35,957 bases of DNA from Chloroflexota bacterium. Its GTDB lineage: Bacteria; Chloroflexota; Dehalococcoidia; Lucifugimonadales; Lucifugimonadaceae. The stretch spans positions 30,981-66,937 of the forward strand of contig PAXI01000006.1 of assembly GCA_002714425.1 (NCBI GenBank). The letters run 5' to 3'. A model generated the notes under the pieces. It was given only the letters and a program-made list of their open reading frames with translations, was not told the origin of the DNA and made no database searches. The stretch's first letter is position 1; each line of letters opens with the position of its first letter. Below, piece by piece: positions 1 through 35,957 of this stretch. The translations under genes were made by a program, and so were the position numbers.

Positions 1-243
1 AAATTTTATTCTTCCTAACATCATGATTTTTGCAATAGAACTTCCATTTAGATTTATAAAAACATCAAAATTTTCAATTTTATTTAAATCAATTATATTT
101 TTGTAAGGATCCCAAAAAATTGAATTTTTGCTATTTTCTTTAATATTTCTCGTGAGAATAAATATTTCATGCTTTTTTGACTCTAAAAAATTAATTAAGG
201 ATTTACCTATTAGGCCGCTACTTCCTGATATGAGAATTTTCAT
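1..243 (-). CDS. TIGR01777 family epimerase (YfcH-like), N-terminal part only
   Basis: Reading the minus strand from the ATG at 243 gives 81 codons that run off the left edge. The protein opens with MKILISGSSGLIGKSL, a Rossmann NAD(P)-binding start with the GxxGxxG pattern. It continues through a WDP motif near residue 44 and an INLNGSSIA segment near residue 68. That order (GxxGxxG, WDP, then InLaGxxIa) is characteristic of the TIGR01777/YfcH branch of extended SDR epimerases, whose substrate is generally unknown. The ATG overlaps the stop of the RidA-like gene by four bases (ATGA), so the two are probably translationally coupled. The substrate-binding C-terminal half is outside the window. 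Confidence 0.75.
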   Translation of the reverse strand, partial: MKILISGSSGLIGKSLINFLESKKHEIFILTRNIKENSKNSIFWDPYKNIIDLNKIENFDVFINLNGSSIAKIMMLGRIKF

Positions 244-890
244 TTATTAGTTATCTTCTTATATGCTTCTGGTGACAAAGGAAGTATCCATCCTCTATTT
301 TTTATAATTTCTTTCGACAAATCAGGAGGTATTGCAACAATAATTTCTGGTTCTATTGAAAATCTTCCAGTGAAACCTCCAATCGCACTCCGAGCATGAA
401 CTCCAGAGAAACTTGTATCAAGTCCATTTTTAGAAAATTCACCCTTGCCTCCACCAAAAACGGACTGCCATCTTCTAGAAAAACCATTCATCACAGCCGG
501 GGCTCCATCAAAAGAAACATCAGTAGAAACCACCATGCCAATCGCTTTTACTGTGTATAAAACATCATTTAAGTCTCCACCTTCACCTCCACATGTAATT
601 GCCCAATGTAATCGCCTTATCATAGAATTGGCTATCCATTCTGCAGCTTTTTGACCTTCAGTTATCCTTGATTTATCGTCATACATCTGACCTGGTCCAT
701 ATCCGTGGCCTGAAAGATAAACTAATCCCGATTCATGAAAAATTTCTGTACATATTTCTGAATCTTTTAATGTTTTTACATTATCTTCGAATGAACCTAA
801 ATCTATACTCAGTTTATTGATCCTGTCATAAACATTAAAATTTCTTCTTAAGAAATCAGGAATTATTGAATTGTCGTAGTATTTACCCAT
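240..890 (-). CDS. RidA/YjgF-family protein (long form)
   Basis: This 216-residue protein carries the RidA/YjgF/Rid pattern. GLVYLSGHG (about residues 55-63) matches the first strand. A helix follows with NSMIRRLHWAI and GDLNDVLYTVKAIGMVVS. The C-terminal part has the conserved Arg (ARSAIGGF, about 167) and the EPEIIVAIP strand. Family members deaminate reactive enamine/imine intermediates or act in ring-cleavage pathways. It is longer than the usual 120-130 residues, with an N-terminal extension of about 50 residues and a glycine-rich insert near 145-165, so it belongs to a divergent Rid subgroup and true RidA activity is not certain. An AAGGG sequence lies about 6 nt before the ATG. It is the upstream gene of a pair with the epimerase and diverges from the DUF3500 gene. 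Confidence 0.75.
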   Translation of the reverse strand: MGKYYDNSIIPDFLRRNFNVYDRINKLSIDLGSFEDNVKTLKDSEICTEIFHESGLVYLSGHGYGPGQMYDDKSRITEGQKAAEWIANSMIRRLHWAITCGGEGGDLNDVLYTVKAIGMVVSTDVSFDGAPAVMNGFSRRWQSVFGGGKGEFSKNGLDTSFSGVHARSAIGGFTGRFSIEPEIIVAIPPDLSKEIIKNRGWILPLSPEAYKKITNK

Positions 891-967
891 CTTTAGCCCT
901 TAAATTTATTTGATAATAATATTTAATGTTATAAGTTGGAAACAATAAATCAATAAATATTTACATT

Positions 968-1948
968 ATGATAATAGATATTTCAAAAACTTTTTCTAAT
1001 GAACTTATATCAAAGGTACTAAAATTTGTAGATACATTAGATTCAGCTCAAAAAGAAAAATTATTTTTTTCATACTCAGATCAAGAAAGATTTAATTGGC
1101 ATTACACACCGATTAAGAAATATGGATTAGCCCTATTAGAGATGAGTAAAAATCAACAAGTTTTGGCTTTTAATATTACTAAGTTTTTGCTTAGCGAAAT
1201 GGGTCATATAACGGTTGATAAAATAATAGAACTTGAGAAAATCCTAAATGAATGGGAGATAATACAAGGTGAAAAAAATAATTGGAGTAGAGATAGTGGC
1301 CTTTATTACTTTTCTATTTTTGGCAAACCAAATAATGATGGCAACCCTTGGGGTATAAGACTTAATGGTCACCATGTACTTGTAACAATTAATTTCTCTT
1401 CAAAATTTATATCTTTATTGCCTAGTTTTTTTGGTGCAAATCCTTCGGAAATCCTACATGGAGACAGAAAAGGGAAAAGAATTCTTCCCAAAGAGGAAGA
1501 TATCGCTAGAAATTTTATAAAGTCTTTGAATTTTCATCAATCACAAAAGGCAATATTGCACAAAGATGCGCCCTCAGATATTATCACTCAAAATGTTATA
1601 CACGTTAAGAAATTTCATATTGAAGATGGTATTAAATTCACAGATTTATTTGAGTCGCAAAAATCATTAGTTGAAGAATTAACGAAACATTATTTCAGAA
1701 GATTTAAAGATGTATTTTATTCTGAATATATGGAAAGTATTGGTAATCTAGAGAAAATGAGATTTGTGTGGGCTGGTTCTCTTAATCCAAAAAAACCGCA
1801 CTATTATTCACTATATCATCCTGAGTTTATCATTGAGTATGACAATACTCAAAATGGAGCAAATCATATTCATTCAGTAATTAGGGATATCAGGAATGAT
1901 TGGGGAGAAGATCTTTTGTCTCTCCATCACAAAAAATTTCATGTTTGA
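968..1948 (+). CDS. DUF3500 domain protein
   Basis: The whole 326-residue protein matches the DUF3500 layout as I know it. There is an early RFNWHYTPIKKYGLAL stretch (about 38-53) and an SEMGHITVDKIIELEKIL helix. A SIFGKPN...WGIRLNGHHVLV block follows (about 117-138), then FFGANPSEI, a KEEDIARNF helix, and FVWAGS...HYYSLYHPEFIIEYDNT near residue 270. It ends with NHIHSVIRD and GEDLL. No signal peptide or membrane segment is visible, so it looks cytoplasmic. The function of DUF3500 is not established; the clustered His, Asp and Glu residues could bind metal, but that is speculation. The gene stands alone, divergent from the RidA-like gene across a 77-bp gap and convergent with the zinc-ribbon gene. 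Confidence 0.85.
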   Translation: MIIDISKTFSNELISKVLKFVDTLDSAQKEKLFFSYSDQERFNWHYTPIKKYGLALLEMSKNQQVLAFNITKFLLSEMGHITVDKIIELEKILNEWEIIQGEKNNWSRDSGLYYFSIFGKPNNDGNPWGIRLNGHHVLVTINFSSKFISLLPSFFGANPSEILHGDRKGKRILPKEEDIARNFIKSLNFHQSQKAILHKDAPSDIITQNVIHVKKFHIEDGIKFTDLFESQKSLVEELTKHYFRRFKDVFYSEYMESIGNLEKMRFVWAGSLNPKKPHYYSLYHPEFIIEYDNTQNGANHIHSVIRDIRNDWGEDLLSLHHKKFHV

Positions 1949-1950
1949 GT

Positions 1951-1971
1951 AATAGAATGATAAATTCTATT
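1951..1971. terminator. Weak bidirectional hairpin between convergent genes
   Basis: AATAGAAT (1951-1958) and ATTCTATT (1964-1971) form a perfect 8-bp stem with a 5-nt loop, placed exactly between the stops of the DUF3500 gene and the zinc-ribbon gene. A short T run follows on the plus strand and T-rich sequence precedes it. The stem is AT-rich, so termination strength is doubtful. Confidence 0.4.
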
Positions 1972-2307
1972 TTACCATCTAGGAATTGTCCCACCTTCGG
2001 GGCCTCTAGAGGACTTATATAAAACTCTATCGTTTTCAAATGGTTTTTTGTTATCTTGACCGATATCTTTTTTGCCGCTCCAATAGCTTGATTCTTTACT
2101 GCAGTTTTTTCTTTCGCACATGTCAGTGTCATACAGTTGATTTTCTGCATGACAAGTTTGACATAAAGAAATAAGTTTTTTTTCAACAATGTCTTTATTC
2201 AGTTCAACATCTCCCCCGCATGTGGGGCAACTGGGCATAGTTGCTGGGATAAATTTTGAATAAATTTTATAGTCACAAATTTTGCATTTAAAAATAATAT
2301 TTTCCAT
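1972..2307 (-). CDS. Small zinc-ribbon protein of unknown function
   Basis: A 111-residue protein with paired cysteines: CKIC (about 8-11) and CPTC (about 27-30) form a classical four-Cys zinc ribbon. Then come CQTC (about 49-52) and two further cysteines (MCERKNC, about 63-69) that could make a second knuckle. The tail is polar and probably disordered. I do not recognise the family. Such proteins may bind nucleic acid, be regulators or simply bind metal; the sequence does not decide. It starts 6 bp after the MFS transporter stop, so it is probably the second gene of that transcript. It ends beside the hairpin at 1951-1971. An overlapping frame at 1890-2189 is less plausible because it runs through the end of the DUF3500 gene. 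Confidence 0.6.
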   Translation of the reverse strand: MENIIFKCKICDYKIYSKFIPATMPSCPTCGGDVELNKDIVEKKLISLCQTCHAENQLYDTDMCERKNCSKESSYWSGKKDIGQDNKKPFENDRVLYKSSRGPEGGTIPRW

Positions 2308-2313
2308 TTTTTA

Positions 2314-3564
2314 TTATCTCGTATGTGGTGGCTTAGGCTTAGATGCAAATAAAATAGTTACTGAGGCAATAACACATGTAAGTCCTAAAATGTATAAAAC
2401 TCCCACATAGCTTTTATGTATATCATATATTCTACCTACAATTACAGGAGAAATCATCATCCCAAGCATCATTGGGAAGCTAGACATCCCTAAAATCATC
2501 CCAAAGTGTTTCCTCCCAAAATACTCTCCTCTAAGAGCATGAAGCATTGGTGTTCTTCCTCCAAACCCAATTCCCCATAAGACTGCAAAGATTACACTTT
2601 CTAGATATGTAGTTGCAAGCCCAAGAACAATTAATGATGAGCCTTGTATAAGTATTAGGAAGGGTAGAACTTTTCTTTTACTAAACTTATCTCCTATAAA
2701 TCCACCTATTATCTGAAAAAAGAAGGAAGTAAAAGCCATAATCGGTAAAATTGTAGATGCAAGTGCATCAGATAAGTTGGCTCCATTAATATCAGTTAAT
2801 TGAAAGAAAATATGAGCTGAAATAGCCCCAACTGAAAGATTAGTAAAGGTATGAGTAATAGAAATCCCCCAAAAACCTCGAGTTTTTATTGCCTCGCTTG
2901 GTTTAAAATCATACTGAAGAGCATTATATGTTGTACTCTTTAAATTTTTATTATTGACGATATTTATTTTAGGGTCTAATTTTTTACCAATAACAAATGA
3001 TAATGGTGGCCCAGCAATTAAAGTTACTATTCCTATAATTAATGTAGTTTCTCTCCATCCGTAATTAATTATGCTCCATACTATTAGAGGAACAAATACT
3101 CCACCTAAGCTTGATCCTGAAATTACAATTGCCATTCCAGTTGCCCTTTTTTGTGACATCCAAGAGTTTACTGAGTGCATTGAAGGTACAAATCCTCCCA
3201 TTGAGAAACCTAAAGATACAATAAAAAAGGAGAAATAATACATTATGGGTCCAGATATTTTTGAGAAAATTATCATGCCTATACCTGCAAATGTAAATCC
3301 AAATAATATCATTTTACCGGATCCGAATTTATCTGTTAGCCATCCTTCTAATGGTCCAAATAATGCTCCTCCAAATCTACCGAAAGATGCTACTCCGGAG
3401 ACTAATGCCCTTGACCATCCGAATTCATCTTCTATTGCTCTAAATAGAGTGCTAGCAGCTTGAAAGGTTGGACCTGAACTTATCATCATGTTGAAAGATC
3501 CTGCTATTGCAACCCACCAGCCATAATATATTGGTTTTTTATTTTTACGTCTGAAAAAAAACAT
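2314..3564 (-). CDS. MFS transporter, probably organic acid (OFA/monocarboxylate-like)
   Basis: From the ATG at 3564 this is a 416-residue, very hydrophobic protein with about 12 predicted membrane segments and a hydrophilic central loop (KKLDPKINIVNNKN). The N-terminus KKPIYYGWWVAIAGSF is typical of the OFA/monocarboxylate branch. The motif-A-like loop reads GPLEGWLTDKFGSGKM, and the second half repeats it as GGFIGDKFSKRKVLP. Substrate is not readable; small carboxylates are usual for relatives. The open frame extends upstream to a TTG at 3627, but that adds a Lys/Tyr-rich stretch unlike the family, so I take the ATG. No Shine-Dalgarno precedes it. Instead TATAGT sits 6 nt upstream, compatible with a leaderless message. 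The zinc-ribbon gene follows. Confidence 0.8.
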   Translation of the reverse strand: MFFFRRKNKKPIYYGWWVAIAGSFNMMISSGPTFQAASTLFRAIEDEFGWSRALVSGVASFGRFGGALFGPLEGWLTDKFGSGKMILFGFTFAGIGMIIFSKISGPIMYYFSFFIVSLGFSMGGFVPSMHSVNSWMSQKRATGMAIVISGSSLGGVFVPLIVWSIINYGWRETTLIIGIVTLIAGPPLSFVIGKKLDPKINIVNNKNLKSTTYNALQYDFKPSEAIKTRGFWGISITHTFTNLSVGAISAHIFFQLTDINGANLSDALASTILPIMAFTSFFFQIIGGFIGDKFSKRKVLPFLILIQGSSLIVLGLATTYLESVIFAVLWGIGFGGRTPMLHALRGEYFGRKHFGMILGMSSFPMMLGMMISPVIVGRIYDIHKSYVGVLYILGLTCVIASVTILFASKPKPPHTR

Positions 3565-3657
3565 AATAATACTATAATATGTAAAATATAATTTTTTTTT
3601 GCTGAAATGTTTATATAAAAATAACAAACTATGATAATTTAGAGATACCTAAGTTAT

Positions 3658-3661
3658 GGAG
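3658..3661 (+). promoter_or_regulatory. Ribosome binding site deciding the SDR start
   Basis: GGAG lies 6 nt before the ATG at 3668 and overlaps the alternative ATG at 3656, which has no comparable site. This favours the downstream start. Confidence 0.5.
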
Positions 3662-3667
3662 TTAAAT

Positions 3668-4432
3668 ATGAGTTCAAGGTTAAAAGATAAAGTTTCAATT
3701 ATTACAGGAGGAGCTTCTGGTATTGGCGAAGCAGCAACTAGGATATTTTCTCAAGAAGGATCAAAGGTTGTGATTGCAGATTTGGATATAGATAAAGGAA
3801 CAACTCTTCAAGAGGAAATTAATTTAAATAATGGAAACGCAATATTTATAAAAATTAATGTGGCTGATGAAAAAGAATGGGACAAATTAGTTGATGAAGT
3901 AATAAAGAAATGGGGCAAAATAAATATATTAGTTAATAATGCTGGTCTTTCTGGGGCCAAGGGTAGAGCTGTAGTAGAAGAAACAACTCTAAGTAATTGG
4001 AATGATGTTTTTGCTGTCAATTCTACCGCAATTATGCTTGGAACTAGAGCGGTAATTCCTCATATGAGAAATATTGGAGGAGGATCAATAGTAAACGTTT
4101 CTTCAATATTTGGTATTGTAGGTTCTCCTGCAGGAGCAGCCTATCATGCTTCGAAAGGTGCAGCTAGAACATTTAGTAAGGGGGCTGCAGTCCAATATGG
4201 CAAAGATAACATTAGAGTTAATTCTATTCACCCTGGCTTTACAGATACACCAATGACTTTAGATATTCATTCAAAGGAAGAAATAAGAGACTATCGTCTA
4301 AATATGACTCCATTAGGTAGATTAGGTTTACCAGAAGACATTGCATATGGAATACTTTATCTTGCTTCAGACGAATCATCATGGGTAACAGGTACTGAGC
4401 TTGTGGTAGATGGCGGAGAAACGGCTTGGTAA
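3668..4432 (+). CDS. Short-chain dehydrogenase/reductase (classical SDR)
   Basis: A 254-residue classical SDR. TGGASGIG near residues 13-20 is the cofactor-binding loop. The acidic residue after the second strand (IADLD) suggests NAD(H) preference. NNAG follows near 90, the catalytic Ser lies in VNVSSIFG, and Tyr/Lys lie in YHASK (about 155-159), with PGFTDTPM after them. The C-terminus VTGTELVVDGGETAW is typical of the family. The substrate, a secondary alcohol or ketone, is not evident. It diverges from the MFS transporter across about 100 bp, so a shared substrate is possible but unproven. It converges with the phosphoglycerate-mutase-like gene, with only 14 bp between their ends and no convincing hairpin. 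Confidence 0.9.
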   Translation: MSSRLKDKVSIITGGASGIGEAATRIFSQEGSKVVIADLDIDKGTTLQEEINLNNGNAIFIKINVADEKEWDKLVDEVIKKWGKINILVNNAGLSGAKGRAVVEETTLSNWNDVFAVNSTAIMLGTRAVIPHMRNIGGGSIVNVSSIFGIVGSPAGAAYHASKGAARTFSKGAAVQYGKDNIRVNSIHPGFTDTPMTLDIHSKEEIRDYRLNMTPLGRLGLPEDIAYGILYLASDESSWVTGTELVVDGGETAW

Positions 4433-4446
4433 AGTCAGTTTCTTAA

Positions 4447-6408
4447 TTATTTAAACTTTATTATACTTTTACCTAAGAATTTTTTATCTAGATTTAACTT
4501 ATTTTTTGTAGGGTTTTTTATTCCAAATATCTCAAGAATTGTAGGTCCAATATCAAATAATCTAGCTGGGAAATGACTTAATTTTGTTTTTTTATTAAAA
4601 ATTATAGTTGTAAGTATCTCATTAGCACTGTGAGATGAATCATGATCTTCGATATTACCATGATCAGAAGTAATAATAATGGGAATATTATTTATTTCAG
4701 CTGCTTCTACCATTAAGCAAATTGATTTTTCTACTGATTTATAAGCTATTTTAGCCTCTTCGTATTTTTCAGGCAAACAGTGTCCAATCATATCAGTTGA
4801 TGCTAGGTTGCAGATTATTAAATTATGATTTGTTGAGTTTATCTCATTCAATACTTCCTGTGTTATCTCTTTGTTTCTCATTTCTGGGAATAGATAAAAA
4901 TCAGTATCTGATTTTACTCCCTCATTTACACTATGGGATGGTATGATTTTTCTGAATTCATTTTTATCTTTCGTCTCCTCTCTTCTTCCTCGTATAAAAT
5001 ATCCAACATGTGCGGATTTTACGCTTTCACCGATTAGTGTATATGTTTTATTTTGAGTAATATTTTTCCATTGATATAGTAAATTATCATCAAGTGGATT
5101 TATCTTATATGCTACTTTTACATGAGATTTTTCTTCAAAATAAGGGTCATATTCAGCTAGGGTACATATATTTAAGTTTAGTCCATGTCCTAGCCAATCT
5201 GCTTTCCAATTTTTACCTCTGCTTTTTGCTTCATTCAACAAATATTTTTTGGAATCTGATAGCCATGCTGTCTTAATTCTTTGACGATCGGACCTAAAGT
5301 TAAGATTTATAAATGAGTCATTAGTATTAATGATTGGAGCTTCATTATTGTCTCTTAGTATCGATATCGGAGGTATACTTTGATCGTTAGTTCCTCTTAA
5401 GTGTTGCGTTTCAATAAAACTAATTGCATCAGAAAAACTTTTTGCAGGCTGATATTTTTGTCCCGTTAGATGCAAGAAGTCAGAATAAGCTGCCTCTTCT
5501 CTGAAGTCTCTGTCCATAGCTGAGGATCTTCCTACTATCCAGCAGAGGCTTTTAATTGCATGATACTTTTTTAGTAAATTTTTTAATACATATAAAAACC
5601 CTTCTTCTTTATCAGAATTTTTTATTGAACTAAAATTTCCCGAATCTCTACCATCAAGAATTGCCTGCATCTGAACTTTCTCTGGAGGAAGTTTGTATTC
5701 GATAAATACTAATTTTAGAAAAGCTTCTAAATGGTTCCATGCACTATGAACCCTTCCATTCGATCCATTTGTTCCTGAAAGAAGAAAAGAGAAATTAATT
5801 TTAGTATTATTTTGTATCGCTTTATTTATACATGAATTTAGATTAGAGTTTTCATAAAAGCTTTTATTTTTTATAGATTCAGAAATTTCTAAAGGAATTT
5901 GACTAGCAAGTGTCAGATTCCCTATTTGTTGATGTCCAGTTTCCGAATTGCCTTGAACTGTTGGTTTAATGTCTTCATAGCCGACCCATATACCAGAAGC
6001 TTTAGTAGGTATTGAGTGATTATTATTTCTTATTTCTGCTAAATTTTCACAATTCGATGACCAAGGCACATATTTAAATTCTTCTGAAATAGTATAAATT
6101 TTTTTATTGATTTTTTTTAAGAGTGATGTAGGAATTTCTGAGCGTATTTTTGTAATTTTTTCTAAGATGGAAATCATAAAATCTAAATTGTGATTTTCGT
6201 TAAAAATTTCGGAAGAAATAGGATATAAAGGGGCAAGATATAAACTTTGATCTAAATTATTTTTTTTGTACAAATTGAAAAGTTGATTTTTTTCTATAGA
6301 TGATAAATTATCCCAAACCTTTATTATGATTTTTTCAGATGTGGATGGGTTAAATCCAAGCCCATCAGTGATAATTAGAAGTAATCTATTGTCATTATTC
6401 TCATTCAA
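4447..6408 (-). CDS. gpmI: Divergent 2,3-bisphosphoglycerate-independent phosphoglycerate mutase
   Basis: At 653 residues this is well above the roughly 510 usual for GpmI, yet the alkaline-phosphatase-superfamily catalytic set is visible in order. These are IITDGLG (metal Asp, N-terminal), GNSETGH (phosphoserine nucleophile, usually GNSEVGH), GRVHSAWNH, LDGRDS, GRSSAMDRD, NFRSDRQR, ESVKSAHVGYF, STDMIGH, TSDHGN and the final HSANE. It would interconvert 3- and 2-phosphoglycerate with two Mn/Zn ions in the cytoplasm. Extra length lies near residues 25-125 and in loops of the phosphotransferase half. The start is TTG at 6408, with only weak AAAGA upstream; no in-frame ATG fits. It is last in the ispH operon, 16 bp after the DUF192 gene. 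A related phosphomutase or hydrolase activity cannot be excluded. Confidence 0.8.
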   Translation of the reverse strand: MNENNDNRLLLIITDGLGFNPSTSEKIIIKVWDNLSSIEKNQLFNLYKKNNLDQSLYLAPLYPISSEIFNENHNLDFMISILEKITKIRSEIPTSLLKKINKKIYTISEEFKYVPWSSNCENLAEIRNNNHSIPTKASGIWVGYEDIKPTVQGNSETGHQQIGNLTLASQIPLEISESIKNKSFYENSNLNSCINKAIQNNTKINFSFLLSGTNGSNGRVHSAWNHLEAFLKLVFIEYKLPPEKVQMQAILDGRDSGNFSSIKNSDKEEGFLYVLKNLLKKYHAIKSLCWIVGRSSAMDRDFREEAAYSDFLHLTGQKYQPAKSFSDAISFIETQHLRGTNDQSIPPISILRDNNEAPIINTNDSFINLNFRSDRQRIKTAWLSDSKKYLLNEAKSRGKNWKADWLGHGLNLNICTLAEYDPYFEEKSHVKVAYKINPLDDNLLYQWKNITQNKTYTLIGESVKSAHVGYFIRGRREETKDKNEFRKIIPSHSVNEGVKSDTDFYLFPEMRNKEITQEVLNEINSTNHNLIICNLASTDMIGHCLPEKYEEAKIAYKSVEKSICLMVEAAEINNIPIIITSDHGNIEDHDSSHSANEILTTIIFNKKTKLSHFPARLFDIGPTILEIFGIKNPTKNKLNLDKKFLGKSIIKFK

Positions 6409-6424
6409 TGTAGTTGTCTTTCAG

Positions 6425-7000
6425 TTATTTGGAACTAAGAATTCTAATATAAACTATACTCTCGATATTTAAGGAGTTTTTATTTATTTCTAAAGCATAA
6501 TTATACATTTTTTTTGGCCTGTATTTCAGTGATTCTAATCTACATTTATTCTCATATTCGGTATATGATAAATTTTCATCATTAATACATGATTCCATTT
6601 GTTTATAATCTTCAATGAATAATTTATCTTTCTTTTTTATAAGATATAAAATATCTATAGGGAAATTAACATTAAGCATCCAAAAGCCAATATTTTGCTC
6701 TGCTTGAAACTCAAATAGCATGCCTGAAGATTCTTTGATTTCTTTTCTGCACATTAGACCTGTAGATATTTCTTTTTGCTCATTCGCAAGTTCAACTGAT
6801 ATAACTTTACTGGAGTTGTTTTTGAAAAAAACTTCGATATTTATTTTTTCAAAAGTTTTACCATCCCACTCTTTACAGTCTACGGGATGCTTTGATTGAT
6901 TTAGTTTTATTTCATCATTATTATCATTAATCTGTGAACAAGAAATTAAAAATAAAAAAAACAACATTGTAATCATTGTTCTGATTCTTTTGTTTTTCAT
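6425..7000 (-). CDS. DUF192-family lipoprotein
   Basis: A 191-residue secreted protein. The N-terminus has Lys/Arg, a hydrophobic stretch and an LISC lipobox with Cys at about 21, so it should be lipid-anchored outside the membrane. The mature part has the DUF192 core: VELANEQKEISTGLMCRKEI, then GMLFEF, then FWMLNVNFPIDILYL (usually FWMKNTxxPLD), and a late ALEINK strand. DUF192 function is not well defined. Four extra cysteines (one just after the lipid-anchor region, one in the MCRKE turn, two in a polar loop near 137-153) could form disulfides or bind metal. Its ATG lies 3 bp after the enolase-superfamily stop, so it is in the same transcript. Confidence 0.8.
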   Translation of the reverse strand: MKNKRIRTMITMLFFLFLISCSQINDNNDEIKLNQSKHPVDCKEWDGKTFEKINIEVFFKNNSSKVISVELANEQKEISTGLMCRKEIKESSGMLFEFQAEQNIGFWMLNVNFPIDILYLIKKKDKLFIEDYKQMESCINDENLSYTEYENKCRLESLKYRPKKMYNYALEINKNSLNIESIVYIRILSSK

Positions 7001-7003
7001 AGG

Positions 7004-8122
7004 TTATTTTCTTGGATCTACTAATTTCGTAGGCTTATCAACAGATCTCTCTCTCATTTTATTTAGGTTATATGCTAATCCTAAGCCTGGTGATTCAGGT
7101 ACTTTAATTGAACCATCAATCGGTTCAAATTTTTCGTCTAGAATTGAATCATTGTCCTTAATTGATACTTTTTCAATATTATATTCTTGATAATATGGAT
7201 AATTATTACTAGTTGAAATAATGTGAGCATGAGCAGCTGTAGAACCATAGGGTTGTGTGTTGTGAGTTGTAAGAATAGCATTTTTAGACGTAAGGGCACT
7301 TTCTATTCTTAAGTGTTCAGTTATTCCGCCAACTTTTACTACATCGGGTTGCATTATATCTGGCTTGCCATACTCAAATAATCTCATATGTTCCCATCTT
7401 GTAAATGCGTTTTCTCCAGCAGCAATAGGTATATCTAATTTTTCTGAAACTCTGGATAAACCCTCCATGTCTTTCATGGATTTTACTGGTTCTTCGAAAT
7501 GAAAAACATTTAAGTCTTCAAGCTGCTTACCTATTTCTATAGCATGTGAAACAGAGTAAGCACCGTTGACATCAACCATGATTTCAACCTGATTACCTAG
7601 TTCTTTTCTAATTTCTTTTACTGTATTAATAGTATTATCATTTAGAGTGTCATCTATTTTTGAAGGATTAGCTGAATGCATTTTGTAAGCCATGAAACCT
7701 TTGTCCAAAAACTTACCAACTCTAACAGCTTCTTCTTTAGGAGAAAGATCCCTCCTAAGTGAACTGGCATATAAAGAAATTTTATCTTTTTGTTTCCCAC
7801 CTATTAATTTATGAATTGGCTGATTGAGAACTTTACCTTTTATATCCCATAAAGCTATATCGATACCAGACGCAGCAGTTAGTAATGTTCCCAGTGGACC
7901 CATTGTTGCAGCAGAATTAATCATTTCTTCCCATATTTCATTGTTGCTAAAAGGAGATTTTCCGATAATTAATGGCGTAAAAACAGTTTCTATAACAGTT
8001 TTTGTAACGTAAGGAGATCTTCTGAAACACTCTCCAAAACCGATTATTCCTTCATCGGTATTTATTACAACGTATGGATATTCTTCGTCCAAAACTAAGC
8101 ACTCTACTGATACTATTTTCAT
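7004..8122 (-). CDS. Mandelate racemase/enolase-superfamily protein with a KxH motif
   Basis: A 372-residue enolase-superfamily member with an N-terminal capping domain (1-120) and a TIM barrel. Metal ligands read as Asp184 (MVDVNGAY), Glu210 (HFEEPV) and Glu237 (AAGEN). The His-Asp dyad of the mandelate racemase subgroup is present as His287 (TTHNTQPYG) and Asp260 (MQPD). On the opposite face Lys147 is kept, but the second Lys of the usual KxK motif is His149 (YKMHS). Such enzymes abstract a proton alpha to a carboxylate, most often dehydrating sugar acids. The KxH change makes the exact reaction uncertain. It overlaps the ispH stop by one base (TAATG), so the two are tightly coupled although metabolically unrelated. 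Confidence 0.88.
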   Translation of the reverse strand: MKIVSVECLVLDEEYPYVVINTDEGIIGFGECFRRSPYVTKTVIETVFTPLIIGKSPFSNNEIWEEMINSAATMGPLGTLLTAASGIDIALWDIKGKVLNQPIHKLIGGKQKDKISLYASSLRRDLSPKEEAVRVGKFLDKGFMAYKMHSANPSKIDDTLNDNTINTVKEIRKELGNQVEIMVDVNGAYSVSHAIEIGKQLEDLNVFHFEEPVKSMKDMEGLSRVSEKLDIPIAAGENAFTRWEHMRLFEYGKPDIMQPDVVKVGGITEHLRIESALTSKNAILTTHNTQPYGSTAAHAHIISTSNNYPYYQEYNIEKVSIKDNDSILDEKFEPIDGSIKVPESPGLGLAYNLNKMRERSVDKPTKLVDPRK

Positions 8123-9042
8123 TATTTTTCCTCTGAAAAAACTTCTTTTACTTTTTTGGGAAGAGAAAAAATTGTTTTTCTCTCACCTGGCCCTACATTA
8201 TGTATTTTTTTTGGATTAATTGTCCTAATTACAGATTGAACCTGTTTTTCTGGCGTAGATGCTCCTGAAGTAATTCCTATCTTACTCACGTTTTTTAACC
8301 AATCCATGTCCAATTCCTCAGGACCATTAATTAAGTATGCTGGCACTCCTTTTTTTATAGCAACATCTCTTAATCGATTGCAATTAGAGCTATTACTAGC
8401 CCCTATGACAAGTACAAGTTCAGTAAGGTCAGCTAATTCAATAGCAGCTTGTTGGCGATTAGTTGTAGCATAACATATGTCATTTCTTATAATAGCATCG
8501 GGTTTTGAGTCTAAAATTTTTTTTATTGTTTTTGATGTGTCATCAACCGAAAGGGTAGTTTGAGTTAAGACTGCTATTTGTTCATCATTTCCATAATTTG
8601 GCAAAACCCAATCATCTCTATCATCTATTATTTCCATATCAGATTGCCCAGTTGTTCCGATTACTTCTTGGTGCCCTTTATGGCCAACTAAGATGATTTT
8701 TTTACCCTCTTTTTTGTATTTTTTTGCTTCATTATGCACTCTTGTGACTAGAGGACAAGTAGCATCTAGAACCCTTAAGTTTTTCTTTTTAGCATCTTCA
8801 TAATCTTTGGGTGGAGAACCATGAGCACTGAATACTACAACTGAGTTATTTGGAACTTCACTTACTTGTTCTACTGTTATTGCACCCATTTTTTCTACGT
8901 CATCAACTACTTTTGGATTATGTACTATCTGATGCTTTACATACACAGGTTTTCCATATTTTTCCACAGCTATTTTGACTATGTCAACAGCTAGGTCTAC
9001 TCCTGCACAAAAACCTCTTGGTGTAGCTAGATATACTTCCAT
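8122..9042 (-). CDS. ispH: 4-hydroxy-3-methylbut-2-enyl diphosphate reductase
   Basis: IspH (LytB) makes IPP and DMAPP in the last step of the MEP isoprenoid pathway, using a [4Fe-4S] cluster. The 306-residue protein shows the three cluster cysteines at Cys12 (PRGFCAGVD), Cys96 (DATCPLV) and Cys190 (NDICYATTNRQ). Substrate-binding His41 (KHQIVHN), His74 (SAHGSPP) and His124 and the catalytic Glu126 (HKGHQEVIG) are present. TQTTLS, SNSSNCNRL and ITSGASTPE follow. Length and spacing match the family closely. AAAGGA precedes the ATG by about 6 nt. It is the first gene of a four-gene minus-strand transcript and diverges from prs across 159 bp. Confidence 0.97.
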   Translation of the reverse strand: MEVYLATPRGFCAGVDLAVDIVKIAVEKYGKPVYVKHQIVHNPKVVDDVEKMGAITVEQVSEVPNNSVVVFSAHGSPPKDYEDAKKKNLRVLDATCPLVTRVHNEAKKYKKEGKKIILVGHKGHQEVIGTTGQSDMEIIDDRDDWVLPNYGNDEQIAVLTQTTLSVDDTSKTIKKILDSKPDAIIRNDICYATTNRQQAAIELADLTELVLVIGASNSSNCNRLRDVAIKKGVPAYLINGPEELDMDWLKNVSKIGITSGASTPEKQVQSVIRTINPKKIHNVGPGERKTIFSLPKKVKEVFSEEK

Positions 9043-9119
9043 TTTTTCCTTTGAATATAAATTATGTATTTTAAATTTTAAACTTTATTTTCAATTTAGT
9101 ATATGGGTGAGAATATTGT

Positions 9120-9148
9120 TTTACATTAATTTCTATAAATGATAGATT
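9120..9148 (+). promoter_or_regulatory. Candidate sigma-70-type promoter for prs
   Basis: TTTACA (9120-9125) and TAGATT (9143-9148) are separated by exactly 17 nt. They lie about 55 nt upstream of the prs ATG in the divergent ispH/prs gap. The -35 matches consensus at five of six bases and the -10 at four. In DNA this AT-rich such matches arise by chance, so support is moderate. Confidence 0.35.
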
Positions 9149-9201
9149 AAGTACTGTTAGTAATATCATCAGCAAGTTAAATTTTAGTAAGGGTAAAAAT
9201 A

Positions 9202-10158
9202 ATGAATGGATTTAACGGTAAACCTGTAATTTTCTCTGGTAATTCACATGGCGTTTTGGTTCATGATATTTGTAAATATTTAGATCAAGATGTAGGAAAA
9301 ATTGAAGTTTTCAAATTTGCTAATGATAATACATTTGTGAAAATATTAGAGAATGTTCGCCAAAAAGATGTTTTTATACTTCAATCTACAGTTGAACCCG
9401 TAAATGATAATATTATGGAACTTCTTATAATGATAGATGCAGCAAAGCGTGCATCTGCTGGTAGGATAACTGCAGTAGTTCCATTTTATAGTTATGCAAG
9501 AACAGATAAAAAAGATCAACCCAGAGTTCCAATTACAGGAAGACTAGTAGCTGACTTGCTTGAGACGGCGGGAGCGGATAGGGTTGTAATGGTTGATTTA
9601 CATGCTGGCCAAGTTCAAGGATTCTTTAAGGTTCCTGTAGATGAATTAACCGCGATGCCTAACTTAGTAGAATATTTTGAAGATAAGTCGATACAAGATT
9701 GTGTAGTTGTTGCTACTGATATAGGAATCTCAAAAAAGGCAAGAGATTTTGCAAATTGGATAAATGTACCATTGGCGATTGTGGAAAAAAGAAGAATGGG
9801 AAATAATGACAAAGTTCAAAGTTTAAATGTTATAGGTGATGTCTCATCAAAAAATATAATATTGTTTGATGATGAAATAAGTAGCGGCGAAACAATGATA
9901 GCGGCGGCAGAGGCTATTCACAAAGCAGGTGCTAAGGACATTTATGCTGTTGCAACCCATGGAGTATTGCCTGGAGATTCAGCAAATAAATTAGTAAAAA
10001 ATTCATACATAAAAGAGTTTGTTGTTACCGATACTGTTCCTATCAATGCTAAAAAACAGCATGAGAAGATTAAGGTTATATCAATTGCTCCATTATTGGG
10101 CGAGGCAATAAGAAGAATTCATGAAGGAAAATCAGTAGGACAACTATTCACTCATTAA
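9202..10158 (+). CDS. prs: Ribose-phosphate pyrophosphokinase
   Basis: Makes PRPP from ribose 5-phosphate and ATP for nucleotide, His and Trp synthesis. The 318-residue protein has the class I layout. FILQSTVEPVNDNIMEL is followed by the ATP-binding and flexible region VVPFYSYARTDKKDQPR (about 94-110) and MVDLHAGQVQGFF. The catalytic Lys/Arg region VEKRRM lies near 194. The PRPP loop reads FDDEISSGET (about 220-229), where many orthologues have DDMIDTGGT, and ATHGVLPGDA-like and VTDTVPI segments follow. The start ATG is preceded by AAGGG about 9 nt upstream. It is a single gene or the head of a loose cluster with secA 58 bp downstream. Confidence 0.96.
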   Translation: MNGFNGKPVIFSGNSHGVLVHDICKYLDQDVGKIEVFKFANDNTFVKILENVRQKDVFILQSTVEPVNDNIMELLIMIDAAKRASAGRITAVVPFYSYARTDKKDQPRVPITGRLVADLLETAGADRVVMVDLHAGQVQGFFKVPVDELTAMPNLVEYFEDKSIQDCVVVATDIGISKKARDFANWINVPLAIVEKRRMGNNDKVQSLNVIGDVSSKNIILFDDEISSGETMIAAAEAIHKAGAKDIYAVATHGVLPGDSANKLVKNSYIKEFVVTDTVPINAKKQHEKIKVISIAPLLGEAIRRIHEGKSVGQLFTH

Positions 10159-10216
10159 TAATTTCTTGCAATTATAAATACAACACGTAAATTTTTTTTT
10201 CATTTACAATATTAAT

Positions 10217-12847
10217 ATGTTAAATATATTAAATAAATTACTAGGTGATTCCAATGAAAAAGCATTGGGAAAGTTAAAGCCCATACTAGAAAAAGTTAAT
10301 GCTTTAGAAGAGGAGTTTAATTTATTAACTGAAAATGAACTAAAAGTTTATACAGAAAAATTAAAAGTTGATCTTAGTAATGGATCTTCACTAGATGATA
10401 TTCTACCAGAAGCTTTTTCATTAGTTAGAGAGGCTGCAAAAAGAGTCTTGAGAATGAGGCATTTTGATGTCCAAATCATAGGAGGAATAATTCTCCACCA
10501 AGGTAAAATCGCTGAAATGAGAACAGGGGAGGGAAAAACTCTTGTAGCAACTTTGCCAACTTATCTAAATGCTCTTTCTTCGGATGGTGTTCATTTAATT
10601 ACAGTTAATGATTACTTGGCAAAAAGAGATGCTGAATGGATGGGAAAAATATATCAATTTTTAGGTTTGTCAGTTGGATGCCTTCAGAATAATAAATCAC
10701 TAATTTTAATTTCTGATGATAATAAGAAAAGTGATTTAGAAATAGATGGATCTTTTTATATATGTTCAAGAAAAGAAGCATATGAATGTGATATCACTTA
10801 CGGTACAAATAATGAATTCGGTTTTGATTATCTTAGAGATAATATGGTAGATAACTATGAGCAGAAAGTTCAAAAATCTAGAAATTTTGCAATAGTTGAC
10901 GAGGTAGATAATATACTTATTGATGAAGCAAGAACACCACTGATTATTTCCGGTCCTGCTAAAGAGCAAGCTGGAGAATATAAAAGATTTTCTAGACTTG
11001 CAAAAAGATTGCAGCAAGGTAAGGATTTTGAAATAGAAGAAAAAAGAAAAAATATCTCCTTAACAGAAATTGGGATAAAAAATATTGAAAATATTCTAGG
11101 AATAAACAACCTATATTCTCCTGAAAATAATGTATTATCTCATTTTTCTGAAAATGCAATTAGGGCGGAATTTGTTTATGAAAAAAATAGAGAATATGTA
11201 ATACAAAATAGTCAAATAATCATTGTGGACGAATTTACTGGAAGATTGATGACAGGAAGAAGATTTTCAGATGGTTTACATCAAGCATTAGAAGCTAAGG
11301 AAAATTTATCCATTCAGAGAGAATCTATAACTTATGCAACAATAACTTTACAAAACTATTTTAGAATGTACGAAAAATTGTCTGGAATGACGGGAACAGC
11401 AAGTACAGAGGCGGAAGAAATGGAAAAAATTTATGGATTGGAGGTTATAGAAGTACCAACAAATAAGGAAAGTTTAAGAGTTGATTATGGTGACCATATT
11501 TATATAAATGAGAATGCTAAATGGAATGCAATAGTTGAAAAAGTTAGCGAATTAAATAAGGTTTCTAGGCCTGTTCTGATTGGAACAACAACTATAGAAA
11601 AATCTGAGCATCTATCTAATTTATTATCAAAAAGAAATATTTTACATAACGTATTAAATGCAAAATTTCATGAAAAAGAAGCACAAATTATTGAAGAAGC
11701 AGGTATCCCTGGTGCGGTAACTGTTGCCACTAATATGGCAGGAAGAGGAACAGATATAATTCTTGGCGGAAAACCTAATAATCAGAAACAGCCTGATAAA
11801 GATTGGGAGGAAAAACATAATTTTGTTGTTGAAAATGGAGGGCTATTTGTTATCGGGACTGAAAGACATGAATCTAGAAGAATAGATAACCAGCTCAGAG
11901 GAAGGTGTGGCAGGCAAGGAGATCCCGGAGAGACTCAGTTCTATCTTTCTACTGAAGATGAAATAGTTAAGCGTTTTGGGGGTGATAGGATAAAAGGTGC
12001 TATGAATCTGCTCCGATGGGAGGATGATATTCCTATAGAAAATAGAATAGTTTCAAAATCAGTTGAAACTGCTCAAACCAAAGTTGAAGCGCAAAATTTT
12101 GAGATAAGAAAATATTTAGTTGATTATGATGATGTTATGAATACACAGAGAGATGTAATTTACAAGCTAAGAGATCATGCTTTGTCCGGGGAAGATTATA
12201 AGAATTTAGTATTAAATTATATAAATGAAGAAATAGATTTAATAGTTGATGAAAGCACTGAAATAGATTCAAGTTTTTATAGAGATATTACTAGAATTAT
12301 ACCTAAAAATGAGATTACTGAAGGAGAAATTAATCCTTATTTTGATAGTAAAGTAGATTTGAAAGAATCATTACATGAATTTACTGAGAAACTTTACCTT
12401 TCCAGAGAAGAAAATATTGGCGATAAAATTATTTCAGAATTTTCTAAAGCAGTATTATTGAAATCAATAGATGAAAATTGGGTTGAGCATTTGACTTCAA
12501 TGGATAATATGAGGCAAGGTATAGGACTAGAAGCAGCAGGTCAAAGAGATCCTTTGGTCGCTTATAAAAGAACAGGATTTGCAATGTTCACGAATCTTAA
12601 TGAGACTATAAGAAGTAGCGTAAGTATGTTGTTTTTTAATGCTTCTCTTCAATATGCTTCAGGTAATCAAGGCAAAATAAGTCAGTTTTCCAACCAACCA
12701 TCTGTAATGAGTAACGCTAAGAATAATGAACAAGTTTCTCATGTTTCTAGCCTTTCTAACATACCTACTCATTCTTCCTCTGGAAGAAAATTATCACGTT
12801 CTGAAAGAAGAAAAATTGAGAGAGACCAAAGAAAAAATAAGAAATAA
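10217..12847 (+). CDS. secA: Preprotein translocase ATPase SecA
   Basis: SecA drives Sec-dependent protein export through SecYEG. In 876 residues I see Walker A MRTGEGKT (about 101-108), GTNNEFGFDYLRDNM, Walker B VDEVDNILIDEAR (about 227-239), YEKLSGMTGTA, NMAGRGTDI and the arginine-finger region RGRCGRQGDPGE. The helical scaffold follows with WVEHLTSMDNMRQGI and QRDPLVAYKR. An insert of about 20 residues (around 158-186) separates GCLQNN from the AYECDITYGTN segment. The C-terminus is Ser-rich and then basic (KLSRSERRKIERDQRKNKK) and lacks the Cys/His zinc-binding tail found in many SecA proteins. No Shine-Dalgarno precedes the ATG; TACAAT lies 6 nt upstream. Confidence 0.98.
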   Translation: MLNILNKLLGDSNEKALGKLKPILEKVNALEEEFNLLTENELKVYTEKLKVDLSNGSSLDDILPEAFSLVREAAKRVLRMRHFDVQIIGGIILHQGKIAEMRTGEGKTLVATLPTYLNALSSDGVHLITVNDYLAKRDAEWMGKIYQFLGLSVGCLQNNKSLILISDDNKKSDLEIDGSFYICSRKEAYECDITYGTNNEFGFDYLRDNMVDNYEQKVQKSRNFAIVDEVDNILIDEARTPLIISGPAKEQAGEYKRFSRLAKRLQQGKDFEIEEKRKNISLTEIGIKNIENILGINNLYSPENNVLSHFSENAIRAEFVYEKNREYVIQNSQIIIVDEFTGRLMTGRRFSDGLHQALEAKENLSIQRESITYATITLQNYFRMYEKLSGMTGTASTEAEEMEKIYGLEVIEVPTNKESLRVDYGDHIYINENAKWNAIVEKVSELNKVSRPVLIGTTTIEKSEHLSNLLSKRNILHNVLNAKFHEKEAQIIEEAGIPGAVTVATNMAGRGTDIILGGKPNNQKQPDKDWEEKHNFVVENGGLFVIGTERHESRRIDNQLRGRCGRQGDPGETQFYLSTEDEIVKRFGGDRIKGAMNLLRWEDDIPIENRIVSKSVETAQTKVEAQNFEIRKYLVDYDDVMNTQRDVIYKLRDHALSGEDYKNLVLNYINEEIDLIVDESTEIDSSFYRDITRIIPKNEITEGEINPYFDSKVDLKESLHEFTEKLYLSREENIGDKIISEFSKAVLLKSIDENWVEHLTSMDNMRQGIGLEAAGQRDPLVAYKRTGFAMFTNLNETIRSSVSMLFFNASLQYASGNQGKISQFSNQPSVMSNAKNNEQVSHVSSLSNIPTHSSSGRKLSRSERRKIERDQRKNKK

Positions 12848-13562
12848 TCAGATAACATATTTATCTGACGAAAAACTTATACAAAAAGTTATATTTCAAC
12901 TTGATAAAAATATTAATAAGGATAAGAAAAATTGGAAACAATTATTATTTGATGTAATTCGAGAATGGAAACTTTCAAATGAAAAGTTTTCTACAAATCA
13001 AATAAATTATCTAATTTGCGGAGAAGCTTTTAATTGGAAAACATTAGCAATAAGACTTGCTAGTCAATCAAAAAATTTATCAACTAATGAAGAATTTTGG
13101 AAATGGATTAATGAATCTGATCATAATGGTGGCATATCGGAAACAGACCTAAATGATTTTCTTGGATACGAAAAGTTTAGAGCTCATTTGTCTTATTTTT
13201 ATGGAGTAATCGTAGAACAAGCTCTAATAGCCTCTGTGGAATACTCCGAAATAAAGAAGAAAATATCTTCTGGTATGCTATCAAATGTAGAAGAGATAAA
13301 ATCGGTTTATAATATTATTTATGGTGATTCTAGAGAGCATCTTTGGCAAATATTTAGAATGGAGTATCAAATAGATATTTTTAATACTTCATTCTCAGTC
13401 AGTGATGAAGAATCATTTGTTTATTGGCTTTTTAAGCTAAGATTACAAAATTCAGATCCAGCAAGGATTGCTAGTGACACTAAACAAGGTTTGATAAAAC
13501 TAGAAGAGATTAAAAATAGTAAAATATTAAGAAATAAAATCAGTAATAATAAAAGATTATAA
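12816..13562 (+). CDS. Unrecognised conserved-looking protein between secA and valS
   Basis: About 248 residues from a TTG at 12816, overlapping the end of secA by 32 bp. The frame is open further back to 12726, but those residues overlap secA by about 120 bp and give an unlikely hydrophobic leader. The TTG has AAAGAAG a few bases upstream. I do not recognise the family. It is predicted mostly helical, with no signal peptide or membrane span. Notable segments are NWKQLLFDVIREWKLS, INYLICGEAFNWKTLAIRLA, NDFLGYEKFRAHLSYFYG and REHLWQIFRMEY. The tail is Lys/Asn-rich. Overlap with secA and a 38-bp gap to valS suggest co-transcription. The start codon is uncertain; that the frame is a gene is well supported by its length and codon use. 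Confidence 0.7.
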   Translation: MRETKEKIRNNQITYLSDEKLIQKVIFQLDKNINKDKKNWKQLLFDVIREWKLSNEKFSTNQINYLICGEAFNWKTLAIRLASQSKNLSTNEEFWKWINESDHNGGISETDLNDFLGYEKFRAHLSYFYGVIVEQALIASVEYSEIKKKISSGMLSNVEEIKSVYNIIYGDSREHLWQIFRMEYQIDIFNTSFSVSDEESFVYWLFKLRLQNSDPARIASDTKQGLIKLEEIKNSKILRNKISNNKRL

Positions 13563-13600
13563 ATATAATATATGAAATATAAATTTATAAAATCAGTTTA

Positions 13601-16213
13601 ATGAAATCAATTGATCTAAGCAAAATAAGTAAGATTTTCGATGTTAATGATCGAGAAAAATATTGGCGTGAACAATGGAAAAAGCTTAGGGTTCATTCTA
13701 GGAGAAAAAATACCAAACAGAAACAAAATTTTGTTATTGATTCTCCTCCTCCCACTGTAAGCGGATCATTACATATTGGACATATTTTTTCATATACTCA
13801 TCAAGATCTTATAGCAAGATATAAACGAATGCGAGGGTTTAATGTAGTTTATCCAATGGGTTGGGATGACAATGGGTTGCCTACTGAAAGAAGAGTACAA
13901 AATTATTTCGGTGTACGGGCAGAACCAAATGTTCCTTATATTGTAAATATAGATGTTGAAAAAGAAAAAGAAAGACTGGGAATAAAGAAACAAAATCAAC
14001 TTATAATAAATAGGCAAAACTTTATTGAGATGTGCTCACTAGTAACTAGTGAAGATGAGAAGGCATTTAAAGAAGTGTTTGAAAGAATGGGATATTCTAT
14101 CGATTGGGGAGATTTATATACAACTATTGATGAAAAAAGTAGACGAATTGCTCAAAGAAGCTTTTTAGATCTATATAGCAAAAAGCATATTTATCAACTA
14201 GAGTCTCCAACTATGTGGGATGTAGACTATCAAACAGCGGTTGCTCAAGCCGAAGTAGAAGATAGAGAAAAAACAGGTGCTTATCATGATATTGAATTTG
14301 TTGTAGATCAAACTGATAATGAACGATTTATTATTTCAACTACTAGGCCAGAATTACTAGCTGCTTGTGTTGGAGTTACAGCTCATCCAGATGACGAAAG
14401 GTACAAACATTTATTTGGTAAAAGTGCAATAACTCCTGCATTTTTTTCTAAAGTCCCAATTTTTTCTAGCTCTGAAGTTGATCCGGAAAAAGGAACTGGA
14501 ATATTAATGGTCTGTACATTTGGTGATCAAACAGACGTTCAATGGTGGAAAGATTATTCATTAAAATTAAGGCAAATAATTGGGAAAAATGGCAGAATTA
14601 TTCACAGAGAATTTGGAACTGATGGATGGGATTCTGTGAATCCAAGTTTAGCTAATAAAAATTATAATTTGATTATTGGGAAAAGAATTCCTAGTGTAAA
14701 AAAATTAATGGTTGAAATTTTATCAGATAAACAAAATTCTGTTTTAGGAGATAAAAAACCACTTATTGATATACCTAAACAAATAAATCACCAAGTTAGA
14801 TTCTATGAAAAAGGTGATAATCCTTTAGAATACCTGACTACAAGGCAATGGTTTGTTAGATTGCTAGACAAGAAAAATCAGCTTATTGATTCGGGTAAAA
14901 GTATTTCATGGCATCCAAGTTTTATGTATAAGAGATTTGAAAATTGGACAAATAATCTTAATGCTGATTGGTGTATATCAAGGCAGAGATATTTTGGTGT
15001 GCCAATTCCTGTTTGGTATCCTTTAAATGAAAAAAAACTTCCCAATTACGATAATCCAATTTTTCCTAATGAAAATGATTTGCCAATTGATCCTCAAATT
15101 AGTGTTCCCAATGGATACACTGAATCTCAAAGAAATTCACCAGGTGGTTTTATTGCCGAAATAGATGTTTTCGATACTTGGTTCACCTCTTCATTATCAC
15201 CACAAATCGTCTCTAAATGGGGAGATGCTGATGATGAGACTAAAGAACTATTTCCCATGGATATCAGGCCTCAAAGTCATGAGATAATTCGTACATGGGC
15301 TTTTTATACTATTGCTAAAGCATTGTTACATAATTCAAATATACCATGGAAAAATATAGTTATTTCAGGTTGGGTGTTAGATCCTGATAGAAAAAAAATG
15401 TCAAAATCAAAGGGTAATGTCATTACTCCCATAGAATCTATAGATAAATTTGGTTCTGATTCAGTTAGATATTGGGCTGCATCTTTTAGATTGGGAGCTG
15501 ATGCTACTAATGATGAATCAATATTCAAAGTAGGATCAAAACTAGTCAATAAAATTTTTAATGCATCCAAGTTTGTTTTATCCCATTCAGCCGAAGGTGA
15601 AGAAATCACAAATGATTTAGATAAGTCTTTCTTATTTGAATTAAAGAAAACTTGTGATATCGCAACTAAAGCCTACGAAGAATTTGAGTTTTCGATTGCA
15701 CTCCAAGAGATAGAAAAGTTTTTTTGGAATTCATTTACTGATAATTACATAGAAATAGTAAAGTTACGTGCAAGAAATATAGATAATAAAACCGATCAAT
15801 CATCAGCAGTCTTAACTCTCAGAAAGACTCTAAATATTATCCTAAGAATGTTCTCTCCTTTCTTGCCAACGATCACTGATGAAATATGGAGTTGGGTTTT
15901 TGCAGAAGAAACTGACGTAAAGTCTGTCCATTTATACCACTGGCCTGAATCTAAAGAGATAGAAAAATATATTGATGTTCAAACTAATGAAATTTTTCTT
16001 ATTGCATGCGATATAATCGGATTAGTTAGAAAAGCTAAATCAGAAAAAGGATTAAGTTTAAATTCTCCTCTTGAAGAATTAATAATAATCTCTAATCCGA
16101 GTGATCAAAAAAAGATTAGGGTTTTTATTGACGACTTGAAGAATTCTTCTGGAGCTAAAATAATAAGCTTTCAAAATGAAGATAACAAAGATATAAATAT
16201 TAAGATAATTTAG
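13601..16213 (+). CDS. valS: Valyl-tRNA synthetase
   Basis: A class Ia synthetase that charges tRNA-Val. The 870-residue protein has the HIGH signature in PPTVSGSLHIGH (about 50-61) and MGWDDNGLPTERRV, a ValRS-type block. The editing (CP1) domain shows FIISTTRPELLAACVGV and HPDDERY. DVFDTWFTSSLSP and the KMSKS loop DRKKMSKSKGN (about 597-606) follow, with a helical anticodon-binding domain ending near residue 800 and a short C-terminal region (KAKSEKGLSLNSP). The GWDDNGLPTE form is the one seen in ValRS rather than IleRS. There is no Shine-Dalgarno; TAAAAT sits 7 nt before the ATG. It converges with the RraA-like gene, and the stops overlap by 4 bp. Confidence 0.95.
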   Translation: MKSIDLSKISKIFDVNDREKYWREQWKKLRVHSRRKNTKQKQNFVIDSPPPTVSGSLHIGHIFSYTHQDLIARYKRMRGFNVVYPMGWDDNGLPTERRVQNYFGVRAEPNVPYIVNIDVEKEKERLGIKKQNQLIINRQNFIEMCSLVTSEDEKAFKEVFERMGYSIDWGDLYTTIDEKSRRIAQRSFLDLYSKKHIYQLESPTMWDVDYQTAVAQAEVEDREKTGAYHDIEFVVDQTDNERFIISTTRPELLAACVGVTAHPDDERYKHLFGKSAITPAFFSKVPIFSSSEVDPEKGTGILMVCTFGDQTDVQWWKDYSLKLRQIIGKNGRIIHREFGTDGWDSVNPSLANKNYNLIIGKRIPSVKKLMVEILSDKQNSVLGDKKPLIDIPKQINHQVRFYEKGDNPLEYLTTRQWFVRLLDKKNQLIDSGKSISWHPSFMYKRFENWTNNLNADWCISRQRYFGVPIPVWYPLNEKKLPNYDNPIFPNENDLPIDPQISVPNGYTESQRNSPGGFIAEIDVFDTWFTSSLSPQIVSKWGDADDETKELFPMDIRPQSHEIIRTWAFYTIAKALLHNSNIPWKNIVISGWVLDPDRKKMSKSKGNVITPIESIDKFGSDSVRYWAASFRLGADATNDESIFKVGSKLVNKIFNASKFVLSHSAEGEEITNDLDKSFLFELKKTCDIATKAYEEFEFSIALQEIEKFFWNSFTDNYIEIVKLRARNIDNKTDQSSAVLTLRKTLNIILRMFSPFLPTITDEIWSWVFAEETDVKSVHLYHWPESKEIEKYIDVQTNEIFLIACDIIGLVRKAKSEKGLSLNSPLEELIIISNPSDQKKIRVFIDDLKNSSGAKIISFQNEDNKDINIKII

Positions 16214-16902
16214 TTCTTAAGTTTTTTCCAATTTTCCCAATCTTTTGTAGAAACTTTCATTGAAAAATATTTATGTAGGTTTTTTTCTTTTTTTCTTACT
16301 TCTTTGCACATTTTAATTACGTCATTTGCTATATTTTTTTCAACTCTGGTTATTCCATCAAAATCACAAACTAATATATCTCCTTGATTAATTTCTAGAT
16401 CTGCAACATTAACAGTTGTGCCATGTTCTGTCATCTGGAATGGTCCATGACCCGGTACATGACCTGTAGCCCATAATGGTAGGTTAGCTTCTTTGATACC
16501 TCTTATGTCTCTAGCATTTCCTCCAACAATAACACCAATACTACCCAGCGATTTCATTTGGTAAGCCATACCATCTCCCATGATAGCGCCTCTGTTTGGA
16601 ATAGACTCAACATCTGCAAGAACGGAGATAACAGGAATTTTCATTTTGAAAATATTATCAAAAAATTCTAACTTCCTATCATCGATACTTTCTTTCTCAT
16701 ATAAGGGAGTCCATTTTGATGTAATAGCATAACCGACAATAGTTTTTTTAGATTCTACATATTGTGTAAGGCCAGGTCCAGAATAGTCATTTGTGTGATT
16801 GATATATCCCCTCACAAGTATAGAAGCATTTTGTACAGTAGCAGAATCATAATTTGAAAGCTTGCTTATAATTTCACGATCAACTTGATTTGAATTATTC
16901 AT
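16210..16902 (-). CDS. RraA/HMG-aldolase-family protein
   Basis: A 230-residue protein of the RraA/dimethylmenaquinone methyltransferase-like fold, which also contains 4-hydroxy-4-methyl-2-oxoglutarate/oxaloacetate-type aldolases. The signature region reads GAIMGDGMAYQMKSLGSIGVIVGG followed by ARDIRGI, in which the Arg-Asp pair matches the substrate/metal site. GHGPF and GDILVCDFDGITRVE near residues 170-195 match the usual C-terminal block. Relatives are often aldolases or decarboxylases in aromatic or sugar-acid breakdown, while E. coli RraA inhibits RNase E; this one looks more like the enzyme branch, by inference. It overlaps the 91-residue gene by 8 bp and ends the CoA operon, an unexpected partner for that pathway. 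Confidence 0.82.
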   Translation of the reverse strand: MNNSNQVDREIISKLSNYDSATVQNASILVRGYINHTNDYSGPGLTQYVESKKTIVGYAITSKWTPLYEKESIDDRKLEFFDNIFKMKIPVISVLADVESIPNRGAIMGDGMAYQMKSLGSIGVIVGGNARDIRGIKEANLPLWATGHVPGHGPFQMTEHGTTVNVADLEINQGDILVCDFDGITRVEKNIANDVIKMCKEVRKKEKNLHKYFSMKVSTKDWENWKKLKN

Positions 16903-17170
16903 TATCTCTAGTGACTATTTCAGAATCTAATTCTAATAATTCTCCTGGGAAAAATTCTCTCCAAGGTTCAAATTGTTCAACAAAAGTTCTACCTTCTTCT
17001 AAGCTTTGTAGACCTTTAACTGCTCTTCCAGGGTCATAGCCAGTAGTTTTAGCTAATGCTTCAATACCTCTCTTAGTTTCTCTTACTCCGCCTACAGAAA
17101 AAGTTTCACCTTCATCGTTTTCTACTATTAGATCAAATCCTTTTTTCTTTTCTTTCCAGTATAGTTTCAT
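16895..17170 (-). CDS. 91-residue protein of unknown function in the CoA operon
   Basis: A small, highly charged soluble protein that I do not recognise. It begins MKLYWKEKKKGFDLIVEN, a likely beta hairpin. A Gly-rich turn (SVGGVRETKRGIEAL), a helix, and an acidic, Phe-rich C-terminal half (FVEQFEPWREFFPGELLELD) follow. No cysteines, signal or membrane segment are present. It is tightly embedded: its ATG overlaps the coaBC stop (ATGA) and its end overlaps the RraA-like start by 8 bp, which supports real translation. Possible roles include a small partner of CoaBC or of the RraA-like enzyme, but nothing in the sequence decides. Confidence 0.7.
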   Translation of the reverse strand: MKLYWKEKKKGFDLIVENDEGETFSVGGVRETKRGIEALAKTTGYDPGRAVKGLQSLEEGRTFVEQFEPWREFFPGELLELDSEIVTRDNE

Positions 17171-18402
17171 TTCTCTCCATTTTTTTTAGTGATTTTAATT
17201 TTATCTAAAATTTTATTAGCTAGTCTAAGTTTGTGCATCAAGGGCAATTTGATTTTATCACCATTTTTATCGATTATTGTAACCTTATTTGTATCATATG
17301 AGAATCCACTATTTTTTTCAACTATATTATTAGCAACTATAAAATCTGCATTTTTACTTTTTAGTTTAAGTTCAGCATTTTCTTCCAAATTTTCACTTTC
17401 AGCTGCAAAAAAAATCTTTGCAATATTACTTTTTATCCTATGCGAAAAATCATTTACAGATTTTAATTTTAAGTTTATTGGGGTGTCATTCATCTTTTTG
17501 ATTTTTCTACTTGAGATTTTTTCAGGTGTAAAATCTGATATAGCTGCTGCCATAATTAGTATGGATGCATCCTTAGTGGATGAAATTACTGCATTTTCCA
17601 TCGATTTGGCGGTATCAACCTTAACAAGTTCTACTCCTATGGGAGGGTCCATTTCTGAAGCAGTAATCAATACTACTTCAGCACCTCTATCTATTGCTGC
17701 TTCTGCTATAAAGTGTCCCATTTTTCCTGAAGACTTATTAGTTATATATCTTACAGGATCTATTGGCTGATGTGTCCCTCCTGCAGTGATTACAATTTTT
17801 TCTCCTATAAAATCTCCTTTTTTACCGAGAGTTTTTCTGATGATCCCAAGTATTTTTTTTGATTCTGACAGGCGCCCTTTACCAATTAATCCAGATGCTA
17901 ATCTACCATTTTCTGGTCCAATAAATTCAAATTTTTTTTCCTTCAAAATTTTTATATTTTTTTGTGTCTGAAAAGATTCAAACATATCTCCGTCCATTGC
18001 GGGTGCTATGATGACTGGTGAGGATGTCGCAAGAACAGTGTTAGTTATAGGAGAATCAGAAACACCCATTGCTAATTTTCCAATAGTATTTGCTGTTGCG
18101 GGAGAAATTACTATAATATCAGCCTCATTTGCTAGTGCAACATGATCTATATTCAAATTAGTATTATTATCCCAAAGTCCCAATATTGCTTTGTTATGAG
18201 TTATAGCTTCAAAAGTTGCTTTCCCTATAAATTTTTGTGCTGAATTAGATAATATCACATTAACTTTTGCGCCTTCTTGGATTAATTTACTAGCAAGATC
18301 AGCAGATTTATATGCTGAAATTGATCCACAAACACAAAGTACAATATTCTTGTTTTCTAGTGTAAATGGCTTACTTATAAGTTTGTTATTTATTTTTGTC
18401 AT
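17167..18402 (-). CDS. coaBC: Bifunctional phosphopantothenoylcysteine decarboxylase/synthetase
   Basis: Converts 4'-phosphopantothenate to 4'-phosphopantetheine in CoA synthesis. The N-terminal flavoprotein CoaC domain (about 18-190) shows CGSISAYKSADL, the active His87 (NIDHVALA) and SPATANT (Asn105). The usual PAMN reads PAMDGDM (Asp137), and the substrate-clamp segment reads GRLASGLIGKGRL, with Ser170 where E. coli has the active Cys of ACG. The CoaB domain (about 200-411) has TAGGTHQPIDPVRYITN, SSGKMG, MAAAISDFTP and RKIKK. Length is normal. It overlaps coaX by 17 bp and the 91-residue gene by 4 bp. The Cys-to-Ser change may be a lineage variant; CoaC activity should be inferred with care. 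Confidence 0.95.
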   Translation of the reverse strand: MTKINNKLISKPFTLENKNIVLCVCGSISAYKSADLASKLIQEGAKVNVILSNSAQKFIGKATFEAITHNKAILGLWDNNTNLNIDHVALANEADIIVISPATANTIGKLAMGVSDSPITNTVLATSSPVIIAPAMDGDMFESFQTQKNIKILKEKKFEFIGPENGRLASGLIGKGRLSESKKILGIIRKTLGKKGDFIGEKIVITAGGTHQPIDPVRYITNKSSGKMGHFIAEAAIDRGAEVVLITASEMDPPIGVELVKVDTAKSMENAVISSTKDASILIMAAAISDFTPEKISSRKIKKMNDTPINLKLKSVNDFSHRIKSNIAKIFFAAESENLEENAELKLKSKNADFIVANNIVEKNSGFSYDTNKVTIIDKNGDKIKLPLMHKLRLANKILDKIKITKKNGEK

Positions 18403-19198
18403 AATTTTTTTTTATATTTAATTCATATAATTTCTTTAAGCCAGTGAGGGTTAGATTTTTGTCTACATAATCGAAAGAGTCAGTTAGAGGGGCTATTAGG
18501 TCACATAATCCTCCAGTAGCAACAACTTTAATATTTTCCTCATTTGTAATTATTTCATTTTTGAATCTTTGAATCATCCCACTTATAAGATCCGAGAATC
18601 CAAACATAAATCCAGATTGAAGGGATTGGACGGTGTTTTTTCCAATTACTTTTTCTGGGGGTTTAAGTTCGAACTTTCTTAACTGGGAAGTATTCGATAT
18701 CATTGATTCAGATGAAATTTCTAAACCTGGAGATATTGATCCCCCCAAGTAATTTCCATCAGCGTCTATTGCGTCAAATACGGTAGCTGTTCCTATATCA
18801 ACAATTATCAAAGGGCGTCCGTATATCAAGCCTCCTGCTACAGCATCGACTATTCTGTCTGCTCCAACATCATTTATTCGGTCATAATGAATCTTGATTC
18901 CAGTTTTAACACCTGGAGAGATATTTAGAAAGTTTTTATCATTGATACCAGTAATATATTTGAGAGAATTTATGTAGGATTCTGTTATTGTAGGCACAAC
19001 TGAGCACATTGATATTCCTGATATTTTATCTATTTGAATTTTATTATCCTCAATCATATTTTTTAGAATAAAGTTCAATTCATCTGTCGTATATTTGCTT
19101 TTTGAACCTATTCTGAAAGTTTTGATTAAAACATCATTTTCGAATGCACCGATAGTTATATTAGTATTGCCGATATCAACTGTAAGTAAAATTTCCAT
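18386..19198 (-). CDS. coaX: Type III pantothenate kinase
   Basis: Phosphorylates pantothenate, the first committed step of CoA synthesis. The type III enzyme (ASKHA fold) is not inhibited by CoA, unlike CoaA. The 270-residue protein shows LLTVDIGNTNITIGAFE (phosphate 1, residues 4-20), NDVGADRIVDAVAG (about 101-114), IVDIGTATVFDAID with GGSISPGL (phosphate 2) and VVATGGL near 225 (adenosine motif). The 35-bp gap after nnrD contains TATAAT 9 nt before the ATG and no Shine-Dalgarno, so an internal promoter is possible. It overlaps the start of coaBC, so the two CoA steps are coupled. Confidence 0.96.
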   Translation of the reverse strand: MEILLTVDIGNTNITIGAFENDVLIKTFRIGSKSKYTTDELNFILKNMIEDNKIQIDKISGISMCSVVPTITESYINSLKYITGINDKNFLNISPGVKTGIKIHYDRINDVGADRIVDAVAGGLIYGRPLIIVDIGTATVFDAIDADGNYLGGSISPGLEISSESMISNTSQLRKFELKPPEKVIGKNTVQSLQSGFMFGFSDLISGMIQRFKNEIITNEENIKVVATGGLCDLIAPLTDSFDYVDKNLTLTGLKKLYELNIKKNYDKNK

Positions 19199-19233
19199 AA
19201 TATTATTATTATACTAGTAAGTTTATAAAATGT

Positions 19234-20136
19234 TTACTGAAAATATTTTTTATGAAATAATCCTAGTCTTTCAATTATGTCTGAAGATTTTACTGCTGTT
19301 TCTCCTAGCTCTTCTTTAGCAATATTTGCTGCGAATCCTTGTATATAAACGCCTAGGCAAGATTTATTAAAAAAATTATTTTTACTTAGCATATGAAGTT
19401 TATCTGATGCAATTAATCCAGATATTAATCCTGTTAGCATGTCTCCTGTGCCACCTTTAGCCATAGCTGAGTTTATGAAAGATGAAACCTGTAATAATTT
19501 GTTTGGCCCTGCAATGACAGTTCTTGGCCCCTTTAGGACGATATTAATATTCCATTTTTTTGCATATTCAATAGCAAATCTTTTTTTGTCGGTTTGAATT
19601 TTTTTCTTATTAATCTTACTTATTTTAGACATTTCTCCTACGTGAGGTGTAAGAATTTTTGGGTTTTGATATTTTTTTTCCCAATTATCTATGTTTGATA
19701 AATTGTTTATTCCGTCTGCATCTATAACTATTGGTGAATGAATTTTATTATCGTGCATAATCTTAAGAAACTCTTCCAGCATTCTTATAGATTCATCAGA
19801 TTGATTCATACCTGGCCCTATAGCAAACGAATCAGCTAAATTTATTGCCTCAAATAATATTGTTTTAGATTTCAAATAATCAACTTGATTGTTTGCCTTA
19901 ACTGGAAGCTCAATAAATATTACTTCAGGAACTAATCCCGAAATCTGTTTGCAAACCTGTGAAGGTGCTGCTACATATACCAAGCCACATCCTGATCTAA
20001 TAGCAGCTAATGCTGATATTAATATTGCTCCTATGTATTTTTTTGAACCTCCTATTAGTAAAACTGACCCAAAATCTTTTTTTGAAAAATTTTGATTTCT
20101 ATTAGGGTATATGCTTTTTATAAATTTAATATTCAA
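19234..20136 (-). CDS. nnrD: ADP-dependent (S)-NAD(P)H-hydrate dehydratase, stand-alone
   Basis: Repairs damaged, hydrated NAD(P)H. The 300-residue protein is the ribokinase-like NnrD domain alone. It has SVLLIGGSKKYIGAILISALAAI at the start (residues about 24-46, Gly-rich), the segment APSQVCKQISGLVPEV, AIGPGMN, VIDADGINNL, LTPHVGEM and VLKGPRTVIAGP. The nucleotide site AMAKGGTGDMLTGLISG lies near 225-241. The N-terminal epimerase domain (NnrE), fused in many bacteria, is absent, as in B. subtilis. The start is TTG at 20136, with no clear Shine-Dalgarno. It follows acpS by 10 bp; acpS-nnrD adjacency is seen in other bacteria. Confidence 0.92.
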   Translation of the reverse strand: MNIKFIKSIYPNRNQNFSKKDFGSVLLIGGSKKYIGAILISALAAIRSGCGLVYVAAPSQVCKQISGLVPEVIFIELPVKANNQVDYLKSKTILFEAINLADSFAIGPGMNQSDESIRMLEEFLKIMHDNKIHSPIVIDADGINNLSNIDNWEKKYQNPKILTPHVGEMSKISKINKKKIQTDKKRFAIEYAKKWNINIVLKGPRTVIAGPNKLLQVSSFINSAMAKGGTGDMLTGLISGLIASDKLHMLSKNNFFNKSCLGVYIQGFAANIAKEELGETAVKSSDIIERLGLFHKKYFQ

Positions 20137-20146
20137 TTTTTATAAA

Positions 20147-20536
20147 CTAGTCACTTGGTTGCCAGTAACTATCTTTTGCTTCACCTACTGCTGAGGCTAT
20201 AGCATATTTTTTTGAATGTGATAGGCTTAGTGCAATTCTAGTAATACCCATTTTTTTTGCTCGTATAATTGCTTTTCCATGAATCATTATTTCAGGAGGA
20301 GCCCCTCTTTTCCTTGTAACTTCTATCGATTTCCATGGAATTCCCCTTACTCCAGTGCCCAGTAGTTTCATTACAGCCTCTTTTGCTGCAAATCTACTTG
20401 CTAACTGTTTTGGCCTTTTATTACAATAAATCTGTTCATTTTTTGTAAATATTTTATTAAGAAATCTTTCGTTATATTCATTCAGTACTTTTTCAATCCT
20501 GTCAATCTCAATCATATCTATTCCAGTATAAATCAT
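20147..20536 (-). CDS. acpS: Holo-[acyl-carrier-protein] synthase
   Basis: Transfers 4'-phosphopantetheine from CoA to acyl carrier protein. From the ATG at 20536 the protein is 129 residues, near the usual 120-130. The Mg-binding motif GIDMIEIDRIEKVL (with the conserved Asp) is at residues 5-18. RFAAKEAVMKLLGTG carries the conserved Glu and Lys, followed by ALSLSHSKKYAIASAV. The open frame extends to a TTG at 20557, but AAGGA 6 nt upstream of 20536 fixes the later start. The ATG three bases earlier (20539) would be only 3 nt from that site. It is the first gene of the acpS-nnrD-coaX-coaBC operon, so CoA synthesis and CoA use are linked, and it diverges from folD. Confidence 0.95.
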   Translation of the reverse strand: MIYTGIDMIEIDRIEKVLNEYNERFLNKIFTKNEQIYCNKRPKQLASRFAAKEAVMKLLGTGVRGIPWKSIEVTRKRGAPPEIMIHGKAIIRAKKMGITRIALSLSHSKKYAIASAVGEAKDSYWQPSD

Positions 20537-20630
20537 CATTATTCCTTTTTTATCCAAAAATAAAATTATAAAAAATAAAAAAAATATGTAAACTAAGTTA
20601 TTATAGAATTATACATTTTTTAGAATTAGA

Positions 20631-21524
20631 ATGAATAAAAATATTATTGATGGGAAAAAAATAGCATTAAAAGTATCCGAAGATATTAAGGATAAAATAC
20701 GAGCCATGAATCGTGATTATAATACGATACCTGGCTTAGCAGTTATACTTATTGGTGATAATCCTGCTTCCTTATCATATGTTAGAGGTAAAGAAAAAGC
20801 TTGTAATAATGTTGGAATTTTTACTCAAACTTTTGCAATGCCTGCTGAATCAAGCTTTGAAAGTATCTCAGAACTAATTCTGTCTCTTAATATCGATGAA
20901 AGATTTCACGGCATATTGCTACAATTACCCTTGCCAAAACACTTAGATTCTGAAAAATTAATAGAACTTATAGATCCTCAAAAAGATGTAGATGGGCTTA
21001 CAAGTGAGAATGCAGGACTATTATTATTAGGAAGCCCAAGGTTTGTACCAGCAACTCCGCTGGGAGTTCAAAGGTTGTTAATTGAAGAAAATATAAAGAC
21101 GGATGGGGCTAAAATATTGATCATTGGTCGAAGTAATCTGGTTGGATTACCTCTTTCGATATTGTTACTTCAAAAAAGAGAGGGTGCAAATGCAACTGTT
21201 ACAGTAGCTCACACATCTACAAAAAATATTGAAGAATTATCTCTTGATTCTGATATAGTCATAGTTGCATCAGGGCTACCTAATACCCTGTTAGGACGAA
21301 TGGTAAAGAAAGGTTCAGTCGTTATAGATGTAGGAGTGAGTAGAATGCCAGATCACACCAAAAAAACAGGTTATAAGCTTGTTGGAGATGTAAATTTCAA
21401 TGAAGTTTCTCAGATAGTTTCAAAAATTACTCCGGTGCCAGGTGGAGTTGGTCCTATGACAATCGCGATGTTACTTAATAATGTATATTTAGCTGCCACT
21501 TTTAGTCTGAAGAAAGCGAATTAA
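20631..21524 (+). CDS. folD: Methylene-THF dehydrogenase/methenyl-THF cyclohydrolase
   Basis: FolD interconverts 5,10-methylene- and 10-formyl-tetrahydrofolate with NADP(H). The 297-residue protein shows Tyr50 and catalytic Lys54 in SYVRGKEKA, LLQLPLPKHLD (about 100-110), DPQKDVDGL and FVPATPLGVQRLL. The NADP site IIGRSNLVGLPLSILL lies near 165-180, then VTVAHTS, DVGVSR and the C-terminal PVPGGVGPMTIAML. All standard blocks are in place. The gene stands alone between acpS (divergent, 94 bp) and pdhA (60 bp). T-rich sequence follows its stop but I see no stem. Confidence 0.97.
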   Translation: MNKNIIDGKKIALKVSEDIKDKIRAMNRDYNTIPGLAVILIGDNPASLSYVRGKEKACNNVGIFTQTFAMPAESSFESISELILSLNIDERFHGILLQLPLPKHLDSEKLIELIDPQKDVDGLTSENAGLLLLGSPRFVPATPLGVQRLLIEENIKTDGAKILIIGRSNLVGLPLSILLLQKREGANATVTVAHTSTKNIEELSLDSDIVIVASGLPNTLLGRMVKKGSVVIDVGVSRMPDHTKKTGYKLVGDVNFNEVSQIVSKITPVPGGVGPMTIAMLLNNVYLAATFSLKKAN

Positions 21525-21584
21525 AACTACTTTTTCTTCTTTTTTTTAGATAAAATATAAATCAATTAACTTATAATAAATTAT

Positions 21585-22646
21585 ATGACTAGCAAACAAA
21601 AAATAGAAAAAAATAAATCATTTCATGATAACGATTCCAAAAAATCTACAAAAACTTTAAATTCATCTAATTCAACTACAAGGTCTTTAGGTAAAAATGA
21701 ACATTTAGAACTCTTCAGAAAAATGTATCTTATAAGACAATTTGAAAATGCTTGTGGTCAGAATTATGCCAATGGCAACATAAGAGGATTTTTACATCTT
21801 TATTCCGGGCAGGAGGCCACTGGAGTTGGTTCGTTATCTTCACTAAAAGATTCTGATTATATAGTGACTCATTACAGAGATCATGGCCATGCTTTGGCTA
21901 GGGGAATAGATGTTAATCGATCAATGGCTGAACTTTTTGGAAAAAAAACAGGTTTATCTAAAGGTAAAGGTGGTTCAATGCATCTGTTCGATGCTAGTAA
22001 AAAATTTATGGGTGGACATGCAATCGTTGGAGGGCAACTACCTTTAGCAGCAGGACTAGCTCTGTCTCAGCAATACGATAAAAAAGATGGTATAACAATT
22101 TGTTTTTTTGGTGATGGATCCACCAACCAAGGTATTTACCATGAAACATTAAACTTGGCTGCTGTGTGGAATCTTCCAATATTATTTTTTCTTGAAAATA
22201 ATATGTACGGAATGGGATCTTCAATAGAAAGAGTTAGGGCTGGAGGATTAGATTTTTTCCCTGCAATGAATACATATGAAATACCTTCTATGGAAGTTGA
22301 TGGAATGGATGTGCTTGCAGTTAGAGAAGCCACAGAAATAGCTAGAGAAAAAATTCTTAAGGAAAAAAAACCATTTTTTATTGAGTCTAAAACTTTCAGA
22401 TTTGTGGGCCACTCTTATGCAGATGGGCAAAAATATAGAAATCAAGATGAAGTAATTAAGTGGGAGCAAAAAGATCCAATTATCGTTTATCCTAATAAGT
22501 TAATTGATATGAAAATTACTACTAATGATGAAATAAATAATATTAAGACAGAAGTTGATAATGTTATCAATGATGCTGTAAAGTTTGCTAATGAAAGCGA
22601 AGAACCCAGCTTGAATGAAATTTTTACTGATATACTAGCTGAGTAA
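21585..22646 (+). CDS. pdhA: Pyruvate dehydrogenase E1 component, alpha subunit
   Basis: Thiamine-diphosphate-dependent decarboxylase half of the PDH E1 heterotetramer. After a polar, Lys/Ser/Asn-rich extension of about 38 residues come MYLIRQFENACG, FLHLYSGQEA, VTHYRDHGHALARG, KGKGGSMHLFD and GGHAIVGGQLPLAAG. The ThDP/Mg motif runs from FFGDGSTNQG (about 175-184) to FLENNMYGMGS, with the phosphorylation-loop-like HSYADGQ later. It forms the pdhA-pdhB-pdhC order with the next two genes. TATAAT lies 7 nt before the ATG and there is no Shine-Dalgarno, suggesting a leaderless transcript. An acetoin or branched-chain 2-oxoacid dehydrogenase is an alternative, but PDH is the simplest reading. Confidence 0.9.
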   Translation: MTSKQKIEKNKSFHDNDSKKSTKTLNSSNSTTRSLGKNEHLELFRKMYLIRQFENACGQNYANGNIRGFLHLYSGQEATGVGSLSSLKDSDYIVTHYRDHGHALARGIDVNRSMAELFGKKTGLSKGKGGSMHLFDASKKFMGGHAIVGGQLPLAAGLALSQQYDKKDGITICFFGDGSTNQGIYHETLNLAAVWNLPILFFLENNMYGMGSSIERVRAGGLDFFPAMNTYEIPSMEVDGMDVLAVREATEIAREKILKEKKPFFIESKTFRFVGHSYADGQKYRNQDEVIKWEQKDPIIVYPNKLIDMKITTNDEINNIKTEVDNVINDAVKFANESEEPSLNEIFTDILAE

Positions 22647-22650
22647 AATT

Positions 22651-23628
22651 ATGCCTGAAATAACAATAAGAGAAGCACTAAAAATCGCCCTTAATGAAGC
22701 AATGGAAAATGATGAAAAAGTATTCATAATGGGAGAAGATATAGGTGAATATGGTGGTGCATATGCAGTTACAGATGGATTTTTAAAGAAATTTGGATCC
22801 AGAAGAATTAAAGACACTCCAATTTCTGAACAGGCCTTTGTTGGAGCTGGTATAGGTGCTGCAGTTGGTGGTTTGAGACCTGTAATAGAGTTGATGTCTA
22901 TATCATTTTCACTAGTTGCTTTCGACCAAATCGTCAATATGGCTGGAAATATCAGATATATGTCAGGCGGACAAATTAGCGTTCCTATGGTCATTAGAGC
23001 TCCTACTGGAGCAGGGGTTCAACTGGCTGCAACTCACTCTCAAAGTTTTGAAACATGGTTAGCTGAGGTACCTGGAATAAAAGTGGTATGTCCATCAAAT
23101 TCATATGATGCTCTTGGATTAATGAGGAGTGCGATTAAGGACAATAATCCTGTGATTTTTGCTGAACCAGCTCTTCTTTATGGTAGCAAATCAAATATTC
23201 CTAATGAATATTTTGAAGTGAATCTTGGAGATGCTAATGTGATGAAAGAAGGTGATGATATCACTATAGTTTCCTACGGATATGGCTCAAAAGTTTTATC
23301 AGATTCAGCAAAAAAATTAGAATCTATAGGTATAAAACCTGAACTAATCGACCTTAGGTCTCTCAACCCAATAGATTATCAAACAATTATCCATTCAATT
23401 CAAAAAACAAATAGGTTGGTTTTAGTAGATACCGCTAGAAAAACTGGTGGCATAATGGCTGAAATATCTGCAAACATTAATGAAAAAGCAGGTGAATGGT
23501 TAGATGGCCCTATAGTGAGAGTTGGATCAAAAGATGTACCATGGCCTTATAATAAAAATTTAGAACAAGAGGTCCTTACGGATTCAAATAACATATTAGA
23601 TACCATAAAAGTAAGTTATGGTATTTAG
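22651..23628 (+). CDS. pdhB: Pyruvate dehydrogenase E1 component, beta subunit
   Basis: Partner of the alpha subunit; it completes the ThDP site and docks E2. The 325-residue protein begins ITIREALKIALNEAM and has MGEDIGEYGGAY (with the Glu that activates ThDP), DTPISEQAFVGAGIGAA, LMSISFSLVAFDQI, RAPTGAGVQLAATHSQSFE and a transketolase C-terminal domain. That domain includes DITIVSYG, IDLRSLNPID and a late PWPYNKNLE. It starts 4 bp after the pdhA stop, so the two are co-translated. No E3 (dihydrolipoamide dehydrogenase) gene is in the window. Confidence 0.92.
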   Translation: MPEITIREALKIALNEAMENDEKVFIMGEDIGEYGGAYAVTDGFLKKFGSRRIKDTPISEQAFVGAGIGAAVGGLRPVIELMSISFSLVAFDQIVNMAGNIRYMSGGQISVPMVIRAPTGAGVQLAATHSQSFETWLAEVPGIKVVCPSNSYDALGLMRSAIKDNNPVIFAEPALLYGSKSNIPNEYFEVNLGDANVMKEGDDITIVSYGYGSKVLSDSAKKLESIGIKPELIDLRSLNPIDYQTIIHSIQKTNRLVLVDTARKTGGIMAEISANINEKAGEWLDGPIVRVGSKDVPWPYNKNLEQEVLTDSNNILDTIKVSYGI

Positions 23629-23648
23629 TGGAATAAGTTTTATTTTCT

Positions 23649-23654
23649 AGGAGG
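23649..23654 (+). promoter_or_regulatory. Strong ribosome binding site for a TTG start
   Basis: AGGAGG lies 6 nt before the TTG at 23661. It is the best Shine-Dalgarno I noticed in the window and identifies TTG as the E2 start, with no in-frame ATG before the lipoyl domain. Confidence 0.75.
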
Positions 23655-23660
23655 AAAAAG

Positions 23661-24923
23661 TTGATTACAGAAGTTACTATGCCGTCTATGGGTGCAGATA
23701 TGACTGAGGGTACTATTGTTAAGTGGTTGTTCAAAGAAGGTGATGATGTAAATAAAGGAGATAAAATAGCCGAGGTTGAAACAGATAAAACTGTTGTTGA
23801 GATGGAAGCATATTCTAGCGGGAAGTTGAGAAAAATCTTAATCCCAGAAGGCACAATGGTTAGTGTTGGTACTGTAATTGCTTATATCGGAGATGAAAAT
23901 GATGAGATTCCTCAAATAAATGCAGATTCGCATGAAGCTCAGGAAACTGTTGAATCTTCAACAGAAATTCAAATAGAAAATGACAATTTAGAACAAGAGC
24001 AAAAAATAGAAAAAGTAGAAGTTAAGCAAACTGAAACAATAAATATAAATCATGATGATAATGCTCGTGTTAAAGCTTCCCCTATAGCTAGAAAATTGGC
24101 TCTAGAGAAATCTATAAACATTAAAGATGTCTCTGGTACAGGCCCTGGAGGTAGAATAACTAAGATTGATATAGAAAATTATTCCCCTCAAAAAGCTTTT
24201 GCGCCATCTAATACATCAAAGACAATTTCTATTGATAGTTCGGATACTGATTTGAGTTCAATGAGGCAGGCTATTGCAAGGGTAACAGTTAAGTCAAAGT
24301 CAACTATACCTCATTATTATGTAACACATGATATAAATATGACTGCAGCCATGAGTTTCAGATCTCAAATGAATGAAATTCTTGCTGAAACAAAGGAGAA
24401 AATATCTGTTAATGATATGCTTCTGAAGGCTGTTACTAATTCTCTAATTAAGTATCCAAAATGGAATTCTTCATTTGAGGGGAATAAACTTATTGGTAGT
24501 ACTTCAATAAACCTTGGTGTTGCAATGGCGCTTGAAGATGGATTGGTAGTTCCTGCTATTATGTCTATTGAAAATATGTCGTTATCTGAAATATCTCAAT
24601 CGGTAAAAGATCTTAGTAACAGGGCTAGAGGTATTGATGGTAATTTAACTCAAGATGAATTGACTAAAGGGACTTTTGGTACTTCAAATCTTGGTATGTT
24701 TGGGACAAAAAGTTTTTCTGCTATTATTGTTCCTCCAAATGCAGGAATTGTAGCTGTAGGAAAAGTTGAGGAAAAACCTATTGTACTTAATGGTGAGATT
24801 GTAATTGCATCTATTATGAGTGCTAGTATGTCCGCTGATCATAGAGTTGGTGATGGAGCAGAAGCAGCAATGTTCATGTCTGAAGTTCAGAGTAATCTAG
24901 AAAATCCTCTTAAGTTGATATAA
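23661..24923 (+). CDS. pdhC: Dihydrolipoamide acetyltransferase (PDH E2)
   Basis: E2 core of the 2-oxoacid dehydrogenase complex, transferring acetyl from lipoate to CoA. In 420 residues there is one lipoyl domain (2-75) with lipoyl-Lys43 in VETDKTVVEMEA. An acidic Glu/Gln-rich linker (about 80-130) follows. The peripheral subunit-binding domain (ASPIARKLALEK to GPGGRITKIDIE, about 133-167) comes next. A Ser-rich linker leads to the catalytic domain, with IPHYYVTHDI, SVNDMLLKAV, GTFGTSNLGMFG and the active site ADHRVGDG near residue 393 (HxxxDG). The start is TTG with a strong Shine-Dalgarno. It lies 32 bp after pdhB and 21 bp before the ThyX-like gene. Confidence 0.93.
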   Translation: MITEVTMPSMGADMTEGTIVKWLFKEGDDVNKGDKIAEVETDKTVVEMEAYSSGKLRKILIPEGTMVSVGTVIAYIGDENDEIPQINADSHEAQETVESSTEIQIENDNLEQEQKIEKVEVKQTETININHDDNARVKASPIARKLALEKSINIKDVSGTGPGGRITKIDIENYSPQKAFAPSNTSKTISIDSSDTDLSSMRQAIARVTVKSKSTIPHYYVTHDINMTAAMSFRSQMNEILAETKEKISVNDMLLKAVTNSLIKYPKWNSSFEGNKLIGSTSINLGVAMALEDGLVVPAIMSIENMSLSEISQSVKDLSNRARGIDGNLTQDELTKGTFGTSNLGMFGTKSFSAIIVPPNAGIVAVGKVEEKPIVLNGEIVIASIMSASMSADHRVGDGAEAAMFMSEVQSNLENPLKLI

Positions 24924-24944
24924 TTATTTAATAGATGGTATAAA

Positions 24945-26534
24945 ATGTATACTCCAGAATCTTTTTCAAATCCAGAACGAAAAGTTTTGGAAAATTATTT
25001 TACAAATATAGATCAACCTGTATTTGTAGTTATGAACTTGCCAGAAGTAGTAAAAGGTGCACTATTTGCTAGATATAGCCGTTCATCAAAATCTCTAAGA
25101 AGATTATTTTTAGATGAATTTGTTAATATTGACAATGGAACTTTAAAAAATAATCAAGACTTTTTAGTAGATATAACTAGAGCAGAAAAACTATATGATA
25201 GAGTTTTTAGTGAATATGGTGATGATTCTGTGGCTCAACTTGGTGGCGCTCATATTGCTTGTGAAAATGCATCGAATATTTTGACAAAGGTTCTCGAGTG
25301 GGGGAGACTAGCATCATACTTAGAACAATCAACACGATACATTTTTTATGACAAAAAAGTTAATGAGCATTATAGATATGTTATTCCAGATGAAATATCA
25401 TCGTATGACTTAACAAAATATAAAAAAAATATGGATAAACTCTTTGATGAATACTCTTTATTAGTTCATAAATTAGTAGATTTTTTCAAATCAAAATACC
25501 CTAAAAGTACCGATGATTCGAATTTTATTTATAACTCCTCTATACGAGCAAAGGCTTGTGACGTTGCTAGGGGGTTACTACCTGCATCAACATTTTCAAA
25601 CGTAGGTATATTTGCGTCAGGTCAAGCTTATGAAAATATGATTATGAAAATGAATAGTCATCCACTCGCTGAAGTCAGAAGCTATTCTAATTTAATGTTA
25701 TCTGAATTAAGAAAGGTTATACCTTCTTTTCTTAAGAGAGTAGATTTGCCAGATAGAGGATTATTATGGTCGAAATACTTTAGTGATATTAATCAGAATA
25801 TGGAAAAAATCGTAAATGATTATGGCAATAATTCTTCTACTAATCTAGAAGTTGACTTAATTGAATGGGATCAAAATGCTGAAGATAAAATAATTGTTTC
25901 AGCTTTATACTCTTACACTAATAAAAGTGAGAGAGAATTGATAAAAATAGTTCAAAAATTAAGCCAAAAAGAAAAAGAAAGAATTTTATACAAATATATT
26001 GGAGATAGAAATAATAGAAGGCATAAACCAGGTAGAGCAATGGAACGTTCTTATTACAGATTTGATATTTTGTCGGACTTTGGCAGTTTCCGTGATCTTC
26101 AAAGGCATAGAATGATGACTATTGATTGGCAAAAGCTCAGTACATTTAATGGTTTTTCTACTCCTCAAGTAATCGAGGAGATTAATTATCAGGACACATG
26201 GGAAAAAATAATGATAGAAATAGGAGAATATTTTAAAACATTAGGTTCAAAATATGGCTTACATGTGGCTCAATATGTTGTTCCTTTTTCATATAATATT
26301 AGATATTCAATGCAATTTAATGTTCGAGAAGCATACCATTTATTAGAACTTAGAACTGCCCCACAAGGTCATGTTGATTATAGGCGAGTTTGTCAAAAAA
26401 TGCATGAACTAATTCTTAATAAAGCTGGTCATAAAATTTTAGCAAACTCTATGAAATACGTTGATCACAATACGTATGATCTAGAGAGAATTGAAGCTGA
26501 AAGAGCTGCTGAAAAAAGAAGAGCAAAAAAATAA
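24945..26534 (+). CDS. Tandem-domain ThyX-like (FAD-dependent thymidylate synthase family) protein
   Basis: A 529-residue protein made of two ThyX-like halves; single ThyX chains are usually 220-260 residues. In the first half (about 20-270), FSEYGDDSVAQLGG and WGRLASYLEQSTRY (about 118-131) align with the ThyX GHxS...RHRxxSxNExSxRY signature, but RHR has become WGR. In the second half (about 300-515), DLQRHRMMTIDWQKLS (from about 384) keeps RHR but loses the SxxExSxRY part. NVREAYHLLELR and HVDYRRVCQKMHEL match the ThyX C-terminal FAD/dUMP helices. ThyX makes dTMP using methylene-THF, NADPH and FAD; whether this protein does so is unproven. It lies 21 bp after E2 and 4 bp before the ABC ATPase. 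The C-terminus is Arg/Lys/Glu-rich. Confidence 0.75.
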   Translation: MYTPESFSNPERKVLENYFTNIDQPVFVVMNLPEVVKGALFARYSRSSKSLRRLFLDEFVNIDNGTLKNNQDFLVDITRAEKLYDRVFSEYGDDSVAQLGGAHIACENASNILTKVLEWGRLASYLEQSTRYIFYDKKVNEHYRYVIPDEISSYDLTKYKKNMDKLFDEYSLLVHKLVDFFKSKYPKSTDDSNFIYNSSIRAKACDVARGLLPASTFSNVGIFASGQAYENMIMKMNSHPLAEVRSYSNLMLSELRKVIPSFLKRVDLPDRGLLWSKYFSDINQNMEKIVNDYGNNSSTNLEVDLIEWDQNAEDKIIVSALYSYTNKSERELIKIVQKLSQKEKERILYKYIGDRNNRRHKPGRAMERSYYRFDILSDFGSFRDLQRHRMMTIDWQKLSTFNGFSTPQVIEEINYQDTWEKIMIEIGEYFKTLGSKYGLHVAQYVVPFSYNIRYSMQFNVREAYHLLELRTAPQGHVDYRRVCQKMHELILNKAGHKILANSMKYVDHNTYDLERIEAERAAEKRRAKK

Positions 26535-26538
26535 TAAT

Positions 26539-27267
26539 TTGATTAAAATAAAGAATATAAATTTCAATTTTTATCATGAAAAAATTCTTTCTGAGATAAA
26601 TCTTAATATCTCATCAGGTGAATTTGTATCAGTAATTGGTCCGTCTGGCTGTGGAAAAAGTACATTATTAAACATAATTGCAGGCATAACTAAACCAAAA
26701 ACCGGTGAAATTTTAGTTGAAGGAAAAATGGTTAATTTAGGAGATAAAATTTCGTATATGCAACAAAAAGATCTTTTATTACCATGGAGAAATGTAAGTA
26801 GAAATGCAGGCCTAGGTTTGGAGATTAAGGGTTTTTCAGAATCATATATACAAGATAAAATATCCTTATACTCTAAAGATTTTGGTCTTGAAAAATATCT
26901 AGATTACATGCCTCATGAACTCTCAGGAGGCTTGAGGCAAAGAGTTGCTTTCTTACGTTCCGTCATTGTTGACAATCCAATAATGCTTTTAGATGAACCT
27001 TTGGGTTCACTTGATGCAATCACTAAATCTACTTTACACGAATGGTTAATGAAGGTATTTAGCAAGTTTAGCAAAACAATTATACTGGTTACTCACGATA
27101 TAGATGAGGCTATTTTATTGGCTAATCGCGTAGTAGTTATGGCTACTAATCCAGGAAGAATCATAAAAGAATATTTGATTGATAGGCAAATAGTTGATAA
27201 TAGAGACGTTACTTCAAATTATTTTATTCAACTAAAAAAAGATATTATAAAAGATCTATCAATATAA
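26539..27267 (+). CDS. ABC transporter ATP-binding protein, thiamine-precursor type (ThiZ-like)
   Basis: The cytoplasmic ATPase of a NitT/TauT-type importer. Walker A GPSGCGKSTLL, Q-loop SYMQQKDLLLPWRNV, signature LSGGLRQRVAF, Walker B MLLDEPLGSLD and the switch His in VTHDIDEA are all present. From TTG at 26539 the protein has 242 residues and begins IKIKNINFNFYH after the initiator, as in relatives. A longer reading from TTG at 26491 would overlap the ThyX-like gene and add a Lys/Glu run. Neither start has a good Shine-Dalgarno. It probably partners the permease and lipoprotein downstream, but it lies upstream of the TPP riboswitch and is likely transcribed with the ThyX-like gene. Gene symbol withheld because substrate is inferred from neighbours. 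Confidence 0.88.
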   Translation: MIKIKNINFNFYHEKILSEINLNISSGEFVSVIGPSGCGKSTLLNIIAGITKPKTGEILVEGKMVNLGDKISYMQQKDLLLPWRNVSRNAGLGLEIKGFSESYIQDKISLYSKDFGLEKYLDYMPHELSGGLRQRVAFLRSVIVDNPIMLLDEPLGSLDAITKSTLHEWLMKVFSKFSKTIILVTHDIDEAILLANRVVVMATNPGRIIKEYLIDRQIVDNRDVTSNYFIQLKKDIIKDLSI

Positions 27268-27272
27268 ATTAT

Positions 27273-27301
27273 TTGTTATTAAAAATTTGATATTGTATAA
27301 T
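27273..27301 (+). promoter_or_regulatory. Promoter driving the TPP-riboswitch operon
   Basis: TTGTTA (27273-27278) and a perfect TATAAT (27296-27301) are separated by 17 nt. Transcription would begin near 27308, right at the 5' edge of the riboswitch aptamer. It lies in the 129-bp gap after the ATPase gene. This is the best promoter match I found in the window. Confidence 0.65.
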
Positions 27302-27307
27302 TTTCTT

Positions 27308-27396
27308 TAAACATGGGGAGCTATTTATGAGCTGAGAGGGTAAATTATTACCGACCCTTATAGACCTGAACTAGATAATGCTAGCGTAGGAAATTT
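27308..27396 (+). promoter_or_regulatory. TPP riboswitch (THI element)
   Basis: The conserved aptamer blocks appear in order. ATGGGGAGC (from about 27313) is followed by GAGCTGAGAGGGT (P3 side, the CTGAGA core). A loop closed by GGTAA/TTACC comes next, then GACCCTTATAGACCTGAA and the P4/P5 hairpin CTAGATAATGCTAG. The final CGTAGGAAA is at 27385-27393. It binds thiamine diphosphate and turns expression down when the cofactor is plentiful. The AGGA in its last block (27388-27391) lies 5 nt before the permease ATG at 27397. It can therefore serve as the Shine-Dalgarno and be hidden when the aptamer folds, so control is probably at translation initiation. I see no separate terminator hairpin. Confidence 0.93.
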
Positions 27397-28155
27397 ATGC
27401 AAAAAGAAATCATAATTAAGAATTATTTACCTCCTTTCGCTTCTGTTCTTTTAATCATACTTCTATGGCAAATTTCAGTTATGTTGCTTGATATAGAATC
27501 ATGGTTCTTGCCATCTCCAGTAAATATAATTGCTGAACTAATTAATTCTTATAAAATTTTGTTTGAACATTCATTGATTACTTTGTTTGAGATAATTATA
27601 GGCTTGGTAATTTCCATATTAATATCATTAGTAATCTCTAGTTTGATATTTTGGTTCAAAAGTTTTGAAAAAACTATATATCCGCTATTAATAACATCTC
27701 AAATTATACCTGTTTTTACCTTGGCTCCAATTTTAATTGTTTGGTTTGGTACAGGATTGTTTTCTAAAGTGATTATTATTGTTTTGTTTACTTTTTTTCC
27801 TTTAGTTATAAATTTAGTTACAGCAATAAAAAACGTTGATATTGATATGATAAGAATGTTTAATTCTCATGGAAGTACAAAGTTGCAAATGTACAAAAAA
27901 CTGTACATTCCCTCTATCCTACCTAATTTTCTTTCGGGCTGTAAGATTGCCTGCGTCATTTCTGTTATTGGTGCAGTTATTGGTGAATGGATAGGGTCAA
28001 GTAGTGGTTTAGGCTGGGTGATGAAAATTTCAGGCCCTCAATTCCAAACCTCAAGAGTTTTTGCTTCAATTGTCTGTCTTTCAATTATAGCGATACTATT
28101 ATTTTTTATAGTAGTAAGTATTGAAAAAAAATTATTAAGGAGATATCCGTTATGA
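27397..28155 (+). CDS. ABC transporter permease, thiamine-precursor type (ThiX-like)
   Basis: A 252-residue inner-membrane permease of the binding-protein-dependent (NitT/TauT) class with about six hydrophobic segments. FLPSPVNIIAEL near residues 42-53 and the coupling-loop region MFNSHGSTKLQMYKKLYIPSILPNFLSGCK (about 152-181, the EAA-type loop) are diagnostic. GAVIGEWIGSSSGLGWVM follows. The TPP riboswitch immediately upstream indicates uptake of thiamine or a pyrimidine precursor such as HMP or formylaminopyrimidine. The ATG lies 5 nt after the AGGA of the riboswitch, and the stop overlaps the lipoprotein ATG (ATGA). Confidence 0.9.
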   Translation: MQKEIIIKNYLPPFASVLLIILLWQISVMLLDIESWFLPSPVNIIAELINSYKILFEHSLITLFEIIIGLVISILISLVISSLIFWFKSFEKTIYPLLITSQIIPVFTLAPILIVWFGTGLFSKVIIIVLFTFFPLVINLVTAIKNVDIDMIRMFNSHGSTKLQMYKKLYIPSILPNFLSGCKIACVISVIGAVIGEWIGSSSGLGWVMKISGPQFQTSRVFASIVCLSIIAILLFFIVVSIEKKLLRRYPL

Positions 28156-29126
28156 AATTCAGTTTAATATTAATTTTAATGAGTATTTTTATTCTTGCTT
28201 GTTCAAGTTCAGATGAGAAAAATCAAGAAGTATTATTAACCCTTGATTGGTACCCCAATGCAAATCATGCAGGAATTTATGTTGCAATGGAACATAAAAT
28301 ATTTGAAAAAAATAGTATAGATTTTTCTGTTGAACCTCCTGCAGATCCTGCAACTGTTTTAAACTTAATTGCTAGTGGTGAATCTGATTTTGGGTTATTT
28401 TATCAACCAGATTTATTACTCGCACGAGACCAAGGTGTGCCAGTAATAGCAATTGCAGGGATAGTTCCAAGGCCGTTAAATTCAATAATGACACTAAAGT
28501 CATCAAATTTATTAAGTCCCAAAGATCTAGAAGGTAAAAAAATTGGTTTCCCTGGAATACCTTGGAATCAATCCATGTTAAATACAATGATGAAGTGTGA
28601 TAATGCAGACTCATCAACATTAGATGTAATAGATGTGGGGTGGTCTTTGGGGCAAACTCTACTATCTAAAAATGTAGATGCAATTATTGGTGCTTACTGG
28701 ACACATGAATCAATTGTTATGTCTAATGAGGGTTACGAAACAAATATTATTTATCCTGATGAATGGTGTGTCCCTCCTTATTATGAACTGATTTTGGTAA
28801 CATCTGAAGAAAATTTACAGAAAAATCCTGAAATAGTTGAAAAGTTTATAATTTCATTATCAGAAGGATATAGAAAAGCTATTTCAGAACCACAAAATTC
28901 AATCGATATTTTGATTAAGTATAATCAAGACTCTGTAGATGAAAAAGTTGATAGGGCGGGAGTAGAGTTATTAGTCCCATTATGGCAGAACAATAATGGT
29001 CGATTCGGAAGTATAGATCAAAAAAAATGGTTAGATTTTTCAGATTGGATGAAATCTGAAAAATTAATATCTAGCGACCTTGAAATCAACAAAACTTATA
29101 AAGATTTTTCCTATATCTTGAGGTGA
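28152..29126 (+). CDS. Thiamine-precursor binding lipoprotein (ThiY/NMT1-like)
   Basis: A 324-residue substrate-binding protein with a hydrophobic leader and a FILAC lipobox (Cys at about 17), so it is lipid-anchored outside the membrane. The mature N-terminus [20 protein letters not shown] (about 30-49) is the typical ThiY/NMT1 opening. [34 protein letters not shown] and [11 protein letters not shown] follow. ThiY proteins bind formylaminopyrimidine and NMT1-like proteins are involved in HMP synthesis; here the ABC genes and riboswitch favour transport. AAGGAGA precedes the ATG. The stop overlaps the Shine-Dalgarno of thiD. The precise ligand (HMP, FAMP or thiamine) is not readable. Confidence 0.88.
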
Positions 29127-29130
29127 TTCT

Positions 29131-29937
29131 TTGAAAAAATCTAAAATTCCAGTCGTATTAACAATAGCAGGAAGTGATTCTGGTTCAGGAGCAGGTATAC
29201 AAGCAGATCTAAAAACTTTCTCTTCCTTAGGAGTATATGGAACTACTGCTATCACAGTTATTACAGCCCAGAATACTCAAGGCGTTAGAGATGTAAGTAC
29301 ATTAAATTTATCTATGATTTCTTCTCAGATAGATTGCATAGTGGAAGATTTTGATTTGAAAGCTATTAAGACTGGAATGCTTTATACTCCTGATATAGTA
29401 AAAATTATTTCTGATAAAGCAAAAGAGTATAAATGGGAAAAATTAATCGTTGATCCTGTAATGGTTGCTTCCTCTGGAGATACGTTATTAAAAGCAGAAG
29501 CAATCAGTGAGTACAAAAATAGCCTAATTCCAATGAGTTTTGCTATTACACCAAATATCCCAGAATTAGCTACTTTAGTGGGCGAAAAAATAATTTCTAT
29601 GAATAATGTTAATGATGCTTGTATGAAGATAAGAAAACTAGGTGCTGATAATATTATAGTTAAGGGAGGCCATGATAATAATAAGAAAGATTCTATCGAT
29701 GTTCTTTATAGTAAGGATAGTTTTTATAAATACGCATTACCAAGATTAAAATCTAAAAATAATCATGGCACAGGCTGTACTTTTGCTGCAGCGTTTACTG
29801 CTAACATAGCTTTAGGAGAAAATACAAAACAATCGTTTATTAATGCAAAAGATTATGTATGGAATGCTATGTCAAATGATCTATTATTAGGTAGTGGTAA
29901 TGGACCTGTTGACCATTTTTATGAGTTGAGAAAATAA
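29131..29937 (+). CDS. thiD: Hydroxymethylpyrimidine/phosphomethylpyrimidine kinase
   Basis: Phosphorylates HMP and HMP-P to HMP-PP, the pyrimidine half of thiamine. The 268-residue ribokinase-fold protein shows [21 protein letters not shown] (about 10-30), [45 protein letters not shown] and the anion hole with catalytic region [12 protein letters not shown] near 211-222. The start is TTG with GAGGTGA 4 nt upstream, overlapping the stop of the binding protein. It completes a salvage route of import followed by phosphorylation. No ThiE, ThiC or TenA gene is in the window. Confidence 0.96.
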
Positions 29938-29938
29938 A

Positions 29939-30901
29939 ATGTCAAAAGAAGTTTTATTCATTTCTGAATCAGAAGTTTCTAAAATAACAAATATGCGTAC
30001 AGCTATTGATTGTATGGAAGATGCTTTTATTGCATTTGCCAAAGGAGAAATTTTTAATTATCCAAGGTATAGGCTACCAACTTCCCATGGCCAATATAAC
30101 TTTATGAGTGCTTCATGGATAACTAAAGGATATGCTGCTAATAAATCCTATGTTAGTCATAAAAACGGTATAGATTTTAATGTTATGCTATATGATACTA
30201 CTCATAGAGGACTAATTGCTATCATTGAAGCAAATATTCTTGGTCAAATAAGAACAGGTGCTGTATCTGGTCTAGCATCAAAATATCTCTCAAAAACTAA
30301 TTCAGACGTATTTGGTATTGTTGGTTCAGGATATCAGGCTGAAACTCAATTTGAAGCTATAATTAATATAAGAGATATTAATGAAGTCTTTGTATACTCA
30401 AGAAAAAAAACTAATAGAGAAAATTTTGCTTTGAAAATGGCTGAAAAATTTAATGTTAGCGTTGTGCCATTAGATTACGACAATTTTATTAAAATTAACT
30501 TCGATATTTTAACATCTGTTACTAATTCGCCTAAGCCTGTTATAACCAAAGAAATGATTAATTCAAGTATACATATAAATGCAGCAGGAAATAATTCTTG
30601 GATGAAATCAGAAGTTGAAATTGATGTAATTGATAAAATTGACAAAATAATTTGTGATGAAATCTCTCAAGCTAAAATTGAGTCTGGGGAATTACTGAGA
30701 GCTCAAGAGCAAGGTGCATTTTCATGGGAAACTGCATCTGGTTTATCAGAAATTATTCATAATAAAAAATTATCAAAAAATTATCAAAATATTTCAACTC
30801 TATTCGAATCCCAGGGACTGGCTATGGAAGATTTAGCAATGGCTGTAAGTATTTATAATTTAGCGATAGAAAATAATTATGGGAAAATTGTAAAAACCTA
30901 G
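29939..30901 (+). CDS. Ornithine cyclodeaminase/mu-crystallin family protein
   Basis: A 320-residue NAD(P)-dependent protein of the OCD/mu-crystallin family. It has KSYVSHKNG (about 68-76), MLYDTTHRGLIAIIEAN, GQIRTGAVSGLASKYL, the Rossmann motif GIVGSGYQAETQFEAI (about 128-143), HINAAGNNSW, ICDEISQAKIESGEL and FESQGLAMEDLA. Family members include ornithine cyclodeaminase, alanine dehydrogenase and ketimine reductases. I cannot assign the substrate; the basic residue positions fit a small amino or imino acid. It starts one base after the thiD stop, so it is almost certainly in the TPP-riboswitch transcript, which is unusual. It overlaps the convergent M24-like gene by 4 bp. Confidence 0.88.
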   Translation: MSKEVLFISESEVSKITNMRTAIDCMEDAFIAFAKGEIFNYPRYRLPTSHGQYNFMSASWITKGYAANKSYVSHKNGIDFNVMLYDTTHRGLIAIIEANILGQIRTGAVSGLASKYLSKTNSDVFGIVGSGYQAETQFEAIINIRDINEVFVYSRKKTNRENFALKMAEKFNVSVVPLDYDNFIKINFDILTSVTNSPKPVITKEMINSSIHINAAGNNSWMKSEVEIDVIDKIDKIICDEISQAKIESGELLRAQEQGAFSWETASGLSEIIHNKKLSKNYQNISTLFESQGLAMEDLAMAVSIYNLAIENNYGKIVKT

Positions 30902-31578
30902 TTTGATGTATCCAATAATAGTATATTTTTTTGGAATCTGCTCAACACCTTAAGTTTGTTTTTTGAGATAATTAAATCAATATTCACAGGTAATTTAATG
31001 TCATTTAATACTGTAGATATTAAGAAATTAATTGATGTGATGCCATTTTTATATTTACTGACACTAATATCTTTTTGAAATATTGAATTTTCTGATGAAA
31101 TATTTTTTGATTTTTTATTTATGAAGTCATCTAAATCAGTTTTTTGTAATAATTGACCACTAGAAATTTTGTTCATAATGAACTTATAGGATAAATTTCT
31201 TAATTCAATAAGTTTTTTATAAGAGTTTTCAAATTCATATTCAGGGCTTTTTCCTAATTTAGCTATCCAAGCAATTTTGTTAGAAATTTTTTCATTTTTG
31301 AATCTATAATCTATAATAATTGAAAGCCAACCCTCTCTTTTGATTATTTTTGATTCACCAGGTATTGGTATATAAGATTCATTTATAGTATGCTCATCGA
31401 AACCAACAAAAATATTTTCTACCAATAAATTATTACGTTCAAGGTTGTTTTTTATACTTTCATAAAGATCGTGCTCGGTTATGGCCCACCTAATATTTTC
31501 CTTCACAAAAGTGTATGTTTTAGCAATAATATTTATTATTTTATCTCCTGAGTCAGGAAAACCATTATCATTATTCAA
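30898..31578 (-). CDS. M24 peptidase-fold-like protein, apparently without metal ligands
   Basis: About 226 residues from a TTG at 31578, which has GAGGA 8 nt upstream; the frame is open to another TTG at 31602. I do not recognise a close family, but the order of elements resembles the M24 (pita-bread) fold. A helix ending ENIRWAITEHDLYESIKNNLE is followed by a strand, then IKREGWLSIIIDYRF, where M24 proteins have a VDFG strand. KSPEYEFENSYKKLIELRN matches the helix after the usual metal-site strand. One Asp of the metal pair is kept (IIIDY), but the second aligns with Asn (ISNKIAWIA) and the later His/Glu ligands are not evident. It is the last gene after XdhC and the MobA-like gene, overlapping the latter by 8 bp. 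Confidence 0.6.
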   Translation of the reverse strand: MNNDNGFPDSGDKIINIIAKTYTFVKENIRWAITEHDLYESIKNNLERNNLLVENIFVGFDEHTINESYIPIPGESKIIKREGWLSIIIDYRFKNEKISNKIAWIAKLGKSPEYEFENSYKKLIELRNLSYKFIMNKISSGQLLQKTDLDDFINKKSKNISSENSIFQKDISVSKYKNGITSINFLISTVLNDIKLPVNIDLIISKNKLKVLSRFQKNILLLDTSN

Positions 31579-32200
31579 TAGAATTTTCCTCGATATTATC
31601 AAAATCTAATTTTGCTCTTTCATAATCTTCAATCGTGTTAATATCAATTCTTACGATCATATTAGATAAATCTAATTTTCCGTGGGTAAAATTTTTATTA
31701 TTAAAAATTTCTCTAATACCTTCTTTTTTTTCAGAAATATTTAGCAATTCAGGTAACATTTTTTTCGCAAAAATAAGTGGATGACCTCCTCTTTGTTTAT
31801 AAACAGGGTACGTAATATCAAAATCATTATTATTATGAAATTCAATTATTTTTTTTATAATGTGTGCAGGTCTTGGCTGGTCAACAGCAATTATCATAAT
31901 TGTATCTGATGTATTTGAAATTTTCTCTAGTCCTGATTTGATTGAGGTTGTTTTACCTTTTTCATATGATTGATTATAGATAAGTTTCAAGTTATCCTTT
32001 TTTATCATATTTTTAGTGATAATTTCGTGGTCTTTTCCGGTTACAACAATGACTTCGTCACAGCCAGCATTAAACAAGGAGATTATTTGATAATTTATCA
32101 GTATACTTTCACCCCAAATTAACATTGCTTTGGGGTAATTCATTCTCTCAGATTTACCTCCACTCAAAATTATGCCTGAAGTAAAATTTGGTTTTGTCAT
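31571..32200 (-). CDS. MobA/MocA-like nucleotidyltransferase
   Basis: A 209-residue NTP transferase (GT-A fold) resembling MocA, the CTP:molybdopterin cytidylyltransferase. The signature is IILSGGKSERMNYPKAML (about 10-27), with GxSxRM and the catalytic Lys. Then come VIVVTGKDHE, GKTTSIKSGLE, VDQPRP (about 107-112, the usual DQP motif) and RGGHPLIFAK. MocA loads CMP on the molybdenum cofactor for xanthine-dehydrogenase-family enzymes; the XdhC gene 7 bp upstream supports that role. No such hydroxylase is in the window. Alternative: another small nucleotidyltransferase of the MobA group. Confidence 0.85.
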   Translation of the reverse strand: MTKPNFTSGIILSGGKSERMNYPKAMLIWGESILINYQIISLFNAGCDEVIVVTGKDHEIITKNMIKKDNLKLIYNQSYEKGKTTSIKSGLEKISNTSDTIMIIAVDQPRPAHIIKKIIEFHNNNDFDITYPVYKQRGGHPLIFAKKMLPELLNISEKKEGIREIFNNKNFTHGKLDLSNMIVRIDINTIEDYERAKLDFDNIEENSIE

Positions 32201-32207
32201 TATTAGA

Positions 32208-33329
32208 TTAAGTAGTTTTAGATTTTTTTAATGCTTTATCGATTAAGATTTTATCCAGTTTCAAGAAATTACCCTTTCCACCTAGCCTGAATGCTGTTAT
32301 TTCTGCCATGATGGATAATGATATTTCTTCTGGAGTTCTTGCGGACAAATCTAAACCAATAGGAGAATGAATTTCACTGACTTCATCGTAACTAAAGCCA
32401 TTTGAGAATAGCTCTTCGTAAATTAATATAGCTTTTCTTTTCGAGCCTAACAAGCCAACATAACTTGCATTTGTTCTTAGTGCTGCGGCAGTAGCATACG
32501 CATCATATTTATGACCTCTAGTTGCTATAACAATAAATGAGTTAGTTCCCAGGTTAATTTTTTCTAATTCTTTTGAATAATCACCAACTAAAGTGCTTGT
32601 AGCTTTAGGAAATCTTTTAGGATTAGAAAATTTTTCTCTGTCATCGATGATAATAATTTTATAGCCCAGAGTTATTGCTATATTATATATTGCTTTTGAA
32701 ACATGACCCCCACCTGCAATCACTAGAGTAGGATGATTGGTATAGGCTTCTATAAAAAATTCATATCCTCTTTTATCAGATACATATTTATTTCTGCCGA
32801 GTGGTAATATTTCATCTGAAGTTTTTCTAGCCAAATTATCTAAAATTTCATCACCAAGGGTACCAGAAGTCGATTTATTTTCTCTTATTAGTATTTTATC
32901 TCCTATTTTCGCCAGTGAGGTAATTGGTTTTTTTACTAATGTCGCCAATGACACAGATGATCCGCCATTATATGCAGAAATTATTTCTTGGTTGTATTTT
33001 TTTAGAGATTCGGATTTGTTTATGTTATCTAAGAGGAAAAACATTGTACCTCCACAAACTAGCCCATCCTCTGCTGCTAATTCTTCATTAAGCTCATATT
33101 CTTTCATTTCGGAATCAGTTTTATTCTTCAGCATTTCTGAAGCTGCAAACCATATATCCCCCTCAACACAACCTCCGCCCAATGTACCAATTGCAGTTTT
33201 ATCATTCTTAACTAACAATTTTGCTCCAGGTTTTTGTGGTGTTGATCCAGATGTTTTTATAACAGTAGCAATAGCAAAATTATTATTATTTAAAAATTCT
33301 TCTTCAGCTTTTAAAAAAACTTCTTCCAT
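32208..33329 (-). CDS. XdhC/CoxI-family molybdenum-enzyme maturation protein
   Basis: XdhC proteins bind sulfurated molybdenum cofactor and insert it into xanthine/CO-dehydrogenase-type enzymes. The 373-residue protein has the N-terminal XdhC_CoxI domain (IKTSGSTPQKPGAKLLV, about 24-40, then GTLGGGCVEGD). A middle region contains CGGTMFFLLD. A C-terminal Rossmann domain has LVIAGGGHVSKAI, IIIDDREKFSNPKRFP, FIVIATRGHKYD, YVGLLGSKRK, IHSPIGLDLSARTPEEI and SIMAEI. AAAGGGA precedes the ATG. It leads the XdhC, MobA-like, M24-like series, and the second enolase-superfamily gene lies 65 bp upstream on the same strand. Confidence 0.93.
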   Translation of the reverse strand: MEEVFLKAEEEFLNNNNFAIATVIKTSGSTPQKPGAKLLVKNDKTAIGTLGGGCVEGDIWFAASEMLKNKTDSEMKEYELNEELAAEDGLVCGGTMFFLLDNINKSESLKKYNQEIISAYNGGSSVSLATLVKKPITSLAKIGDKILIRENKSTSGTLGDEILDNLARKTSDEILPLGRNKYVSDKRGYEFFIEAYTNHPTLVIAGGGHVSKAIYNIAITLGYKIIIIDDREKFSNPKRFPKATSTLVGDYSKELEKINLGTNSFIVIATRGHKYDAYATAAALRTNASYVGLLGSKRKAILIYEELFSNGFSYDEVSEIHSPIGLDLSARTPEEISLSIMAEITAFRLGGKGNFLKLDKILIDKALKKSKTT

Positions 33330-33394
33330 AGTTCCCTTTAAAAAATTATATTTATATTTTTAATTATACTTATAACCTATTTATTTGGTAATAA

Positions 33395-34516
33395 TTAGTT
33401 AATCCTATATGGCTCAAGGGTATCCCATTTAGGAACTAAACCAAGTCCTGGTCTATCTGGTGCATATACATACCCATCTTCAATATATAACTCATCTTCC
33501 CATATTTTCCCATGCATTGGATTAACTGAATCTCGATAATATTCTAAAATAAGTCCATTTGGTATAGCTGCCACAAGATGTATGTGTAGTTCTTGTGGTC
33601 CATGAGGCGCTATATCAAGGTCATTTGCTTGCGCTAAAGCAGCGACTTTCATAAATTCTGTAACTCCTCCCATAATTATTCCATCTGGCTGGAGAATATC
33701 TACGGCTCTAGAATTAATCATATCTCTGAAGCCGTATCTTGAATATTCATTTTCTCCTGCTGCAACAGGTATAGAGGTGGATTTAGTTATTTCTGCTTGA
33801 CCAATATAATCATCTGGTTCTACAGGCTCTTCAAACCAGAATATATCATATTTTTCAGCTTTCCTTGCAAATTCGATTGCTTCATAATGCCTATAAGCAT
33901 TATTAGCATCTACCATAAGCTTTACATTTGGCCCTATTGATTCTCTACAAATTTTAACTCTCTCTACATCTTCATTAATTGAGACCGCACCAACTTTTAT
34001 TTTTACCGCTCTAGCTCCAAGTTCTACATTATCTTCCATTTCTTTTGCCAACTCTTTTAATCCCTTACCTTCTTCGTAATAACCGCCGGCTATATATGTA
34101 TCTACTTTATTTGTGAAACCTCCCAGCAATTTATATAAAGGCATTTGAGCAAATTTTCCTTTTATGTCCCATAAAGCTATATCTATTCCTGAGATTATTC
34201 TTGTTGATATTCCTCTTCGTCCTACTAATTTTGGTTTCCACATTGCATGCCACAGGGCTTCATTATCCAAAGGATCTAGTCCTACAAGTATTCCTTTAAA
34301 ATATTCAACAAATCCTTCAGCAATCTTACTGCTGGCATTATTCAGCACATTTCCTCCAGGAGTATTTCCTGCAATGCCAATTCCTGTTATTTCAGGCTCA
34401 TCAGTTTCTATTATGATTAGGTCTAATGAGTTATGTGTATAAGTGTATAAGCCATTGGTAATTGGCACTGATCTTGGCCATTTATATAATTTGTTATATA
34501 CATTTGTAATTTTCAT
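33395..34516 (-). CDS. Mandelate racemase/enolase-superfamily sugar-acid enzyme
   Basis: A 373-residue member with the full mandelate-racemase-type active site. Lys172 and Lys174 (VKIKVGA) form KxK. Metal ligands are Asp203 (VDANNAY), Glu229 (WFEEPV) and Glu255 (AAGENEYS), with the His305-Asp278 dyad (APHGPQE, LQPDG). The SGIDIALWDIKGK segment at 109-121 is typical. Most relatives dehydrate or epimerise acid sugars; the substrate is not evident. AGGGA precedes the ATG. Upstream is the 17-bp inverted repeat at 34559-34609, a possible operator. It differs clearly from the other enolase-superfamily gene (7004-8122), so the two are distant paralogues with probably different substrates. Confidence 0.92.
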   Translation of the reverse strand: MKITNVYNKLYKWPRSVPITNGLYTYTHNSLDLIIIETDEPEITGIGIAGNTPGGNVLNNASSKIAEGFVEYFKGILVGLDPLDNEALWHAMWKPKLVGRRGISTRIISGIDIALWDIKGKFAQMPLYKLLGGFTNKVDTYIAGGYYEEGKGLKELAKEMEDNVELGARAVKIKVGAVSINEDVERVKICRESIGPNVKLMVDANNAYRHYEAIEFARKAEKYDIFWFEEPVEPDDYIGQAEITKSTSIPVAAGENEYSRYGFRDMINSRAVDILQPDGIIMGGVTEFMKVAALAQANDLDIAPHGPQELHIHLVAAIPNGLILEYYRDSVNPMHGKIWEDELYIEDGYVYAPDRPGLGLVPKWDTLEPYRIN

Positions 34517-34558
34517 GATTTTCCCTATGTTTCTTATGGTAATTTGTAATCATTATCC

Positions 34559-34609
34559 ACTTTTATTGATAAAATTTCAATATTAGATAGATATTTTATC
34601 AATAAAAGT
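34559..34609. repeat. Perfect 17-bp inverted repeat upstream of the tRNA
   Basis: ACTTTTATTGATAAAAT (34559-34575) and its exact complement (34593-34609) flank a 17-nt spacer. The right arm ends 8 bp before the tRNA and the left arm lies 43 bp upstream of the enolase-superfamily ATG on the other strand. A weak promoter for the tRNA (TTGATA at 34566, TAGATA at 34588, 16-nt spacing) falls inside it. No T-run follows an arm, so a simple terminator is unlikely. Confidence 0.85.
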
Positions 34610-34617
34610 ATTTCTTT

Positions 34618-34693
34618 GGGCCAGTAGCTCAGGGGTTAGAGCAATCGGCTCATAACCGATCGGTCGCAGGTTCGATTCCTGCCTGGCCCACCA
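34618..34693 (+). tRNA. tRNA with CAU anticodon (Ile2 or elongator Met)
   Basis: A complete 76-nt cloverleaf with encoded CCA. The acceptor GGGCCAG pairs with CTGGCCC, followed by discriminator A and CCA (34691-34693). D stem GCTC/GAGC, anticodon stem ATCGG/CCGAT with loop CTCATAA, variable CGGTC, and T stem GCAGG/CCTGC with TTCGATT. All stems pair without mismatch. It is not an initiator: the 1-72 pair is G-C and the anticodon stem lacks the GGG/CCC run. From memory, the CTCATAA loop, the GGTCG after the anticodon stem and the overall match to bacterial tRNA-Ile(CAU) sequences make the lysidine-modified isoleucine tRNA more likely than elongator Met. Confidence 0.95.
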
Positions 34694-34712
34694 AAGTCTT
34701 CAATATTATTTT

Positions 34713-35957
34713 TTACTTAATCTCGTGAATATGATCTGTTCCTTCTCTTACCAGTTCTTTCTTATTCTGATCAGGTATTATAGGCCATGGTAGCACCTTA
34801 ATTCTTTTTGCCCAATCAATGTACTCATTACTTAATTCATTGACTATTTCAGGAAATTTGTCTGATAGATCAAAGAGTTCTGTTCTGTCATCAAGCATAT
34901 CGTACAGTTCCCATTGACTATTTTCTTCACATACTAGTTTCCATTTTCCTTTTCTGACTGCTTTATTACCTTCATGCTCCCAAAAAATAGTTTTACTTCT
35001 GCTTTGTTTTTGATTTTCTAGTAAATTTTTATAGAAACTTTCACCTTCAAGTTCAATTATAGAATTTGATTCTATAGAACTCGGATAATTTGTTTCAGCG
35101 ATATCGTATATAGTCGCAGAAATATCCATAATATGTGATGTACGTTCAATTATGTTGTTTGTTATAATTTTTTCTGGCCAATTAATAATAAAAGGTGTAG
35201 ATATTCCTCCTTCATGCACCCATCTTTTATGGAGTCGAAATGGAGTATTTGATGCGTTTGACCATCCAATGTCGTAACTTTGAAATGTGTCTCTATCTCC
35301 AGGCTTGATATTTGGATTATTACCCATTTTGAGCTTAGTGCCGTCCCATAGTGGGACATCAAACATTAGATTGTCAGGAGTGTTTGTGTCTTCTGCTAAA
35401 AATTCAGCGCATCCTCCATTATCGGAAAGAAACATAATTACTGTATTATTTCTTATATTATTATTTTCTAAAGATTCTATGATTCTTCCAACTCCTTGAT
35501 CTAGATTATCTATTTGGGCAGCATAAACTTCCATTCTTGAGGCTTCCCATTCTTTATGCTCAACATTTTCCCATTTTTCAGCATCTTTATCTCTTGCGCT
35601 TATGTTCCAGGATTCTTTGATTATTCCTAAATCCTTTAATTTTTTATATCTTTCTTGACGTAATTTATCCCAACCATTGTCATAGATATTTTGGTATTTT
35701 TCAATATCTTCTTTTTTTGCATGTAATGGCCAGTGAGGTGCAGTGTATGCTATATATGAAAAAAACGGTTTGGAATCAGTAACAGATTCATTAATCATTT
35801 CTACTGCGTGGTCTGTAATTTTTTCGGTGTAGTAAAAATCATGAGTGTCAACATCAATTTTTTTATCATTATCCATTAAAGTTTTTGGGGAAAAATAATT
35901 TCCTCCACCAGCCATTGTTCCCCAGAAATGATCAAATCCTCTTTGATTTGGAGTTGG
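34713..35957 (-). CDS. Sulfatase (arylsulfatase family), C-terminal part
   Basis: The frame runs off the right edge; 414 residues are visible, starting PTPNQRGFDHFWGT before an internal Met, so the true start is outside. Visible elements are RGFDHFWGTMAGGGNYF and IAYTAPHWPLHA (active-site His). The metal-site strand reads FLSDNGGC (Asp-Asn), followed by RLHKRWVHEGGISTPFI, SHIMDISATIYDIA, KAVRKGKWKL and the family-typical ending WELYDMLDDRTELFDLSDKFPE. The formylglycine motif CxPxR expected in the N-terminal part is not in the window, so activity cannot be judged. Sulfatases release sulfate from organic esters such as algal polysaccharides. It converges on the tRNA, with 19 bp between. Confidence 0.92.
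   Translation of the reverse strand, partial: PTPNQRGFDHFWGTMAGGGNYFSPKTLMDNDKKIDVDTHDFYYTEKITDHAVEMINESVTDSKPFFSYIAYTAPHWPLHAKKEDIEKYQNIYDNGWDKLRQERYKKLKDLGIIKESWNISARDKDAEKWENVEHKEWEASRMEVYAAQIDNLDQGVGRIIESLENNNIRNNTVIMFLSDNGGCAEFLAEDTNTPDNLMFDVPLWDGTKLKMGNNPNIKPGDRDTFQSYDIGWSNASNTPFRLHKRWVHEGGISTPFIINWPEKIITNNIIERTSHIMDISATIYDIAETNYPSSIESNSIIELEGESFYKNLLENQKQSRSKTIFWEHEGNKAVRKGKWKLVCEENSQWELYDMLDDRTELFDLSDKFPEIVNELSNEYIDWAKRIKVLPWPIIPDQNKKELVREGTDHIHEIK

Follow-up and report, generated by a model that had tools for sequence, protein, structure and literature searches.

The stretch of DNA analysed here (the window) is 35,957 nucleotides of a Chloroflexota bacterium of the Dehalococcoidia (assembly GCA_002714425.1, contig PAXI01000006.1). 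It carries an open reading frame with an ATG start that encodes a 529 aa protein with two Thy1 domains in one chain, referred to below as tandem ThyX (Table 1). The gene order is folD (methylene-THF dehydrogenase/cyclohydrolase), the E1 alpha, E1 beta and E2 genes of a 2-oxoacid (pyruvate-type) dehydrogenase (PDH), tandem thyX, and then an ABC transporter that includes an NMT1/THI5-like binding protein and a phosphomethylpyrimidine kinase-like gene. The original prediction had linked tandem thyX to PDH genes and had seen no folate genes nearby. The PDH genes do lie directly upstream. The absence of folate genes did not hold, because folD, upstream on the same strand, interconverts methylene-THF, the carbon donor of ThyX. 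PDH genes also precede tandem thyX in other Dehalococcoidia/Chloroflexi loci (L099-L101, L103, L109, L110) and a partial folD was seen at the edge of three related Dehalococcoidia/Chloroflexi loci. PDH genes were not found beside tandem thyX in the Actinomycetota or Acidobacteriota loci tested. The window also contains two enolase superfamily (MR_MLE) genes, at 7004-8122 and 33395-34516.

Table 1. Features of the tandem thyX locus, in window coordinates. Residue equivalents are given in T. maritima ThyX numbering.
Feature	Position	Strand	Evidence
folD (methylene-THF dehydrogenase/cyclohydrolase), upstream of the PDH genes	20631..21524	+	PF02882 E 6.8e-56, PF00763 E 1.3e-36
PDH E1 alpha, E1 beta and E2, directly upstream of tandem thyX	21585..24923	+	Pfam
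Tandem ThyX, two Thy1 domains in one chain, 529 aa	24945..26534	+	ORF; PF02511 twice; AlphaFold2 pLDDT 90.3, pTM 0.88
Half 1 Thy1 domain, Pfam match residues 78-261; dUMP-side residues kept, RHR lost	25176..25727	+	Pfam; alignment; predicted ThyX fold, Z 13.8 with 2af6_A
S95, half 1, at the T55 position (S in canonical relatives)	25227..25229	+	150/150 tandem homologues
W119-G120-R121, half 1, at the RHR position	25299..25307	+	Alignment
E127-Q-S129-T-R131-Y132, half 1, retained ExSxRY part of the signature	25323..25340	+	S129 and R131 150/150, E127 149/150, Y132 148/150
R209, half 1 only, equivalent to R147	25569..25571	+	150/150
Half 2 Thy1 domain, Pfam match residues 305-491; RHR and R174 kept, SxRY and R147 lost	25857..26417	+	Pfam; alignment; predicted ThyX fold, Z 16.9 with 6j61_A and 5iot_D
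R387-H388-R389, half 2, FAD-binding RHR	26103..26111	+	R387 and H388 150/150, R389 148/150
Q443, half 2, at the R147 position (R147 lost)	26271..26273	+	Alignment
R470, half 2, equivalent to R174, the dUMP-activating arginine	26352..26354	+	150/150

The two halves of the protein were searched separately against the Pfam Thy1 profile (PF02511, cut-off 24.8 bits). Each half passed the cut-off alone, half 1 with 68.7 bits (E 7.3e-19) and half 2 with 66.3 bits (E 4.1e-18), and the description of a tandem ThyX-like protein in the original prediction was borne out. The whole chain scored 64.9 bits against the NCBIfam thyX equivalog TIGR02170, below the 87.9-bit cut-off, and a single-sequence search of the PDB with the tandem protein gave no match under E 1. 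AlphaFold2 modelled the whole chain from a 28-sequence alignment with a pLDDT of 90.3 and a pTM of 0.88, and in a structure search half 2 reached a Z of up to 16.9 against ThyX structures (2.4 A over 185-193 residues). In the ThyX matches listed for the full chain only half 2 was aligned, and half 1 was therefore given a model and a search of its own. This half 1 model (pLDDT 89.4, pTM 0.81) matched M. tuberculosis ThyX 2af6_A at Z 13.8 (4.4 A over 205 residues) and T. maritima ThyX at a lower Z of about 11, and the best non-ThyX structure among its matches had a Z of 6.0. The models predict a ThyX fold for both halves.

The distribution of catalytic residues was assessed in an alignment of 150 tandem proteins and 20 canonical ThyX proteins. 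The tandem proteins came from Chloroflexota, Actinomycetota (mostly Acidimicrobiia), Acidobacteriota, Rokubacteria, plasmid records, one phage and viral contigs. T. maritima residue numbers were assigned through this alignment, and its T. maritima sequence has RHR at 78 as expected. All canonical catalytic residues were present in the window's chain and were divided between its halves, with R78, H79, R80 and R174 in half 2 and E86, S88, R90, Y91 and R147 in half 1. The WGR and the SxxxxQSTRY part of half 1, and the RHR of half 2 with no SxRY after it, were found as originally described. Among the 150 proteins, half 1 had S88, R90, R147 and a T55-type serine in every sequence, E86 in 149 and Y91 in 148, and half 2 had R78, H79 and R174 in every sequence and R80 in 148. 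The RHR position of half 1 held something other than RHR in 149/150 (WGR in 79, DSR in 25, RGR in 11, and others), with RHR once (L075), and no SxRY was found in half 2 of any of the 150. RHR and SxRY occurred together in neither half of the window protein and, among the 150, in half 1 of L075 only. R165 was mostly in half 2 (135/150) and was in half 1 in 59/150. The two Bacilli copies (L187-L188) had RHN in place of RHR in half 2. Judged by the aligned sequences, the split is a feature of the family and neither chance nor a sequencing error, because it is common to 150 tandem homologues; the alignment confirmed that it is more general than had been stated.

To place the gene among the thymidylate synthases of these bacteria we compared genomes for PF02511 and for ThyA (PF00303). 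The window genome (1.4 Mb, 95.4% complete) had no ThyA at the tandem gene or elsewhere, no ThyX other than the tandem gene, no DHFR and no thymidine kinase above cut-off, and a dUTPase-family gene was present. A second synthase may have been missed because the assembly is 95.4% complete. The other two genomes of the genus also carry both PF02511 matches. In a phylum sample of 301 genomes, 100 had a relative of the tandem protein, and strong ThyA matches (E < 1e-40) were found in 13, all of them tandem-negative. PF00303 matches of E 1e-5 to 1e-25 that covered the profile in part did not count as ThyA. Searches of 74 near-complete tandem genomes found no full-length ThyA. The Thy1 matches listed for these 74 genomes fell inside the tandem frame or, in G095 and G254, inside pieces of it split between contigs, with two genomes, G046 and G096, as exceptions; G036 had a third Thy1 match outside those listed. 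In G046 (C13) and G096 (C7) the exception was a weak additional Thy1-like frame, about 317 aa long, alongside the tandem gene. ThyX was present in about 107/135 non-tandem near-complete genomes. A plain Fisher test of tandem against ThyX, with counts derived from match lists and relatedness ignored, gave p of about 5e-30, and the tandem gene and other thymidylate synthases were mutually exclusive. In the window's order a Thy1 gene, single or tandem, was found in 92/93 near-complete genomes; the two forms alternate within the order, and within the family of the window the single form is found in genus g2. Two PF02511 matches in the f66 genomes gave the impression of tandems, but these were rejected because they proved to be single ThyX genes whose match is split. 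These genome comparisons suggest that the fused protein is the sole thymidylate synthase of these bacteria.

The split was then compared with published ThyX active sites. Three subunits contribute to each site in solved ThyX: subunit A supplies RHR and the R174 equivalent, subunit B the Ser and Arg that correspond to T55 and R165, and subunit C the equivalents of E86, S88, R90 and Y91 (PMC6514825); R147 is absent from the subunit list of that review. The tandem halves divide along the line between subunits A and C in 150/150 sequences. The subunit-B contacts sort uncleanly, with the T55-type serine in half 1 and R165 more often in half 2 than in half 1. In the T. maritima enzyme, each of the substitutions S88A, R90A and Y91A makes the dUMP step slower, while R174 activates dUMP and R78 binds reduced flavin (PMC8316439, PMC11940539). 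We consider it likely that the protein is a working FAD-dependent thymidylate synthase that arose by duplication and fusion of thyX followed by a division of labour between the halves. Two chains, each contributing a half-1 and a half-2 domain, would assemble into a pseudo-tetramer. Every working site in it would take RHR and R174 from a half 2 for FAD contact and dUMP activation, and ExSxRY and R147 from a half 1 for dUMP contact and the tyrosine lid, giving two composite sites per dimer of chains. Two of the four ThyX sites would be expected to be dead because the reverse combination of halves has neither residue set. Conservation together with the published subunit contacts points to such a composite site, and from it we infer a dimer of chains that binds two FAD and two dUMP and is catalytically active. 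The residue partition, the genome distribution and the tree of halves described below lend strong support to the proposal that complementary loss after duplication left fewer, composite sites.

Instead of sharing a composite site, the halves might each have their own ligand-binding task, with half-1-only or half-2-only sites. The ambiguous subunit-B contacts would fit such an arrangement, but neither half holds the full set of FAD and dUMP residues, and solved ThyX sites require RHR and SxRY from different subunits (PMC6514825); we regard it as very improbable. The original prediction had also offered a flavoprotein with a new function. A ThyX-derived flavoprotein that is not the cell's thymidylate synthase but has another substrate or role, for instance as an NADPH oxidase or, like PolB, as a UMP methylase, would explain the low similarity to canonical ThyX (no PDB match under E 1 in the single-sequence search) and the score below the NCBIfam equivalog cut-off. 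The fold is also able to change role, as PolB and C. glutamicum ThyX illustrate; by their PDB titles, C. glutamicum 3fnn/3ge9 is not the cell's thymidylate synthase and PolB 4p5b acts on UMP. Against this, the tandem protein replaces ThyX and ThyA across many near-complete genomes, no other thymidylate source was found in the window genome, and the catalytic residues for dTMP synthesis are all conserved, merely redistributed. Since the gene is present in genomes in which no other thymidylate synthase was found, a new function is disfavoured, and we consider it unlikely.

The small genome (1.4 Mb) and its incomplete assembly would allow for a decaying or inactive duplicate in an organism that lives on imported thymidine or has its synthase gene in the 4.6% that the assembly lacks. 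The frame is open and without stops, though, the same residues are invariant in 150 homologues, both matches are also present in the two other genomes of the genus, and no thymidine kinase above cut-off was found in the window genome, so that decay appears the least probable of these explanations and is hard to credit.

In trees built from the halves, the half-1 sequences of the main family grouped apart from its half-2 sequences, with support of 98-99. The simplest reading for the main family would be one old duplication and fusion, because the halves form separate supported groups. In one tree of halves the f42 clade was the first to branch in both groups; its half 1 has RHR with SGRY (QHR in one genome) and its half 2 has RHR without SxRY. 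With RHR in both halves, the f42 clade looks like an intermediate. The dUMP side appears to have been lost from half 2 before RHR was lost from half 1, because the early-branching f42 clade still has RHR in both halves. In L197, L198, L200 and L201 of this clade, and in L075, the signature of half 1 is complete or almost so and half 2 has RHR but no SxRY; these are likely intermediates. A second, very divergent tandem lineage (f61, f53 and f81; L194-L196, L203, L205) has the same complementary split: its half 1 reads HP...YNSEQVSQRY and lacks RHR, and its half 2 has RHR but no SxRY. This lineage also has a Cys-containing C-terminal extension (CPEGERYCGVPVW). It came perhaps from an independent duplication; an AU test, with long branches, gave p 0.43 for one half-1 clade and p 0.54 for the f61 halves together. 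More tentatively, and with rather less than even confidence, a stepwise ratchet may have led an essential enzyme to obligate asymmetry, with the dUMP side of half 2 and then the FAD side of half 1 lost, a course that possibly ran twice.

Tandem ThyX is also carried by viral contigs and the Tunturiibacter phage Tunturi_5 (L178-L186, L191) and by 200-kb Bacillus/Paenibacillus plasmid records (L187-L188). In Tunturi_5 (309 kb) the tandem gene follows a dCMP deaminase gene with a dUTPase gene nearby. A Parabacteroides distasonis plasmid record (L189), far from the expected phyla, has a tandem thyX whose product is 51% identical to that of the window.

Canonical ThyX (PF02511; T. maritima TM0449, M. 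tuberculosis ThyX) shares its catalytic residues and, in the models, its fold with both tandem halves, and its chemistry (FAD, dUMP, methylene-THF) would be expected of the tandem protein too. Canonical ThyX assembles as a homotetramer from chains of 216-270 aa, each carrying both RHR and SxRY, and has four equal sites, whereas the tandem protein has two fused domains, a split signature and two expected sites. A profile search of the PDB found no tandem chain, the matches being 216-270 aa long. The principle has a precedent in the monomeric dUTPase of herpesviruses, where a homo-oligomeric nucleotide enzyme reportedly doubled in length through gene duplication and the motifs of a once inter-subunit site were redistributed along one chain (PMC8961515). 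That enzyme differs from tandem ThyX in its unrelated fold and reaction and in ending as a monomer with one site. PolB, a ThyX-like UMP/dUMP methylase (4p5b), has the ThyX fold in common with the tandem protein but is a single-domain protein of an antibiotic pathway, and illustrates that altered ThyX proteins can switch substrate. NCBI entries from Euzebya, Miltoncostaea, Parabacteroides, Bacillus and Paenibacillus plasmid records belong to the same tandem family and carry the general name FAD-dependent thymidylate synthase. The tandem sequences and their likely role are already known, because the plasmid records name them so. We found no description of the fusion or of the residue split in the open-access literature.

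Textbooks describe ThyX, an essential enzyme and drug target, as a symmetric homotetramer. Motif-based annotation may misjudge either half of the tandem protein as dead. A widespread fused form with split catalytic residues would be a natural subunit-complementation experiment that would reveal which residues need different subunits and whether two sites suffice. It would also show a path from a homo-oligomer to an obligate asymmetric machine, and the surviving intermediates would make the order of losses testable.
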